The position numbers were made by a program, and so were the translations under genes. A stretch of 64,000 nt of DNA, from NCBI GenBank assembly GCA_018902545.1, contig JAHIQM010000010.1:62001-126000 (forward strand), read 5' to 3'. This stretch comes from Pseudomonadota bacterium (GTDB lineage: Bacteria; Desulfobacterota; Desulfovibrionia; Desulfovibrionales; Desulfomicrobiaceae). Below the pieces are notes generated by a model. It searched no databases. It worked only from the letters and a program-made list of their open reading frames with translations, and was not told the origin of the DNA. Numbering within the stretch: position 1 is the first letter of the stretch; every line of letters starts with the position of its first letter. Below, in pieces: positions 1-64,000 of this stretch.

Positions 1-432
1 GCCCTGGCCGGCCGCGTACATGACATTGCCGCTTTTGCGGTCGATGAGATAGATGTCCTCGAATCCGTTGACGGCGATGTATCCCTTGAGCTGCGAGTCG
101 TACCGGCCGTGAATTCTCTGGTATTCGGCCGAATTCACGGGGTAAGGCTGCGCGGGGTTTTCTTCCCCGAGGACGTTCAGGTCCGTCATGGCCTGCTGGG
201 TCTGTCGCAACCCGGCCATGAGCCTGAGTCCGCTGATGCGCTCGGTCAGGGTTGTCTGCAGTTTGTCGCGTTTGATGGTCTGGATGCTGCCGAGTTGGTC
301 AAAGGCCAGGTCCAGCAGTGCGTTGGAGGCGGAATAGCTGCCGATGAGGGCGACGATGCCCAGGGGAACGATTCCGGTCATGATAAACAGGAACAGAAGC
401 TTGGGCTTCATGCGGATGTTGTCGAAAATCAT
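1..432 (-). CDS. Methyl-accepting chemotaxis protein, N-terminal part (runs off window)
   Basis: The frame is open from an ATG at 432 to the window edge (144 codons), so only the N-terminal part is present. The start follows an AGGGTG ribosome site. Residues about 9-30 form a hydrophobic segment (LLFLFIMTGIVPLGIVALI) preceded by MIFDNIRMKPK, the usual first membrane helix of a chemoreceptor. The following sequence, with ALLDLAFDQL, a long polar helix and IYLIDRKSGNVMYAAGQG, resembles the start of a periplasmic Cache-type sensor of transducers. The signalling domain lies outside the window, so the call rests on the sensor half only; a Cache-bearing kinase or diguanylate cyclase would look similar. 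Confidence 0.7.
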   Translation of the reverse strand, partial: MIFDNIRMKPKLLFLFIMTGIVPLGIVALIGSYSASNALLDLAFDQLGSIQTIKRDKLQTTLTERISGLRLMAGLRQTQQAMTDLNVLGEENPAQPYPVNSAEYQRIHGRYDSQLKGYIAVNGFEDIYLIDRKSGNVMYAAGQG

Positions 433-651
433 GGTTCACCCTGCAGCTATGTGAAAAGATCTGGGCCTGTGGTCGCGAAAAGGGATCCGCGACAAAATAA
501 TTGACTGCTCTTATGTCAAATCGCCGCCAAGGGCAACGCATCCAACGTGCATTTCAGGAACTTTTCCAGGTGCAATGGGTGAACTCCCGTTCCGGGGCTT
601 TCAGCAGTCTGGAGAGATGTAATTCTTGGACAGTCAGACAGAACATGACAA

Positions 652-680
652 GGCGGACCGGAAACGGCCCGCCTTTTTTT
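652..680. terminator. Hairpin between M23 gene and chemoreceptor
   Basis: Stem GGCGG-CCG / CGG-CCGCC with a GAAA loop and one A-C mismatch, 652-673, followed on the + strand by seven T. On the minus strand it lies about 40 bases past the M23 stop and is preceded by the A-run, so it can act for that gene although its minus-side T tract is poor. Confidence 0.55.
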
Positions 681-720
681 CGCGATGAGAACCTTGGCGA
701 GAATGTGCCGGATGGCTGGA

Positions 721-2124
721 TTACTGTACGGAAACTTCAGTCCGGGGCAGGGACGCGGCGCGCACGTGCTCCTCAAGTTGTTCCCGGTAGGCTGCGATTT
801 CGGCCTTGAAGGCGGGCATTTCCTTGGCGGTGATGGGATCGGCCGGAATGCTTTTGAGCTGCAGGGGGTTCATGGGTTTTCCGTTCAGCCGCATCCGGAA
901 GCACAGGTGTGGCCCCGTGGCCAGGCCCGTGCTGCCTACGTGTCCGATGATGATGCCCTGTTTGACTTTGGCACCTTTCTTGGTGCCTTTGGCGAACTTG
1001 CTCATGTGGTTGTAGGTGGTGTCGTAGCCGTTGGCGTGTACGATACGGACGTAATTGCCCTGGGAGTTGTTATACCCTGCCTCGGCGATGGTTCCGTCGG
1101 CCACGGCGCTGATGGGGGTGCCCGTGGGGGCGGCGTAGTCGATGGCCGGGTGGGGACGGCTAAAGCCCAGGATGGGGTGTTTGCGATTCATGGAGAAACC
1201 GGAAGAGATGCGCGAGAAGGGCAGCGGGGCCTTGAGAAACGCCTTGCGCAGGGGGCGGCCGCTTTGGTCATAGTATGCGGTGTTGCCTTTGGAGTCCGTG
1301 AATCTGTAGGCGTAGTAGGTCTGGCCCTGGTTGCTGAAGCTGGCAGCGAACAGCGTGCCGTATCCGGAGAAGGTGCCCTCGCGATATTTTTTTTCGACGA
1401 TGACGTTGAAGTTGTCGCCCGCGCGCAGATCGCGGAAGAAATCGATGTCGTAGGCGAAGACGTTGGCCAGTCGTACCGCGAGATCCTCATTCTCCCCGAT
1501 TTTGAGAACTGATCCGAAGAGGCTGCTTTCGATGACGCCGGTCAAGGTCGACGTTTCGACTTCGTAAGGGATGGGTTCCCGCCGGAATTCGTATCCAGAG
1601 TCGGTCATGGCGACAACAAGGCGTTCGGAGGTGTCGATTTCGTACTCAAGGCCGATGAGGGCGCTGTCGGAATAGATCATCGTCCAGGGCTGGCCTGCCT
1701 TCAGTCTGTCCAGCGGATAGACGTCGCGGATCTCGTCGCAAAGGGAGTAGATGTCCGCGAGGGACAGGTGCCCGTCGAGCAGGGTGGTGGGCGTGTCCCC
1801 GCTTTTGACGGTGTCGGTCATGCGCACGAGTTCCGGCTCGCGCAGCAGGTCGTCCGCGATCTGCTTCGCGCTGACCGGAGGGCAGGCCTGGGCCGGGTCG
1901 TCGATCTGGGCCAGATAATCCTGCGCAGCGTTGTCGCCGGGAATGCTTCGCTCGATGTTCGACTGGGTCTCGTCAGGGGTCATGAAATTAAGGGAGATCG
2001 CCAATCCTGCGATCGCGATACCCAACAAAACCATGGAGGCGAGGGTCACGCGCGTGGACGTGATTTTTCGCCTTGGAGAAAAGAGGTTGGAGCGGCGCTT
2101 TGGGAGTCGTCTGTTTATTGGCAT
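721..2124 (-). CDS. M23-family peptidoglycan endopeptidase, membrane anchored
   Basis: A murein-cleaving metallopeptidase of the MepM/NlpD type, expected in the periplasm. The chosen ATG at 2124 gives 467 residues; an upstream TTG at 2160 is possible. A basic N-terminus is followed by one membrane helix (about 25-48), then a LysM/OapA-like middle region (about 95-240), then the M23 barrel (about 305-435). Zinc-site residues visible are H325 and D329 in HPAIDYAAPTG, and H406 in GPHLC. The place where LytM-type enzymes have the second His of HxH is Cys408 here, a variant seen in some M23 groups. It stands alone between fmdE-like and chemoreceptor genes on the same strand. Confidence 0.88.
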   Translation of the reverse strand: MPINRRLPKRRSNLFSPRRKITSTRVTLASMVLLGIAIAGLAISLNFMTPDETQSNIERSIPGDNAAQDYLAQIDDPAQACPPVSAKQIADDLLREPELVRMTDTVKSGDTPTTLLDGHLSLADIYSLCDEIRDVYPLDRLKAGQPWTMIYSDSALIGLEYEIDTSERLVVAMTDSGYEFRREPIPYEVETSTLTGVIESSLFGSVLKIGENEDLAVRLANVFAYDIDFFRDLRAGDNFNVIVEKKYREGTFSGYGTLFAASFSNQGQTYYAYRFTDSKGNTAYYDQSGRPLRKAFLKAPLPFSRISSGFSMNRKHPILGFSRPHPAIDYAAPTGTPISAVADGTIAEAGYNNSQGNYVRIVHANGYDTTYNHMSKFAKGTKKGAKVKQGIIIGHVGSTGLATGPHLCFRMRLNGKPMNPLQLKSIPADPITAKEMPAFKAEIAAYREQLEEHVRAASLPRTEVSVQ

Positions 2125-2552
2125 GGATCCGATGTCGGTTGAGGTTGGCTTGAGCCGCAATGACGGTTCATTGCAGGCAATGTCCAGGCGTTGGCCTGTT
2201 AAGTCACCCTCTCACGCGGGCAAACACAATCCGTCTTTAGCGGTGTCTAACATATTCTTCAAGCGCGAGTTTGTGGGCGGTCCGATCGGGCTGCGAACGG
2301 GCGAACTCCGCAGGATGGGTCGCCGATCAGCGTTCGGCCCAGATCAGGCGCAGACCAAGGAGCATGAGGATGGCCCCTGCGTCCTTGTGCTGCCAGACCG
2401 AGAAGGACGGGCGCGCAGCGAGCCGGGCATGTCGGTGATGATGTGGAGGCAGCTCTCGTTCGCCCGAATTTCGCAGATGATGCCTACTGGGATAGCGGCC
2501 CCGCCGTCCGGACAGGACAGCGAGGCCGCGTGGTGAGATTCGGGTGGTCCGG
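2125..2552. other. Intergenic stretch
   Basis: About 430 bases between the M23 start and the fmdE-like stop. Apart from the possible exporter tail at 2327-2431 I see no coding signal, no RNA gene and no strong terminator. It should hold the M23 promoter; only a weak candidate (TTGAAG, 17 bases, TAAAGA on the minus strand, about 2242-2272) was seen. Confidence 0.4.
2327..2431 (-). pseudogene. Possible C-terminal remnant of a LysE/RhtB-type exporter
   Basis: The last 34 codons of an open frame read ARLAARPSFS...AGAILMLLGLRLIWAER then stop. The closing GA-LMLLGLRL-ER pattern resembles the last membrane helix of LysE/RhtB amino-acid exporters. Upstream the same frame turns into His/Arg/Pro-rich translation with no family look, and no start with a ribosome site is seen. 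It may be a decayed gene end or chance. Confidence 0.25.
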
Positions 2553-4175
2553 CTACTTGGCGAAGGTACACTTGGGATAGGTGCAGGTGTTGCACTGCAG
2601 GCACAGCCCCCCCTCGGCCATGCGGGCCAGGTCGCGACGGGTGATGGGCACGCCGGCCAGCAGACGGGGCAGGAGCACGTCGAGGCTGGTGGTCTTGAAG
2701 AAGAGTGCGCAGGCGGGCACGCCCATGACCTGGGCGCTTCCGATGCGGCCGACAAGGGTCATGGCCCCGGGCAGGATGGGCGTGCCGTAAAGGGCGTCGG
2801 TAAGGCCGGCGTCCACAAGGCCCGCCCGGGTCACGTCGTCGGGATCCACGGACAGTCCGGCCGTGGTCACGATGAGGTCCGCGCCAAGGTCCAGCAATTT
2901 TTTCACGCCGCCTGAAATGGCCAGTCGTTCGTCAGGGGCGAACTCCACGCCGATGACCGATGAGCCCAGGGCCTCGGACTTGGCGCGGATGATGGGCGCG
3001 AATCTGTCCTCGATCAGGCCCTGGAAGACCTCCGTGCCGGTGACCAGTACGCCGACCTTGGCTTGGCGCAGGGGGGCGATGGACAAGAGCGGATCCTCGC
3101 CCAGGGCGGCCAGGGCCTGGCTGAAGTTCTTGCGCGTCAGGAAGAGGGGAATGGCGCGGGTACCGCCCACCAGCCTGCCCTCTTCCACCAAGGCGCAGTG
3201 CTGGCGCGTGGCGCACATGACATTGGGCGTCAGATTGAAGCGTTCCAGAGCTTCAAGATCGACCAGCAGCAGCCCGGACCGGGCCGCGCGGAAGTCGATC
3301 TTGCCTTCGCGGGGCGCTCCCGAACACGCGATGCCCTCTCCGGACATGCGCGCGGCAAAGCTCAAGGCCGCGTCGTTCTCGTGAATGAACTCACCTTCGG
3401 GCAGGCTTTCGTCCTGTACGTAGACGGTGTTGCGGCCCATCTGCTGCAGGCGGCACACATCGCCGGCCGTGATGGTCTGGCCGGCCAAAAACTCCGCGTC
3501 CTTGCTTTTCCCCGGCTCGATGCGGGTCATGTCGTGCAGGGCCTTGCGACCCACGGCCTCGGCCACGGGCACGCGTTTGGGCACACACTCTTCGACTTCA
3601 GCGGAGCGGGCGTGCTCGTAGGGGGCCTCACCCTGGCAACCGCGGCAGATGGCTCCGTCGCTGACCGGATAGGCTTCGCGGCAGACCGGGCAGGCCTCGA
3701 TGCGGGTCATGTGACTGTGGCCGAGCAGGCGTTTCTGGACCGTGACTCTCTCCAGGCGCAGGATGGTGTCCCCGGCGGTCTCGATCTCGTGGAACAGTTT
3801 CTCCGTGTCCTGGTCTTTCTTGGGTACGAGTTTTAAAAACCAGCCCTGAATCTCGGGCCAGTCTTTGAGTTTGTCCAGGTCCACGCTGACGCGCACACCC
3901 TCGCCGGTGTACTTGTCGAACAGGGACACGGCGTAGCGGCCAAGTTTTATAATCTTCATCCAGCCGTTGCCGATGCTGCACAGGGTCAGAAGCTGCACCG
4001 CATCGGGCAGGCACTTCTTGCTCTCGACCACGGCCTCGAAAAGGATGCCTGGAGGCAGGGCGGCCTTGGCCATCTCGACCATGTATCCGCCGATCAAGAG
4101 GCCGGGAGCGGGATAGCCATGGAACTCGGCGGCCTTGTCCTTGAATTCCTGAAACGTGTAGGATCCGATATTCAT
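2553..4175 (-). CDS. FmdE domain fused to a molybdopterin-binding (MoCF/MoeA-like) domain
   Basis: A 540-residue protein with an FmdE domain (about 1-150; Cys55 and Cys66), a zinc-ribbon-like CPVC...CRGC (Cys162, 165, 177, 180), a linker, and a molybdenum-cofactor-binding fold (about 370-515; VLVTGTEV and TTAGLSVDPDDVT). It ends in a Cys cluster CLQCNTC-4-C (525, 528, 531, 536) that could hold metal. The start is the ATG at 4175, placed after GAGG; the frame extends upstream without a good site. FmdE proteins accompany formylmethanofuran or formate dehydrogenases in methanogens and sulfate reducers, so a role in handling molybdenum or tungsten cofactor is inferred. No dehydrogenase gene is in the window. 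Confidence 0.8.
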   Translation of the reverse strand: MNIGSYTFQEFKDKAAEFHGYPAPGLLIGGYMVEMAKAALPPGILFEAVVESKKCLPDAVQLLTLCSIGNGWMKIIKLGRYAVSLFDKYTGEGVRVSVDLDKLKDWPEIQGWFLKLVPKKDQDTEKLFHEIETAGDTILRLERVTVQKRLLGHSHMTRIEACPVCREAYPVSDGAICRGCQGEAPYEHARSAEVEECVPKRVPVAEAVGRKALHDMTRIEPGKSKDAEFLAGQTITAGDVCRLQQMGRNTVYVQDESLPEGEFIHENDAALSFAARMSGEGIACSGAPREGKIDFRAARSGLLLVDLEALERFNLTPNVMCATRQHCALVEEGRLVGGTRAIPLFLTRKNFSQALAALGEDPLLSIAPLRQAKVGVLVTGTEVFQGLIEDRFAPIIRAKSEALGSSVIGVEFAPDERLAISGGVKKLLDLGADLIVTTAGLSVDPDDVTRAGLVDAGLTDALYGTPILPGAMTLVGRIGSAQVMGVPACALFFKTTSLDVLLPRLLAGVPITRRDLARMAEGGLCLQCNTCTYPKCTFAK

Positions 4176-4268
4176 GTACGCCTCGCGAGGAAAAGATTGG
4201 TAGCTGACGGGGATGGAGTAACAGCGGGAGGGCAAAAAGAGAAGTTTGTGAAAAAGTTGGATAATGCG

Positions 4269-4298
4269 CAAAAAAGCCGATCCTCGGGAATCGGCTTT
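4269..4298 (-). terminator. Terminator after tandem Usp
   Basis: Nine-base-pair stem AAAGCCGAT / ATCGGCTTT with an 8-base loop, then a T-rich run on the minus strand, 17 bases past the Usp stop. Confidence 0.8.
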
Positions 4299-4314
4299 GC
4301 CATGACTGTTTTTT

Positions 4315-5178
4315 CTAACGCATGAGCAGGGTCGGAATTCTTGCGGAGCGCAGCAGGTCTGATGTTTTACTCCCGAAAAACAGGTTTCGCAGTGGGGAAT
4401 GACTGTAGGCGCCCATAATCAGCATATCGATGTCCTGATCACGCACGTATTTGGCGATGATGCATTCCGCATCACCTGGAATAAAGGCGTCGATCACTTC
4501 AAACAGTGCTGATTCCAGCGTCATCTTGGCCCATTCCAGCTGCTTCGCCGCGTTTTGTCCTCCCTTGCCGGACATGACCAGGTGTATCGGCAGGCCTTTA
4601 AACAAGGGGCTGGACGCGACCATCTCCACGCCTTTTCGGGTCACGATCCCCCCGTCGAAAGCGATCATGACCCGGTGAGGTTCCGTGAAGCTCGCGGTGA
4701 CGGTCAGAATGGGCTTGCGCAGGGCGCGAACCACGCTCTCCAGATTTCGTCCCAGGTCGCGCTGAGTGGTCTCTGCCGACTCTCCGCGACGGCCAAGCAC
4801 GAAAAGGCGCACGTCCTTTTCCTGCTCCACCAAGGTGTCTTCCAACACCCCGGCGCGCAGGCGCACATCGGGTGACTTTACCCCGGCGGCAATAGCGCGC
4901 TCCCGCAAACGGTTGAGGAAGACGCGGCCTCGTTCGCGGGCGTCTTTGCTGCGAGCCTCGTCCTGATCCACGAGTTCGTTCATGAGCGTTTCCTGCGCAT
5001 CAATGCCGATGGCTCCGCTATGATCAGTGCCTGTCGCCACCATCGGGTTGCGGTCGATGATGTGCAGCAACTCCAGCGGGGCCGACATTCTTTTTGCAGC
5101 CCAGGATGCGTATTCGACCACGTGCTCCGCGTATTGCGATTGATCGACACAGGCCAATATACGTTGTTCATTGTTCAT
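4315..5178 (-). CDS. Universal stress protein, tandem UspA domains
   Basis: 287 residues with two UspA folds (about 1-150 and 155-287). Each starts with a hydrophobic strand (RILACVDQS; HRVMIAFDG) and ends with LFVLGRRGE or LIMGAYSHSPLRNLFFGS. The second has the G-2-xG-9-S pattern typical of ATP-binding Usps; the first is more divergent. ATG at 5178 is preferred over the GTG just before because AGGAGA lies at better distance. It starts 14 bases after the SulP stop, so the two are an operon. Usps next to transporters are often thought to tune them; that is inference here. Confidence 0.9.
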   Translation of the reverse strand: MNNEQRILACVDQSQYAEHVVEYASWAAKRMSAPLELLHIIDRNPMVATGTDHSGAIGIDAQETLMNELVDQDEARSKDARERGRVFLNRLRERAIAAGVKSPDVRLRAGVLEDTLVEQEKDVRLFVLGRRGESAETTQRDLGRNLESVVRALRKPILTVTASFTEPHRVMIAFDGGIVTRKGVEMVASSPLFKGLPIHLVMSGKGGQNAAKQLEWAKMTLESALFEVIDAFIPGDAECIIAKYVRDQDIDMLIMGAYSHSPLRNLFFGSKTSDLLRSARIPTLLMR

Positions 5179-5192
5179 CACTGATTCTCCTC

Positions 5193-6668
5193 TTAATGGC
5201 CCATCATTTGTTCGATGGCATCGGGCTTGTCATGGAGCGCGAAGCGATCGATGAGCGTGGCGCTGGCCTTATTGAGACCGACGACTTCCACTTCGGTTCC
5301 CTCGCGACGAAATTTGAGGACAACCTTGTCCAGGGCATTGACGGCGGTGATGTCCCAGAAATGGGCGCGGCTGACATCAATGCGCACTTTTTCAATGACC
5401 TCTTTGAAATCAAAAGAGCCAATAAAGCGCCCTGCCGAAGCAAAAAACACCTGCCCGACCACACGATAAGAGCGCATCCGGCCTTCGTCTTCCGACTTCC
5501 ATCCGACATGCAGCAGCATCCCGACCTTGTGGGCGAAAAAGAAGCCGGACAAGAGCACTCCGACAAGCACCCCTTTGGCAAGGTCATGGGTGGCGACCAC
5601 CACGACCACTGTCGCGAGCATGACCGCGCTGGAACATTTCGGATGTTCTCTCAGGTTTCTGATAGAAGACCAGCTGAATGTGCCGATGGCGACCATGATC
5701 ATGACCGCGACCAGCGCCGCCATGGGGATCATGGCCACCCAGTCGCCAATAAATACCACCATCAAGAGCAGGAACACGCCTGCGGCAAGGGTTGAGAGTC
5801 GCCCGCGGCCGCCTGACTTGATGTTGATTACTGACTGGCCGATCATGGCGCATCCAGCCATGCCACCCAGAAACCCCGAAGCGATATTGGCGATGCCCTG
5901 GCCGACGCACTCACGATTTTTGTTGCTGCCAGAGTCGGTGAGGTCATCGATGATGGAGGCCGTCATCAAGGATTCAAGAAGACCAACCACGGCCAGCGTT
6001 GTGGACACGGGCAGAATGATGCGCAGGGTGTCCCAGTTCAAGGGTACCTCTGGCAGCAGGAAGATCGGAAGGCTGTCTGGCAGTTGCCCCATGTCTCCGA
6101 CTGTCCGGATATCTAGGTCAAGGGCGATGGCGGCCGCCGTCAAGACGACAATGGCCACAAGCGGCGAAGGGACTGCTTTGGTGATGTACGGGAAGAGGTA
6201 GATTATGGCCAGACCGGCGGCTACCATCGGGTAGACCACCGGGTTCACGCCGATCAGTTCGGGCAACTGGGCCATGAAGATTAGAATAGCCAGGGCGTTG
6301 ACAAAGCCGGTGATGACCGAGCGTGATACGAAGCGCATCAGTACCCCCAGGCGAAACGCTCCGGCGAGGATCTGCAATACTCCTGTCAGTATTGTCGCAG
6401 CCAGTAGATATTGGAGGCCATGCTCCCTGACCAGGGTGACCATCAGAAGCGCCATCGCTCCCGTGGCGGCCGAGACCATCCCTGGCCGTCCGCCGGTGAA
6501 GGCAATGACTGCCGCGATGCAAAACGAGGCATAAAGGCCGACTTTGGGGTCCACGCCCGCGATGATCGAAAATGCGATGGCCTCCGGGATGAGCGCCAGC
6601 GCGACCACGACGCCTGCGAGCAGGTCCTTTTGAATATTGGAAAGCCAATTCAAGTGTAAAGATTTCAT
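5193..6668 (-). CDS. SulP-family inorganic anion permease with STAS domain
   Basis: 491 residues. About ten to twelve hydrophobic helices fill residues 15-380, beginning with the family signature [25 protein letters not shown]-terminal STAS domain follows (about 395-485; [28 protein letters not shown]). SulP proteins move sulfate, bicarbonate or other anions across the inner membrane. Sulfate uptake would suit a sulfate reducer, but substrate cannot be read from sequence. The start has no obvious Shine-Dalgarno site. First gene of a SulP-Usp operon. Confidence 0.9.
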
Positions 6669-7260
6669 GTGTACCGTTATGTTTGCGCAGCCAGGGCGGC
6701 GATTTTGATGTGAGGCGCATGTCAGATACGCCCTCTCCCATAAAATTCAGGAAAAGAAGCGGGATAGTTTAGAGGAAATACTTAAGCAATTGATGCAAAG
6801 TAAGAACAAGTGATGTGTGTTCAGAGTACGACAGCTGCGGACTTACAAGAGTGAAACTCCAACGGTCTTGTGGTTATCAGGATGATTTCGCCAATTTTTA
6901 TCGCGGCTTGATAAGAGTTGCGTGTTTTCAACGAAAGAACGCATCCGGTACAAGCCGTTTTTCCTTCGTGTTGTCAAATCAGTTCACGATGGTCGCAACG
7001 AAAGGATGAAAAGAGATCGCGTGGGCAAATTTCAGGCTGAAAGCGCTTGGACCGTAAGACCAGGAAGGACCGGTAAGTCAGGGAAGAAGCTTGCAGAGGT
7101 ACATCCACCAATTCAAAATCGACAACGCGAGGAACAAACTAAAAGGGTTTATCCGAGAATTTGAGCGCTATAGTGTGTTAGGCAAAAAGCCGCCCGGTCC
7201 AATTGTCCGTATTTTTATCGTTTAAGGGGGTTAGCCGAAAAAAGGGGCACAGAAGCGGGC
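6669..7260. other. Long intergenic region, no recognised gene
   Basis: About 590 bases, visibly more AT-rich than the flanks, between the SulP start and the tRNA pair. One + strand frame runs from 6815 to about 7220 with only two stops (at 7007 and about 7062), but its translation matches no family I know and has no good ribosome site. I see no transposase, integrase or structured RNA. It may hold the SulP promoter and a decayed gene. Confidence 0.4.
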
Positions 7261-7289
7261 AAAAAAAAGCCGATCCCTAAGACCGGCTT
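7261..7289 (-). terminator. Terminator of the tRNA operon
   Basis: Stem AAGCCG / CGGCTT around an 11-base loop, then eight T on the minus strand, directly past the tRNA-Thr 3' end. Confidence 0.85.
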
Positions 7290-7295
7290 ATAATC

Positions 7296-7371
7296 TGGAG
7301 CCCACAAGCAGGATTGAACTGCTGACCTCGTCCTTACCAAGGACGCACTCTACCGACTGAGCTATGTGGGC
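7296..7371 (-). tRNA. tRNA-Thr (anticodon GGT)
   Basis: 76 bases including an encoded CCA. Acceptor stem GCCCACA / TGTGGGC pairs perfectly; the anticodon arm is CGTCC-TTGGTAA-GGACG, giving GGT; the T arm has AGCAG-TTCAATC-CTGCT. It lies 8 bases downstream of tRNA-Pro and shares its transcript and terminator. Confidence 0.97.
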
Positions 7372-7379
7372 ATTTCGTG

Positions 7380-7456
<77 letters not shown>

Positions 7457-7597
7457 ACACGAGAAAACGCTTCTAGGTAGACCCTTGGGCTTTGTCAAAC
7501 ACTTTTTTGATTTTGGTTCAAAGCTGTGTGGCAAGTTTTGGGATTGTTCGATTTTTTGGCCCGGAAGTTGTGGCGCCTAGCCCCGGAGGGGGAAGTG

Positions 7598-7645
7598 CGC
7601 GTGGGAAGGAAATCAGGCTTCTTCGCCTGATTTCCTTCCCACGCG
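7598..7645. repeat. Perfect 21-bp inverted repeat after chemoreceptor gene
   Basis: Arms 7598-7618 and 7625-7645 are exact reverse complements around the 6-base loop TTCTTC. It begins 8 bases past the chemoreceptor stop. There is no T run on the minus side, so it is not a standard intrinsic terminator; it may stop transcription with help or protect the mRNA end. Confidence 0.85.
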
Positions 7646-7652
7646 GGCATTT

Positions 7653-9713
7653 CTAGATCTTGAAGCGGGAAACCTGCTCCCGCAGACGCTCGGCCAGCTG
7701 TGAGAGCTCCGTGGCGCTTTCCTGCACGGTCTGGCTGCTCGCGGTCATCTCGTCGGAAGCGGAGCGCACCTTGGCGATGTCGGAGCTGATGGAGCGAGTC
7801 ATGGAGGAACTGGTGGCCACGTTGGAGTTGATCTCGGTGATGCCTGTGGACGCCTGACCCACGTTTTCGGCGATGTCGCGGGTGGTCACGGACTGCTCCT
7901 CCACCGCGGCGGCGATGGTGCCGACGATCTCGTTCATCTCGGCGATGACCCCCGTGATGTCGGAGATGTCGCCCACGGTCTGTGTGGTCACGGACTGGAT
8001 GCCGGTGATCCGCTCGCGGATGTCTTCCGTGGCCCGTGCGGTCTGCTGCGCGAGTTCCTTGATTTCGTTGGCCACAACGGCAAATCCTCGCCCGGCCTCG
8101 CCTGCCCGCGCCGCCTCGATGGTGGCGTTTAAGGCCAGCAGGTTGGTCTGCGAAGAGATGGCGGTGATGGTCGAGGTCACGGCGCTGATTTCCTTGGCGG
8201 CCGAGCCCAACTGGTCCACGCGTCCCGATGCGGCCTGGGCCTTGGATACGGCGTTTGCCGTCGTGTTCTTGGCCCGCTCGGAGTTCTGGGCGATTTCCTG
8301 AATGGTGGCGGACATTTCCTCGGCCGCAGAGGCGACAGTGGTCATGTTCATGGACGCCTGCTCCATGGCCGCGGAAACGGAGTTCATGTTGCCGCTGACC
8401 TCTTCGGCCGCATTGCTGACGGTGTTGGCCATTTTCGCGGTCTGGGCCGACCCTTGAGTCATCTGGGCAGAGATGCTTGAGAGCTGCGTGGAGGCTGCGG
8501 CCAGGGACTGGGTGGCGATGTCAATCTCGCCAAGCATATCCTTGGTGCGGCCGACCATGGTGTTCAACGCTTCGGACAGGTGGCCGATGGCGTCTTTGGC
8601 CGGGTGACTGAAGGTGATGGTGTAGTCGCCTTCGGCCACTTGCAGGCTCTTGGACGCGAGCTGGTTCAGAGGCTTGGCTATACCGCGGATTAGGAGGACC
8701 GCGATGAGTATGCCGATCAGCATGACGGCGATACCGACAAAGATGCTCTTGGTGATTATTTCCTTGTCCAGGCCGCGCACGATCTGGGCGTCGTTCAGGC
8801 CCACGGACAGGTGCCAGTCCCAGGGCTCGAAGTGGCGGGAGAAGGTGATCTTGTGCTCTCCTTGCCACTGGTAATCAAGAAATCCGCCCGTGTGGGCGCG
8901 GAAACGCTCACCGATTCCCTGAACTTCGAAGATGTTTTTGCCTTCGAGGGAGGGGTGCACCAGAACGCTCCCCTTGGAATCATAGACAAAGAAATATCCG
9001 ACCCCGGCCGCCTTGGTGGTGGTCAGCATCTCGCGCAGCTGTGGGGTCAGTATTTTGCGCCCTACGAAGAGCACGGCCACGATCTTGTCATCGGCGTTGC
9101 GGATGGGCTTGTAGGCGGTCACGTACCAGTCGTCGACCACGAAGGCCCGCCCGGTGTAGGTCTCGCCGCTCATGACGGTTTTGTACACGGGGCTGTCCGA
9201 GGGGATGAACGTGTCCACGGCGCGGTCGGTCTCGTTTATGCGCACATTGGTGGAGACCCGCAGCAGCTTGTCGTCGAGCACCTGAAAGATGGTGGTCACT
9301 CCGCCGGTCATGAACTGTACCTTGTCCACGATGCCCGTATTGCCGTTCATGACCGTGCCGCCGAGCAGAAGCCTCGGCATCTTGACATTCTCTGTGGCCC
9401 TGCTGACCTGGTTGGTGATGGTCCTGTCAAGCATGTAGCTTGGGTCCAGATCAAAGGTGCCGTAACGGTCCAGTTCCCCCTCCAGGATGGTCATGTCGCC
9501 GGTGAGTTTTTCCAGCAACAGGGAGTTCTGGGCGTCCAGGGAGGCAAAGACGGAATCGTTGATGTTCTGAAGAGCGTCCCGGCCAAGACTTTCAAGTCCG
9601 TCTTTCACCAGGATGGTGGTGACGATGATGACCGAAACCAGCGACAGAACCAGGATGGACAGGGTCCCGGTGAACAGCTTGGTGGTAAACTTGACGGATT
9701 GGGTGTTAAGCAT
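7653..9713 (-). CDS. Methyl-accepting chemotaxis protein with periplasmic Cache sensor
   Basis: 686 residues. A first membrane helix (about 13-36) is followed by a long periplasmic sensor (about 40-310) with Cache features ([26 protein letters not shown], then GKNIFEV), a second helix (about 318-340), HAMP ([17 protein letters not shown]) and the signalling domain with the hairpin tip [21 protein letters not shown]. It should signal to CheA/CheW. No C-terminal receptor-methylation pentapeptide is present; the protein ends [12 protein letters not shown] at 9713 is chosen because AGGGG precedes it; the ATG 54 bases upstream has a weaker site. Confidence 0.93.
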
Positions 9714-9865
9714 TTTCGCCCCTTTTTGAGTGGTCGCCGCAGAGAATCTCGAGTAACGAGAAGTCATTTCCGAAAAAAAAGCCTATTTTTTCAGTGTATT
9801 AAAAAAATAATCCTTTTCAAGGTGCTTACGGCGGGTATTGCCCTGGCATCTTTTTGAGTCAGCGC

Positions 9866-9882
9866 ACTACATATTATGTAGT
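9866..9882. promoter_or_regulatory. Palindrome upstream of chemoreceptor (possible operator)
   Basis: ACTACAT-ATT-ATGTAGT, a perfect 7-base inverted repeat in an AT-rich stretch about 155 bases upstream of the chemoreceptor start and 95 bases past the HAD-gene stop. Size and symmetry fit a dimeric regulator site; which regulator is unknown. Confidence 0.3.
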
Positions 9883-9975
9883 ACAAATACTAATTCCGAC
9901 TTAATAAATCAATAAACATTGTCATTATGTCATGCCTTGTGAGGGGGAGCTCCAGGCTCGTGTTCTGAGGCGATC

Positions 9976-10446
9976 TTATGTGCGCAGGGTGGCCTTGAGG
10001 CGGGTGGTGTGCAGCAGCAGATCCAGTCCCGCCTCGATGCCGGGGACCAATATGTGCGCGGCCGAGAGGGTGGCCATGGCCACGCCTTCGGGCTGCAGCA
10101 CGGCGATGGAGAGGCCTGCTTCCATGAGCATGGCGGCATCGTTGTTGCCATTGCCCAGGCAGACGCAGGACTGGGGCCCGAGCTCGCGTACGTATTCGGC
10201 CTTGGCTGCGCGCTCATCGCCGGTGGTCAGCACATGTACGGTGTAGTCCGTGTGGCCGAAGGTGGTGCGCACGGTGCCGTAGGTGTCGGCAGTAAGGATA
10301 TGGATTTGCATGCTGTTCTTGAGCTGGCTCAGGCGCGAAAAAACGCCGGGCTGGACGCGGCCGTCCAGGGCCAGGGTGCCGTTGTAGTCCATCACCAGGT
10401 GCTCAAAGGTGCGCTGTCCGAAGCCGGAAATGTCGATTTCAATCAT
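9976..10446 (-). CDS. HAD-family hydrolase, P-type-ATPase-like soluble domain
   Basis: 156 residues resembling the phosphorylation domain of metal P-type ATPases as a free soluble protein. HAD motif I is VMDYNGTLALDG (the nucleophile Asp sits in a DYNGT rather than DKTGT context), motif II ILTADT, and motif IV CLGNGNNDAAML. ATG at 10446 overlaps the end of the GGDEF gene by 8 bases, so the two are co-translated. Phosphatase activity on a small substrate is likely; the substrate is unknown. Confidence 0.8.
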   Translation of the reverse strand: MIEIDISGFGQRTFEHLVMDYNGTLALDGRVQPGVFSRLSQLKNSMQIHILTADTYGTVRTTFGHTDYTVHVLTTGDERAAKAEYVRELGPQSCVCLGNGNNDAAMLMEAGLSIAVLQPEGVAMATLSAAHILVPGIEAGLDLLLHTTRLKATLRT

Positions 10447-11743
10447 GGTGTGGCGCGGTCCTTGCCTGAGGAGAGGCTGTTTGAGGTGGAGTCGCGTCAT
10501 GCCTGCCTGCCGGACCTTTTTTGGAGAGCGTTTTATCCTCGTACATGTGCTGATCGGCAGCCCTGATCAGATCTTCCAGACTCTGGGGCGGGTCGTGGCG
10601 GCTGATGCCCACGGATGCGGACACCCGCAGATCCGTGTCCAGGCAGCAGGCCTTGCCCACATTAAGAGAGGCCAGGGTCTGGCGCAGGCGGGCCACAAAA
10701 GAGCGGGCCATGAGCTCGTCCGTGTCCGGGAGCAGGAGTACGAATTCGTCCCCGCCCAGGCGCACGAAGATGTCGTACTTGCGGATCATGGCCTGGATGG
10801 ACCGGGCCACGGCCACCAGGATCGCGTCCCCGGCCTCGTGTCCGAGGGTATCGTTGACCGCCTTGAACCCGTTCAAGTCGATGAACAGCAGATGCACCGG
10901 AAGCTTCTTGCGCGCCGCAAAAGCGAGAATGCGCCCGGCATGACGCTCCAGGTAGGTGCGGTTGTTCACCCCGGTCAGGGCGTCGCGTACGGTCAGTTCC
11001 TCAAGCTGGGCGTGTTCCAGGGCGGTGATCAGGGTGCAGGCCAGAATGTCGCAGAAATGGCTCAAGAAATCCGTGGCCTTGTCCGGGGCGTAGCGCTGCG
11101 GATCGGGATCATAGGCCGCCACGACGCCGATGATCTTCGAATGCACATATTTGTGGCCCAGGGCGAAGATGAAGCACGATCCCGACAGCGGGTCTTTGTC
11201 CAGGCCGAGAAAGAAGCCGGGGTTCTCGATATGGCCGACTTCTCCGAGAAAGAGGCGCGGGGCGTGCGGGCTCGGTGAAAACTGCCGCAGGCGCGTCCGG
11301 ATCACTGCGGCACCGGCCCGGCCGACCCCGGCGGGAATGCGGTGTTCAAAAAGATCCTGGTCCAGAATGACGTGCATGGTGTGCAGGTTGCGCAGTTTGC
11401 GGATGGCCTCCAGGGTATGTGGGAGTTCTTCCAGGCGTTTTGTCTGATGGACGAGATCAACGGTGCCACGAAAAGTTTCGAACGCGTCGAGGATGGCCTT
11501 GTAGGCCGTTATCATGGAGTCGAAGCTGGCCTTTGAGGTGCGCAGCCTGCGGCGCAGGGCCTCGTTGTCCTCAACCAGGGCCGAGGGAGCTGCCGGGGTG
11601 CGCAGGATGACCTGCCGGCCCCAGGCCAGCAGCTCCTTGAGCCGGGCTCTGAGCGTGACCGGATCGCCTGCGCGTGCGCTGGCTTCGATGGTGGCGGCTA
11701 GCTGCTTGAGCTCCGCCAGAAGTATATTCTGTCCGCGCGGCAT
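10439..11743 (-). CDS. Diguanylate cyclase (GGDEF) with N-terminal GAF/DUF484-like region
   Basis: 434 residues. An N-terminal helical part (about 1-95) is followed by a GAF/DUF484-like region (about 100-235; FLGLDKDPLSGSCFIFALGHK, VVAAYDPDP) and a complete GGDEF domain (about 250-415). The active loop GGDEF is at 330-334, and an inhibitory-site motif RKYD (321-324) sits at the right 5-residue spacing, so product feedback is likely. It makes cyclic di-GMP. No membrane segment is seen. Preceded by a 43-codon ORF and overlapped by the HAD hydrolase gene. Confidence 0.9.
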   Translation of the reverse strand: MPRGQNILLAELKQLAATIEASARAGDPVTLRARLKELLAWGRQVILRTPAAPSALVEDNEALRRRLRTSKASFDSMITAYKAILDAFETFRGTVDLVHQTKRLEELPHTLEAIRKLRNLHTMHVILDQDLFEHRIPAGVGRAGAAVIRTRLRQFSPSPHAPRLFLGEVGHIENPGFFLGLDKDPLSGSCFIFALGHKYVHSKIIGVVAAYDPDPQRYAPDKATDFLSHFCDILACTLITALEHAQLEELTVRDALTGVNNRTYLERHAGRILAFAARKKLPVHLLFIDLNGFKAVNDTLGHEAGDAILVAVARSIQAMIRKYDIFVRLGGDEFVLLLPDTDELMARSFVARLRQTLASLNVGKACCLDTDLRVSASVGISRHDPPQSLEDLIRAADQHMYEDKTLSKKGPAGRHDATPPQTASPQARTAPHHD

Positions 11744-11753
11744 GGCTTAAGGC

Positions 11754-11885
11754 TCAGACCAGCCCTTGCAGGACGGCCAGCACCTGCGCCGCAAGCCCAG
11801 CCATCATGACCTCGAAGCCGGAAAGGCTCCCAAGGCAGAAACGCGGGGCGACGTCGATGGGTACAGAAATTTTGAAATCGGTCAT
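11754..11885 (-). CDS. Small hypothetical protein (43 aa) leading the GGDEF operon
   Basis: ATG at 11885 follows AAGGAG at ideal distance, and the frame of 43 codons (MTDFKISVP...LQGLV) ends 10 bases before the GGDEF start. Residues 20-43 are hydrophobic and could form an amphipathic or membrane helix. No family is recognised. It could be a real small protein or a leader peptide that couples translation to the cyclase gene. Confidence 0.5.
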   Translation of the reverse strand: MTDFKISVPIDVAPRFCLGSLSGFEVMMAGLAAQVLAVLQGLV

Positions 11886-11949
11886 GCTCAGCTCCTTGGG
11901 AAAGAAAAACCTTTATGGCTCCTAGCGCATCGGAAACATGGGTGCAAGG

Positions 11950-13188
11950 TCAGGACGGCTCGGAGGCGCCACGTCCTGCCAGGTAGCCGGAGGACAGGGC
12001 TGCCTGCAGGTTGAAGCCGCCCGTGTCGGCGTCCATGTCCAGCACTTCGCCAGCCAGGAACAGGCCCGGGCAGACCTTTGACTGCATGGATTTGGGATTC
12101 ACCTCGGACAGTTCCACGCCGCCGGAAGTAATGATGGCCTCACGCAGAGGGCGGTATCCGCTGACCGTGAATCGCAGTTCCTTGAGCCACAGACGCAGTC
12201 GTTTGCGTTCCTCGGCCGAGATCTGGTGCGCGGGCTTGTCGCCGGCCAGCCGGGTCTGTTCCAGACAGACGGGGATGAGCTTGGGGGGCATCAGACCGCG
12301 CAACAGATTTTCCAGATGCATCTTGCCGTGCTCGCCCAGATCGCGCAGCAGGCGCGCGTCGAGTTTGGCCGGGTCCAGGGCGGGTTTCAGATCGATGAGG
12401 ATTTCCGTTTTCTTGCCCTGGTCCACAGCGCGCACGGCGGCCTTGCTCAGGGTCAGGATGAGGGGGCCGGACAGGCCGAAATGGGTGAACAGCATTTCGC
12501 CCATGTCCTCCCCGGCCTTTTTGCCGTCAACGCGCAATTCGACTCGCACGTTTTTGAGCGAAAGGCCCTGCAGCCTTTGCGCGGTGTCCCCGGCAGTGAC
12601 CAGGGGAATGAGCGCCGGGGCGATGGGCGCGATGGCGTGCCCCAGGCTTTTGGCCAGTCCATAGCCGTCGCCGGTGGAGCCTGTCGCCGGGTACGAGGCC
12701 CCCCCCGTGGCCAGGATGATCCGGTCCGCCTTGAGTGTCTGCGAGCCGAAGGCCACCTCGAAGCCGTCGTCCGCACGCGAAATGCCGCGTACTCGGCAAC
12801 CGGTGCGAATAGTCACTCCCTTGTCGCGGGCATGACGGACGAACGCGTCCACCAGATCCTGGGCGTTGTCGCTGACGGGAAACAGGCGCCCCCCGCGTTC
12901 TTCCTTGACCGCAATGCCCAGACTCTCGAGCAGATCGATTGTTTCCCGGGTGAAAAAATGGGACAGGGCCGGGCGCAGGAAGCGGAAGTTTTTACCGAAA
13001 TGAGACAAAAAATCGTCCAGCGGCGCGGTGTTGCCAATGTTGCCCCGACCTTTGCCGCAGATGCGGAGCTTGCGGGCCGGGCGGTCCATGCGTTCGAGCA
13101 GGGTGACGCGTGCGCCCCTGGACGCAGCTGTGGCCGCGGCCAGGAGTCCGGCAGGTCCGCCGCCGATGACGATGACATTATGGTTCAT
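11950..13188 (-). CDS. BaiN/YhiN (HI0933)-family flavoprotein
   Basis: 412 residues. The N-terminal FAD-binding fold has VIVIGGGPAGLLAA, followed by the family motif position GKGRGNIGN (commonly GRCN; here Gly replaces Cys). Later motifs are RIILATGGASYPATGSTGDGY, VTAGDTAQRLQGLSLKNV and the C-terminal ITSGGVELSEVNPKSMQSK...GLFLAGEVLDMDADTGGFNLQ, all typical of this family. The start follows AAGGA. Reported members reduce bile acids or have unknown redox roles, so the substrate is open. It appears to be a single gene. Confidence 0.88.
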   Translation of the reverse strand: MNHNVIVIGGGPAGLLAAATAASRGARVTLLERMDRPARKLRICGKGRGNIGNTAPLDDFLSHFGKNFRFLRPALSHFFTRETIDLLESLGIAVKEERGGRLFPVSDNAQDLVDAFVRHARDKGVTIRTGCRVRGISRADDGFEVAFGSQTLKADRIILATGGASYPATGSTGDGYGLAKSLGHAIAPIAPALIPLVTAGDTAQRLQGLSLKNVRVELRVDGKKAGEDMGEMLFTHFGLSGPLILTLSKAAVRAVDQGKKTEILIDLKPALDPAKLDARLLRDLGEHGKMHLENLLRGLMPPKLIPVCLEQTRLAGDKPAHQISAEERKRLRLWLKELRFTVSGYRPLREAIITSGGVELSEVNPKSMQSKVCPGLFLAGEVLDMDADTGGFNLQAALSSGYLAGRGASEPS

Positions 13189-13284
13189 GGGGTTCCTTCA
13201 AAAAGCACATTCTGAAGGGTATGAGGCCGGATGTAAAGGCGCGCGGGAGCTTTTGGCCGTCTGCACCGTGAATTTTAAGGAAGG

Positions 13285-13307
13285 GCCCGCCCGAAAAACG
13301 GGCGGGC
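13285..13307 (-). terminator. Hairpin after Usp gene
   Basis: Perfect 9-bp stem GCCCGCCCG / CGGGCGGGC with a five-base loop, 17 bases past the Usp stop; minus-side tail is CCTTCCTT, so only moderately terminator-like. Confidence 0.6.
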
Positions 13308-13323
13308 GACTCACTGGGAAGAA

Positions 13324-13812
13324 TCAATTGTCGGGTCTTGCGACCTTGTTGTCGAAGAAAACGCAGGAGTCATCATCGTCGTAGCGTACCACGAGCACGG
13401 AGCATTGTGCGTGACGGACTACCTTGGCCGTGTTCGTGCCCAGGAGGTAGTCTTGAAGCTTCAGGCGATGGGCGGGCATGATGATGAGATCCACGTTTGT
13501 TTTTTCCGCCATGCGCAGAATCCTTCTGTAGATGGAGCCCTGGCCGACCAGGTAGTGGACGTCGATATCCTCGGGGACATAGACTCCGACCAGTTCGTGC
13601 AGCATGTTTTCGGCCTCCACGACGATCTTGTCTCCGGCGTCCGGCGGAAAATAATTGGCCACGATGGGCATGCCCATGTCGGGCACGACAGTCAGCACGT
13701 AGAGCGATGCATGGTACAGGCGGCAAAGCTCAATGGCCTTTTCCAGGCCCATGCACCGGGCTCTGTCATCGGTTTCCTGAAGATCAATGGGAACGAGTAT
13801 CCTTTTGTACAT
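13324..13812 (-). CDS. Universal stress protein, single UspA domain
   Basis: 162 residues with one complete UspA fold: MYKRILVPIDL, then LYVLTVVPD, VDLIIMPAHR, LLGTNTAKVVRHAQCSVLVVR. The ATP-type glycine motif is weak (PAHRLKLQDYLLGTN in place of G-2-xG). The start follows GAGGGC. It begins 14 bases after the TRAP permease stop, last gene of the TRAP unit. TRAP loci commonly end in a Usp (TeaD of Halomonas regulates its transporter), so a transporter-linked role is likely. Confidence 0.9.
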   Translation of the reverse strand: MYKRILVPIDLQETDDRARCMGLEKAIELCRLYHASLYVLTVVPDMGMPIVANYFPPDAGDKIVVEAENMLHELVGVYVPEDIDVHYLVGQGSIYRRILRMAEKTNVDLIIMPAHRLKLQDYLLGTNTAKVVRHAQCSVLVVRYDDDDSCVFFDNKVARPDN

Positions 13813-13826
13813 AGATGCCCTCGCGT

Positions 13827-16052
13827 TTATTGTTCATGCTTGAAATATTTCTGGAAAATTTGCTTTCGCTTTTTTGTGTCCAGTTTCTGCCAGGCTACCA
13901 GCGAGTAAAAGATCACGACACCAAGTACCTGCGTTTCATGGCGGTCCAGGGGGATGTGCTCCGCGAAAAAACCGGGCCGGAAGGTCGAGGCCGAAACCAG
14001 CAGCAGGAAGAGGCGCTCGATCCAGTTACAGCTGCGGACCAGCCAGCCCTGGACGGCCGAAGCGAAGGCGAACATGGCGGTCAGCCCGGCAAAGAAGATC
14101 CAGGCGATGTGTACGTAGTCGTCCAGCCAGATGATGCCGCCCGTGCTGGTTACCCCTGCAATCATCAACAGGTCGGTGTTGAAGAGGAAAATAAAGGGCA
14201 GGATGGCCGTGCGCATGTCGTACGAGAAACCCTGCAGGCCGGTTTTGATCGGGTCGGCGCGAGCGATGGCCGCCCCGGCGTAAGCGGCGAGCCCAACGGG
14301 CGGGGTGTCGTCCGCGAGAATGCCAAAGTAGAAGACGAACAGGTGCGCCGCGATGAGGGGGAAGACGAGTCCAGCGTCGGCGCCGAGCTGTACGATGACC
14401 GGGGCCGTCAGCGTGGCCATGATGATATAGTTGGCGGTGGTCGGCATACCCATGCCCAGGATCAGGCAGGTCATGGCGGTAAAGATGAGCATCAGCACCA
14501 CGTTGCCCATGGAGATGGTGTCGATGAGGGTGATGAACCGGCCGACCAGGCCGGTGATGGTCACCACGCCGACAATGATTCCGGCTGTGGCCGTGGCCAC
14601 GCCGACGGAGATCATGTTGCGCGCGCCCATGATCAGACCGTTCCAGACATCTTTGAGTCCTTCCCAGGCAGCCAGGGCGATGAAACGCGGTATGTCCACA
14701 TTTGGATCAAGGGTCCCGGCGCGGCGATGGACGCCCAGGGTCAAAAAGGCGACAATCGGGCGCTGCACGAACATGATCACAGCCAGGCTCTCGATGGCCA
14801 GCAGGGCCGAGGTCACGGGCGAGCGGCGCAGGACGACCAGGAAGAAGAGCAGCACGCCAAGCGGGATGATGAAATGGCACCCGCGCAGGAGAGTTCGGAA
14901 GAAGGGCGGCAGCTGGCTGCGTGGGATGGCCTTGATGCCCATTTTCATGGATTCGATGTGCACCACCCAGAAAAGGGCCATGTACGAGATGACCGCTGGC
15001 AGGACGGCGGCGCGAACTACGTCCAGATAGGGGATGCCCACGATCTCGGCCATGATGAAGGCGGCGGCACCCATGACCGGAGGCATGAGCTGACCGTTGG
15101 TGGAGGCGGCGACCTCGACGGCTGCGGCCTTGTAGCCGGGAAATCCGACTTTTTTCATCAGGGGAATGGTGAAGGTGCCCGTGGTCACCGTGTTGGCGAT
15201 GGACGAGCCCGAGACCAGTCCGGTCAGGCCCGAGGCCAGGACTGCGGCCTTGGCCGGACCACCGCGAAAGGTGCCGAGCGCCGAGAAGGCCACATCGATG
15301 AAATATTTGCCGCCGCCGGCGCGATCCAGCATGGCGCCGAACAGTACGAAGAGAAAGACGAAATCCGTGGATACGCCGAGCGGCACGCCGAAGATGCCGG
15401 TGGTGGTCAGGTACATGTCGCTGATGATGAAATCCAGCGGCACGCCGCGATGGCGCAGCACTTCGGGCAGGTAGGGGCCAAATATCGTGTAGGCCAGGAA
15501 AATGCCGCCCAGGATGGTCAGGGCCGGGCCCAGCGAGCGTCTGGCCGCCTCCAGCAAGAGAGCAATGGTGATGATGCCCATCCAGATGTCCAGCTGATTG
15601 GGCAGGCCCTGCCTGGTGATGAGTTGATCGTAATCCCACCAGATGTACAGGGCTCCGGCCGTGGCCAGGGCCGCAAGCACCATGTCGTAATACGGGATGT
15701 AGGTACGGATGGAGCGGCGGGCGAAATTTGGCAGGACCATCTTGGTCCATTTGACCCACATTGGCTGGCTGTGCTGCTTGTAGGCCGGGTAGGCCAAAAA
15801 GGCCAGACATACGGCAAAGGCGAGGTGCCAGGCACGGGCGATGTGCGAATCCATGGGCTGGTAGGCCACGTACAGTTGAAACAAGGACCAGGCCAGGCAA
15901 AGAAAGGTGATTGTTCCGGCGGCGAAGCGGTTGGACGGTTCCCTTGCTCCGGCCTCGACCATGGCGACCATATCTTCGGCCGCCTTGCGCATGCTGGTGT
16001 CGGCGGGGGCTTGCTCGTCGCCGGACTGTTTGCGGGGATCCTGTTCTGCCAT
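13827..16052 (-). CDS. TRAP transporter permease, fused 4TM/12TM subunits (TAXI type)
   Basis: 741 residues. A soluble N-terminal tail (about 1-45) is followed by about 16-18 hydrophobic segments: the DctQ-like small subunit region (about 45-200) fused to the DctM-like large subunit (about 210-690). Family signatures include GSSIANTVTTGTFTIPLMKK and NGQLMPPVMGAAAFIMAEIVG in the first half, and LGMGMPTTANYIIMATLTAP later. It imports a carboxylate- or amino-acid-like solute using an ion gradient with the TAXI receptor encoded just upstream. The start follows AAGGA. Confidence 0.94.
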   Translation of the reverse strand: MAEQDPRKQSGDEQAPADTSMRKAAEDMVAMVEAGAREPSNRFAAGTITFLCLAWSLFQLYVAYQPMDSHIARAWHLAFAVCLAFLAYPAYKQHSQPMWVKWTKMVLPNFARRSIRTYIPYYDMVLAALATAGALYIWWDYDQLITRQGLPNQLDIWMGIITIALLLEAARRSLGPALTILGGIFLAYTIFGPYLPEVLRHRGVPLDFIISDMYLTTTGIFGVPLGVSTDFVFLFVLFGAMLDRAGGGKYFIDVAFSALGTFRGGPAKAAVLASGLTGLVSGSSIANTVTTGTFTIPLMKKVGFPGYKAAAVEVAASTNGQLMPPVMGAAAFIMAEIVGIPYLDVVRAAVLPAVISYMALFWVVHIESMKMGIKAIPRSQLPPFFRTLLRGCHFIIPLGVLLFFLVVLRRSPVTSALLAIESLAVIMFVQRPIVAFLTLGVHRRAGTLDPNVDIPRFIALAAWEGLKDVWNGLIMGARNMISVGVATATAGIIVGVVTITGLVGRFITLIDTISMGNVVLMLIFTAMTCLILGMGMPTTANYIIMATLTAPVIVQLGADAGLVFPLIAAHLFVFYFGILADDTPPVGLAAYAGAAIARADPIKTGLQGFSYDMRTAILPFIFLFNTDLLMIAGVTSTGGIIWLDDYVHIAWIFFAGLTAMFAFASAVQGWLVRSCNWIERLFLLLVSASTFRPGFFAEHIPLDRHETQVLGVVIFYSLVAWQKLDTKKRKQIFQKYFKHEQ

Positions 16053-16107
16053 GAAAAATCCTTAAGAGTCTATGGGTGGGAAAAGCAGTCTTTCACGTCA
16101 AACAAGA

Positions 16108-16131
16108 CAAAGGGGCCGGATGGCCCCTTTG
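16108..16131 (-). terminator. Intercistronic hairpin between TAXI receptor and permease
   Basis: Perfect 10-bp stem CAAAGGGGCC / GGCCCCTTTG with a GGAT loop, followed by TCTTGTTTG on the minus strand, 12 bases past the receptor stop. Likely lets more receptor than permease be made. Confidence 0.7.
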
Positions 16132-16142
16132 CGATCTTCAAT

Positions 16143-17102
16143 CTACATCCAGCCTTTTTCCTTGTAGTACTTCTCGGCGCCAGGATGCAGCGGGGCGGAG
16201 AGGCCCTGCAGCATTTCCTTGGGGTCGAGGACGCGGAACGCGGCGTGGGAGCCTTTAAGCTCATCGAGGTTCTCGAACACGGTCTTGACCATGTCGTAGA
16301 CCACTTCTTCGGCCACGGCTTCGTTGGTGATGACGGTGGCGGTCACGGCGTAGGTCTCGACGTCTTTGTCGATGCCCTTGTAGGTGCCAGCCGGAATCGA
16401 GGTCATGATGTAGTAGGGGTGCTCAGCCACGAAAGCCTTGAGGGCGTCGGAATTGAGCGGGATCATGTCCAGGTCGACGGACTGGGCCGGCTCTTCGATG
16501 GCTGCGCTGGGGTTGCCGACGGTGTAGAAGAACGCGTCGATCTTCTGGTCAACCAGGGCGCGGGAGGCTTCGGCCTGCTGCAGGGCCTCGGAGCTGAAGT
16601 CCTTGTTGAAGTCCAGGCCGTAGATGCGCAGGACGTCTTCGGCGTTGCCGCGCTGTCCGGAGCCGGGGTTGCCGATGTTGACCCGCTTGCCCTTCAGGTC
16701 GGCTACGGTCTTGATGCCGGCGGCCTTGTTGGTGACCAGCATAACGGTTTCTGGATGCATGCTGAAAACGCTGCGCAGACCCGCGAGCGGTTTGCCTTCC
16801 CAGTCAGCCGCGCCGTTGAAGCCCTGCCAGTTGCGGTCGGACTGAGCCACGGCGAAATCGAACGCGCCGCGGTCAATGGCGTTGATGTTGAACACCGAAC
16901 CGCCCGTGGGCCTGCCGATATAGTTGTACTTGTCGCTTGCGTGCTTGTTCATCATGTTGCTGATCTGCAGGGCGACCTGGTAGTACACGCCGGTGATGGC
17001 GGCTCCGCCGAACAGGATGTCCTGCTTGGCCATGGCCTGGGGAGCGGACACTGCAAGTCCGAGGACAACGACGAGGGCGAAAAACCATTTTCTTCCAACC
17101 AT
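16143..17102 (-). CDS. TAXI-family TRAP transporter solute receptor
   Basis: 319 residues with a signal peptide (RKWFFALVVVLGLAVSAPQAMA, cleavage about residue 25) and the TAXI pattern near the N-terminus (ILFGGAAITGVYYQVALQISNMM). Later parts (FDFAVAQSD, VNIGNPGSGQRGNAEDVL) are typical of this periplasmic receptor fold. The ATG at 17102 is preceded by GGAGG and is better than an upstream in-frame start. Structurally known relatives bind glutamate/glutamine or other carboxylates; the ligand here is unknown. The start is 90 bases past the M20 peptidase stop on the same strand. Confidence 0.92.
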   Translation of the reverse strand: MVGRKWFFALVVVLGLAVSAPQAMAKQDILFGGAAITGVYYQVALQISNMMNKHASDKYNYIGRPTGGSVFNINAIDRGAFDFAVAQSDRNWQGFNGAADWEGKPLAGLRSVFSMHPETVMLVTNKAAGIKTVADLKGKRVNIGNPGSGQRGNAEDVLRIYGLDFNKDFSSEALQQAEASRALVDQKIDAFFYTVGNPSAAIEEPAQSVDLDMIPLNSDALKAFVAEHPYYIMTSIPAGTYKGIDKDVETYAVTATVITNEAVAEEVVYDMVKTVFENLDELKGSHAAFRVLDPKEMLQGLSAPLHPGAEKYYKEKGWM

Positions 17103-17191
17103 GAGCACCTCCAACAAAGAATTGTTACGATTGAGGAAATGAAAACTCCACGAACTGTATCCGCCTTATATGCTGAAGAACATTCGCTCTG

Positions 17192-18385
17192 TCAAATTGC
17201 GCACGATGATGGATTTTCAAGCCTTGTTCCGTGATTCCAGAGGGCTGCGATGGTCGCTGCGGTGAGGGCGGCCCGTTCCATGAGCGAGTCCTTGAGAATA
17301 AACTCCAGATCGCTGTGATCAAGGTCGCCCACGGGACCCAGTCCGTCCAGGACAGCAACGCCGAGTCCGGCGATGAAATTGGCGTCGGACACGCCGGAAC
17401 GCAGTTCCTCGGGTAGATCGTAGCCAAAGATTTGCGCTTGGGCGCGGGCGATGGCGTACAGGTGACGGTTTGCTTGCGACTGCGGCATGGCTGGCCGTCC
17501 GGATTTGACGGTCAGGGTCGCGGATGTGCCGGGAATCAGGGGTTCGGCGACAACCCGGGCCAAGTCCCGCTCCAACCGCTCTTGGCCCGCAGGATTCAGG
17601 AAGCGGGCGTCGAGGGCCGCCGTAGCCAGTTCCGGAACGGTGTTGGGGCCGATGCCGCCCTCCACCTGGCCGACATTGAGGGTGATCTCGCGGCCGTCGT
17701 TCAGTGCTTCCAGAGCGATGATCTTGTGCGCCAGTTCGAGAATGGCGCTGGCCTTGGCCCCGCCCTTGGCCGCATGCCCGGCCCGGCCGCGCACCGTAAG
17801 CTCCAGGCCGAGCCTTCCCTTGCGACCGGTGACCACGTCCTTGTTCGCCCCGCCTCCCTCGAAAACCAGGGCGGCCAGTGCGCCGTCACACATCTCCTCG
17901 ATCCATGGCCGGGACGCGTGCGAGCCGATCTCCTCGTCCGAATTGCACAGCACGGTGACCGGGATCTCTTTTAACAGACCCAGGTGCGCCAGGGCTTTCA
18001 ATGCGTAGACCGCGACCACGAGGCCGCCCTTCATGTCGTAGACACCCGGTCCAAAGCAGCGCTCCGGGTCTTCCCGGAACGCGGTGAAGCTGGTGTCCGC
18101 CGGAAAGACCGTGTCCATGTGCCCCACCAGCACGATGCCCTTGCGCCCCTCCGCAGCCGGGAGGGTCATGGCCTGGACCATGTTCCCGTTGTCCGCGAAG
18201 GGCAGAATGCGCACCTCGGGCAGGAAGCCGCCAAGGACGCCTGCCATTTCCCCGGCCATGCGGTCGAGGCCCGGCTTGTTGCGGCTGCCGCTCTGGATCT
18301 CCACCAGACGCCGCAACAGGCCGAGGGCTTCCCGGCGGAGTGGTTGGAGATATGACAGGATCGTGTCGTGCATGGTCGGAATCAC
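17192..18385 (-). CDS. M20-family zinc peptidase/deacylase (CPG2/ArgE-like)
   Basis: 397 residues, a two-domain amidohydrolase of the carboxypeptidase-G2/ArgE/DapE group. Metal and catalytic residues are in place: H89 and D91 (GHMDTVF), bridging D117 (GVYDMKGG), general base E151 and E152 (SDEEIGS), and a late His in GDLDHSD. The dimerisation domain begins near RKGRLGLELTVRGRAGHAAK. The start GTG overlaps the stop of the aminomutase-like gene (GTGA); an ATG four codons later is the alternative. It would cleave a dipeptide or N-acyl amino acid. Third gene of the ATP-grasp/aminomutase operon, which suggests it acts on that pathway's product. Confidence 0.9.
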   Translation of the reverse strand: MIPTMHDTILSYLQPLRREALGLLRRLVEIQSGSRNKPGLDRMAGEMAGVLGGFLPEVRILPFADNGNMVQAMTLPAAEGRKGIVLVGHMDTVFPADTSFTAFREDPERCFGPGVYDMKGGLVVAVYALKALAHLGLLKEIPVTVLCNSDEEIGSHASRPWIEEMCDGALAALVFEGGGANKDVVTGRKGRLGLELTVRGRAGHAAKGGAKASAILELAHKIIALEALNDGREITLNVGQVEGGIGPNTVPELATAALDARFLNPAGQERLERDLARVVAEPLIPGTSATLTVKSGRPAMPQSQANRHLYAIARAQAQIFGYDLPEELRSGVSDANFIAGLGVAVLDGLGPVGDLDHSDLEFILKDSLMERAALTAATIAALWNHGTRLENPSSCAI

Positions 18386-19953
18386 TTTTCGTACTTGGCG
18401 AACCCGAAATCCTGCCGGGCATATTCCTGCGGTTCGGGGTCGGGATAGGTGACCTGCTCCCCGCTCCAGGGTTTTTGCATCTTCACGTGACCGTGGCCGT
18501 GTTCAAGCACGTTGGTGCGGTGCAGCGGAATCTTGCCTCCGGCCGTGGCGATGTAGCGCGGGATGGCGTCACCGGAGATGTTGCCGTACATGCTCTCGAC
18601 GATGCTCTGCCCCACGGCCACGGGCACGCGCAGGTGCTTGAACTGCGGGTTGCGGTAGCTGCAGTTGAACACATAGTAGGGCCTTACGCAGGCTTCCTGG
18701 ATGGTCTCGCACAGCTTCCACATCTTCACGCTCGAATCGTTGATGCCTTTGAGGAGCACGGCCTGGTTCATGACTGCGGCCACGCGCTTGGAGATGGCCC
18801 GGAACGCGGCCTTGGAAACCGGCGTGATCTCCTGGGCGGTGTTGATCTGTGTGACTACGCGCAGGGGTTTTTTGTCGCTGCTGGCCTCCAGGATGTCGAG
18901 GAGCTCATTGTCGATGCGTTGCGGTGTGGTCACGGGGATGCGCGTGCCCAGACGCTTCATGCGCACATGTTCGATGGAGTCGAGCTCGCAAAGGAGCCAC
19001 TGGAGCATGGAATTGGGCAGGACCAAGCTGTCGCCGCCGGTCACGAGCACGTCGCGGATCTCCGGGTTCGCGCGGATGTAGTCCAGGGCCTCGCCGTAGG
19101 CCTCCTTGCTGTAGATGCGGTCCTTGGCCCCGATGTGCGCCAGGCGCAGGCAGTGGGTGCAGTACATGGCGCACATGTTCGTGGCTTTGATGGTCACCAC
19201 CCGTGGGTAGAACTGGTCGATGAGCCGGGCCGGGGAATGGTCCGCGGCCACGGGGGGGATCTCGACGCCGGCGTTGTCGACCATCTCGCCGGTGGGCACG
19301 GACTGCAACAGGACAGGGTCATTGATCTGACCCGGCAGGATGAGGCTTGCGTAGTATGGGGTCAGACGCATGCGGTAGGTTTTGGTGACCCGCAGCACAT
19401 CCTCAACGGCCCTTTCGGGCAGATCCACGACCTTGGCCAGGGTCTCGACGTCTTCGATGGCGTGGCGCAGCTGGCCGGAATAGGAATTCCAGTCGTCCTC
19501 GCTCATGCCCAGGACATTTTTTATGCGTTGCTGGTTTTCAAGCATCCGGTCCCAGACCTCGATGCCGCTGGGCGCTTCCAGGGGATGGCGGTCCAGGTAC
19601 TCGGCGACCCGGCTGCGGGCCGCATCGACAATGGGCCGGGCCTGCCCCACGCGGCCGCCCACGGTGACCCGGTGCTCGTCGAGCCGTTCGTGTTTGGCGG
19701 CCAGGGCTTCCAGGCTCTGCCGGGACAAGCCCAGCTGTTCCGGCGTCCAGCCCTGGATTTCATGAAATCTCGCCAGCGCGGCAAAAAGATCGACGATGGA
19801 ACCGGTGAGGTTCCCGGTTTCGGCCTGCCTGAAGAGTTCGGCAGCTGCCCCGCGATCTTCGTCCGAGGGGGCGCCGTCTTTTTTCACCGTGAACAATGCG
19901 GCAAAAAGATCCGCCGTGAACGTGTCCATAGTGTACGAAGCGGTGGTGCTCAT
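18382..19953 (-). CDS. Divergent lysine-2,3-aminomutase-like (KamA-family) radical-SAM enzyme
   Basis: 523 residues. After an extra N-terminal region (about 1-150) the sequence follows lysine 2,3-aminomutase: DWNSYSGQLRHAIEDVETL, YRMRLTPYYASLI, DPVLLQSVPT, then CAMYCTHC (Cys261, 265, 268) for the 4Fe-4S cluster, VLVTGGDSL, TPQRID and VRPYY. The PLP lysine is probably K474 in AGGKIPL. By eye, the two Asp residues of clostridial lysine aminomutase that hold the substrate epsilon-amino group (D293, D330) align with S432 and T470, so lysine is unlikely to be the substrate. The start overlaps the ATP-grasp stop by 4 bases. It should move an alpha-amino group to the beta carbon of an unknown amino acid. 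Confidence 0.85.
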   Translation of the reverse strand: MSTTASYTMDTFTADLFAALFTVKKDGAPSDEDRGAAAELFRQAETGNLTGSIVDLFAALARFHEIQGWTPEQLGLSRQSLEALAAKHERLDEHRVTVGGRVGQARPIVDAARSRVAEYLDRHPLEAPSGIEVWDRMLENQQRIKNVLGMSEDDWNSYSGQLRHAIEDVETLAKVVDLPERAVEDVLRVTKTYRMRLTPYYASLILPGQINDPVLLQSVPTGEMVDNAGVEIPPVAADHSPARLIDQFYPRVVTIKATNMCAMYCTHCLRLAHIGAKDRIYSKEAYGEALDYIRANPEIRDVLVTGGDSLVLPNSMLQWLLCELDSIEHVRMKRLGTRIPVTTPQRIDNELLDILEASSDKKPLRVVTQINTAQEITPVSKAAFRAISKRVAAVMNQAVLLKGINDSSVKMWKLCETIQEACVRPYYVFNCSYRNPQFKHLRVPVAVGQSIVESMYGNISGDAIPRYIATAGGKIPLHRTNVLEHGHGHVKMQKPWSGEQVTYPDPEPQEYARQDFGFAKYEK

Positions 19954-21377
19954 TTCGTGTTGTCCTCGCTAGCTGCCTTTGTTTGCGCGTGTTTGCGGAT
20001 GGAGCCGTTCAGTTGTTCGATGCCTTGGCGGATGTCCTCTTCGAGCATGCAGCGGTCGCGAGCCACGGCCACGACCCGGCCCAGAAAGGTACCGGGCATG
20101 ACGGCCTGTCTGCCGCCGACGTGCTCGACGACGATGACGCCGTGCTCCTGACCGTGGCACACGACCTGGCGGAAAAGAGTGCGCTCATCCTCGTCCACGG
20201 GGACGAAGTGGTCGGTCTCGGCCTCGTGTTCGAGCTTGAAGTTGTAGGTCCGCCAGCAGATCCCGTCCAGGGCGTCCTTCATCTCCATCTTGTTGTCCGG
20301 AAAACGATCGAACATCACCGCGTGATACTCCAGCTCAAGCAGGCCCGGTGTTTCCGGCGGCAGGGCGTTTTCGAGGGTGCAACACATCTCCATGGTCGTG
20401 CCCTGCTTGCGGGCGTTGACCTCCACGAAAAAGATCCGGCCTTCTGCGTCGACGATGTAGTCGCAGCCGAAGATGCCGCGATAGCCGCTGCGGCCCATGA
20501 TCTGGCCGATCCTGCGCGTGATCTCGCGCAGCTGTTGCTGAATGGCCTGGGGCTGCTCCGAAGGGAAGGTCGAGCCGCGAAACTTGTTGCCGTCCTGGAT
20601 CTCCTGGTCCGCCGTGGCGGCGATGAACACGTCCTGGCCGTTGGCCACGATGCCGAGCACCGTGGGGTCGGCCACGTGGGGGATGTAGCGGCTGATGAAG
20701 AACTTGCCCCGCAGGTGCGCGGTCTTGGCCTCGATCTCCTCTTGGGAATGGGTCACGAAGCTGTTCACCCCGGCCGCCGAATAGGGCTGGCTGACAAAGA
20801 GACCGTCGGGCCACTCTGCCCAGAGCTCTTTGGCCGTCTCCAGCATGTGCTGGGCGTCCTGGCAGACCCTGTAGCTGATGACCGGCGCGACGTCTTTAAG
20901 GCGCTGCAGCTGGTAAAGCTTGTTGTTCCAGATGTTGGCGATGTGACCGCTGGGCCCGAGGATGCGCACGCCGGGGATGAGCGCCAGGGTCAGCTCCGGC
21001 ACGGACTCGAAGACATGGATGAAGACATGTCCCTGCTTGTCGAGAAGCTGGCGGATGAGTTCGTTGATCGTGTCCGATGCGGAGACCAGGGATGCGAAGG
21101 TGCGCGGCGGGATGCGGAAGCTGACCTTGCGGCCTTTTTCCCGGAACAGTTCACGGGCCATGGGATTGATGACCAGGGTGTTCTTGTGCGGGTAGGATTC
21201 GAGGACATCCGGCAGGATGGAAATGAAGTCGAATTTTTGTCCGTGAATTTTGGAGAGGGTCTCCTTGAAAAATTGATTCAGGCAGTCCGTCTTGATTTCG
21301 CCGATATAGAGGAAATAAAAGGTGTCCGGGTCCAGTTTGATGTCCGAAAACAGCACATCATCGTCTTCCATGAGCAT
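19950..21377 (-). CDS. ATP-grasp carboxylate-amine ligase-like protein
   Basis: 475 residues. A Rossmann-like pre-ATP-grasp part (about 1-145) precedes the ATP-grasp fold (about 150-345), with GIFGCDYIVDAEGRIFFVEVNARKQ carrying the Mg-binding E319 and N321. The C-terminal 100 residues have a barrel-like TFLGRVVAVARD. ATP-grasp enzymes join a carboxylate to an amine through an acyl phosphate. ATG at 21377 has GGAGG seven bases upstream, better than an upstream TTG. First gene of a tightly overlapping operon with the aminomutase-like enzyme and an M20 peptidase, so it may ligate the aminomutase product. Actual substrates are unknown. Confidence 0.82.
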   Translation of the reverse strand: MLMEDDDVLFSDIKLDPDTFYFLYIGEIKTDCLNQFFKETLSKIHGQKFDFISILPDVLESYPHKNTLVINPMARELFREKGRKVSFRIPPRTFASLVSASDTINELIRQLLDKQGHVFIHVFESVPELTLALIPGVRILGPSGHIANIWNNKLYQLQRLKDVAPVISYRVCQDAQHMLETAKELWAEWPDGLFVSQPYSAAGVNSFVTHSQEEIEAKTAHLRGKFFISRYIPHVADPTVLGIVANGQDVFIAATADQEIQDGNKFRGSTFPSEQPQAIQQQLREITRRIGQIMGRSGYRGIFGCDYIVDAEGRIFFVEVNARKQGTTMEMCCTLENALPPETPGLLELEYHAVMFDRFPDNKMEMKDALDGICWRTYNFKLEHEAETDHFVPVDEDERTLFRQVVCHGQEHGVIVVEHVGGRQAVMPGTFLGRVVAVARDRCMLEEDIRQGIEQLNGSIRKHAQTKAASEDNTK

Positions 21378-21484
21378 AACCGCGCCTCCACGCAACAAAA
21401 TTGGTGCCCTGCGACGCCATTGTCGCGGGCATTGTATCCGCCGGACCTACCGATTGATTCCGCAAACTGCAAATCTTAGAATTT

Positions 21485-21510
21485 CGCGTCCGCTGGTCGA
21501 AGGGGACGCG
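21485..21510 (-). terminator. Weak hairpin between small secreted gene and ATP-grasp operon
   Basis: Seven-bp stem CGCGTCC / GGACGCG with a 12-base loop, about 65 bases past the stop at 21577; no real T run. The surrounding 200 bases (21378-21576) should also hold the ATP-grasp operon promoter, which I could not pick out. Confidence 0.3.
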
Positions 21511-21576
21511 GACGAGGGACGGATCACCTGGCCCGCTTCGTCAATCCGCAAGAACTAATTTTAAGTCCTGCGCTTT

Positions 21577-21963
21577 TCAGTCCAGCTTCAGCCGCAGGGT
21601 GAGCGTTGCCGGTTTGTCGCCCGTGATGCGGTATTTGAGCCTGAACTGGTCTACGGTCACGCCCGTTCCCGGGATGTTCACGAGCCCCGAGGATTCTCCG
21701 GATTTGAGCTGCACGGGGGTGCGCAGGTCAATGGGGTCGCCTTTGACCGGGATGAGGGTCAGGCTTTCGAACTGCACCGTCGCGCCCTCGATGTTGAAGC
21801 GCAGCTTATCGATCTTGCCAAGCTTTTCGCCCACCGGGAGGGTCGCCGAAGTGTCCTGTGCGGAGAGCTGGATCGGGTCCATGGCTTTCCAGGGCCCGGC
21901 CATGACCGGGGCGGCCGACAGAATGCACAACAAAAAACTCAGCAAAAGAATGTTTTTTTTCAT
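21577..21963 (-). CDS. Secreted small protein of unknown function
   Basis: 128 residues with a clean signal peptide (MKKNILLLSFLLCILSAAPVMA, cleaved after about 22). The mature part is predicted beta-rich (IDKLRFNIEGATVQFESLTLIPVKG; VTVDQFRLKYRITG; ATLTLRLKLD), like a small beta-sandwich. No family is recognised. GGAGAA precedes the start. It is divergently arranged, 69 bases from the PAS-LuxR regulator, and could be its target. Confidence 0.75.
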   Translation of the reverse strand: MKKNILLLSFLLCILSAAPVMAGPWKAMDPIQLSAQDTSATLPVGEKLGKIDKLRFNIEGATVQFESLTLIPVKGDPIDLRTPVQLKSGESSGLVNIPGTGVTVDQFRLKYRITGDKPATLTLRLKLD

Positions 21964-22032
21964 GAAAATTTCTCCAGGACGAGTGTGTTCCGGGATACGT
22001 ACGCCGTGCAGGAGCCGTGATCAAGGGGCGGG

Positions 22033-23043
22033 ATGGTTTTGGCCGGGCTGCAGGGCGCGGTGGCAGAGCAGCAAAAGATGTATTCCCATAAGGGCGATGA
22101 GTCTTTATCTGAATTGTCCATGTCCTCTGATTCACAACAACAGCTTTGCGACCTTCAGGCCGAACTCGGAGTATTGCAGGCCCGCTTGCGGGTTCTCGTC
22201 GATGGTTCGCCTCTGGGTATTTTCTTTGACGACGCGGGCGATCAGTGCGTTTTCGTCAACACCACCTTTTGCGACATGATGGAGCTGACCGAGGCCGAGG
22301 CCCTCGGCGACGGCTGGGCCAGGACCGTGCATCCCGAAGATCTGCCTGAGCTGACGCGCGAGCGGGCCCGCTCCGTGGCCGGTGGCGCCTCCCTTTTTCG
22401 CGCCGAATACCGCTATGTCTGCCCTAGCGGGCGCACCGGCTGGGTGGAGGAGCAGACCCGGCCCGTCCACGATCCAGACGGGAAGCTGCTCGGGTACGTT
22501 GGAACGGTGGCCGAGATCAGCCTGCGCAAAGAAGAGGAGGCGCTGCGGAGTCGTCACAGCGCAATGCTGGAGGAACGGGTGCGCGAGCGCACGGCCGAAC
22601 TCCTGGCCCAGACCGACCGGCTGGGCGAGATGAACTCGGCTCTCAAGGTTCTCCTGCGGCAGCGCGAGGAAGACCGCGAAGAGCTGGAGCAGGCCGTGCT
22701 GGCCAATGTGCGTCGCCGCATCGCCCCGACCCTGGATCGTCTGGAAGGGCTTTGCCCCGGAGCCGAGGCCGGCATCCTGGTCGACCAGCTTCGCCGGGGC
22801 TTGCAGGAATTGACAAAACCTTTCTGCTATCGCCTGGCCACGGTCTGCCAGGGTCTGACTCCGGCCGAGATGCAGGTCGCGGAACTGATCCGCGAAGGAC
22901 TCGGCACCAAGGAGATCGCCGCCCGCCTCGGGGTCGGCTCCTCGACCATCGACACCCACCGCAACCACATCCGCCGCAAGCTCGGGCTTAAAGACCGCAA
23001 AAACAGCCTGCGCGCTTATCTGCTTGCCCTGGAATCGGCCTGA
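22033..23043 (+). CDS. PAS-domain LuxR-type transcriptional regulator
   Basis: 336 residues. A coiled N-terminal stretch (about 35-55) leads to a PAS domain with PAC motif (about 55-170; DGSPLGIFFDDAG, HPEDLPELTRE, GYVGTVAEIS), a long coiled coil (about 172-240) and a C-terminal LuxR helix-turn-helix (about 270-330; LTPAEMQVAELIREGLGTKEIA, then STIDTHRNHIRRKLGL). It senses something through PAS and binds DNA. The ATG at 22033 has AAGGGG; internal ATG codons have no site. Lies divergent to the small secreted gene and 100 bases ahead of pdxS. Confidence 0.9.
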   Translation: MVLAGLQGAVAEQQKMYSHKGDESLSELSMSSDSQQQLCDLQAELGVLQARLRVLVDGSPLGIFFDDAGDQCVFVNTTFCDMMELTEAEALGDGWARTVHPEDLPELTRERARSVAGGASLFRAEYRYVCPSGRTGWVEEQTRPVHDPDGKLLGYVGTVAEISLRKEEEALRSRHSAMLEERVRERTAELLAQTDRLGEMNSALKVLLRQREEDREELEQAVLANVRRRIAPTLDRLEGLCPGAEAGILVDQLRRGLQELTKPFCYRLATVCQGLTPAEMQVAELIREGLGTKEIAARLGVGSSTIDTHRNHIRRKLGLKDRKNSLRAYLLALESA

Positions 23044-23143
23044 TATGGATAAAAACTCCACATTATCTCCGCAATAAACCGCTATTGTCATTTTGCGGCC
23101 CGGCTGTTTGAACGATTCTCCAACCAAAAGCGAGGAGGACGGC

Positions 23144-24040
23144 ATGAAACAGACGCAAGGGAGCGATGAAAAGACAGTGTTGAACACGGGGCTGGCCCGC
23201 ATGTTCAAGGGCGGTGTGATCATGGATGTGGTCAACGCGGAGCAGGCTCGTATCGCCGAGGAGGCCGGGGCCTGCGCGGTCATGGCCCTGGAGCGGGTGC
23301 CCGCCGATATCCGGGCCTGCGGGGGTGTGGCGCGCATGTCCGACCCGGGCATGATCCGCGAGATCATGGCCGCGGTGTCCATACCGGTCATGGCCAAATG
23401 CCGCATCGGCCACTTCATGGAGGCCCGCATTCTTGAAGCCGTGGGCGTGGACTACATTGACGAGAGCGAGGTCCTGACCCCGGCCGACGAGGAATTTCAC
23501 ATCGACAAGCAGCAGTTCAAGGTGCCGTTTGTGTGCGGATGCCGCAATCTGGGCGAGGCCCTGCGCCGCATTGCCGAGGGCGCGGCCATGATCCGCACCA
23601 AGGGCGAGGCGGGCACGGGGGATGTGGTCGAGGCCGTGCGCCATGCCCGCGCCGTGCAGGAAGGCATCAGGCGCGTGCAGCACATGCCCGGCGAAGCACT
23701 GGTCGCCTTTGCGCGCGAAATCGGCGCGCCCGTGGAGCTTCTGCGCCAGGTGCGCGAGCTTGGGCGACTGCCAGTGGTCAACTTCGCGGCTGGCGGGGTG
23801 GCTACCCCGGCCGACGCGGCGCTCATGATGCAGCTCGGCATGGACGGGGTGTTCGTGGGCTCGGGCATCTTCAAGAGCGGCGATCCCGCCAGGCGCGCCA
23901 GAGCCATCGTGCAGGCCGTGACCCATTTCGACGATCCGCAGGTTCTGGCCCAGGTCAGCGAAAACCTCGGCGAGGCCATGTCCGGCGTCGCGGTCCGTTC
24001 TCTGGATAGCGCCCAGCAATTCGCGGGCCGGGGCTGGTGA
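23144..24040 (+). CDS. pdxS: Pyridoxal 5'-phosphate synthase, PdxS (synthase) subunit
   Basis: 298 residues, the full family length. PdxS builds PLP from ribose 5-phosphate, glyceraldehyde 3-phosphate and ammonia supplied by PdxT. Typical blocks are [68 protein letters not shown] and [11 protein letters not shown]. The two catalytic lysines are the ones in VMAKCRIGH and MIRTKGE. The start is the ATG after GAGGAGG. Its stop overlaps the pdxT start (TGATG). PLP is the cofactor needed by the aminomutase-like enzyme, glyA product and aminotransferase in this window. Confidence 0.98.
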
Positions 24041-24642
24041 TGCGCATCGGCATCCTGGCCCTGCAAGGGGCCTTTGCCGAGCATGCTCAGATGCTTTCGG
24101 CCCTTGGGACGCGGCCCGAGCTGGTGCGCAGCCCTGCCCATCTGGATGGCCTGGACGGCCTCATCCTGCCCGGCGGGGAGAGCACGAGCATGCGGCGGCT
24201 GGCAGGGCAAAACGGGCTCGACATTGCCCTGCGCGATTTCGGGAAAATTCGTCCGGTCTGGGGCGTGTGCGCGGGGCTCATCCTTCTGGCGGCCAAAGTC
24301 GAGGGCGAGGAGCCTTTTCTGGGCCTCATGGACATGTGCGTGGCGCGCAACGCCTACGGCCGCCAGCGGGAAAGCTTTGTGCATGACCTGCGTATCGAGG
24401 GGCTTGTGCCCCATTTTTCCGGGGTCTTTATCCGCGCCCCGCGCGTGCTTGAGACAGGGCCAAAGGTGGAAATCCTGGCCCGCCAGAATGGGGCTCCGGT
24501 GTTTCTGCGCCAGGGGTGTCTTTTGGCCACGTCCTTTCACCCGGAGCTGACTGGCGACGGGCGCGTGCATGGACTGTTTTTGGACGTGTGCGCGAAAGGA
24601 AGGGCGGAGGCAGGCGGCGGGGCGTTCGCGGCGCAGGAGTGA
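24040..24642 (+). CDS. pdxT: Pyridoxal 5'-phosphate synthase, PdxT (glutaminase) subunit
   Basis: 200 residues. Class-I glutaminase that feeds ammonia to PdxS. It has IGILALQGAFAEH, LPGGEST, the nucleophile Cys in GVCAGL and the His-Glu pair in SFHPEL, plus the AYGRQRESF region. Start and pdxS stop overlap as TGATG, giving coupled translation; a GTG one codon upstream is also possible. Confidence 0.97.
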   Translation: MRIGILALQGAFAEHAQMLSALGTRPELVRSPAHLDGLDGLILPGGESTSMRRLAGQNGLDIALRDFGKIRPVWGVCAGLILLAAKVEGEEPFLGLMDMCVARNAYGRQRESFVHDLRIEGLVPHFSGVFIRAPRVLETGPKVEILARQNGAPVFLRQGCLLATSFHPELTGDGRVHGLFLDVCAKGRAEAGGGAFAAQE

Positions 24643-24645
24643 AGG

Positions 24646-24670
24646 AAGGCCGGGCGGACCGGCCTTTCTT
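24646..24670. terminator. Shared terminator between pdxT and chemoreceptor
   Basis: Eight-bp stem AAGGCCGG / CCGGCCTT with a GCGGA loop between convergent genes, followed by TCTTCTG on + and TCCTTC on the other side. Confidence 0.75.
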
Positions 24671-24685
24671 CTGCGACGAGGGGTT

Positions 24686-26425
24686 TTACGAGCCGCCGAA
24701 CATGGTGCGCGGGTCAAAGCCCATGATAAACGATCCCCAGTGCTTGCCGTCGATGTACACGGGCATGGACAGGTCGTTGAGTATCTCGCCGGTGTCGCGC
24801 ATGTAGGTCTGCAGCAGCAGCGGGTCGGTGTGCGAACACCGGCGCTGCTCGGTGCGGTTGTTCTGGTAGATGCGCTGATGCCGACTGTAGAGCAGGTCTT
24901 TGGCCGGATCTCCGGTCATGGCTTTGGACACGGCTCCATGATGGATGGGCAGGTAGCCTTTGCGGTCGATGGGCAGGCAGTAGATGACGCCCGGAATTCT
25001 TTTCTGTGCCTCGTCCACCACACTCTGCATTTCCTTGACAAAGGCATCGCTGAAGGCGGTGACGTATTTTTGCGGGGTGGTGCTTGGCACTGACCTGTAC
25101 TGCGTGTCGAAGACGTTGATCCCGCGATCCTTCATGCTCTGGATGCGGCCCTGGTAGTCGTCGCGGATCTCCCTGGCCGTGGTGATGACGGTATCGAACT
25201 TCCCCTCTCCGGTCTTGAACCGCGCTACCATTTCGAGCATCTGCTCGGTGACGGTGTTCAGGGCGTCCACGGAAGTGGCGGAGGAGTTCATGTCCCTGGC
25301 GATCTCCTGACTGAGGGAGTTGATGGTGTTGACCTTGTCGGTGACATCGTTGTTGTTGGTGGACAGCTCCTCGATGGCGGCCGCGATCTTGATCAGCTGG
25401 TCGTTGGCGGTTTCGAAGTCCTGGATCATGCGCTCGAAATTGACCGTGGCGGCGGAGACGACCTGGTTCGTGTCGCGGGCGTAATCCAGGATCTGCGCGG
25501 TTTCGGTCTGGGTGCGCTCCACGATTTTGACCATGGCCCCGATGTTGTTGGAGATCTCTTCGGTGGCCGGTTTGATTCTGCGCGAGAGTTCGCGCACTTC
25601 TTCGGCCACCACGGCAAAGCCCTTGCCGTGTTCCCCGGCCCGAGCCGCCTCGATGGTGGCGTTCAGGGACAGCAGGTTGGTCTGCTCGGAAATGCCGTTG
25701 ATGATGGTCACGATGCTCAGGATGTTGGCGGAACTCGCGCCCAGATCATCCACGGTGTTGCGGAAGGACTCGACGATGGCGTTTATCTTGTGGATCTTGT
25801 CGGTGACGTCCTGCAATTCGGTGTGCGACCTGTGGGCCGTGTTCAGATTGCTGGTGGTCTTTTCGGCCACATACTGGGTGTTCTGCGCGATCTCGGCGAT
25901 GGCTGCATTGGCCTGGTTGCTGGCCACGGCCACCTCTTCGGCGATGGCTCCCTGGGCCGCAGTCTTGTTCCTGGTGTCGAACACGGACTTGGCCATGCGG
26001 GTGCTGTCGAGGGCGATGTCGATGCCCATTTTGCGGATTTTTTCCACCAGTTCCCGCACGCTGGTCAGAAAGCTGTTGTAGCATGCGGAGATGTGTTTGA
26101 GATCGGGGTTGTCGAGATCCTGCATGGTGCAGGAAAGATCGGCCTCCTGGCCCTGGATGTTCTGGAACACGGTGTTTATGTCGGCGATGCCCCGGCTCGC
26201 TTCACGATGCAGGATCCTGATGGCGACGGCCCCCACGCCTGCGGTCAGCAGCAAAAGGATCACGGCCACGCCCCATGATTGAGCCGGGACGGCGGACCCT
26301 GCGGTCAGGATGATCCAGAGCAGGCCTGCGGCATTGAGGGCGAGCAGGATCAGGACCGTCGCCGTGATCTTGCCTCCGAGGGTAGAAAACATGCCACTTC
26401 CGGAAGTCGGGTCGATTTTATTCAT
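24686..26425 (-). CDS. Methyl-accepting chemotaxis protein with C-terminal sensor-like domain
   Basis: 579 residues. Two close membrane helices (about 20-40 and 48-70) leave almost no periplasmic part. After a HAMP-like linker comes the signalling domain with tip [24 protein letters not shown]. The last 150 residues are a PAS/Cache-like module ([66 protein letters not shown]), a layout of receptors that sense inside the cell. ATG at 26425 follows GAGG; the long upstream extension of the frame overlaps the divergent gene and is not used. Confidence 0.92.
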
Positions 26426-26603
26426 GACATACCTCTTATTCGCGAATTGCGTGCAATCGCGTATAAACGAGCCTACGGAAAAAGAGAAGGATGCGGCCGC
26501 GAAAAAATGCCGCGCCATGGCAGCCTTTTGAGCAAAAGTCCTTTCTATGGACAACTCCGGGGCGTTGCCGTTATCAGGTACCTCCAAACAATGGAGGTGC
26601 CCC

Positions 26604-27884
26604 TTGAGTATTCTCATTCGGAAAGTCCGCCTGTACGGCGAGGTGGTCGACGTGCTCATCCGGGGCAACCGCTTCGATTCCATCGGCACCGATGTGGACT
26701 CGTCCGCCGACGTGGTCATCGACGGGAGTGGCAAGGCCATCCTTCCTTCCTTTCATAACGCCCACACCCACGCCTCCATGACCCTGCTGCGCGGCTACGC
26801 CGACGACATGGATCTGCATACCTGGCTGTCCGAGCACATCTGGCCTTTCGAGGCCCGGTTGACCGAGGACGACATCTATTGGGGAGCCAGGCTCGCCTGC
26901 CTGGAGATGATCAAGTCCGGGACGACTTTTTTCGCCGACATGTACTGGCACTGGAAGGGCACGGCCCGGGCCGTGACGGAGATGGGCATGCGTGCGGCCC
27001 TGTCTGCCGCTTTTTTTGATTTTGACGATCCGGCCCGCGCCGAGACCATGAAACGCCAGGTCATGGACCTGCATGACGCCAGCTCCACCTATCCGGACCG
27101 CATCCAGTTCATCCTCGGCCCTCACGCCATCTACACCGTGTCCTCGGACTCCCTGTGCTGGCTGGGGGATTACGCGGCCAGGCACGGGCTGCTCGTGCAT
27201 CTGCACCTCTCGGAGACGCAAAAAGAGGTCGATGATTGCCTGGCCAAACACGGCCAGCGGCCGGTGGAGTACCTGCACGGGCTTGGGCTTTTGGCCCCGA
27301 ACCTGATCCTGGTCCACGCCGTGTGGATGACCGGCGAGGAGATGGATCTTCTGGCCCGGCACGGGGTGCAGGTTGTGCACTGCCCGGTCTCCAACATGAA
27401 GCTTTGCTCCGGGCGGTTCGACTACGCCGCCATGAAGGTTCGGGGAGTGGCCGTGGCCCTGGGCACGGACGGCTGTTCTTCCAACAACAATCTGGACATG
27501 ATGGAGGAGATGAAGATCGCCTCTCTTTTGGCCAAGGTCACGTCCATGGACCCTACCGCGCTGCCTGCCCAGGAGGCCCTGGATATGGCCACGGTGGGCG
27601 GCGCGCGCATGTACGGGCTCGACAGCGGGCGCATCGCCACGGGCAAGCTCGCGGACTGCATCCTCGTTGACCTGAATCACGTGCGCATGGTGCCGGGTCA
27701 TCATCTTGTCTCCAACCTGGTCTACAGCGCGAACAGTTCCTGCGTGGACACGACCATTTGCGACGGCCGCGTGCTCATGCTCGGTGGCAAGGTCGAAGGC
27801 GAGGAGGAGATTCTGGCCCAGGTCCGCGCCACTCTGGCCCGCCTGGCCGCACCGCATGAAGCGGTGGGGGACGCATGCTCCTGA
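26604..27884 (+). CDS. Amidohydrolase of the SAH/MTA/5'-deoxyadenosine deaminase (MtaD/DadD) type
   Basis: 426 residues from a TTG start preceded by GGAGG six bases away. Metal ligands are in [10 protein letters not shown] (HxH), [12 protein letters not shown] and [13 protein letters not shown]. Overall it matches deaminases of S-adenosylhomocysteine, methylthioadenosine or 5'-deoxyadenosine. The stop overlaps cobO by 10 bases. Because the window encodes several radical-SAM enzymes, which release 5'-deoxyadenosine, clearing that by-product is a sensible role, but guanine-type or other substrates cannot be excluded. Confidence 0.88.
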
Positions 27885-28378
27885 TTTATACGGGCAACGG
27901 CAAGGGCAAGACCTCGGCCTGTGTCGGGCAAGCCATCCGCGCCATGGGACAGACGCTCAGCGTGGCCTTTGGGCAGTTCATGAAGAGAGGCGATCAGGCC
28001 GGTGAACAGAAAATCCTCAGCGATCTGCTCGGCGAGGATTTTCTGGCTTCGGGAGCGGGATTCTATCGCGATACCGATTACGACAGGCATCGCGAGAAGG
28101 CCGAAGAGCTGCTGCAGTGGGCGGGGGAGCGTCTGGACCACGGCGTGGACATGCTGATCCTGGACGAGGCCATCTATGCCCTCAATCATGGGCTGCTGCT
28201 GGAAGGCGAGGTGCGCGGGCTCATCGAGCGCTGCCGGGACGAAGACAGGCACCTGGTCCTGTCCGGGCGCGGGGCTCCGGCCTGGATGGTCGAGCTGGCC
28301 GACATCGTCTCGGACATCACCGAGGTCAAGCACGTTTACGCCCAGGGCTCAAAGGCCCGGCGGGGGATTGAATTCTGA
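27875..28378 (+). CDS. cobO: Cob(I)alamin adenosyltransferase, CobO/CobA type
   Basis: 167 residues. The P-loop GNGKGKTSACVGQAIRA is the CobA signature; VAFGQFMKRG, DMLILDEA-YALN and VLSGRGAPAWMVELADIVSDITEVKH complete the family pattern. It transfers the adenosyl group of ATP to cob(I)alamin to make coenzyme B12. The start ATG lies inside the amidohydrolase coding end (10-base overlap). Confidence 0.95.
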   Translation: MLLIYTGNGKGKTSACVGQAIRAMGQTLSVAFGQFMKRGDQAGEQKILSDLLGEDFLASGAGFYRDTDYDRHREKAEELLQWAGERLDHGVDMLILDEAIYALNHGLLLEGEVRGLIERCRDEDRHLVLSGRGAPAWMVELADIVSDITEVKHVYAQGSKARRGIEF

Positions 28379-28399
28379 CGGGCTCCCGCCTGACGGACA

Positions 28400-29431
28400 T
28401 TAAACGTTTTTTTCCAGATTTTCCTGCCGGATGACGATCTCCCCGCAACCCGCACACACTCCCCGGCGCAGCCTGTCGCGCAGGATCGTGAAACCGCTGC
28501 GCTCCACCACCCGCAGCCCGCAGCCCGGGCAGAGGGTGTCCTCCAGGCCCGACCCCGGCACGTTGCCCACAAAGACGTGATGCAGGCTAGCGGCCCGGCC
28601 GATGTCGTAGGCCCGCTTCAGGGTGTCCAGCGGGGTTGGCGGATGCTCGCGCATGTGGTGGCAGGGATGGAAGCGCGAGACGTGCCAGGGCGTGTCCGCG
28701 CCCAGTTCATCGCATACGAAGCGGGCGATGTTCGTCAGCTCCCGATCCGAATCGTTCAGTTCCGGGATGACCAGGGTGGTCACCTCCAGGTGCCAGCCCA
28801 GCCGTTTCATGTGTGCCAGGTTTTTGAGCACCGGGTCCAGGCGGGCGGAGCAGACGTCGCGGTAAAAGTCGTCACGGAAGGATTTGAGATCGATGTTGGC
28901 GGCCTGGATCACCGTCCCGAGTTCATCAAGGCACTGCGGGCTCTGGAAGCCGTTGCTGACCATGATGTTCTTAAGCCCAACCTCTTTCGCCAGGGTCGCT
29001 GTTTCGAGCATGAGTTCGAAAAAGACCGTGGGTTCCGAATAGGTGTAGGCTACGGACGCGGCTCCTGACGTCTGCGCCATGCGGACGATGTCCCGGGGCG
29101 GGATGCTTTCGCCCTTGATCTGCCCGCCAAGCCTCGGCGGCAGGGAGAGGCTGTCGTTCTGACAGAACAGGCAGGCCAGGTTGCAGCCGGGGGTGCCAAG
29201 GGACAGGGTCGTGGTACCGGGCAGGAAATGAAAGAGGGGCTTTTTTTCCACCGGGTCGAGGTTCAGCGCCGCGACCTTGTCGTAGGACAGGGAAAAGAGG
29301 CTGCCCGCCCTGTTTTCGCGCACCCCGCACTGGCCCCGATCTCCGTCGTCGATGCGGCAGAAATGGGCGCAGAGCAGGCATTGCACAGTGTTTTTTTCCA
29401 AAGGGCGCCAGAGCAGCGCGGGCGTGTTCAT
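28400..29431 (-). CDS. amrS: AmmeMemoRadiSam-system radical-SAM enzyme
   Basis: 343 residues. An N-terminal Cys block CLLCAHFCRID...GQCGVRENR precedes LGTPGCNLACLFCQN, the CX3CX2C motif that binds the 4Fe-4S cluster. Then ASVAYTYSEPTVFFELM, NIDLKSF and HPCHHMREHPPTP follow the AmrS / PflA-like pattern. Extra C-terminal cysteines CPGCGLR and CAGCGE suggest a zinc or second cluster site. Start after AGGAAG. The usual partners (AMMECR1 and Memo-like proteins) are not in this window, and the substrate of the system is unknown. Confidence 0.9.
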   Translation of the reverse strand: MNTPALLWRPLEKNTVQCLLCAHFCRIDDGDRGQCGVRENRAGSLFSLSYDKVAALNLDPVEKKPLFHFLPGTTTLSLGTPGCNLACLFCQNDSLSLPPRLGGQIKGESIPPRDIVRMAQTSGAASVAYTYSEPTVFFELMLETATLAKEVGLKNIMVSNGFQSPQCLDELGTVIQAANIDLKSFRDDFYRDVCSARLDPVLKNLAHMKRLGWHLEVTTLVIPELNDSDRELTNIARFVCDELGADTPWHVSRFHPCHHMREHPPTPLDTLKRAYDIGRAASLHHVFVGNVPGSGLEDTLCPGCGLRVVERSGFTILRDRLRRGVCAGCGEIVIRQENLEKNV

Positions 29432-29434
29432 GGG

Positions 29435-29749
29435 TCACTTCCTGATGCGGATTTCGGGTACGATGATGAGCGGAACCTGCGTATCCTCCTGCGGATGCTT
29501 CGTCGGCGGGGACACGTGGATCAGCGAGGCGTTGTCTGCATCGGGCTCGATGATCATTTCCCCGAACCCGTTTTCGTTTCCCACGCCGGGCGCGACCCAA
29601 ATGACGGTGTCCTTGTCCGCCCCGGAATCGATGACGATGTCCGCCCGGACGGGCAGGGCGGCGAAGAGCAGAAGGCAGGCCGACACAAGGGCCATCCTTG
29701 CCAACGCGAGGTTTTTTGCTTTACTTGGTTCAGTCGTGAGTTTATGCAA
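29435..29749 (-). CDS. Small secreted protein of unknown function
   Basis: 104 residues from a TTG start with GGAGG five bases upstream. The N-terminus is basic, then a hydrophobic core (MALVSACLLLFAALPVRA) gives a signal peptide cleaved near ADI. The mature chain is acidic, with VIDSGADKDTVIWVAPG and a Val/Ile-rich end PLIIVPEIRIRK. No family is recognised. It ends 3 bases before the amrS start, so it is co-transcribed with it; function linked to AmrS is only a guess. Confidence 0.65.
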   Translation of the reverse strand: MHKLTTEPSKAKNLALARMALVSACLLLFAALPVRADIVIDSGADKDTVIWVAPGVGNENGFGEMIIEPDADNASLIHVSPPTKHPQEDTQVPLIIVPEIRIRK

Positions 29750-29819
29750 CTTGGCCTCCGCATGGAGAATGATTTGCAGTAATGTAGCTGGTTGAAGGCG
29801 AAGAAACAAGGAGTTGCAC

Positions 29820-30887
29820 ATGTCCCAGCGAGACAAGGCCTATAAGGATGCCGGGGTTGATATCGAGGCGGGCAACACGTTCGTGTCCCGGATCAAATCC
29901 CTGGTGGCTTCGACCTACACCAAGGGCGTTGTCAACGATATCGGCGGGTTCGGCGGCCTTTTCAAACCGTCCATGGCCATGGTCAACGAGCCCGTGCTGG
30001 TGGCTTCCACCGACGGAGTGGGTACCAAGCTCAAGCTCGCGTTCATGTTCGACAGGCATGACACCGTAGGCATCGACCTGGTGGCCATGAGTGTCAACGA
30101 TATTATTGTCCAGGGTGCGAAGCCTCTGTTCTTTCTTGATTATTTTGCCACGGGCAAGCTCGATATCGACAAGGCCGAGGCGGTCATAAAGGGCATTGTC
30201 GAGGGGTGCAAAGAAGCCCAGTGCGCCCTCATCGGCGGCGAGACGGCCGAGATGCCCGATTTTTATGCCGACGGCGAATACGACCTGTCCGGGTTCTGCG
30301 TCGGCATGGTCGACAACGACAAGATCGTGGACGGGTCGAGCATCGGCGTGGGTGACCTGATCGTCGGTCTGTCCTCCTCGGGCGTGCATTCCAACGGATA
30401 CTCCCTGGTGCGCAAGCTCTACACTCAGTCCGGCCTGGGCCCCGCAGACATTTTTCCCGGAACGGAGCAGACCGTGGCCGAGGTCCTGCTTACTCCGACC
30501 CGCATTTATGTCGAGGCCGTGCGCAACGTCATACGGGACTGGGAGATTCATGGCATGGTCCATATTACCGGCGGCGGCTTTTACGACAACATTGTGCGCA
30601 TCCTGCCCAAGGGCGTGACGGCTCAGATCCGTTTCGGTTCCTGGAGCATCCCCCCGGTGTTCGATTGGCTGCGCGCCCAGGGGAATCTCTCCTGGGAGGA
30701 GATGCTGCAGATATTCAACAGCGGCATCGGCTATATCATGGTCGTCAAAAAGGACGTGGCCAGGGATGTGGTGCATCGTCTGGGAGCCCTCAAGCAGGAT
30801 GCCTGGATCATCGGCGAGATCGTCGAGCGCGTCGACGGCGAAGAGCAGGTCCGCATCGACTTTCCGTCCACGAATGCATGTGGCTAG
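29820..30887 (+). CDS. purM: Phosphoribosylformylglycinamidine cyclo-ligase
   Basis: 355 residues, fifth step of purine synthesis (FGAM + ATP to AIR). Family blocks: YKDAGVDIEAG, STDGVGTKLKLA, VAMSVNDIIVQGAKPLFFLDYFATGKL, ALIGGETAEMPDFY, GLSSSGVHSNGYSLVRKL, HITGGGFYDNI and FNSGIGYIMVV. ATG at 29820 follows AAGGAG. Single gene divergent from the small secreted gene. Confidence 0.98.
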   Translation: MSQRDKAYKDAGVDIEAGNTFVSRIKSLVASTYTKGVVNDIGGFGGLFKPSMAMVNEPVLVASTDGVGTKLKLAFMFDRHDTVGIDLVAMSVNDIIVQGAKPLFFLDYFATGKLDIDKAEAVIKGIVEGCKEAQCALIGGETAEMPDFYADGEYDLSGFCVGMVDNDKIVDGSSIGVGDLIVGLSSSGVHSNGYSLVRKLYTQSGLGPADIFPGTEQTVAEVLLTPTRIYVEAVRNVIRDWEIHGMVHITGGGFYDNIVRILPKGVTAQIRFGSWSIPPVFDWLRAQGNLSWEEMLQIFNSGIGYIMVVKKDVARDVVHRLGALKQDAWIIGEIVERVDGEEQVRIDFPSTNACG

Positions 30888-30930
30888 AGACGACCGGGGC
30901 TGCCCATGCAGTCCCTTTTTTTTGATTCAC

Positions 30931-30961
30931 CCCGCCCGGCTGTCCAGGCGGGTTTTTTTTT
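30931..30961 (+). terminator. Terminator after purM
   Basis: Stem CCCGCC / GGCGGG followed by nine T, 44 bases past the purM stop. Confidence 0.9.
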
Positions 30962-30999
30962 CGCAGGCGGGCAGGACTGCCCGGGCCGCAAGCGTCCGT

Positions 31000-32280
31000 C
31001 TATGTCCAGAGCAAGGGCGAGCGGCCTTCGAGGTAGGGGTTGAAATATCCGTAGTTGATCCAGGGACAGGCTTTTTTCAGGCGTTTCATGAAGTTGCCAA
31101 GCCCCATGGACGACTCGGTCGGTTCGCCTACGCAGCCCAGGTAGAGTTCGGGGTCGAGGCTTAAGTTGCGCATCTGAATGTAGTTTGGCCTGGTCTGGGT
31201 GACGAGGTCCGTCAAGGCCGCCAGTTCGCTCTCCGTGTCATTGATCCCGGGAAAGAACAGGTAGTTGATGGAGATGAAAAGTTCGTGCTCCCTGGCCGTG
31301 GCGATAGTGCGGCAGACGTCGGCGAAGGTGTAGCCGTGGGGACGGTAGTAGCTGTTGTATACCGTCTCTCTGGCGCTGTTCATGCTCACGCGGATGGAGT
31401 CGAGCCCGGCCTTGGCCAGGTCCGGGATGGTGTCCGGAAGGCTCGCGTTGGTGTTGATGTTGACCGTGCCCCGACCGCCCTCGCTGCGGAAAATGGCGAC
31501 CGCCTCGGTCAAGAGCGAGGCTTCAGTAAGGGGTTCGCCTTCGCAGCCCTGTCCGAAGGACAGGACAGGGTTTTTGGCCCGCTTGGAGTGCAGGTGCATG
31601 ATCTCGACAATTTCCCTGGCCTTGGGCCTGAAGTCGATGCGGTTTTGCGAGGCCGGAAAGCCCGATTCGAGAGGCTGGTGGGAGATGCACCCGTAGCAGC
31701 GGGCGTTGCAGGCCTTTGATGTCGGCAGTGGGGCCTCGAAGCGGCCCAGGGCCAGATTCTTGGCGGCCGGACAGCAAAAAGTCAGGGCGCAGCGGGCCAG
31801 ATGTCCGATGAGCCTGTTTTCGGGATAGCGCCTTAGCAGGTCCTGGGCACCTTTGGTGATCCGTTCCGGGGCGACCTGGGTGAAGACCTGACGGCGGTCC
31901 TTGTCGACCTGGGTGGCCGCGACCCAGAACCTGTCATTGGCGAAGCCGACGGCTCCGTAAGCGAACAGGGGCAGGTTGGGGGAACCTTCGTCTTTGAGAT
32001 AGGCCGCTGTGGCGGAGAGGGTGTAGGATGGGCAGACAAAGGCGGCAACGGCCCGTTCTTCCAGCGCCTCGGCCTTGCCGGTCTGCGGGTCCAGTCCTAG
32101 CGCGTGACGGCCGGGCAGCAGATACAGGTCGCTGCCTTCCGGCAGGGGGATGAGTTCGTCCGGCCGCGGCAGGGTCAGTTCGCGCCCCCGGCGCACGAGC
32201 ATGAGCAGGTCGGGGTGGTCGTAGATATTGCCGTCTTCGTCCGCGAAAACCATGACGGGCTGGATTTTTTTGCTGCTCAA
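31000..32280 (-). CDS. Radical-SAM protein of unknown substrate, next to rpsI
   Basis: 426 residues from a TTG start with AAGGAG. An unusual N-terminal region (about 1-190; MVFADEDGNIYDHPDLLMLVRRG, LLPGRHALGLDPQTG) precedes the SAM core: CNARCYGCISHQ (CX3CX2C), SFGQGCEGEPLTE, TVNINTNAS and SIRVSMNSA. Extra cysteines (CALTFCCPAA) sit just before the core and might bind another metal centre. The C-terminal part YIQMRNLSLDPELYLG is conserved-looking. It begins 14 bases past the rpsI terminator. Substrate and pathway are unknown; the N-terminal domain is not one I recognise. Confidence 0.82.
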   Translation of the reverse strand: MSSKKIQPVMVFADEDGNIYDHPDLLMLVRRGRELTLPRPDELIPLPEGSDLYLLPGRHALGLDPQTGKAEALEERAVAAFVCPSYTLSATAAYLKDEGSPNLPLFAYGAVGFANDRFWVAATQVDKDRRQVFTQVAPERITKGAQDLLRRYPENRLIGHLARCALTFCCPAAKNLALGRFEAPLPTSKACNARCYGCISHQPLESGFPASQNRIDFRPKAREIVEIMHLHSKRAKNPVLSFGQGCEGEPLTEASLLTEAVAIFRSEGGRGTVNINTNASLPDTIPDLAKAGLDSIRVSMNSARETVYNSYYRPHGYTFADVCRTIATAREHELFISINYLFFPGINDTESELAALTDLVTQTRPNYIQMRNLSLDPELYLGCVGEPTESSMGLGNFMKRLKKACPWINYGYFNPYLEGRSPLLWT

Positions 32281-32293
32281 AGGACTCTCCTTG

Positions 32294-32331
32294 GAAAAAA
32301 AGAGGGCAGAGGTGCGTATGCACCTCTGCCC
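32294..32331 (-). terminator. Terminator after rpsI
   Basis: Perfect 12-bp stem GGGCAGAGGTGC / GCACCTCTGCCC with a GTAT loop, then TCTTTTTTTT on the minus strand, right after rpsI. Confidence 0.93.
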
Positions 32332-32356
32332 CAATGTGTCCGAAAACCAGAGGCGA

Positions 32357-32749
32357 TTAACGCTTGGAGTACTGGAACCGGGCGCGGGCTCCGCGCTGGC
32401 CGTACTTCTTTCTTTCCTTGACGCGGGAATCGCGGGTCAGGAAACCGGCGCGCTTCAGCACGCCGCGCATTTCCGGATCGAATTCGAGCAGGGCGCGGCT
32501 GATGCCGTGGCGCACTGCCTGAGCCTGTCCGGAAAGACCGCCGCCGGTGACTCGGCAGGCGATGTTGAACTTTTCGAGGGTTTTGGTCAGCTTCAGGGGC
32601 TGACGAATGATCATCTGCAGCGTGGCCCGGGGAAAGTAGTCGCCCAATTCGCGGCCGTTGACGGTGATGCTGCCCGTGCCTTTATACAGTCTGGTCCGGG
32701 AAACGGATGTCTTTCTCTTGCCGGTACCGTAGAAGAAATCTTGACTCAT
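32357..32749 (-). CDS. rpsI: 30S ribosomal protein S9
   Basis: 130 residues: [16 protein letters not shown] at the start, [21 protein letters not shown] in the middle and the conserved tail [17 protein letters not shown] that reaches the ribosomal P site. ATG at 32749 follows GGAGAAG. It is 19 bases downstream of rplM, the common L13-S9 pair. Confidence 0.99.
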
Positions 32750-32767
32750 AATCTTCTCCATCCCTGA

Positions 32768-33196
32768 TTAGATGTCCAGCACTTCAGGCTGCTGCGCCTG
32801 GTGAGGATGTTCCGTGCCGGTGTATACTTTCAATTTCTTGATCAGCTGGTAGCCCAGTGCGCTCTTGGGCAGCATGCCCTTGACCGCTTTGGTGATGACC
32901 GTTTCCGGACTTTTGGTCATCATTTCTTCCAGGGTGGTCTCCCGCAGGCCGCCTACGTAACCGGTGTAGCGGTAGTAGATTTTCTTGGTGGCCTTCTGAC
33001 CGGTCACCTTGATCTTGTCCGCATTGATAACGATGATGAAATCACCGTTGTCCATGTGCGGGGCAAATTCGGCCTTGTGCTTTCCCCGGAGGCGGGTTGC
33101 TATTTCCGTTGCAAGTCGGCCCAAAACCTTGTCCTTGGCGTCGACAAGGTACCATTTGTGGGTCAGTTCGCTTGCTTTGGGACTGTACGTCTTCAT
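32768..33196 (-). CDS. rplM: 50S ribosomal protein L13
   Basis: 142 residues: [76 protein letters not shown] and [24 protein letters not shown] at 33196 follows AGGAG; the frame stays open far upstream only by chance. First gene of the L13-S9 operon. Confidence 0.99.
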
Positions 33197-33439
33197 TTCT
33201 GTGGCTCCTGCCTGATAAACCCGTGTCGTTGCGGGTGCTTTCATCCTTGAGATCGGAGGTAACATGCACAAATGCTTGTGCTTTACCGCCGTAACCGCTA
33301 CAACGTAACGAAACAATGCGTGTGGGATAAGGGAAGAAACAGCTATCTGTCCTGCGCCGACTTGTAAAGTATTTTTAGCGGATTTCGAAGAAAAAAATTT
33401 CACCTGTCGGCGTTGTCCGGCACGACCCGGAGGTCGCAC

Positions 33440-34690
33440 GTGGCCAGTATTCGCAAGGGCCTGCTTCAACTCGTTTTTTCCGGAAGTTTCATGAAACGCT
33501 GGAATGACAAGATGCGTCCCATGGAACTCGTGGAGGTGGACAAGCAGGCCCACAAAATGATCGTCGCCTGGCTGCTTTTTGAGCTCAATTCCCAGCATCT
33601 TTCCCAGGAAGACAAGGCCGCCCTTGGCGAGGACATCGTGCGCGGCGGGATCTTCGACTACCTCTACCGTCTGATCATCACCGACATCAAACCGCCCATC
33701 TTCTACCAGATCAAGTCCAATCCAGCCCATTACCAGAAGCTTACGGCCTGGGTTCTCAATGAATTGCAGCCCCGCGTGCAGCCCCTGGGCAAAGAATTCT
33801 GGGACGGCATGAAGGATCATTTCGAGCGGCAGGTCAGCGGCGACACGAGCCTGGCGTCGCGCATCCTCGACGCCGCGCACCTGTTTGCCAGCAGGTGGGA
33901 GTTTCATCTTATCCGGGACATGAACAGCTGGGACGAGGAGATGGATGACATCGAGGACAATTTCAGGCGCGGGCTGGAAGCGCACCTCGATCTGTCCGGG
34001 GTGCGCCAGCTCATCGAGGGCCCGGACACCAGGCTTGGCAAGTTCGCCTTCATGTGCGGGCAGCTCAGATTTCAGAAACGCTGGTCTCAGACTCCGCGCA
34101 TCCCCGAGACCTCCGTGCTCGGACACATGTTCATCGTAGCCTGCCTGGCCTATTTTTTCAGCATCGCGGTAGGGGCTTGCCCGGTGCGCAGGCAGAACAA
34201 TTTCTACGCCGGTCTTTTTCACGATATCCCGGAGCTTCTGACCAGAGACATCATTTCTCCGGTCAAGAGTTCGGTCCAGGGTATCGGTGATCTGATTCGG
34301 GAATATGAAGGCAGGGAAATCGAGCGCCGCCTCTTCTCAGTTCTTGATCGGTCGGTGTATGGGGGACTTGTGGACAGGCTGGAATATTTTCTGGGCATCA
34401 AGGTCGGTTCGGAGTTCGAGGCCACCATCATCCAGGACGGCGGGCCGAAAATCGTCAGCTGGGACCAGTTGCAGGGGCAGTACAACCGGGATGAGTTTTT
34501 TCCCAAGGATGGACGCATGCTCAAGATTTGCGATCACCTGGCCGCCTTTCTTGAAGCTTACACCGCCTTGTCCAACGGCATCACCAACGCGCATCTGCAG
34601 CAGGCCTCGTGGCGGATCCGGACCCTGTATCAGAATCAAGCCCTGACCGACGAGCTGCATATAGGTGCGCTTTTGGCGGATTTCGATTAG
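33440..34690 (+). CDS. HD-domain (YfbR-like) hydrolase family protein
   Basis: 416 residues from a GTG start with GGAGG six bases upstream. The HD pattern is split between two areas typical of 5'-nucleotidase-like HD proteins: an N-terminal His block [16 protein letters not shown] and a central [14 protein letters not shown]...[11 protein letters not shown], where the HD pair and a following Glu would bind metal. Length is about twice that of E. coli YfbR, suggesting a duplicated or extended helical fold. Substrate unknown, probably a nucleotide or phosphate ester. Transcribed away from rplM and followed by a CBS protein gene 58 bases later. Confidence 0.78.
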
Positions 34691-34748
34691 TGGGAAAATT
34701 TCAGGGCTTGGCCCTGAACATCATATCATTAAAAACGGGGGAATAGTC

Positions 34749-35225
34749 ATGCTGTTACGCAAGCGGGTCTGGGACATCATGCGCGAGGATTTCGCATCTG
34801 TCCGCGAAGACGCGACTCTTTCCGATGCGATCACCGCCTTGCGCGAAATCCGCGTCAGGCAGGCAGACACCAGTTTCGTGCTGGTCTTCTCCAAGAGCGA
34901 TAAATTCATGGGCGTCCTGTCCATGTGGAACCTGATCCAGGGCATCGGCCCCTGTATGCTCAAGGGCTCGGTTCTTGACGGCAAAGAGGTCGACTGGGAC
35001 AGTGCTTTCGCCACGGCCTGCCGCAGTTGCTCGCAGGTGCGCATTTCCGAATGCCTGCAACACGACATCCCCATGCTGAAGCCTAACGATCCCCTCGCCA
35101 GGGTGCTTGAGGTGTTTCTCGACTACCGTCGTGGCCGGGCCGTGGTCGAAGAGGGCGGCCGGATCATCGGCGTGGTCTGCGTGGCCGACCTGTTCAAGGA
35201 AATCGGCGATTCGCTGATGCCGTAA
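34749..35225 (+). CDS. CBS-domain pair protein
   Basis: 158 residues built from two CBS motifs. The first is VWDIMREDFASVREDATLSDAI with FMGVLSMWNLIQ; the second is ISECLQHDIPMLKPNDPLARVLEVF with AVVEEGGRIIGVVCVADLF. Such stand-alone pairs bind adenine nucleotides and act as energy sensors. ATG at 34749 follows GGGGGAA. It lies between the HD protein and the histidine kinase on the same strand; the partner it regulates is unknown. Confidence 0.88.
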   Translation: MLLRKRVWDIMREDFASVREDATLSDAITALREIRVRQADTSFVLVFSKSDKFMGVLSMWNLIQGIGPCMLKGSVLDGKEVDWDSAFATACRSCSQVRISECLQHDIPMLKPNDPLARVLEVFLDYRRGRAVVEEGGRIIGVVCVADLFKEIGDSLMP

Positions 35226-35332
35226 ACGTCACGCGGGGTGCCGGCTGCGGCCAGGTCCCCGCGACCTCCATCCGCCGAAGGATCTTGCGCCGTGTCCCGC
35301 TTCTGGTGCTCGCCTTCGATAACGAGCCTTCC

Positions 35333-37288
35333 ATGAGTCGTATCAAAATAGACGGAAAACATGCAGCCCTCAGCCTGGCGTGTTCCGTATTTTTCCTCTT
35401 TCTCGCGGTGCTTCCTGCCGCAGGGGTGTCCGCGGTACCCGCGAAGCTGGTCGGGCACGGCGCTGTCTACAAAGGCAACGCCGAGGCTCTGGCCGTCGTA
35501 CAGGACGGGTTCAGCCGGATCTCGGATGCTGAAACAACAGCCATCGTGGACGACTGGTCCGCGCGTCCGGTGGTTGTTTCCATGCCGTGGAGTCTGATCG
35601 CATCCGGGTTTGGATTTTTGAGCCTGGCCCTGCTGGGTGTTTTCCTGTGGAATTTTTCCCTGCGTCGCCGCGTCCGGGAGAAAACCGCAGAACTGGAGGC
35701 TTCCGTGCAGGGGGTGCGCGACAGCGCAGAGAAGTATCGCCTCCTGATCGAGCACCAGAGCGATCTGGTGGTCAAGGTCGATCTGGCGGGGCAGTTTCTG
35801 TACGTCAGCCCGGCCTATTGCCGCGTTTTCGGCAAGGCGGAAGGGGAGCTACTGAACTCCGCGTTCATGCCGCTCATCCACCCGGACGACCTGGCCTCCA
35901 CCGAAGAGGCCATGCAGGCCCTCTTCGCGCCGCCGCATACGGCGCACATGGAACAGCGCGCCATGACCGTGGACGGTTGGCGCTGGTTGGCCTGGAACGA
36001 TTCGGCCATCCTGGGGCCCGGCGGGGAAATCGAGGCCATTGTCGGTGTGGGCCGGGACATCTCCGAACGCAAAGAGGCCGAGGAGCGGCTGCGTCAGTCA
36101 GAGGAAAAGTTTTCCCGGCTGTTCAAGCTTTCCCCCGACGCCATCTCCCTCTCGGAACCCGACTCCGGACTGCTCGTGGAGGTCAATGACGCCTACGCCA
36201 AGCTTACCGGGTACGAGCAGTCTGAGCTTGTGGGCAGATCTTCCCTGGAACTGGGCCTCTTCGTCAATCCCGATGGTCGCAGGCGGGTGGTCGAACGCTT
36301 GAAGACCGCTGGTCAGGTCACCAACATGGAGGTCGAATTCAGGCGCAAGGATGGCGCTCATGTGCAGTGCAGCGTTTCGTGCCAGTTCATAACCATCGGG
36401 CAGGAACGTTTTCTGCTGGCCGTGATGCGGGATGTGACGGAATTCAAACGCATGCAGGAGATGATGGTCCAGAGCGAGAAGATGGTCTCCGTTGGCGGGA
36501 TCGCCGCCGGCATCGCCCACGAGATCAACAATCCGCTGGGGATCATCGTGCAGACGGCGCAGACCCTGGTGCAGCGCACCCGGCCCGATTTCAGCAGGAA
36601 TATCGAGGTTGCCGAGAGCATCGGGCTCGATATGACCTTGCTTGAAAAATACATGCAGGCGCGCAAGATCCTGCCCTTTGTCCAGGACATGCAGGCCGCG
36701 GCCGTGCGTGCGGCGGACATCATCCGCCATATGCTCGATTTCAGCCGCCGCAGCGAATCTCGGCGTGCCGTCTGTGCGCTTCCGGTCATTGTGGACCGTG
36801 CCCTGACCTTGGCGCAAAGCGACTATGACCTGAAGAAGAGTTTCGATTTCAAACGGATCGGTATCGTCAAGAAGTATGCCTCGGATCTTACCTCCATCGA
36901 GTGCACGGAGACGGAGCTGGAGCAGGTGTTTTTGAATCTGCTGCGCAACGCGGCTCAGGCCATGAGCCTGGTCGAGCCTCCCCAGGGCGACCCGACGATC
37001 GTCATTCGCTTGTTGAATTCGCCCTTCGGCGTTCGCTGCGAGGTCGAGGACAACGGCCCGGGCATGCCGGCCGAGATCAGGCGCAGGGTCTTCGAGCCCT
37101 TCTACACCACCAAGCCTCCCGGGATCGGGACCGGGCTGGGGCTTTCCGTGTCCTACTTCATCGTGACCCGCGGTCATGGCGGGAAAATGTGGGTCGAGTC
37201 GACTCCCGGCGCCGGGGCCAGATTCATCATGGAATTGCCCGTGACCGAGGCGCAAGGCGAAAAGGAACCGGACGTCGTCCCCGAGTGA
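35333..37288 (+). CDS. PAS-PAS sensor histidine kinase with a shortened periplasmic region
   Basis: 651 residues. A signal/anchor helix (about 9-31) is followed by only about 50 periplasmic residues (VLAVVQDGFSRISDAETTAIVDDW resembles the very end of an SBP_bac_3 sensor), a second helix (about 83-107), two PAS domains with PAC motifs (about 133-250 and 256-372), a HisKA helix with phospho-acceptor H396 in GIAHEINNPLG, and HATPase (NLLRNAAQ, DNGPGMP, TGLGLSV). ATG at 35333 gives a good signal sequence; a TTG at 35285 with AAGG is possible. No response regulator gene is adjacent. Confidence 0.9.
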   Translation: MSRIKIDGKHAALSLACSVFFLFLAVLPAAGVSAVPAKLVGHGAVYKGNAEALAVVQDGFSRISDAETTAIVDDWSARPVVVSMPWSLIASGFGFLSLALLGVFLWNFSLRRRVREKTAELEASVQGVRDSAEKYRLLIEHQSDLVVKVDLAGQFLYVSPAYCRVFGKAEGELLNSAFMPLIHPDDLASTEEAMQALFAPPHTAHMEQRAMTVDGWRWLAWNDSAILGPGGEIEAIVGVGRDISERKEAEERLRQSEEKFSRLFKLSPDAISLSEPDSGLLVEVNDAYAKLTGYEQSELVGRSSLELGLFVNPDGRRRVVERLKTAGQVTNMEVEFRRKDGAHVQCSVSCQFITIGQERFLLAVMRDVTEFKRMQEMMVQSEKMVSVGGIAAGIAHEINNPLGIIVQTAQTLVQRTRPDFSRNIEVAESIGLDMTLLEKYMQARKILPFVQDMQAAAVRAADIIRHMLDFSRRSESRRAVCALPVIVDRALTLAQSDYDLKKSFDFKRIGIVKKYASDLTSIECTETELEQVFLNLLRNAAQAMSLVEPPQGDPTIVIRLLNSPFGVRCEVEDNGPGMPAEIRRRVFEPFYTTKPPGIGTGLGLSVSYFIVTRGHGGKMWVESTPGAGARFIMELPVTEAQGEKEPDVVPE

Positions 37289-37308
37289 TTTTTTTCTTGT
37301 CGGTCTGC

Positions 37309-37358
37309 CACGAAGAGAGCCCCCGCGATACAGCTGTGTCGCGGGGGCTCTCTTCGTG
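37309..37358. repeat. Perfect 20-bp inverted repeat between histidine kinase and lon
   Basis: Arms 37309-37328 and 37339-37358 are exact reverse complements around the loop TACAGCTGTG, itself partly palindromic. It lies between convergent genes and lacks a T run on both sides, so if it terminates transcription it does so without the standard tail. Confidence 0.85.
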
Positions 37359-37371
37359 ATCACCGGGAGGG

Positions 37372-39786
37372 TTATTCGCTTTTCCGGGAGCGTACTTCCG
37401 GCCAGATTTCGTCGATGGCCTCGACTGTTTTGACCGTGATGCGCTTTCTGAGTTCCTTGGGGATCTCGTCCAGGTCGTGCGCGTTGCGAGCCGGGATAAG
37501 CACTTTTTTGACCCCGTGACTGACCGCCGCCAGGATTTTTTCCTTGATGCCGCCCACAGGCATGACTCGGCCGCGCAGGGTGATTTCGCCGGTCATGGCC
37601 ACGTCCGAGGCGACGGGTTCGTTGCTGATGGCCGACATGAGCGCCGTGACCAGGGTCACTCCAGCCGACGGCCCGTCCTTGGGAGTGGCTCCGGCCGGGA
37701 CGTGGATGTGGATGTCGTGGGTTTCAAAGTAGTCATCGGCCAATCCAAGACTTGCGCTCTTGGTGCGGGCATAACTCAGCGCCGCCTGGGCGCTTTCCTT
37801 CATGACCTCGCCCAGTTTGCCGGTCAGGATGAGCTTGCCCTTGCCCGGCAGCAGGCTGCACTCGATGTGCAGTATTTCCCCGCCGTACGGGGTCCAGGCC
37901 AGGCCCAGGGCAACGCCGGGAGGCATGGAACTTTCCCGCTCCTCATCCACAAACTTGGGCTGCCCGAGCAGCTTGACCAGGGCCGCGTTGGTCACCCGGA
38001 AGGGGCCCTTCTTTCCTTCGGCCACCTTGCGCGCGTATTTGCGGCACACCGAGCCGATCTCTCGCTCCAGATTGCGCAGGCCCGCCTCGCGCGTGTAGCC
38101 CCGGATGATCTCTGACAGCACGGCGTCGGAGACGACCAGGGTCTCTTCGGTGAGCCCGTTCTCCTTGATCTGGCGGGCCAGCAGGTAGCGCCTGGCGATG
38201 GTGATTTTTTCCTGCTCCGTGTAGCCGGGGATGCGGATGACCTCCATGCGGTCAAGCAGAGCTGACGGGATGGTGTCGAGCATATTGGCCGTGCAGATGA
38301 ACATGACCTTGGAAAGATCGTAGGGCACGTTCAGGTAATGATCCGTAAAGGAGTTGTTCTGTTCCGGGTCGAGTACTTCGAGCAGGGCCGATGACGGATC
38401 GCCCCTGAAATCGTTTCCGAGCTTGTCGATCTCGTCGAGCATGATGACCGGGTTGACCGTGCCTGCGTCCTTCATGGACTGGATGATGCGGCCGGGCATG
38501 GCCCCAATATAGGTCCGGCGATGTCCGCGGATCTCGGCCTCGTCGCGCATGCCGCCCAGGGACATGCGCACGAACTTGCGTCCCAGGGACCGGGCGATGG
38601 ATTTGCCAAGCGACGTCTTGCCCACGCCGGGAGGGCCGACGAAACACAGGATGGGGCCCTTCATGGAAGGGTTGAGCTTGCGCACGCTCAAGTATTCCAG
38701 GATGCGTTCCTTGACCTTCTCCAGGTTGTAGTGGTCCTCATGCAGGATTCTGGCGGCTTCCTTGATGTCGAGCCGGTCTTTGGACGACTTTTTCCAGGGC
38801 AGTTCGATGAGCCAGTCGATGTAGGTGCGCAGGATGGTCGCTTCGGAGCTGTCCGGATGCATGGACTCCAGGCGCGAGAGCTGTTTGTCCGCCTCCTTCT
38901 TGACTTTCTTGGGCAGCCCGATGGAGTTGAGCGTCTTTCTGAGCTCCTCCATCTCCTCACCTTCGCCGCCTTTGTCGCCAAGTTCGCGGCGGATGGCTTT
39001 GAGTTGTTCGCGCAGGAAATACTCGCGCTGGGCCTTGTCCATGCCTTCCTTGGCCATGCTCTGGATCTTGGCCTGCATGGAGGCCACTTCGACCTCTTTG
39101 ACCAGTTGCGAGTTGACCAGATTCAGACGCTCGATGGGGTCGTGGCTCTCAAGGATGCGCTGGGCTTCGGAGGATTTCATGCGCAGGTTCGAGGCCACGA
39201 GATCGGCCAGGCGCCCATGTTCGTTGACCGAATTGAGCACGTTCATGATCTCGCCAGCGTCAATGCCGCGCAGCGTCAGGATTTTCTCGCTCTGTTCCTT
39301 GACCGAGCGCAGTAGCGCCTCTTCCTCGGGGCCGGGGTTTTCGACCACGAGTTCGTCAATGGTTTCGATTCTGACCAAGTCGAAGGGATCGTGCTGCACG
39401 AAATCAACGATCCGGGCGCGGGTCAGACCCTGGACCAGCACCTTGAGTCGGCCGTCGGGCATCTTGAGCATGCGCATGATCATGGCCACGGTTCCGGTCT
39501 GGTAGAGATCATCAGGGGTGGGATCGTCCACGCTCTCGTCTTTCTGCGTGCTGATGAAAATGTAACGGCTTCCGTTCAGGGCCGCGTCCACGGCCTGCAC
39601 ACTTTTTTCGCGTCCTACGAAGAGGGGCAAAATCATGTAATTGAAGACGACAATATCCCTGACCGCCAAAAGAGGCATGGTGGTCGGGATTTCCGCTTCT
39701 GATTGTGAGTTGTCGGCGCTGGCTGTATCTGAATTTTCAACCTGAAGTTCGTTTTTTTCGGGGGAAAACGATTTTTCATCGTTCAT
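37372..39786 (-). CDS. lon: ATP-dependent protease Lon
   Basis: 804 residues in the usual three parts. The N-terminal LON domain (about 35-230; [25 protein letters not shown]) binds substrates. The AAA+ module has [18 protein letters not shown] (Walker A) and [11 protein letters not shown] (Walker B). The peptidase domain has the catalytic Ser in [11 protein letters not shown] and Lys in [10 protein letters not shown]. It degrades misfolded and regulatory proteins in the cytosol. Start after GAGGAG. The acidic, Ser/Glu-rich first 35 residues are an extension beyond typical Lon. Confidence 0.99.
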
Positions 39787-39911
39787 GGAGGTCTCCTCAT
39801 GATGGTGTATTCGCGTGATTATAAGCCGCGAAAAGCGAATTCAGTCAATTATAAGGCTCACGGAGCCTCAGGCAAGAAAAAAAATGAAAAAAGTCTCTTT
39901 TGGGGGTAAAA

Positions 39912-40592
39912 TCAGAGCAGGCCCAAGGCGCGGAAGCTGGAACAGGTCGCGGCGGTGACGATGATGTGGTCAAGAAGCCGCAGGCCAAGGTCGGAGGCGA
40001 GGCGGGCGATGGTATCGGTCAGGGTCTGGTCCTGGGTGGACGGAGTCGGATTCCCGCCGGGGTGATTATGGACCAGGATCAGGCCGCTGGCGTGGCGGCG
40101 CAGCGCCAGTTCGAGGATTTCTCGGGGGTAGGCTGCAGTCTGGTCCACGGTGCCCTGGAAGACGCGTTCGAAGGAGATAAGGCGGTTCTGGTTGTCCACC
40201 AGAATGACCCAGAACTCCTCTTTGGTCAGATGTCCCAGGCGGGAGCAGACCATGTCCCGGACCTGTTCGGGGGAGGAAAATTTCTCCCGGCGAGCGACGG
40301 ACCCGCAGGCGGCTCGGGCGCGGCATTCGTGCAGGGTCAGCCAGAACGTGGCTGCGCCTTCACCCAGACCCGGTATCTCCTCGACCCGGCGGGGATCGGC
40401 CAGCAGGGCCTGCCCCAGGGATCCGAACCGTGAAATCATCTCCTTGGCGATGGGTTTGGTGTCTTTGCGGGGCAGGGCGTAGGTCAGCAAAAGTTCCAGC
40501 ACTTCGTGGTCAGACAGGGCCCGGGGATCATGATCAAGCCGCTCGCGCAGGCGCGCGCGATGGCCGAGATAGTGGGCCTGATCCTCTTTCAC
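39912..40592 (-). CDS. radC: RadC/YsxA-like JAB1/MPN-domain protein
   Basis: 226 residues with an N-terminal helix-hairpin-helix part (LRERLDHDPRALSDHEVLELLL, VEEIPGLGEG) and the JAMM metal motif HNHPGGNPTPSTQD. GTG at 40592 overlaps the holA stop (GTGA); the upstream part of the open frame lies within holA and is not used. Despite the name, its biochemical role is unsettled. Last gene of the long minus-strand array. Confidence 0.93.
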   Translation of the reverse strand: MKEDQAHYLGHRARLRERLDHDPRALSDHEVLELLLTYALPRKDTKPIAKEMISRFGSLGQALLADPRRVEEIPGLGEGAATFWLTLHECRARAACGSVARREKFSSPEQVRDMVCSRLGHLTKEEFWVILVDNQNRLISFERVFQGTVDQTAAYPREILELALRRHASGLILVHNHPGGNPTPSTQDQTLTDTIARLASDLGLRLLDHIIVTAATCSSFRALGLL

Positions 40593-41542
40593 CACAGGCG
40601 CGCCGCTTCCTTGACCAGATTTTCCATGGCCTGGGCGGGTTTGAGGCGTCCGGTCTTGATGTCGGTGTCGGCCTGCAGCACGATGTCCCAGAAACGGCTC
40701 ACTCGCGCGGCCCCCAAGCGCTGGGCCAGGCGCTTTTTTTCCGCCTTCAGACCGGGGTAGAGCTGAACACTGGAATCTTCGCCGTGCAGGAGCTGCCAAA
40801 GCTGGCGTGCTTCGCGCAGCATGAGGGACGAGACCGGAAAAAGCATGTCCCCGCCGGCCATGGCAGGATCGTTGAGCAGCCGGTCCCAGGCCTGCCTTCG
40901 GCCGGCAGGAGTCTGCAGGGAGCGCAGAAAGGCGAAGAGGTCGAAGGCTTCTTCGGCGTCCAGGGCCACGAGGTGCTCTGGTTGGATGGTTTTTTCCGCC
41001 CCTGCCAGGAGCAGGATCTTCTCCAGTTCGCCGCGCAGGGCGATGGTGCTGAGCGGCAGGGATTCAGCCAGGATTTTTTTGACGCCTGGGGCGAAGGACA
41101 GACCGTGGCGGGCGGCGAAGCGGTCCAGTTCCCGGCCAATGGTTGAGCGGGACAGGCCGGGATGCTCCCAGATCCAGCCCCGTTTTTGCGCGGCGGTCCA
41201 GTATTTGCCCTTGGTCACGGTCTTGGGCGGGTTCGGTTTGCCGGATTTCCATTCGCCTTCAAGGCAGAACATGGGCCAGACAGAGGGACGGGCCATGGCC
41301 AGCAAGGGCTCCATGCGCGACCAGAACTCGTCGTTCTGGTCCTGGGCGCGGCGCAGAACCACCGCGTTGGGCGGGCCCATCATTGAGGGTACTGTCAGGG
41401 TTTGCCAGTACCTGGCCGGGAGTTCCTCGTCGCCCCAGAATGTTCTGACGGCGAAGCCCTGGCCTTCCAGCAACTCCCCCACCCGGTCCTTCAGGAGTTC
41501 GGGGTCTGCGCAGACGAGAAAGGAGAATCCTTGCCTGGTCAT
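40589..41542 (-). CDS. holA: DNA polymerase III subunit delta
   Basis: 317 residues of the clamp-loader delta family: FSFLVCADPELLKDRVGELL at the start, SMMGPPNAVVLRRAQDQ, a middle helical part with LSTIALRGELEKILLLAG and EAFDLFAFLRSL. Delta opens the sliding clamp. The family diverges strongly, so the call rests on pattern and on context: lptE-holA downstream of leuS is a common bacterial order. Eight bases after lptE. Confidence 0.85.
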   Translation of the reverse strand: MTRQGFSFLVCADPELLKDRVGELLEGQGFAVRTFWGDEELPARYWQTLTVPSMMGPPNAVVLRRAQDQNDEFWSRMEPLLAMARPSVWPMFCLEGEWKSGKPNPPKTVTKGKYWTAAQKRGWIWEHPGLSRSTIGRELDRFAARHGLSFAPGVKKILAESLPLSTIALRGELEKILLLAGAEKTIQPEHLVALDAEEAFDLFAFLRSLQTPAGRRQAWDRLLNDPAMAGGDMLFPVSSLMLREARQLWQLLHGEDSSVQLYPGLKAEKKRLAQRLGAARVSRFWDIVLQADTDIKTGRLKPAQAMENLVKEAARLW

Positions 41543-41549
41543 GTCCGGA

Positions 41550-42128
41550 TCAGAATTTTTGACCCAGATTGTCCGCCACCATGCGCACGGCGAGATCGAT
41601 GGCGTTCTGGGTCGCTTCGCGTTTGGCGTTGTTGTACTGCAGCTCGCCAGTACTCGATCTGGTTCCGCCGCTTCCGCGATAGGATTCGGAGGCCGTGACG
41701 GGCCCGGAGGTCCAGATCAGGGCGTTGGTCTTGGCGCTGTAAAAAGTGACCACCATATGGATGCTCGCCGAGGACTTGAGGGTCACGTCGTCTCGCCCTT
41801 TGAGGGCATCAGAGGTGCTGTAGGAGCGCACGTCTATGTTGACCGTGGCCTCGGCCTGTTCCCGGTCCACCCAGGTGACATTGCCGCGCCGGGTCAGTTC
41901 GTCGCGCAGACTGCTCCTGAGCATGGGTTCGAGCCATGTCTCGGTGGTCGGATTGGTGACCTTGTTCAGATAGAGACGCGTGCTGTCATCGGGCAACTGG
42001 ATGGGTGCCCGGGCGGTAAGCTGATACCCGCAGGCGGGCAGAAAGAGGGCGATGCACAGCACCGCCCACAGGAGCCTACCTGACCACCACGTTGACCAGT
42101 TTTCCGGGAATGACGATTGTTTTGACAA
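41550..42128 (-). CDS. lptE: LPS-assembly lipoprotein LptE
   Basis: 192 residues with a lipoprotein signal ending in the lipobox LPAC followed by GYQLTAR, a LptE hallmark (CGYxL). The mature part has [17 protein letters not shown] and [23 protein letters not shown]. LptE plugs the LptD barrel in the outer membrane. The TTG at 42128, after GAGGG, lies inside the leuS end, so the genes overlap by 53 bases; a shorter start is possible. Confidence 0.85.
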
Positions 42129-44565
42129 TTGTTTTGCCCTCGATGTGTCGTGACACGTTTTGATCGTTCATGGCCTGGCTTTGAATGTCTTCCTGGGACG
42201 CGTTGGCGGCTACGGTGATCTGGCTGCGAAGCTTGCCGTTGACCTGCAGGACCACGGTCACCTCGTCGGTCTTCAGGGCGTCCAGGTCGTAAGCGGGCCA
42301 GGGTTCGGCGGCCAGATTGCGGGTGTATCCCATGCGATCCCAGATTTCCTCGCAGACATGGGGGGCGATGGGCGAAAGAGTCACCAGCAGGGAGGAGATG
42401 GCCGATGACAAGAGGCGTGGTCCGTGGGCGCTGCCGCGCAAATCGTCCTTGGTCGCGTAGAGGGTGTTGACCAGTTCCATCATGGCGGCGATGGCCGTGT
42501 TGAACTGGAACTTGTTCTCGATGTCGCGTTCGACCCGGCGCACGGTGTCGTGCTCCTTGCGCCGCAATTCGGCTTCGGCCTGGCTCAGCGTTCCTTTCAC
42601 ACGCACGCATGCGCCCACAGACGAAAGAACATCCTCCAGTTCATCCACCAGCCGCCAGAGGCGGTTCAGGAATCGGCTTGCGCCCTCGATGCCCTTGTCG
42701 TTCCATTCCAGATCCTTTTCCGGCGGGGCGGCAAACAGGCAGAACAGGCGCACCGTGTCGGCCCCATATTTGGCGATCATCTCGTCGGGGTCGACCACGT
42801 TGCCCTTGGACTTGGACATTTTCGAGCCATGCAGCAGGACCATGCCCTGGGTCAGGAGGTTCTTGAAGGGCTCGTCATGGGTCAGGTATCCTTCGTCGCG
42901 CAAGGCTTTGACGAAGAATCGGGAATACAGAAGATGCAGGATGGCGTGCTCGATACCGCCAATGTACTGGTCTACGGGCAACCAGTAGGCGACCTCGGCC
43001 GGGTCGAAGGCCGCGTCCTCGTTGCGAGCCGAGGTGTAACGGGCGAAATACCAGGAGGACTCCACGAAGGTGTCCATGGTGTCCGTCTCGCGCCGGGCGG
43101 CCTTGCCGCAGGCCGGGCAGGCCACGTTGACGAAGCTCTCACACGCGGGCAGGGGCGAGCGTCCGTCGGGGTTGACCTTGACGTCCAGAGGCAGTTCCAC
43201 CGGCAATTGGCTTGCGGGCACGGGCACGATGCCGCACTCGTCGCAATAGATGACCGGGATGGGCGCGCCCCAGTAACGCTGGCGGGAGATGTTCCAGTCG
43301 CGCAGGCGGTAGTTGACCGTTGGTTTGCCCATATTCTCGGCGGCGAGGTGGTCGATGATGGCCTGCTTGGCTGCCTCGCTGTCCATGCCGTCGAATTTGC
43401 CGGAGTTGGCCATGACGCCGGGGTCGGTGTAGGCCTCGGTCATGGTCAAGGGATCGAGTCCGCCATCCCTTGGCATGATGACGACCTGCCTGGGCAGCTC
43501 GTATTTGGCCGCGAATTCGAAATCGCGCTGGTCGTGGGCCGGAACAGCCATGACCGCGCCCGTGCCGTAGCCCATGAGCACGAAGTTGGCTACGTAGATG
43601 GGCATCTCACTGCCGGTGAGGGGGTTGATGCAGTACCTGCCGGTGAACACGCCTTCCTTTTCCAAGTCTTCGGCGGTGCGCACGATGCGGTCCATTTTGG
43701 AGACGCGCTCGACAAAGGCGCGGACTTCGGTTTCCCGGCCCGTGCCGGGGATGAGCTTCTCCACCAGCGGATGTTCCGGGGCCAGGCTCATGAAGGTCGC
43801 GCCAAAAAGCGTGTCGGGCCGGGTCGTGAACACGGGAATTTGCTCGTCCAGTTCCTTGATTTTGAAGGAAATCTGGGCCCCCACGCTCTTGCCGATCCAG
43901 TTGCGCTGCATGGTCAGAACGCGCTCAGGCCAGCCATCTTTGAGGGTGTCCAGGGCTGAGAGCAGCTCCTCGGCGTAGTCGGTGATGCGCAGGAACCACT
44001 GGGACAGCTCTTTCTGCTGTACATCGGAGTCACAGCGCCAGCACAGACCTTCCTCGACCTGTTCGTTGGCCAGGACGGTGTGGCAGCTCGGGCACCAGTT
44101 GACCGGGGCCTTCTTGCGGTACACCAGCCCCTTTTCCAGGAATTTGAGGAAGAATTCCTGTTCGAAGCGGTAGTATTTCGGATGGCAGGTGGCGATTTCG
44201 CGGTCCCAGTCGTAGGAATAGCCAAGGCGCTTCAGTTGCGTGCGCATGTTGGCGATGTTTTCGTAGGTCCACTTGGCGGGGTGGGTGTTGTTCTTTATGG
44301 CCGCATTTTCGGCAGGCAGGCCAAAGGCGTCCCAGCCCATGGGATGCAGCACGTTGAAGCCCCGCATGCGCTTGTAGCGGGCGACCACGTCGCCGATGGA
44401 GTAGTTGCGCACATGCCCCATGTGGATGCGCCCAGACGGGTAGGGGAACATTTCAAGGACATAGTATTTCTCGCCATCCTTGGACATGTCGGTCCGAAAA
44501 CAGGCCTGGTCGTCCCAGGCTTTCTGCCATTTTTCCTCGATCTGCTTGAAATCGTAATGCCTCAT
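42076..44565 (-). CDS. leuS: Leucyl-tRNA synthetase
   Basis: 829 residues, bacterial type. Class-I signatures are [21 protein letters not shown] (HIGH form HMGH) and KMSKSKGN; the editing insertion has [14 protein letters not shown] and [12 protein letters not shown] zinc-type Cys set CPSC...CWRC is visible. ATG at 44565 follows GAGGAC and is 8 bases past the nusB stop. Confidence 0.98.
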
Positions 44566-44572
44566 GCTGTCC

Positions 44573-45037
44573 TCAAGATTCCGTTTTTTCGGACTGAATT
44601 GTCTTGCGTATGTCGCGCTCGGCACCTTTGGCGGCGGCGTCGAGCACCCCGTTGACAAAGGTCTTGGAGTTGTCATCCCCGAAATCCTTGGCCAGTTCGA
44701 TGGCCTCGTTCATGGCCACCTTGAGCGGGATGTCGGGGCAGAAGAGCATCTCGAAGAGACAGAGCCGCAGGATGGTCAGCTCAACTTTGGCGATGCGGTT
44801 GAGTTTCCAGTGCTGCGAATGCAGGGTGATGATCTCGTCGATGCTGTCGTGGTTGTCGAACACTCCTTCGACCAGAGTCCAGGCGTATGAATCCTGGCGC
44901 TCGATGTCGAATTCCTCTTCGGTCCAGAAATTGTCGAAGGACTTGATCAGGGCGTCCTTGGACATGTCCCGGCCGAAAACCAGCGAATAGATGACCTGAA
45001 AGGCGAAGCGGCGTTGATGCCGACGGTTGTGCGTCAC
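44573..45037 (-). CDS. nusB: Transcription antitermination factor NusB
   Basis: 154 residues: [14 protein letters not shown], the [38 protein letters not shown] core and [26 protein letters not shown] at the end. It works with NusE/S10 in rRNA antitermination. GTG start after AGGGG, 9 bases past ribH, the classic ribH-nusB pair. Confidence 0.97.
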
Positions 45038-45046
45038 AAAAATCCC

Positions 45047-45517
45047 CTAGATCTGCTGCAGCACGCGCAAGGTCTCGAGGACCGCGGCTGCGGCATCCAC
45101 ACCCTTGTTGCCGCCTTTGCTGCCAGCCCGTTCGATGGACTGTTCCAGGGTGTCCGTGGTCAGGAGGCCAAAGCCGATGGGCACGCCGGTGTCCATGGAC
45201 ACATGCGCGATGCCCTTGGTCGCTTCGCTGCACACATAGTCGAAATGGGGGGTCGCGCCGCGGATGACCGCGCCTACGCAAATGATGGCGTCGGCTTTGC
45301 CGCTCCTGGCGACTTTCTGGGCCACGAGCGGCATCTCGAAGGCGCCGGGCACGCGGATGAGGGTGATGTTTTCGCGATCCGCGCCGTGACGGAGCAGATA
45401 GTCCACAGCCCCGCCGATGAGGCGGTCGACGATGAAATCGTTGAAGCGGCTGGCGATGATGGTGAATTTCTGGTCGTTGGCCTGCATTTGGCCTTCGATG
45501 GTTTTGACGTGCAGCAT
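45047..45517 (-). CDS. ribH: 6,7-Dimethyl-8-ribityllumazine synthase
   Basis: 156 residues. It condenses the RibBA and RibD products. Motifs: [59 protein letters not shown] and [14 protein letters not shown]. Start after AAGGAG. Confidence 0.99.
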
Positions 45518-45533
45518 GTCTACTCCTTGAAAA

Positions 45534-46748
45534 TTATTTGTTTTCGGCTTCCAGATGCAGCAGGTGGCCGAGCTTGGAATACTTGGTGTGCAGGTAGCAC
45601 TTGTTGTCGTCGCAGACCGGGATTTCGATGGGCATCCGCTCCACGACTTTCAGGCCGTAGCCTTCGAGCCCAATGATCTTCTTGGGATTGTTGGTCAGCA
45701 GGCGCATGCGCTTCACGCCAAGGTCGACCAGGATCTGCGCGCCCAGGCCGTAATCGCGCAGGTCCGGCGCGAAGCCCAGTTCGATGTTGGCCTCCACGGT
45801 GTCGCGGCCCTCGTCCTGCAGGTGGTAGGCCTTGATCTTGTTGCCAAGGCCGATGCCCCGGCCTTCCTGGCGCATGTACAGGATGACGCCCGATCCCTCG
45901 TCGTTGACCACCTGCATGGCCCGCTGCAGTTGGCTACCGCAGTCGCAGCGCATGGACCCGAACACGTCGCCGGTCAGGCATTCGCTGTGTACGCGCACCA
46001 GCACGGGAGTCTCTTCGTTGATCTCGCCCTTGATCAACGCGAGATGGGTGTGGCTGTCGATATCGTTTTCATAGGCCACAATGGTGAATTCGCCGTAGCA
46101 GGTGGGCATGCGCGCCTCGGCCACGCGGCGCACCAGGGAGTCCTTGCGCGAGCGGTAGGCGATGAGATCGGCGATGGTGGCGATCTTCATGTTGTGCTCT
46201 TCAGCAAATTTGCGCAGGTCGGGCATGCGCGACATGGTGCCGTCGTCGTTCATGATCTCGCAGATGACGGCCGCGCCCTTGAGCCCGGCCAGGCGGGACA
46301 GGTCCACGGAGCCTTCGGTCTGTCCGGCGCGGACCAGCACCCCTCCAGGCTTGGCGCGCAGGGGAAAGATGTGCCCGGGGGTGGCCAGGTCGGCGGGCGT
46401 GGTCTCGTCGGCCACTGCGGTCTGGATGGTCAGGGCCCGGTCGTGGGCGGAGATGCCCGTGGTCACGCCCTGTTTGGCCTCAATGGAAACGGTGAAGTTG
46501 GTGCCGAATTTGGAGGTATTGCGCCGCGCCATGAGCGGCAATTCCAGCTTGTCCACCAGGGCCGGTTCCAGGGCGAGGCAGATGAGGCCGCGGCCGAACT
46601 TGGCCATGAAATTGATGGCGTCCGGCGTGACCTTTTCGGCGGCGATGGTCAGGTCGCCCTCGTTTTCACGGTCCTCGTCGTCGACCAGGATGATCATGTT
46701 CCCGGCCTTTATTTCCTTGATGGCCTCTTCGGCCGAACATTTTTGCAT
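45534..46748 (-). CDS. ribBA: Bifunctional DHBP synthase / GTP cyclohydrolase II
   Basis: 404 residues. N-terminal RibB domain (about 1-200) with [16 protein letters not shown] and HTGI-type equivalent [14 protein letters not shown]-terminal RibA domain (about 205-400) with zinc ligands in [21 protein letters not shown] and [16 protein letters not shown]. Both active sites look intact, so it can make both riboflavin precursors. Start after AGAGGA. Confidence 0.98.
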
Positions 46749-46787
46749 GGTATCCTCTTTATGGGCTTTTCGGACTTGGGAGAGCTC

Positions 46788-47441
46788 TCAAAATCCGTGT
46801 TCTTTCAGAAAATCGGGGGTGATGGCGGAAGCGGCCTGGGTGCGGCCCTCGTTCCAGGGGCCGAGCATGCGCTGCACGTACTTGCCGATGACGTCGGTCT
46901 CCATGTTGACGTGCCGTCCCTGTTCCCATCCCGAAATGGTAGTTTCCCGCTGCGTGGCCGGGATGATGTTTACTTCCAAATACCCCTGACCGCAATCGTT
47001 GACTGTCAGGCTGATCCCGTCCAGGGCCACGGAGCCCTTGGCAATGACCTGTGGCGACTGCGCAGCCGGGAAGCCCAGCCGGTAGATCCGGGACTGTCCG
47101 GCCTGGCGAATGGACTCGACCTCGGCCAGGCAATCGACATGCCCCGAGACGATGTGTCCGCCGAGCCGGTCACCCAGGGCCAGGGCGCGCTCCAGATTGA
47201 CCGCCGAGGACACGCGCAGGTCCCCCAGGTTGGTCACGGACATGGTTTCCATCGATGCGTAGGCCGTGAACCAGCCCGCGCCGAAAGTTTCAACCGTCAG
47301 GCAGACTCCGTTCACGGCGATGGATTCGCCAAGGGCGTAGTCGGTCAGGGTAAATTCCGGGCGTACGGTGAAGCGGGTTTCGCCGCCGCGCCGGTCCATG
47401 GCCGCGATCCGGCCCAGTCCCTGGATGATTCCTGTGAACAT
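46788..47441 (-). CDS. ribE: Riboflavin synthase, alpha subunit
   Basis: 217 residues in two lumazine-binding repeats: MFTGIIQGLG...ESIAVNGVCLTVE, and GGHIVSGHVDCLAEVESI...GSVALDGISLTVN. It dismutates two lumazines to riboflavin. Start after AAAGGAG, 2 bases past ribD stop. Confidence 0.98.
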   Translation of the reverse strand: MFTGIIQGLGRIAAMDRRGGETRFTVRPEFTLTDYALGESIAVNGVCLTVETFGAGWFTAYASMETMSVTNLGDLRVSSAVNLERALALGDRLGGHIVSGHVDCLAEVESIRQAGQSRIYRLGFPAAQSPQVIAKGSVALDGISLTVNDCGQGYLEVNIIPATQRETTISGWEQGRHVNMETDVIGKYVQRMLGPWNEGRTQAASAITPDFLKEHGF

Positions 47442-47443
47442 GC

Positions 47444-48568
47444 CTACTCCTTTGCGCGCAGCCTGAGATAAAGGTCGGTTTCGAAAAATCCCTGCTCCAC
47501 GGTTCGAAATTCCCAGCAGTCCTGCATGGACAGGGCCTTGCGTCCGGCAAAGGCTGACCGGCCTTCCTCGTCACCCAGAACCTTCATGGCCTGGAAGATG
47601 CGCAGTTCATCGACCAGTCCCTGACTTTGCATGGAGCCAGCCAGATGCCCGCCGCCTTCGGTCAGGGTGTGATGGCAGCCGCGATCCGTGCGCAGCAGGC
47701 GCAGTCCCTCGCCCAGGTCAAGGGTTTCGGGCGCGGACTTTACGTTCGGCAAGCCCCAGACCGTCACTCCCAGATCGGTCAGTCGCGTGGCGCGCGCGGA
47801 CCGGCTTTCGGCCTCCGTGGTCCAGAAGATGGACTTCTCTGGCCTTGAGGACAAAAGATTCGAACTGCGGGCAGGATCGGGCAGGGTCCTCGATACGATC
47901 ACGGCCAGGGGCTGCGGCCCTTCGTAGCCTGGCATCCGGCAGGTCAGGGTCGGGTTGTCCGCGCGGAATGTGCCGCCGCCGACGATGACGGCCCCGCACA
48001 AGCTTCGCAGTCTGTGTACTTCGCGGCGCGACGCTTCGCCGGAGATCCAGGCCGCCTGCCCGTCGCGGGTGGCGATCTTGCCGTCCAGCGTGGTGGCCAG
48101 CTTGAGGATGGAATACGGGCGAGCCGTGGTCTGCCAGATCAGAAAGTCGGCGATGAGATCCCTGCATTCCTTTTCCATCAGGCCCATGCGCACGGTGACT
48201 CCCATGCTCTGCAGATGCGCCGCCCCGCCCCCGGCTACGGACCGGTTGGGATCGGGGCAGCCGATGACCACTTCGGGAATTCCCGCCATAAGGATGGCCT
48301 GGGTGCACGGCGGGGTTTTGCCGTGGTGGTTGCATGGCTCCAGTGTGACGTAGAGGATGCACCGGCGCGGATCGATTCCCTTGGCTTTGGCGTCGTGCAG
48401 GGCCTCGACCTCGGCGTGGGGTTTTCCGCACGCCGTGTGCCAGCCCTTGGCCACCACAGTGCCTTCGTGCACCAGTACCGCGCCCACACAGGGATTGGGC
48501 GCGGTGTGCCCACGGCCCTGCTCGGCCAGGCGGATGGCCTGCTCCATGAACTGGTGATCGTCAGGCAT
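47444..48568 (-). CDS. ribD: Riboflavin biosynthesis deaminase/reductase
   Basis: 374 residues. The N-terminal deaminase (about 1-145) has HAEVEAL and [15 protein letters not shown] zinc motifs; the C-terminal reductase (about 150-370) has [22 protein letters not shown] and [11 protein letters not shown]. It does two consecutive steps of the pathway. Start overlaps the dCMP deaminase stop by 8 bases. Confidence 0.98.
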
Positions 48569-49022
48569 CGTCAGGTTTCTCCAGGCGCGAATAGGGAATT
48601 CTTGCTTCGTCGAGCATCTGCCGGGACATTTCGTCGGGGTAGCCCTCGGCGAAGAAGATGGCCCGGACCCGGCAGTTGATGAGCATCTTGGCGCACAGGA
48701 TGCACGGTTGGGTCGTGCAGAAAATATCCGCGCCCTCGATGCTTACTCCATGGATGGCGGCCTGGATGATGACGTTCTGCTCGGCGTGCAGGGCGCGGCA
48801 TAGCTCGTGGCGCTGACCCGAGGGGATGCCCAGCTTTTCGCGCAGACATCCGAGCTCAAGGCAGTGGGTCAGCCCGGCGGGCGCGCCGTTGTACCCTGTG
48901 GCCAGGATGCGTTTGTCCTTCACGGCCAGAGAACCGACCTTGCGCCGCAAACAGGTGGAGCGCTCGGCCACCAGATAGGCGATGTCCATGAAATATTGCG
49001 GCCAGGGGATGCGGTTGTCCAT
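48561..49022 (-). CDS. dCMP/cytidine deaminase-family protein (ComEB-like)
   Basis: 153 residues, a zinc deaminase: [11 protein letters not shown] (catalytic Glu) and [14 protein letters not shown]. The N-terminal [24 protein letters not shown] and [21 protein letters not shown] match the dCMP deaminase group and carry further cysteines. It should deaminate dCMP to dUMP for thymidylate supply. ATG at 49022 sits behind AGAGG. Placed ahead of ribD, another member of the same fold. Confidence 0.93.
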
Positions 49023-49044
49023 GGTCACCTCTTTGGAAACGAAT

Positions 49045-49078
49045 CAACCACAGGGCCCTTTAATCGGCCCTGTGGTTG
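49045..49078 (-). terminator. Hairpin between glyA and dCMP deaminase
   Basis: Perfect 13-bp stem CAACCACAGGGCC / GGCCCTGTGGTTG with an 8-base loop, 27 bases past glyA. Tail TTGATTCGTTTCC is poor in T, so it may be a partial terminator or mRNA-end barrier. Confidence 0.6.
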
Positions 49079-49104
49079 GAGAAAGGCGGTGAAAAAAGGG
49101 TGGT

Positions 49105-50343
49105 CTACCAGGCGAAAAGCGGGAACTGGCCCGCGAATTTCTCCACTTCAAGCCGAATCTCGGTCAGTCTGGAGTCGTTGTCCAGGTTCTCGAGGATGGC
49201 GACAATCCATTTGGCCACCTTGCGCATGTCATCGGTCTTCATGCCCCGGGTGGTTAGCGCCGGAGTGCCCAAGCGTACTCCGGAGGTGACAAAGGGCGAG
49301 CGGGTCTCGAAAGGCACCGTGTTCTTGTTCACGGTGATGCCGCCCTTGTCCAGGCCGATCTCGGCATCCTTGCCGGTGATGTCCTGAGCGGTGAGATCCA
49401 CGAGCATGAGGTGGTTGTCCGTGCCGCCGGAGACCAGGTGATACCCGGCGGCCGTCAGTTCGGCGGCCAGGGTCTGGGCGTTGATGATAACCTGCTGCTG
49501 GTAACCCTTGAATTCCGGACGCAGCGCCTCGGCAAAAGCCACGGCCTTGGCTGCGATGACGTGCATGAGCGGCCCGCCCTGGATGCCGGGGAAAATCTGG
49601 GAATTGAGGCTTTTGCCGAATTCTTCAGAGCTTAAGATCATGCCGCCGCGAGGGCCGCGTAGGGTTTTGTGCGTGGTCGTAGTGGTGTAGTGCGCGTGCT
49701 TGATGGGCGAGGGGTGCAGACCCGTGGCTACCAGACCGGCGATGTGCGCCATGTCCACCAGCAGTTTGGCCTCCACTTTGTCGGCGATGGCCCGGAAGCG
49801 TTCGAAATCAAGGGTGCGCGGATAGGCACTGGCTCCGGCGATGATCATCTGGGGCTTGTGTTCCAGAGCCAGAGCTTCGATCTCGTCGTAGTTGATCTGG
49901 CCTGTTTCCTTTTCCACGCCGTAAAAGGCGGTCTTGAACAGGCGACCCGAGAAGTTGACCGGGCTGCCGTGGGTCAGGTGCCCACCGTGGGACAGGTTCA
50001 TGCCGAGGATGGTGTCGCCGGGCTGGATGGCCGCAAAATACGCGCCCATGTTGGCCTGGGAGCCGGAGTGGGGCTGGACGTTGGCGTACTCGGCCCCAAA
50101 AAGCTGGCGGGCCCGCTCCATGGCCAGGTTTTCGGCCATGTCCACAAACTCGCACCCGCCATAGTAGCGCTTGCCCGGGTAGCCTTCGGCGTACTTGTGG
50201 GTCATGACGCTGCCCATGGCGGCGCGGACCGCAAGGGAGGTGAAGTTCTCCGAGGCGATGAGTTCGAGTTTGGTGATCTGGCGGTTGGTCTCCAGCTGGA
50301 TCGCTTTTGCGATCTGCGGATCCTGGCGGGTGAGTTCGTCCAT
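49105..50343 (-). CDS. glyA: Serine hydroxymethyltransferase
   Basis: 412 residues. Interconverts serine and glycine with tetrahydrofolate. PLP-binding lysine lies in [15 protein letters not shown]; other blocks are [32 protein letters not shown] and [18 protein letters not shown] at 50343 follows GGAGA; the frame upstream overlaps fabF and is not used. Confidence 0.99.
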
Positions 50344-50381
50344 GGTGTCTCCAACTGTTGAGCCGCGTGTGCGGCGAATCG

Positions 50382-51623
50382 TTATTTGAAACTGCGCAGG
50401 ATAATGGACGCGTTGGTGCCGCCGAATCCGAACGAGTTGCTGATGCCGTATTCCAGTTCCATTTCCCGGCTGCCGTTTGGCGTGTAGTCCAGATCGCAAT
50501 CCGGGTCCGGGGTGTCCTGGTTGATGGTGCCGGGCACGATGCCGGTCGTCAGGCTCATGATCGTGAAGACGGCCTCGGCGCCGCCGGCCGCCCCGAGCAG
50601 GTGCCCGATCATGCTCTTGTTGGCGGTGATGGGCATCTTGTACGCGTGATCGCCGAACACGGCCTTGATGGCCTTGGTTTCGGTCTTGTCGTTGAGCTTG
50701 GTGGACGTGCCGTGGGCGTTGATAAAACTGATTTGTTCGGGAGCCAGCTGCGCGTCGCGCAGGGCGAATTTCATGGCCTGAGCCATGCCCGTGCCCGACT
50801 CTTCGGGGGCGGCGATGTGGTACGCATCGCCGGATGCTCCGTAGCCAACGACCTCACCGTAGATTTTGGCCCCGCGGGCCAGGGCGTGCTCAAGCTCTTC
50901 AAGCATGAGTAGGCCCGCACCCTCGCCGATGATGAACCCGGTGCGGTCGGCGTCAAAGGGACGGCTGGCCTTCTGCGGATCGTCGTTGCGGGTGGACAGG
51001 GCCTTCATGGCTGTGAAGCCGGACACGCCCATGGGCGTGATGGTCGACTCGACACCGCCGGTGATGCAGGCCTTGATGCGTCCGAGTTTGATGTCGGAGA
51101 ACGCATAGCCGATGGCGTGTGTGGCCGAGGCGCAGGCCGACGTGGTGACCAGATTCGGGCCTTTGGCCCCGGTCTGGATGGAAATCTGACCCGAGGCCAT
51201 GTTGGCGATGAGCATGGGAATATAGAAGGGCGAGATCCTTCCTGGGCCGGATTTGAGCAGCTTCGAGTGAAATTCCTCGATGGTGGACAACCCGCCCAGG
51301 CCGCAGCCGAGCAGCACGCCCACTTCCGGGGCCGTGGCCTCGTCCATGACCATGCCGCAGTCTTCCATGAGCTGTTTGCCCGCGGCCACGGCGATCTGGA
51401 CAAAACGGTCCATGCGTTTGGCTTCCTTGACCCCGACGTAATCCGTGGGTTCGAAATTTTTCAGTTCGCCCGCAATCTTGGCGTCGAACTCGGAAGCATC
51501 AAAGAGGGTGATGGGCCCGATGCCGGATACCCCGGCGACCAGGTTGGCCCAGCTGTCCTGCAGGGAATTGCCAATGGGGGTCAGGGCCGCAAGCCCGGTA
51601 ACGACAACGCGTTTTCCAATCAT
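50382..51623 (-). CDS. fabF: 3-Oxoacyl-ACP synthase II
   Basis: 413 residues, elongating condensing enzyme. Catalytic triad Cys in [15 protein letters not shown], His in [15 protein letters not shown] and His in [14 protein letters not shown]. Start after GAGAAG. Separated from acpP by a strong terminator, so it likely has its own promoter or depends on read-through. Confidence 0.98.
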
Positions 51624-51677
51624 GGTCTTCTCGAAAGTAGGACTTGCCGGGCGGGAAAATCCGACCGGCGGTGCATG

Positions 51678-51710
51678 AAAAAAAAGGTACCCCAGACGGC
51701 CCGGGGTACC
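51678..51710 (-). terminator. Terminator between acpP and fabF
   Basis: Perfect 8-bp stem GGTACCCC / GGGGTACC with a 9-base loop and eight T on the minus strand, 24 bases past acpP. Confidence 0.93.
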
Positions 51711-51733
51711 GTGTCATGGCGACGTAACGTGTC

Positions 51734-51964
51734 CTAGGACTTGGACTTGATGTAGTTGATGGCGTCCTGGACTGTGGCGATCTTCTGGGCATCTTCGTCG
51801 TCGATCTCGATGTCGAATTCCTCTTCCATGGCCATGATCAGTTCGGTCAGGTCCAGGGAGTCGGCGCCCAGGGACTCCACAAAGGAGGACTCAGGCTTCA
51901 CTTCGTCCGCGGAAACGCCCAGCTGCTCAACCACCAGTTCTTTGACTTTTTCTTCAATAGACAT
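51734..51964 (-). CDS. acpP: Acyl carrier protein
   Basis: 76 residues, strongly acidic. The phosphopantetheine attachment Ser is in [13 protein letters not shown]. The ATG at 51964 is placed six bases after GGAGG; an ATG two codons upstream touches the site and is less likely. Highly expressed carrier of growing acyl chains. Confidence 0.99.
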
Positions 51965-52008
51965 TTTCATCCTCCAAAGTGTGTATTCGTACGTAATGTG
52001 GAATCCGG

Positions 52009-52752
52009 CTACTGGTACATGCCGCCGTTGATTCCGAGCACCTGACCGGTGATGTAATCAGCCTGGTCGGATGCAAGATAGGCCACGGCATCGGCGATGG
52101 CCTGCGCCGATCCGAGGCGTCCCAGAGGAATGCGTTCAAGGTACTTGTCCCGCACATCCTTGGGGAGAGTTTCAGTCATGTCGGTCTCGATGAACCCCGG
52201 CGCGATGGCGTTGACAGTGATGCCGCGTGATCCAAGTTCCAGGGCTGCGGACTTGGTCAGCCCGATGAGGCCGGCCTTGGACGCGCTGTAGTTGGATTGC
52301 CCGGCATTGCCCATCTGCCCCACGACGGAGGAAATATTGACGATGCGCCCCTTGCGCTGCTTGAGCATGATCTTGGCCGCCTGCTGCAGGCAGACGAAGG
52401 CTCCGGTCAGGTTGATCTGGATCACCTGCTCCCACTGCTCGCGCTTCATGCGCATGATCAGCCCGTCCTTGGTGATACCTGCGTTGTTGACCAGCAGATC
52501 AAGGCTGACCTTGTCCTTGATTTGCACCGCGAAAAAATCGTCCACGGCGTCCCAGTCGCTGGCGTCAAGCAAAAAAGACCGGGCTGCGCCGCCATCTGCC
52601 GCTACTTCGGCGCACACTGCTTCGGCCAGTTCCGGCCTGCTGACGTAGGTGAAATAAACCTGGTACCCCAAGCCTGCAAGTTTTTTTACGATCGCCTTGC
52701 CGATCCCGCGTGTGCCGCCGGTGACCAGGGCGGTCTTGATCAGTTCGCTCAT
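52009..52752 (-). CDS. fabG: 3-Oxoacyl-ACP reductase
   Basis: 247 residues, SDR fold. NADPH site [19 protein letters not shown], catalytic Ser in [11 protein letters not shown] and YSASKAG for Tyr-Lys. C-terminal [14 protein letters not shown] is the family end. GAGG precedes the ATG. Between fabH and acpP as in many bacteria. Confidence 0.98.
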
Positions 52753-52808
52753 GATTGACCTCGTGGGTATGCTTGAAAACAGCGAATTGAGTGGTTACTC
52801 AATGGCCG

Positions 52809-53798
52809 TTAAAATTGCAACAAGGCCGATGCCCAGGTGAACCCGCCGCCAAAGGCCGTGAGCAGGACTTTCATTCCGGGCTGGATGCGCCCGGAGGCCT
52901 CGGCCTCGGTCAGCGCGATGGGTATGGACGCCGCCGACGTGTTGCCGACGCGGTCCACGTTGACATAGATCTTGTCCATGTCCACACTCATTTTTTTGCT
53001 GATGGCCTCGATGATGCGCATGTTGGCCTGATGGGGGATGATGAGATCGATGTCGTTTGTGGTCAGGCCGTTGCGTTCGAGCAGGTTCCCGGAAATGTCG
53101 GCCATGAAGCGCACCGCGTGCTTGAACACGTCGCGTCCGTTCATTTCGACGAAGTATTCCGGTCCGATGGTCTGGCCAAGCACCGGCTTGCAGGCCGAGC
53201 CGCCGCCGTGGATGGTCAAAAGTCCCCCCACGGAGCCGTCGGCCTTGAGCATGGCGTCAACAACCCTGATCCTGCCGGGATTGGCCTGTCCGGTCACCAC
53301 GGCCGCGCCCGCGCCGTCGCCGAAGAGGACGCAGGTGGTGCGGTCTTCAAAGTTGATGCGCGAGGTGGTCACCTCGCTGCCGACGATCAGGATTTTGGCG
53401 TCCGGATACATGCAGGCATACGCCCGGGCAGTCTCCAGACAATACAGAAAACCGGAGCAGGCCGCAGCCAGGTCGAAGGCCGGCAAGCCTTTGAGGCCCA
53501 GCAAGTCCTGCAGCAGGCAGGACGTGGAAGGCATATTGTAGTCTCCGGAAAAGGTTCCGACAAAAATATGGGTAAGATCCTGGGCGGACATCCCCGCGTT
53601 ATCCAGGGCTTTGCATGCGGCATGGTAGGCAAGGACGGAGCAGGGTTCGTCGTCCTGGGCGAAATATCTGGAGGAGATGCCGGTGCGCGTACGAATCCAT
53701 TCGTCGGAAGTCTCGACGATTTTTTCCATATCCGAATTTGTTACGAGGGTCCTGGGCAGGTGCAAGCCCAGTCCCGAAATGAAGCACGGTGAAGACAT
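52809..53798 (-). CDS. fabH: 3-Oxoacyl-ACP synthase III
   Basis: 329 residues, starts fatty-acid synthesis from acyl-CoA and malonyl-ACP. Catalytic Cys in LAAACSGFLY, His in IPHQANMRI and Asn in VGNTSAASI. ATG at 53798 follows AGGAA; upstream codons run into plsX. Confidence 0.98.
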   Translation of the reverse strand: MSSPCFISGLGLHLPRTLVTNSDMEKIVETSDEWIRTRTGISSRYFAQDDEPCSVLAYHAACKALDNAGMSAQDLTHIFVGTFSGDYNMPSTSCLLQDLLGLKGLPAFDLAAACSGFLYCLETARAYACMYPDAKILIVGSEVTTSRINFEDRTTCVLFGDGAGAAVVTGQANPGRIRVVDAMLKADGSVGGLLTIHGGGSACKPVLGQTIGPEYFVEMNGRDVFKHAVRFMADISGNLLERNGLTTNDIDLIIPHQANMRIIEAISKKMSVDMDKIYVNVDRVGNTSAASIPIALTEAEASGRIQPGMKVLLTAFGGGFTWASALLQF

Positions 53799-53846
53799 GA
53801 GAGGATTCCTACATTCCCTTGAGGGGCGCTGCGTCACGCTGCGAAG

Positions 53847-54914
53847 CTAGAGGGCCGAGGCGTCCTGCCTGAGGGCGGAGGCCTTTCCGGTCCGTGAGAA
53901 AAGGCTCAGTTCCGTGTTGGCGTGCAGGCCTTCGACGAGGTGGTCGTTGGCCTTTTTTTTCACGAAAATGGCCGCTTGCTGCAGCGCAGTGGTGATGGCC
54001 CGCGCATTTGATTTGCCGTGGCAGACAATGGCGATGCCGTTCAAGCCAAGAATGGGCGCGCCTCCGTACTCGGCGTAGTCGATTTTTTTGGCGAAGCGCT
54101 TGAAGGCGGGCAGGGCGATGAGCGTGCCCAGTCGTGACCAGATGGATTTCTTAAGTTCCGTCTTGAGCATGGACGCCAGGGCGGAGCCCAGGCCTTCGCT
54201 CAGTTTCAGGGCCACGTTGCCAACGAAACCGTCGCAGACGATGACGTCAGTATCGCCCGTGAAGACATCCCTGCCTTCAACGTTGCCGACGAAATTGAGG
54301 GAAGAACCTTTGAGCAGGGTGAAGGCGTCCTTGGTAAGGCTGTTGCCCTTGCCCTCTTCTTCGCCGATGCTCAGAATGCCGACCTTGGGATTGGCGATGT
54401 CCAGCACGCAACGAGCCAGCACTTCGGCCATGAGGCCGAACTGGACCAGATTGTACGGCTTGCAATCCGCGTTGGCGCCCACGTCGATGAGCACGATGGG
54501 CTTCTTGAGGGTCGGCATGATGGAGGCCAGCGCCGGCCGGTCCACTCCATTTATGCGCCCCAGTATGAACATGCCGCAGGCCAGGGCCGCCCCGGAATTT
54601 CCGGCGGTGACCACGCCATGTGCCCGGCCTTCGCGTACGAGGCGAAAGGCGACCTGCATGGAGCTGTCCTTTTTGCGACGCAGGACGTCCGACGGCTTCT
54701 CCGCCATGCCGGCCACCTGGGTGGTGTGCACGATTTCAAAGCGCACATCCGTGTGGGTATGTCTGTCCAGTTCCTTGCGGATGGACGACTCGTCGCCCAC
54801 CAGGATAAGGCGGGCACCAGTCTCTCGGGCAGCCGCGAGGGAGCCCGGAACGTTCACTTCCGGGCCGAAGTCTCCCCCCATGGCGTCCACGGCGAGACAG
54901 ATGTCTTTAGGCAT
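53847..54914 (-). CDS. plsX: Phosphate acyltransferase PlsX
   Basis: 355 residues. Makes acyl-phosphate from acyl-ACP for phospholipid synthesis. LAVDAMGGDFGPE, GVVTAGNSGAALACGMFILGRI, RPALASIMPT, LIDVGANADCKP and VCDGFVGNVALKLSEGL are family blocks. ATG at 54914 follows AAGG within the rpmF end; the two overlap by 8 bases. Confidence 0.98.
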   Translation of the reverse strand: MPKDICLAVDAMGGDFGPEVNVPGSLAAARETGARLILVGDESSIRKELDRHTHTDVRFEIVHTTQVAGMAEKPSDVLRRKKDSSMQVAFRLVREGRAHGVVTAGNSGAALACGMFILGRINGVDRPALASIMPTLKKPIVLIDVGANADCKPYNLVQFGLMAEVLARCVLDIANPKVGILSIGEEEGKGNSLTKDAFTLLKGSSLNFVGNVEGRDVFTGDTDVIVCDGFVGNVALKLSEGLGSALASMLKTELKKSIWSRLGTLIALPAFKRFAKKIDYAEYGGAPILGLNGIAIVCHGKSNARAITTALQQAAIFVKKKANDHLVEGLHANTELSLFSRTGKASALRQDASAL

Positions 54915-55086
54915 CTGCTGCCTTGGTGTACTGGCGTCCCTTGTATTTGCCGCAACCGGGGCAGATGCAATGGGACAGGCTGGCTTCGCCGCATTCGCAG
55001 TACACGACGTTGGGAATTGCGACATGGTCGTGGGAACGGCGCATGTTTCTTCTGGACTTGGATGTTTTCTTCTTTGGCAATGGCAT
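54907..55086 (-). CDS. rpmF: 50S ribosomal protein L32
   Basis: 59 residues: MPLPKKKTSKSRRNMRRSHD is the L32 start, followed by a zinc-ribbon CEC...CICPGC and YKGRQYTKAADA. It lies 26 bases past yceD and overlaps plsX, the conserved yceD-rpmF-plsX-fabH order, which confirms this very short gene. Confidence 0.97.
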   Translation of the reverse strand: MPLPKKKTSKSRRNMRRSHDHVAIPNVVYCECGEASLSHCICPGCGKYKGRQYTKAADA

Positions 55087-55112
55087 GATGGCACCTCTAT
55101 CTTGACAGCGAT

Positions 55113-55643
55113 CTAATTGGTTTTGATTTTAATACCTTGCAACGCTCTGGCCAGTGGTGACTGGCTGCCGGGGCTGCTGCAGGCGCATGGTTCCAGGTTC
55201 CTGTTTTTTCCGCATTGCGGGCATAGCCCCAAACACGTGTCGGCGCAAAGCATTTTTTCGGGCAGGGCCAGGAGGAATTCCTCCCACAAAAGACCCGCTA
55301 CGTCCAACTCCCAGCCGGTGTCGCAATTGCGCAGGTGGTTGGGTTCGCCTTCGACCAGGTCCTCGTCCTCGTGGGCCTCGAATCCGTCGAAGTCGTGGTC
55401 CAGGGTCACTTCGGCCTCTTCCAGGCAGCGATGACACATGGTTTTGATCGCGCCGTGAAGACGGCCATGGATCAGATACCCGTCCTGCTGGGGGACGATG
55501 TTCAGTCTGGCCGAAATCGGAACGACGATCTCCATGTCATAGTGGAACTCCTGCCAGAGTTTCCGCCAGACATCCTGGTCGTCAAATGAAAATTCCCGAC
55601 CTTGTGCCGGGAGATTTGCCAGTCCAATCCAATGTTCAACCAT
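55113..55643 (-). CDS. YceD/DUF177-family protein
   Basis: 176 residues. The DUF177 core has GRLHGAIKTMCHRCLEEAEVTLDHDFDGF and a following acidic stretch, then LWEEFLLALPEKMLC...CLGLCPQCGKN with cysteines suited to a zinc site. In other bacteria and plants it is tied to 23S rRNA processing or large-subunit assembly, which suits its place ahead of rpmF. First gene of the long minus-strand array. Confidence 0.92.
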   Translation of the reverse strand: MVEHWIGLANLPAQGREFSFDDQDVWRKLWQEFHYDMEIVVPISARLNIVPQQDGYLIHGRLHGAIKTMCHRCLEEAEVTLDHDFDGFEAHEDEDLVEGEPNHLRNCDTGWELDVAGLLWEEFLLALPEKMLCADTCLGLCPQCGKNRNLEPCACSSPGSQSPLARALQGIKIKTN

Positions 55644-55836
55644 GTGTGCACCTCGAATCGGAACGTGTATATGGCGATTCTTTTTCCTGTCAAGGATTTT
55701 TACTTGCCATCCCGGGCGTCCGGATATATGGGTCCAAATTCCTCTGGCGGCAAATCAAGTTCATGGCCGGCCGGAAGTCTCGGAGCTGCCAGGCCATGAC
55801 AGCTTAGGATATTCAAGCACTATTTAGGAGGACGTT

Positions 55837-56037
55837 ATGTCAAGAGTTTGCGATATTTGCGGGAAGGGCCCCCAGGTTGGCAACCATGTCAGCCATGCCA
55901 ACAACAAGACCAAACGGCGCTTCATGCCCAATCTCCAGGCCGTTCGTGCCCAGTTGAAGTCCGGCGAAGTGAAGCGGATGAAAGTCTGCACCCAGTGCAT
56001 TCGTTCCGGATCGGTGACCAAACCCACGGTCAACTAG
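55837..56037 (+). CDS. rpmB: 50S ribosomal protein L28
   Basis: 66 residues: [23 protein letters not shown] and [10 protein letters not shown], so both zinc-type Cys pairs are present. AGGAGG precedes the start. Divergent from yceD across a 193-base region holding both promoters. Confidence 0.98.
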
Positions 56038-56051
56038 ACTTCCCCGTTTTC

Positions 56052-56087
56052 CAACAAAAAAGGCGACCTTGGTCGCCTTTTTTGTTG
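56052..56087. terminator. Bidirectional terminator between rpmB and sodB
   Basis: Near-palindrome: perfect 17-bp arms with GGCGACC / GGTCGCC core flanked by A and T runs on the two sides, so it serves both convergent genes. Confidence 0.95.
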
Positions 56088-56096
56088 CCTGACGTC

Positions 56097-56696
56097 CTAT
56101 TTTTTGGACAGTTGCTGGTTGACGAAGTCCCAGTTGACGAGCTTGTCCAGAAAATCCTGCAGAAAATCGGCGCGTCGGTTCTGATAATCCAGGTAATAGG
56201 CATGCTCCCATACGTCCGCTGTGAGCAGGGCCTTGGCACCGTGGGCCATGGGCGTGTCGGCGTTGGCGGTCTTCATGATCTCAAGCGTCCCGTCCTTTTC
56301 CACCAGCCAGGCCCATCCGCTTCCGAACTGGGTCATTCCGGCTTCCTTGAAGGCCTTGGCGAAATTTTCGTAGCTGCCAAACGCCTTGTTGATGCCTGCT
56401 GCCACGGCTCCGGTGGGTGCTCCGCCACCGCCCGCTTTCATGCACCGCCAGAAAAAGGAGTGGTTCCATACCTGGGCCGCATTGTTGAAAATGCCTGCCT
56501 TGGACGGGTCGCCCGCCGCGGCCAGGACTATTTCCCGTAGCGTTTTTCCGTATAGGTCTGTGCCCGCGATCAGCTTGTTGGTATTGTCGATATAGAGCTG
56601 GTGATGTTTGCCGTGATGAAAGTCAAAGGTCTTGGCGCTGATGCACGGGCTTAAAGCGTCCTTGGAGTAAGGAAGATCCGGGAGCACGAAGATCAT
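56097..56696 (-). CDS. sodB: Superoxide dismutase, Fe type
   Basis: 199 residues. Metal ligands in FHHGKHHQLY, AAQVWNHSFFW and DVWEHAYYLDYQNRR. AAQVWNHSFFW and FGSGWAWLV are the Fe-type forms. ATG at 56696 follows GAGGAGG; no signal peptide, so cytosolic. Protects the anaerobe during oxygen exposure. Confidence 0.97.
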   Translation of the reverse strand: MIFVLPDLPYSKDALSPCISAKTFDFHHGKHHQLYIDNTNKLIAGTDLYGKTLREIVLAAAGDPSKAGIFNNAAQVWNHSFFWRCMKAGGGGAPTGAVAAGINKAFGSYENFAKAFKEAGMTQFGSGWAWLVEKDGTLEIMKTANADTPMAHGAKALLTADVWEHAYYLDYQNRRADFLQDFLDKLVNWDFVNQQLSKK

Positions 56697-56860
56697 ACAA
56701 GCCTCCTCTTTTAATGTATTGAACATGGTTGCCAATTCGTGTGCGCATCCGGCCTTTAAAAGCCAGTCGAGCGAAGAAATTGGAAGATAGCTCAAAGTGA
56801 ATCAATGAAAGTAATCTGTCAACAGGAGGAGCCAAAAATCTGTGCTCACTTGCCGCTGGG

Positions 56861-57991
56861 TCAATACAGGACGAACTTGGCCAGGCGGCCGTCGAGACCG
56901 CCGTTCTTGAGCGGTTTTTTCCATTCGGGCTTAAGGCCGATGCACTTGAGCCACTGCCGGTCCCCGAAATAGACGTAGGCCGTCGAGCCCGCGCAGTTTC
57001 TCTTCAGGTGATCGCCGAACCTCTTGAACCACGGAGCCATGTCTTCGCTATTGCCCAGGCGGATGCCGTAGGGCGGGTTGCAGATGATGGTCGTGCCGGT
57101 CATGTCTCCCCGTTCAAAAAAATCCCTGCGTCCGACGATCACGTCGTCTCCACCGGGCAGTCGCGACAGGTTGAGGCGTGTGGCTTCCACCGCAGCCGGG
57201 TCGTTGTCGCTGCCGCGCAGGTCGGGCTCAATGCTGGTTGCGCTGTCGGCGGCGAGTTCCTGCTCCCAGATCCGGGGTTTGAAGTCGGGTAGCCGCAGGA
57301 ACCCGAATTTCTGGCGCAAGAGCCCGGCCGGAAGTCCGGTGGCATGCATGAGCGCTTCGCACAGGATGGTGCCCGAGCCGCAAAGCGGGTCCACGAGGGG
57401 CGATGTGCCGTCCCAGCCGCTCATGCGGATCACCGCCGCCGCCACGGTCTCGTTCATGGGCGCTTCCACGCCCTGTACACGGTAGCCGCGTCGGTGCATG
57501 GAACCGCCGGATGCATCCACGCTGATGGTGGCCACGTCTTCGTGGATGTGCAGATGCAGCCACAGGTCCGGGTCGCGCGGGTCTATGCTGGGGCGGATTC
57601 CCTTGCGCTCGCGGAACCAGTCCGCCACGGCATCCTTGAGTTTGAGTCCCGCATACTGCGAATGGCCAATGGCGCTTTTGGAGACATTGGCGAAGACGGC
57701 AAAGGTCTGGTCCGGGGTCAGGAAGTCCGACCAGCGCAGGCTCGTGCCCGCCTTGTACAGGGCCTGATCCGTGGGGCAGGGGAAGCGAGTCAGCGGAGCC
57801 AGTACGCGTGAAATCAGCCGCGCACGGTAGACGATGCGGTACATGACCTCGGGAGTAGCTTTGAAATGCACGTGGCGGAAGCCGCACACGCTGTCCGTGG
57901 CCCCGAGTTCCAGCAGCTCGGTTTGGGCCAGATCTTCGATGCCGTCGGCCACTTGGGCGATGTAAGTGTGGTTTTGTTGGTAGTCGTACAT
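56861..57991 (-). CDS. THUMP-domain class I RNA methyltransferase (RlmL N-terminal-like)
   Basis: 376 residues. An N-terminal ferredoxin-like/THUMP part (about 1-160) precedes the SAM fold with VDPLCGSGTILCEALM, GSDNDPAAVEATRLN and the catalytic NPPYG. It resembles the RlmL half of the 23S rRNA m2G2445 enzyme, without the RlmK half. ATG at 57991 follows AAGG that lies inside a 9-base tandem repeat. Confidence 0.9.
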   Translation of the reverse strand: MYDYQQNHTYIAQVADGIEDLAQTELLELGATDSVCGFRHVHFKATPEVMYRIVYRARLISRVLAPLTRFPCPTDQALYKAGTSLRWSDFLTPDQTFAVFANVSKSAIGHSQYAGLKLKDAVADWFRERKGIRPSIDPRDPDLWLHLHIHEDVATISVDASGGSMHRRGYRVQGVEAPMNETVAAAVIRMSGWDGTSPLVDPLCGSGTILCEALMHATGLPAGLLRQKFGFLRLPDFKPRIWEQELAADSATSIEPDLRGSDNDPAAVEATRLNLSRLPGGDDVIVGRRDFFERGDMTGTTIICNPPYGIRLGNSEDMAPWFKRFGDHLKRNCAGSTAYVYFGDRQWLKCIGLKPEWKKPLKNGGLDGRLAKFVLY

Positions 57992-57994
57992 GGG

Positions 57995-58030
57995 GTGGAC
58001 CTTATGGACGAGATGGACGAGATGGACCAA
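57995..58030. repeat. Four 9-base tandem units upstream of the RNA methyltransferase
   Basis: Units GTGGACCTT, ATGGACGAG, ATGGACGAG and ATGGACCAA follow one another, with ATGGGCTCG as a possible degenerate fifth. They occupy the ribosome-site region of the minus-strand methyltransferase gene and would read VHLVHLVHKVHP if translated in frame. Confidence 0.85.
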
Positions 58031-58056
58031 ATGGGCTCGTCCGACAGGTCAGGAAA

Positions 58057-58074
58057 GGCCCGGTTTCCCGGGCC
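58057..58074 (-). terminator. Hairpin after gltX
   Basis: Seven-bp stem GGCCCGG / CCGGGCC with a GAAA tetraloop on the minus strand, then TTTCCTG, 6 bases past gltX. Confidence 0.65.
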
Positions 58075-58079
58075 GGTGA

Positions 58080-59474
58080 TTACAGGGCCAGAGCCTTGCG
58101 GAAGCGTTCCAGGGTGCGCTCGCGCCCAAGGACTTCCATGGTCTCGAACAGGCCCGGGCTCATGGTCGTGCCGGTGATGGCCACGCGGATGGGCTGGGCC
58201 AGCGCCTTGAACTTGAGGCCGGTTTCTTCGAGGTAGGCGTGTGCCATCTCTTCCAGGCTCTTGTGGTCAAAGGTTTCAAGAGCTTCCATGCGCTGCGCCA
58301 GAACCTTCAGATGCTCGCGGATTTCAGGCGCGAGGAACTTGCCCACGGCCGCCTCGTCGTAGGGCAGGGTGTCGGCGTCGTGCAGAAAGAAGGCCGCCTG
58401 CTCTTCCATTTCCTTTATGGTCTTGGCCCGGGGCTGGAAGAGGGGCACGATGGCTTCAAGGTAATCCGAGGCTGGTTTGAAATCCGTGTTCTGACGGATC
58501 ATTTCGCCCAGCAGGTTTGCCAGTCTCGGCACGTCTCCGGTCTTGATGAAGTGGCTGTTGGTCCAGTTGAGCTTGTCCATGTCGAAGACCGAGGCCGATT
58601 TGCCGAGGCCATCGAGGGAGAATTTTTCCAGCAGCTCGTCCATGGTGAAGAGTTCATCGTCACCGTGGGACCAGCCCAGGCGCACCAGATAGCTGAGCAT
58701 GGCCTCGGGCAGGTATCCGAGATCTTTGTACATCATGACCGAGGTCGCGCCGTGGCGCTTGCTCATCTTCTTTTTGTCGGGCCCAAGGATCATGGGCACG
58801 TGGCCGAACTTGGGCAGAGGGCAGCCCAGGGCCTCGTAGATGAGGATCTGCTTGGGGGTGTTGTTCTGATGGTCGTCGCCGCGGATGACGTGGGTCACGC
58901 CCATCTCCGCGTCGTCCACGACCACGGCCATCTGGTAGATGGCGGAGCCGTCGGCCCGGCGGATGACGAAGTCGTCCATTTCCTGCACGTCCCAGGCGAT
59001 GGGGCCCTTGATGATGTCGTCGAAGACCACCTTGCCGGTGAGCGGGGTCTTGAAGCGGACCACCCGGCCAGGTCCGGGCCCGAGCCCAAGCTCGCGGCAC
59101 TTGCCGTTGTACTTGGGTTTGAGCCCCGTCGCGCGCGCAGTCTCACGCATGGCCTCCACTTCTTCAGATGTGCAGGAGCAGTAGTAGGCCCCGCCGGTAT
59201 CGAGGAGTTTGTCCACATAGCTGTTGTAGAGGTCGCCGCGCTGGCTCTGGAAGTAGGGGCCCTCGTCGAAATCAAGGCCCAGCCAGTGCATGGCGTCGAT
59301 GATGGCGTCGGTCATTTCCTGCGTGGAGCGGGCCTGGTCCGTGTCCTCGATGCGCAGGATGAACTTGCCGCCGCTGCGGCGGGCGTAGAGATAGTTGAAG
59401 AGCGCCGTACGGGCGCCTCCGATATGCAGATACCCCGTGGGACTGGGGGGAAATCGGGTCACGAGCTGTGTCAT
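58080..59474 (-). CDS. gltX: Glutamyl-tRNA synthetase
   Basis: 464 residues, class-I synthetase: FPPSPTGYLHIGGARTALFNY (HIGH box), ILRIEDTDQARS, HVIRGDDHQNNTPKQILI and KKKMSKRHGA. A zinc-type YCSCTSEEVEAMR is present. ATG at 59474 follows GGAAAAAG; the frame upstream is unused. Confidence 0.98.
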   Translation of the reverse strand: MTQLVTRFPPSPTGYLHIGGARTALFNYLYARRSGGKFILRIEDTDQARSTQEMTDAIIDAMHWLGLDFDEGPYFQSQRGDLYNSYVDKLLDTGGAYYCSCTSEEVEAMRETARATGLKPKYNGKCRELGLGPGPGRVVRFKTPLTGKVVFDDIIKGPIAWDVQEMDDFVIRRADGSAIYQMAVVVDDAEMGVTHVIRGDDHQNNTPKQILIYEALGCPLPKFGHVPMILGPDKKKMSKRHGATSVMMYKDLGYLPEAMLSYLVRLGWSHGDDELFTMDELLEKFSLDGLGKSASVFDMDKLNWTNSHFIKTGDVPRLANLLGEMIRQNTDFKPASDYLEAIVPLFQPRAKTIKEMEEQAAFFLHDADTLPYDEAAVGKFLAPEIREHLKVLAQRMEALETFDHKSLEEMAHAYLEETGLKFKALAQPIRVAITGTTMSPGLFETMEVLGRERTLERFRKALAL

Positions 59475-59607
59475 GGTGTACTTTTTCCGAAAAAACGGCG
59501 CAGGGCGCCGGTTGACTCTGCAGCTCGGTCCGCTTGGGACCGGGTGCGGGATGTATGTTGTGATATAAATATGCAGCCGTGATGATCCGGCCGTGCGGAT
59601 CGTCCGA

Positions 59608-59829
59608 CTAAACGGCTTCGACGGCCTTGACGCCCGGGACCATTTTCTTGACGGCACGCTCGATGCTGCTCTTGAGCGTCATCTGCGCCATGGGACAGCC
59701 CTTACAGGCGCCGGTCATGCGCACCTGCACGATGCCGCTTGGCAGGATGTCCACCAGTTCAACGTACCCGCCGTCGGCCTGCAGAATGGGGCGCACGGTG
59801 TCAAGCGCCTTTTCGACCTGTTCGCGCAT
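59608..59829 (-). CDS. NifU C-terminal-like (Nfu) protein
   Basis: 73 residues, a stand-alone Nfu domain: ILQADGGYVELVDI, VRMTGACKGCPMAQMTLKSSIE with the CxxC that holds a 4Fe-4S cluster. ATG at 59829 follows GGAG. Iron-sulfur carrier, placed near ftrB, itself an Fe-S enzyme. Confidence 0.94.
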   Translation of the reverse strand: MREQVEKALDTVRPILQADGGYVELVDILPSGIVQVRMTGACKGCPMAQMTLKSSIERAVKKMVPGVKAVEAV

Positions 59830-59877
59830 GGCAAGCTCCAGACCCGGCACCGCTGTCGGTGCGCCGGGCGATTGCTA

Positions 59878-60231
59878 TCATTCCTCGAAAAGAAGGCCTG
59901 CCATCAGTTTTTCCGGGTCTCGCCGTTCAGGAACAGTTTGTTCGGTTATGGCGCCCTCGTTGAATTCCTTTGAGGCGTAGAGGCCGCAGTAGCACCTCCC
60001 GAATTCGGCCACGTCCGGTTCGCGGTATACACAGGGACAGAAGATGTCCTTGTCCAGTTCGCGGTTGCCCGAGCCCAGACGGCAGGGGCAGACCATGTAG
60101 CCGTAGCGGTCGCGGTTGATCAGCAGGCTCTCCATGAGTTCGAGGACGAACTCCTTGTCCTTGTTGAAAAAATAACCTTTTGCTTCCTGCAACGGGCGCA
60201 GTTTTTCGTACAATTCTTCAGGGGTCATCAT
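59878..60231 (-). CDS. ftrB: Ferredoxin:thioredoxin reductase, catalytic beta chain
   Basis: 117 residues. The cysteine set CPC, CPC and CYC (MVCPCRLG, IFCPCVYR, GRCYCGLY) forms the 4Fe-4S centre and redox disulfide. Its start overlaps the glutaredoxin stop (ATGA), an arrangement that hints it reduces that protein with ferredoxin electrons. The plant-type alpha chain is absent here, as in other non-photosynthetic FTRs. Confidence 0.95.
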   Translation of the reverse strand: MMTPEELYEKLRPLQEAKGYFFNKDKEFVLELMESLLINRDRYGYMVCPCRLGSGNRELDKDIFCPCVYREPDVAEFGRCYCGLYASKEFNEGAITEQTVPERRDPEKLMAGLLFEE

Positions 60232-60482
60232 CTCTCCAGTGCGTCTTTGATCTGGTCCTTCTTGAAGCCGACAATGGCCTCTTCGTCCACGAGCAAGGTG
60301 GGGAAGGACAGGTTGGGATTTACTTTCTTGATGGTTTCGATCATCTGCTTGCGCTCTTCGCCTTCAAGCTTGTCCACAAAGATGCAGTCATATTTAACGC
60401 CGCAATCGTCAAGGTATTCCTTGGTTTTTTTGCAGTGAACACAGGTGGTTAAAGCGTAGAGTGTGATGGACTTTTCGGGCAT
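60228..60482 (-). CDS. Glutaredoxin-like (NrdH/redoxin) protein
   Basis: 84 residues, thioredoxin fold with the redox motif TTCVHCKKTKEYLDD and a cis-Pro in SFPTLLVDE, then GFKKDQIKDAL. GGAGG precedes the start. Likely electron partner of the co-encoded FtrB. Confidence 0.93.
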   Translation of the reverse strand: MPEKSITLYALTTCVHCKKTKEYLDDCGVKYDCIFVDKLEGEERKQMIETIKKVNPNLSFPTLLVDEEAIVGFKKDQIKDALER

Positions 60483-60608
60483 GGATCCTCCTTGCTATGT
60501 CGTGGGCGTTGGGATAGCCCTTGGCCGTCTTAAAGAGTCTTGCGAAGCTATAAAGATTAATCGCCCCGCCGTCCACGCCCGGATGGGGGCATATCGATGG
60601 AGAGCAAC

Positions 60609-61763
60609 ATGCGCGAAAAATTTCTGGTTTTCGGGTCGCCGCGTATCGCCGAAGATGAGATCGAGGAAGTCGTGTCCTGCCTGCGCAGCGGGTGGATTGG
60701 CACTGGCCCCCGGGTTGCGGAATTCGAGCGGCGTTTTGCGGAATACAAGGACGCAGAGCATGCCGTGGCCGTCAACTCCTGCACAGCCGCACTGCATCTG
60801 AGCATCCTGGCCGCAGGCGTCGGCCCCGGCGACGAGGTCATCACCACTCCTCTGACTTTCTGTGCTTCGGTCAATGCCATTATCCACGCTGGTGCCACTC
60901 CGGTTCTTGCTGATGTGGACCCGCGCAGCATGAATATCGATCCCGAACGTGTGAAGGAAAAGATCACCTCCCGCACCAAGGCAATCCTGCCCGTGCATTT
61001 CGCGGGTCGCGCCTGTGATATGGACCCGATCTGTGCCCTGGCCGGGGAGCATGGGCTCTCGATCATCGAAGATTGTGCCCACGCCATCGAGACCGAATAC
61101 CATGGCCGCAAGGCCGGATGTTTTGGGGATTTCGGCTGCTTCAGCTTTTACGTGACCAAAAACATCATCACCGGCGAGGGCGGCCTCATTCTGGCCAAAA
61201 AACCGGAGCATGCGGCCCGGCTCAAGGTCCTGGCCTTGCACGGCATGTCCAGCGACGCCTGGAACCGTTTTGGAGACTCTGGCTACAAGCACTATCTCGT
61301 GACCGAGGCCGGCTTCAAGTACAACATGATGGATTTGCAGGCGTCCCTTGGCCTGCGTCAACTCGACAAGGTCGAAGCGTACTGGCAGCGGCGGGGGGAG
61401 ATTTGGACCCGCTACATGGACGCTCTGGCCGATCTGCCGTTGACTTTGCCCGCGCCTGTAGAGGTGGGCACCCGTCACGCGTACCATCTTTACTCCGTGA
61501 TGGTGGATGAGAAACGGACCGGGATCAGTCGCGACGCCTTTTTGACCGCCATGACGGGGCGCAAGATCGGGGTCGGCGTACACTATCTCTCCGTCCCCGA
61601 GCATCCGTACTATCAGGAGCGTTTCGGGTGGTCGCCGCAGGACTATCCCCATGCGCGTGACATCGGCCGCCAGACCGTGAGTCTTCCCATTTCGGCCAAG
61701 CTGACCGATGCGGATGTGGATGATGTGATTACGGCCGTTCGCCAGGTTCTGGCCAGATCCTGA
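60609..61763 (+). CDS. DegT/DnrJ/EryC1/StrS-family aminotransferase
   Basis: 384 residues. PLP aminotransferase acting on nucleotide-linked keto-sugars. NSCTAALHLSILAAGVGPGDEVI, PVHFAGRACDMD, IEDCAHAIE and FYVTKNIITGEGG (PLP lysine) are the family blocks; ends with QTVSLPISAKLTDADVDDVI. ATG at 60609 has GGAG at good distance; an ATG four codons earlier is the alternative. No other sugar gene is adjacent, so the product, likely a cell-surface amino sugar, is open. Confidence 0.93.
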   Translation: MREKFLVFGSPRIAEDEIEEVVSCLRSGWIGTGPRVAEFERRFAEYKDAEHAVAVNSCTAALHLSILAAGVGPGDEVITTPLTFCASVNAIIHAGATPVLADVDPRSMNIDPERVKEKITSRTKAILPVHFAGRACDMDPICALAGEHGLSIIEDCAHAIETEYHGRKAGCFGDFGCFSFYVTKNIITGEGGLILAKKPEHAARLKVLALHGMSSDAWNRFGDSGYKHYLVTEAGFKYNMMDLQASLGLRQLDKVEAYWQRRGEIWTRYMDALADLPLTLPAPVEVGTRHAYHLYSVMVDEKRTGISRDAFLTAMTGRKIGVGVHYLSVPEHPYYQERFGWSPQDYPHARDIGRQTVSLPISAKLTDADVDDVITAVRQVLARS

Positions 61764-61790
61764 GCCAGCCTCCCCTGATTGACTTGATGA

Positions 61791-61837
61791 AGGCGCTGAA
61801 AAGCCGGGTGGACCGGTGTCTTCAGCGCTTTTTTTAT
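61791..61837 (+). terminator. Terminator after the aminotransferase gene
   Basis: Stem GGCGCTGAA / TTCAGCGCT with a long loop (about 20 bases, itself partly paired) followed by seven T; lies between convergent genes. Confidence 0.85.
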
Positions 61838-62712
61838 GAGGGCTGTCGCAGGCTGCGTCCGAATTTCCAGCGCTCCAGCCAGAACAGGAGCACCGCGATC
61901 CAGACCATGCCGAAACCTGTGAGCTGATTGCGCGAGAATGGTTCGTGGTACACGAAGACGCCGATGAGGAATTGGATGGTCGGCGCGATGTACTGCAGGA
62001 TGCCGATCATGGACAGTGGGATGCGGTGCGCGGCGGCGGCGAACAGGACCAGGGGCGCGGTGGTGACCAGTCCCGCGCCTGCGAGCATCAGGTCCGAGCC
62101 GATTCCTGCGTGCAAAAAGGCTCCGACGCCCGCATGCTCGCTCCAGCCGAGCCAGAGCAGGGCGGGGAGGAGAAGCAAACCTGTCTCAAGGGTCAGACCT
62201 TCGAAAGCGCCAAGGGGCGCCTTTTTTTTGACCAGCCCGTAGAGGCTGAAGGTTACGGCCAGGGTCAGGGCGATCCATGGCAGGCGCCCGTATTGGACGG
62301 TCAGGTAGATTACCCCCGCTGCGGCCAGACCCAGGGGAATCCATTGCAGACGCCGCAGCCTTTCACGCATGAAGAAGACGCCAAGCAGTACGGAGAGCAG
62401 GGGGTTTATGAAATATCCCAGGCTCGCCTCCACGATATAGCCCGCGTTGACGCTCCAGACATAGATGAACCAGTTCACGCCGATGAGCAGGCTGGCCAGG
62501 ACATAGCTGCCCCAGACCGTGGGACAAAGGTCGCTGCGCAGTTTTGCGACGCGCCTGGTCAGGACCAGAAAAATGGCCAGGAATGCAAAGGACCAGGCGA
62601 TGCGGTGGCTCAGCAGTTGCGCTGTGGGCACATGGCCCAGGAGCTTCCAGTAGATGGGCAGAAGGCCCCAGCTGACATAGGCCCCGATTGCGGCGAGAAT
62701 CCCTGTGTTCAT
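61834..62712 (-). CDS. rarD: RarD protein, EamA-type transporter
   Basis: 292 residues with about ten hydrophobic helices in two EamA repeats. RarD blocks: GILAAIGAYVSWGLLPIYWKLL, LIGVNWFIYVWSVNAGYIVEASLGYFINPLLSVLLG and GILQYIAPTIQFLIGVFVY. Inner-membrane permease of unknown substrate. Confidence 0.95.
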   Translation of the reverse strand: MNTGILAAIGAYVSWGLLPIYWKLLGHVPTAQLLSHRIAWSFAFLAIFLVLTRRVAKLRSDLCPTVWGSYVLASLLIGVNWFIYVWSVNAGYIVEASLGYFINPLLSVLLGVFFMRERLRRLQWIPLGLAAAGVIYLTVQYGRLPWIALTLAVTFSLYGLVKKKAPLGAFEGLTLETGLLLLPALLWLGWSEHAGVGAFLHAGIGSDLMLAGAGLVTTAPLVLFAAAAHRIPLSMIGILQYIAPTIQFLIGVFVYHEPFSRNQLTGFGMVWIAVLLFWLERWKFGRSLRQPS

Positions 62713-62765
62713 GAAGCGTTATCCTGTACGAAACGTTTGGCGGGCAATCCTGGCCTTTGCGCCGC

Positions 62766-63530
62766 TTAGTGCCAGTCGATGTGGTCCGGTCCCAGTTGGC
62801 GCATCTGGGTTTGAATCCACTGCGCGCGTTGCCGCACATAGGCGGAAGGGTGTGTCGCGGACGACCTTCCTGGGCTCGGCAGCACCGAGGCCAGCAGCGC
62901 CGCCTCGTGAGCGGTCAGCCTATCCGGGGGCTTGTTGAAGAAGCGTCTGGCCGCGGCGTTCACTCCGTAGGTGCCATCGCCGAATTCGGCGATATTGAGG
63001 TACACTTCCAGAATTCTCTTCTTGGGCCACAGAAGTTCGATCAGCACGGTCAGGCCCGCTTCCAGCCCCTTGCGCACATAGCTGCGCCCCGACCACAAAA
63101 AAAGGTTTTTGGCCACCTGCTGCGAGATGGTGCTCGCACCTCGGACGGTGCGGCCCTTCTCGTTATGCTCCATGGCGCGGGCTATGGCGTCCACATCAAA
63201 CCCGAAATGATGTGGAAAATTCTGATCTTCCGCCGCGACTACGGCCAGAGCCATGTGCCTGGGGATGTTGTGCATGGATGTCCACCTGTACATCACCGCC
63301 GGGCCGGGAGCCGATCCCGTCAGCCGTTCCACATGACGGGTGAGCATGAACGCGCTGGTGGGTGGCGGGACGAAGCGCAGGAGGAAGATTATAGCCACAA
63401 TTCCCGGCAATATCCACGCGGCCACGCGCAGGATGCGCCGGAGCGGCCCGGGGCGGGGCGCCGTGCGGTTTTTCGAAGCCGGTCGCGGTTGCGTACGCCG
63501 GGTGCGGGAAGAGGTTGTGCTGCGTGTCAT
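62766..63530 (-). CDS. mtgA: Monofunctional peptidoglycan glycosyltransferase
   Basis: 254 residues. Basic N-terminal tail (about 1-30), one membrane helix (about 34-54), then the GT51 domain with the catalytic Glu in VVAAEDQNFPHHFGFD, GASTISQQVAKNLFLW, EVYLNIAEFGDGTYGV and AALLASVLP. No transpeptidase domain follows, which sets it apart from bifunctional PBPs. ATG at 63530 has a weak ribosome site; a GTG upstream is possible. Confidence 0.95.
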   Translation of the reverse strand: MTRSTTSSRTRRTQPRPASKNRTAPRPGPLRRILRVAAWILPGIVAIIFLLRFVPPPTSAFMLTRHVERLTGSAPGPAVMYRWTSMHNIPRHMALAVVAAEDQNFPHHFGFDVDAIARAMEHNEKGRTVRGASTISQQVAKNLFLWSGRSYVRKGLEAGLTVLIELLWPKKRILEVYLNIAEFGDGTYGVNAAARRFFNKPPDRLTAHEAALLASVLPSPGRSSATHPSAYVRQRAQWIQTQMRQLGPDHIDWH

Positions 63531-63641
63531 TTTGGAGCTACTGGATTTCAAGCAGGGGACGTGACGCCCGGCCACCGCTTGTGCGCCGACGTCATGCCAA
63601 AGTCAATGCGCCCGCGATCGTTTAAAACAAAGGACCAATAC

Positions 63642-64000
63642 ATGAATCATCCCCTTAATGAAACCCTGGCCACCATCCATGCCCGGCACAGCATCCGTCA
63701 GTTCGAACCTCGCGAATTGTCCGAGGATCTGCTCATGGCCATGCTCGATGCAGCCAATCAGGCCCCCTCGGCTCACAATCGCCAGTCCTGGAGGTTCGTC
63801 ATTCTGGAGGGGACGGCCAGGAACGATCTGGCCGAGCTGGTATCCTCGGCATCAAAGACATTTCAGAAGCCGGCCTCGTCGCTGTTGCGCATGGCCGCGC
63901 GCAGCATCGCCTCGGCCCCGGTGACGGTCGCCGTGGTCAACACCGGGGACCTGATCAGCCACGGCACGGAGCTTTTCCATGTGGACCGCGAGATGGGTTT
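63642..64000 (+). CDS. Nitroreductase-family protein (runs off window)
   Basis: The first 119 codons follow AAAGGA: HARHSIRQFEPRELSEDLLMAMLDAANQAPSAHNRQSWRFVIL is the FMN-binding start of nitroreductases. The C-terminal half is outside the window, so the subfamily is undecided. Confidence 0.85.
   Translation, partial: MNHPLNETLATIHARHSIRQFEPRELSEDLLMAMLDAANQAPSAHNRQSWRFVILEGTARNDLAELVSSASKTFQKPASSLLRMAARSIASAPVTVAVVNTGDLISHGTELFHVDREMG

Follow-up and report, generated by a model that had tools for sequence, protein, structure and literature searches.

Organization of the gene cluster

The minus strand of the window (the whole 64,000-nucleotide stretch of DNA that was analysed) carries, in this order, genes for an ATP-grasp ligase (19950–21377), a KamA-like radical-SAM, PLP aminomutase (18382–19953; called "group A" below), an M20 peptidase/amidohydrolase resembling carboxypeptidase G2 (CPG2; 17192–18385), a TAXI-family TRAP solute receptor with a predicted glutamate-type site (16143–17117), a fused TRAP permease with a DUF3394 domain (13827–16052) and a universal stress protein (Usp; 13324–13812). 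The ligase start at 21377 is preceded by GGAGG, and its product is 475 amino acids long from that ATG or 473 from the ATG at 21371; the KamA protein has 523 amino acids and the M20 protein, whose gene starts with GTG, has 397. An ATGA is common to the ligase stop and the KamA start, and a GTGA to the KamA stop and the M20 start. The three overlapping minus-strand genes noticed in the first-pass annotation are present as it described them, and its family calls hold (PF02655, TIGR00238 and PF01546, each above cut-off); the TAXI, TRAP and Usp genes downstream had been left out of its operon. GC content by codon position in the three ORFs (0.61/0.36/0.83, 0.63/0.42/0.83 and 0.70/0.46/0.78) indicates that they are real genes. 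The Usp scores 90.9 bits on PF00582 (cut-off 24), and Usp-type genes recur next to the transporter at other loci. An Rfam search of window positions 12500–24000 (E <= 1) gave no known RNA element, salt-linked ones included, and no published account of an ATP-grasp/KamA/M20 gene set was found in the literature.

The ATP-grasp ligase

The ligase scores 28.0 bits on ATP-grasp_3 (PF02655; cut-off 23.2), and its predicted structure (pLDDT 93) matches the folds of PurK, PurT, biotin carboxylase, PylC and BesA with Z values of 24–27. Residues E317, N319, R321 and K322 (numbering that starts at 21371) do not vary among 51 aligned proteins, which are those of the 68 listed ATP-grasp references that were used with structure models; the first two are the residues singled out earlier as E319 and N321, in the numbering that starts at 21377. 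By its domain score, its Glu/Asn metal ligands and its predicted fold, the protein belongs to the ATP-grasp superfamily. Among named models it matches BesA (NF042917) best, which NCBIfam names as a glutamate ligase, but with 33 bits it is far from the cut-off of 750; a model named for biotin carboxylase reaches nearly as much (32.1 bits).

Conservation and linkage of the ligase and aminomutase genes

The gene group recurs in sulfate-reducing and related anaerobic bacteria, among them the cultured species Desulfopila aestuarii and Desulfofustis glycolicus. A scan with the ATP-grasp protein only gave 91 confirmed named loci, of which 80 were kept. A KamA gene lies beside the ATP-grasp gene or is fused to it at 73 of the 75 testable loci, two of which encode the pair as one fused protein; KamA is found by tblastn (> 200 bits) at 72 of the 80, a locus where it is cut by the contig end (L131) makes 73, and five loci (L060, L079, L082, L083 and L119) are untestable since they end 1–153 bases after the ATP-grasp gene. 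Among 348 genomes of the class, 42 have the ATP-grasp gene (E <= 1e-30), 39 have KamA (E <= 1e-90) and 38 have both, and in all 38 the two are adjacent. The gaps between the matched stretches are -1 to 109 bases in 36 of these, and 322 and 597 in the other two. Of 62 genomes with a match to the ATP-grasp protein, the 20 with weak matches alone (best E 1.1e-6) were treated as carrying other ATP-grasp proteins. The co-occurrence has a Fisher p of ~5e-45 with kinship ignored, and the side-by-side position in 38 of 38 genomes rules out chance adjacency.

The few exceptions are ATP-grasp genes without a group A KamA at two named loci (L106 and L118) and in four class genomes (G033, where it is a fragment, and G092–G094), and a group A KamA without the ATP-grasp gene in one genome (G053); at L118 and in G093 and G094 a different radical-SAM gene follows the ligase gene. 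The first-pass annotation had proposed a search for the same gene order in other genomes and had staked its reading on the trio being found outside this one. The ATP-grasp/KamA pair is widely conserved outside this genome, so the objection that the set might be confined to it falls.

The most frequent neighbours of the pair are M20, TAXI, TRAP, GntR/FCD regulator and Usp genes, together with a gamma-glutamylcyclotransferase (GGCT)-like gene in Campylobacterota.

The KamA-like aminomutase

The KamA protein scores 238.1 bits on TIGR00238 (cut-off 199.2), and its model superimposes on the lysine 2,3-aminomutase (LAM) structure 2a5h with Z 36.6 and rmsd 2.3 over 324 aligned residues. Its C261/C265/C268, R270 and K474 correspond to LAM C125/C129/C132, R134 and K337. 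Score, CxxxCxxC motif, carboxylate-binding Arg and PLP Lys together place it, as a sequence assignment, in the KamA radical-SAM family.

The first-pass annotation had compared the enzyme with the lysine type; the fold and cofactor residues bear out its aminomutase call, but the lysine side of the comparison does not hold. On the lysine model TIGR03820 the protein reaches 291.8 bits against a cut-off of 525.4, and S432 and T470 stand where LAM has Asp293 and Asp330, a pair kept in 31 of 31 paralogue rows (L178 and L025 being one gene). A lysine aminomutase was rejected because Ser/Thr replaces this Asp/Asp pair. The trio was likewise rejected as a beta-lysine pathway that lacks AblB, on account of these residues and because an ordinary ablA-ablB pair lies elsewhere in this genome (LAM 711 bits, cut-off 525.4; AblB 332 bits, cut-off 205.1). 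The earlier observation that the operon has no acetyltransferase is correct for AblB, and the one match to AblB that this genome gave lies on another contig (G000:C1:57612-58412).

The protein groups with the glutamate 2,3-aminomutase (EAM) reference and not with the lysine side. In a tree of 41 rows picked by hand, with a single EAM reference, group A, a second group (B) and that over-cut-off reference form a clade (100/99) with the lysine-type enzymes outside it; groups A and B are sisters at 94/89, one point short of the tool's star. Group B KamAs score 571–632 on the EAM model (cut-off 650) versus 409–455 on the lysine model, are genetically linked to, or fused with, ligases of the same ATP-grasp family (the group includes fused proteins), and keep Lys at the LAM Asp293 position, as the EAM reference does. 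The window protein itself is far from this model: it scores 346.1 bits on TIGR04368 (cut-off 650), below the 477 of the genome's own LAM, its S432 and T470 occupy the positions where the over-cut-off EAM reference (L169) has Lys and Asn, and its N-terminal helical part is longer than that of EAM. Among 46 aligned group A proteins (of 58 listed references, used with structure models), S432, R434 and R466 are invariant and T470 nearly so.

We infer that the window KamA would act on glutamate or a close analogue. Another substrate is conceivable because group A falls so far short on the EAM model and has Ser/Thr at two side-chain positions; the enzyme might carry out the same chemistry on, for example, glutamine, aspartate or a neutral residue, with the ligase joining the product to glutamate or another partner. 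The conserved S432, R434, R466 and T470, unlike both the EAM Lys/Asn and the LAM Asp/Asp, the low score on every named aminomutase model and the very long group A branch (length 6.0) all speak for such a substrate. On the other hand, the tree places the enzyme with EAM, its ligase family is shared with group B, which has the EAM-type Lys, and the transporter linked to it seems to be of the glutamate type; the two invariant arginines, R434 and R466, could bind the carboxylate in place of Lys. We consider a different substrate rather improbable, and glutamate or a close analogue is the preferred assignment.

The hydrolase: M20 or a GGCT-like protein

The M20 protein scores 94.3 bits on PF01546 (cut-off 24.6), and its closest solved relative is CPG2. 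All seven metal/catalytic positions are present; in an alignment of 45 rows that includes CPG2, six are identical in every row and the last, a His, is present in 44, with one gap. These features assign it to the Peptidase M20 family, and it is probably of the glutamate-carboxypeptidase type. The conservation predicted for the trio holds for the ATP-grasp/KamA pair but not fully for this gene, which is found at 46 of the 64 loci with room for it (tblastn recount, L107 and L112 included).

A GGCT-like gene lies beside the pair at just four of the 18 loci that lack M20, and these are the four Campylobacterota loci (L125, L127, L128 and L136) where it takes the place of M20. Among 298 genomes of the order of these Campylobacterota, it is found in 4 of the 4 that have the ATP-grasp gene and in 4 of the 294 that do not. 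A relative of this gene (L150) scores 27.9 on GGACT (cut-off 22.8); the four members themselves give weak Pfam matches to AIG2_2 in two cases (best E 0.035), and a PDB sequence search with their alignment gave nothing significant (best E 0.18).

The hydrolase slot also bears on what the ligase makes. ATP-grasp enzymes take many acceptors, and PurK, PurT, biotin carboxylase, PylC and BesA lie within ~3 Z units of one another in the fold search, so the beta-amino acid could instead enter beta-glutamine, a cofactor, a metal carrier or a small natural product, with the ATP-grasp enzyme not a dipeptide-solute ligase at all; several smaller neighbour clusters (nine loci or fewer) with no assigned family would suit such a pathway. 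The leading neighbours fit it poorly, M20 and GGCT both being breakers of amide bonds, and we regard this fate as unlikely relative to formation of an amide that can later be cleaved.

The TAXI-TRAP transporter

The gene set also includes a TAXI-TRAP transporter whose receptor has a glutamate-type site. The window receptor scores 316 bits on TIGR02122 (cut-off 84), and the permease, which has a DctM domain, scores 670 on TIGR02123 (cut-off 321). The receptor is identical to VcGluP, whose glutamate-site residues are described in PMC11574862, at V44, Y45, Y46, S75, Q93, H123, E125, G156 and Y200, and differs from it at S40, D157 and M201. The glutamate residues Y45, S75, Q93 and E125 are kept by each of the 24 aligned TAXI receptors encoded at the loci, that of the window among them (26 TAXI-named rows minus L101 and L113_11164, which are 21–22% identical and do not align at the site). 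With its TIGR02122 score, these four residues make it a predicted glutamate-type receptor. TAXI/TRAP genes are present at 19 of 32 loci with ample flanks (tblastn recount, L101 not counted) and absent from 13. Similar sites occur in other TAXI receptors as well: one of the two other over-cut-off TAXI proteins of this genome keeps V44, Y45, Y46, S75, Q93, E125 and G156.

Catabolic operons often contain a transporter and GntR/FCD-type regulators, and regulators of this type occur at 19 of 66 testable loci; aminomutases, moreover, are in principle reversible. Both points speak for a pathway in which the transporter would import a beta-amino-acid compound, M20 would open it and KamA would run backwards to the alpha-amino acid. 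This is difficult to reconcile with an ATP-spending ligase, which of all the partners of KamA is conserved most tightly and is fused to it at two loci, or with a TAXI site resembling an L-glutamate binder, and such uptake and breakdown seems very improbable.

A proposed pathway and its meaning

The best explanation of the locus, to which we give a probability of roughly 0.48, is a glutamate-fed module that makes and unmakes the amide of a beta-amino acid. The TAXI-TRAP transporter would import L-glutamate, as the conservation of its site suggests. KamA, a strongly diverged member of the glutamate 2,3-aminomutase lineage, would then use SAM, [4Fe-4S] and PLP to shift the amino group from C2 to C3, and the product would be beta-glutamate or an acidic analogue close to it; its fold, cofactor residues and lineage favour this chemistry. 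The ATP-grasp enzyme, judging from its fold and conservation, would use ATP to couple this beta-amino acid with another amino acid. Should the GGCT-like protein of Campylobacterota act on the same product, this partner would be glutamate attached through its gamma-carboxyl, and the product gamma-glutamyl-beta-glutamate or something similar. M20, or the GGCT-like protein in Campylobacterota, would split the amide once it is no longer needed. The product might serve as a metabolically quiet solute or a store of nitrogen and carbon; such an osmolyte or storage role is plausible, if speculative.

The first-pass outline of mutase, ligase and release by M20 fits these findings, with its substrate refined by the EAM affinity and the glutamate-type transporter, but M20 is not the universal releasing enzyme. 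We counted for the glutamate-fed module the conservation and linkage of the ATP-grasp/KamA pair, the clade of groups A and B with EAM, the Lys of group B, the TAXI site, the BesA match of the ligase and the hydrolase slot; against it we counted the failure on the EAM model, the Ser/Thr positions, the branch length, the single EAM reference in the tree, the weakness of the BesA match, the loci without M20, TAXI or KamA, the similar sites of other TAXI receptors and the lack of an Rfam element.

Methanogens are known to use beta-glutamate as an osmolyte (PMC1224877). In the ocean, two profiles showed an increase of beta-glutamic acid with depth, in a study that also found an archaeon to contain it at 730 mM (PMC8269262). 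More tentatively, and with more doubt than the pathway itself, the module might make a compatible solute or store of a class not yet described, a beta-amino-acid dipeptide (e.g., gamma-glutamyl-beta-glutamate) made by a mutase and a ligase (sometimes one fused protein) and supplied with its own hydrolase, which would occur widely among anaerobes of soda lakes and saline sediments and be one bacterial source of marine beta-glutamate. If true, a conserved mutase-ligase module in sulfate reducers would add a route in bacteria as well as a new end product, and a KamA family with a rebuilt side-chain site offers a ready test of substrate choice in radical enzymes. The genes are compact and named cultured species carry them; the hypothesis is therefore directly testable.

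Comparison with known systems

As in AblA-AblB, a KamA-family aminomutase would make a beta-amino acid that a second enzyme caps; N-epsilon-acetyl-beta-lysine is a compatible solute in methanogens (PMC1224877). The window system differs in that its KamA lacks the lysine Asp pair and its second enzyme is an ATP-grasp protein, not a GNAT. EAM shares the clade of the window KamA, and the group B partners keep its Lys; published work connects eam genes with Na+ riboswitches and with an osmoprotectant role of beta-glutamate (PMC9337991). The window enzyme differs from EAM in its Ser/Thr in place of Lys/Asn and its 346 of 650 bits, and no ATP-grasp-like ORF was seen beside EAM proper at the single locus examined (L169, 3.5 kb).

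Of the named amino-acid ligases, BesA and LdmS score best (33 and 28 bits), and the BesA structure 8yi6 matches the ligase model with Z 24.3, but the window protein is far below their cut-offs of 750 and 475. The NAGGN osmolyte system has an ATP-grasp ligase and a peptidase around a glutamine dipeptide; no NAGGN-named model is among the matches listed for the six operon proteins (for M20, the best 25 of 41). In PylB-PylC, an amino-acid ligase of the ATP-grasp type acts after a radical-SAM mutase; PylB shifts carbon rather than an amino group, and the likeness is by analogy, with PylC a fold match of the window ligase (Z 25.3).

Operon layout and protein families

Six genes lie in a row on the minus strand of the window; in transcription order they encode an ATP-grasp protein (21377-19950), a KamA-like radical-SAM protein (19953-18382), an M20 hydrolase (18385-17192), a TAXI receptor (17117-16143), a fused TRAP permease (16052-13827) and a Usp protein (13812-13324). 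The 4-base stop/start overlaps described for the first three genes in the first-pass annotation are present, as ATGA at the ATP-grasp/KamA junction and GTGA at the KamA/M20 junction, and the following M20/TAXI, TAXI/TRAP and TRAP/Usp gaps are 74, 90 and 14 bases. An 11-pair terminator-like hairpin between the TAXI and TRAP genes (16132-16107, minus strand) could cause the receptor to be made in excess over the permease; the hairpin scan overall gave 5 sites, fewer than the mean of 7.5 in shuffled sequences.

Scored against curated cut-offs (in parentheses), the trio belongs to the ligase, aminomutase and peptidase families to which it had been assigned: ATP-grasp_3 28.0 bits (23.2), KamA family 238.1 (199.2) and M20 94.3 (24.6). 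The TAXI (316.4; 84.35), fused TRAP (669.8; 320.65) and Usp (90.9; 24) proteins are also over theirs. The KamA-like protein is well under the cut-offs of the named aminomutase models (glutamate 2,3, 346.1 (650); lysine, 291.8 (525.4); arginine, 235.5 (600)), and the top specific models for the M20 protein, PRK07338 (243.5; 357) and PRK06133 glutamate carboxypeptidase (227.9; 349), are likewise not reached.

About 0.7 kb upstream and oppositely transcribed is a PAS plus LuxR-type regulator gene (22033-23043, plus strand). PdxS and PdxT, both over cut-offs, are encoded about 1.7 kb from the operon (23093-24642, plus strand); they function in synthesis of PLP, which KamA requires. Among the 80 loci discussed below, PdxS/PdxT clusters are common only to the window and a Desulfomicrobium locus (L060).

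Conservation of the gene set

When the ATP-grasp alignment was used as sole query against one genome per species, 91 relatives were found, and 80 loci were kept. By ORF reading, KamA lies beside ATP-grasp on the same strand in 69 of these; it is present with a different layout in L130 and L116 and fused to ATP-grasp in L124 and L132 (73/80 overall). KamA was not found in the 3.6 and 8.0 kb after ATP-grasp in L106 and L118, respectively. Thus, the proposed three-gene order stands across genomes for the ATP-grasp/KamA pair (73 of the 75 testable loci, five others ending just past the ATP-grasp gene), but M20 is present in only 46 of the 64 loci with room for it. Of the 32 loci with ample flanking sequence, 19 carry a TAXI or TRAP gene (26/80 overall), and both genes adjoin the pair in all seven long pair-bearing regions among ten whole-genome regions read (in one, L200, KamA is masked by a shadow ORF and was counted from the class-genome test). 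A gene directly upstream in 19 of 66 loci belongs to a cluster labeled GntR/FCD-type from a Pfam scan of two members. By record title the carriers include Desulfovibrionales, Desulfobacterales, Desulfobulbaceae, Sulfurospirillum, Arcobacteraceae, SAR324 and one Brocadiaceae bin (bins can be contaminated).

Among 348 genomes of the class, ATP-grasp (E <= 1e-30) occurs in 42, KamA (E <= 1e-90) in 39 and both in 38, and the two genes are adjacent in all 38. KamA stands without ATP-grasp in G053, and ATP-grasp without KamA in G033 (a fragment) and G092-G094. The ligase seems to have taken a different radical-SAM partner in a KamA-less lineage, since a B12-binding-type radical-SAM gene follows it in G093, G094 and L118 (called by Pfam and NCBIfam for G093, by NCBIfam for G094, and by eye for L118); the ligases of G093 and L118 have no Pfam match at E <= 0.001. 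The arrangement spans L195 5532-8804, L196 5977-8977 and L118 7962-11104; the L195 radical-SAM gene is DUF4070 by Pfam, and none of the three loci showed an adjacent M20 or TRAP match. This is possibly a new pairing of the same ligase with a further radical-SAM enzyme.

Substrate of the KamA-like enzyme

Lysine 2,3-aminomutase (LAM) binds the lysine side chain through Asp293 and Asp330; the corresponding residues of the C. difficile glutamate enzyme are Lys and Asn. In our alignment these positions are D/D in 31 of 31 lysine-type rows and K/N in L169, the sole enzyme over the glutamate 2,3-aminomutase (EAM) cut-off (716 bits). The window protein and its close relatives (group A) keep the cluster cysteines, carboxylate Arg270 and PLP Lys474; Ser432 is invariant in 46, Thr470 is nearly so, and Arg434 and Arg466 are invariant. 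A second set linked or fused to the same ATP-grasp family (group B: L122, L123, L126, L129, fused L124 and L132, and L171, which shares an identical KamA part with L132) carries K/T at the two positions and scores 571-632 bits on the EAM model (L171, 607.7). EAM and groups A and B form a clade (support 100/99) in which A is sister to B (94/89), in a tree with a single EAM reference and a very long group A branch. From these residues, scores and clade, group A probably derives from a glutamate-type enzyme with a rebuilt pocket, and glutamate is its best, if unproven, candidate substrate. The window KamA model (pLDDT 85) matches LAM at Z 36.6; residues 271-273 and 471-473, near the active site, are among its weakest stretches.

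Some loci carry a second KamA-family gene. Those of Desulfonatronovibrio/Desulfonatronospira are short and divergent (372-430 aa) and lie upstream on the other strand (L063 6364-7482, L064 from 186, L067 from 121), with R/M at the side-chain positions (the L063 copy scores 219 bits on the EAM model). That of L078 (5556-6629; 357 aa), near the pair, has E/A, and its top model is arginine 2,3-aminomutase (364 bits; cut-off 600).

Transporter and hydrolase

Glutamate contacts described for the TAXI receptor VcGluP include S75, Q93, E125, Y45 and Y200, of which Y45 and Q93 are the decisive ones; the frequencies among TAXIs in general are 78% for Y45, 54% for Q93 and 20% for Y200 (PMC11574862). The TAXI site at our loci is of the glutamate type: Y45, Y46, S75, Q93, H123, E125 and G156 are kept in all 24 proteins (window plus 23 others), which are related, so that the residue percentages are not to be multiplied. 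Twenty have Tyr and four have Phe at position 200, and the residue at 201 is Thr or Val. The window's genome encodes two other TAXIs over the cut-off: most of the site is conserved in one, though not H123 or Y200, and almost none of it in the other.

The closest solved relative of the M20 protein is carboxypeptidase G2, and metal and catalytic residues are kept in the aligned M20s (45 rows with that enzyme; one gap at the last His). In four Campylobacterota loci (L125, L127, L128, L136) M20 is absent and a 165-aa gene follows KamA; its product contains the motif YGSL and, as a conserved stretch, RExGYxR, features of gamma-glutamylcyclotransferases (GGCTs). Pfam matches are weak for the four members and over cut-off for one relative. 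Among 298 genomes of that order, ATP-grasp (E <= 1e-40) is in four, all among the eight with a close GGCT-like copy (>170 bits; Fisher p ~2e-7, kinship ignored). In the cluster table, none of the other 14 M20-less loci has a GGCT-like gene adjoining the pair; these include two from Arcobacteraceae genomes that carry a copy elsewhere. GGCTs attack gamma-glutamyl amides via the free alpha-amino group; therefore, if that chemistry holds, and by an argument of two weak steps, glutamate would be the acyl partner through its gamma-carboxyl and the beta-amino acid the amine partner.

In the inferred pathway, the TAXI-TRAP system would take up glutamate, KamA would form beta-glutamate, the ATP-grasp protein would ligate a dipeptide and the hydrolase would cleave its amide. 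Gamma-glutamyl-beta-glutamate as the product is speculative, as is the osmolyte or storage role suggested earlier.

Relation to known systems

The trio is a second KamA system of this genome, which probably already makes acetyl-beta-lysine, since it encodes LAM (711 bits; 525.4) followed by AblB (332; 205.1) at G000:C1:56288-58412 (L025, L168). A link of eam genes with Na+ riboswitches and beta-glutamate has been reported elsewhere (PMC9337991). No description of the gene set was found in the literature searched, which is short on subscription papers. The nearest logic is that of AblA-AblB, in which a beta-amino acid is made and then capped, and of PylB-PylC, a radical-SAM mutase with an ATP-grasp ligase.
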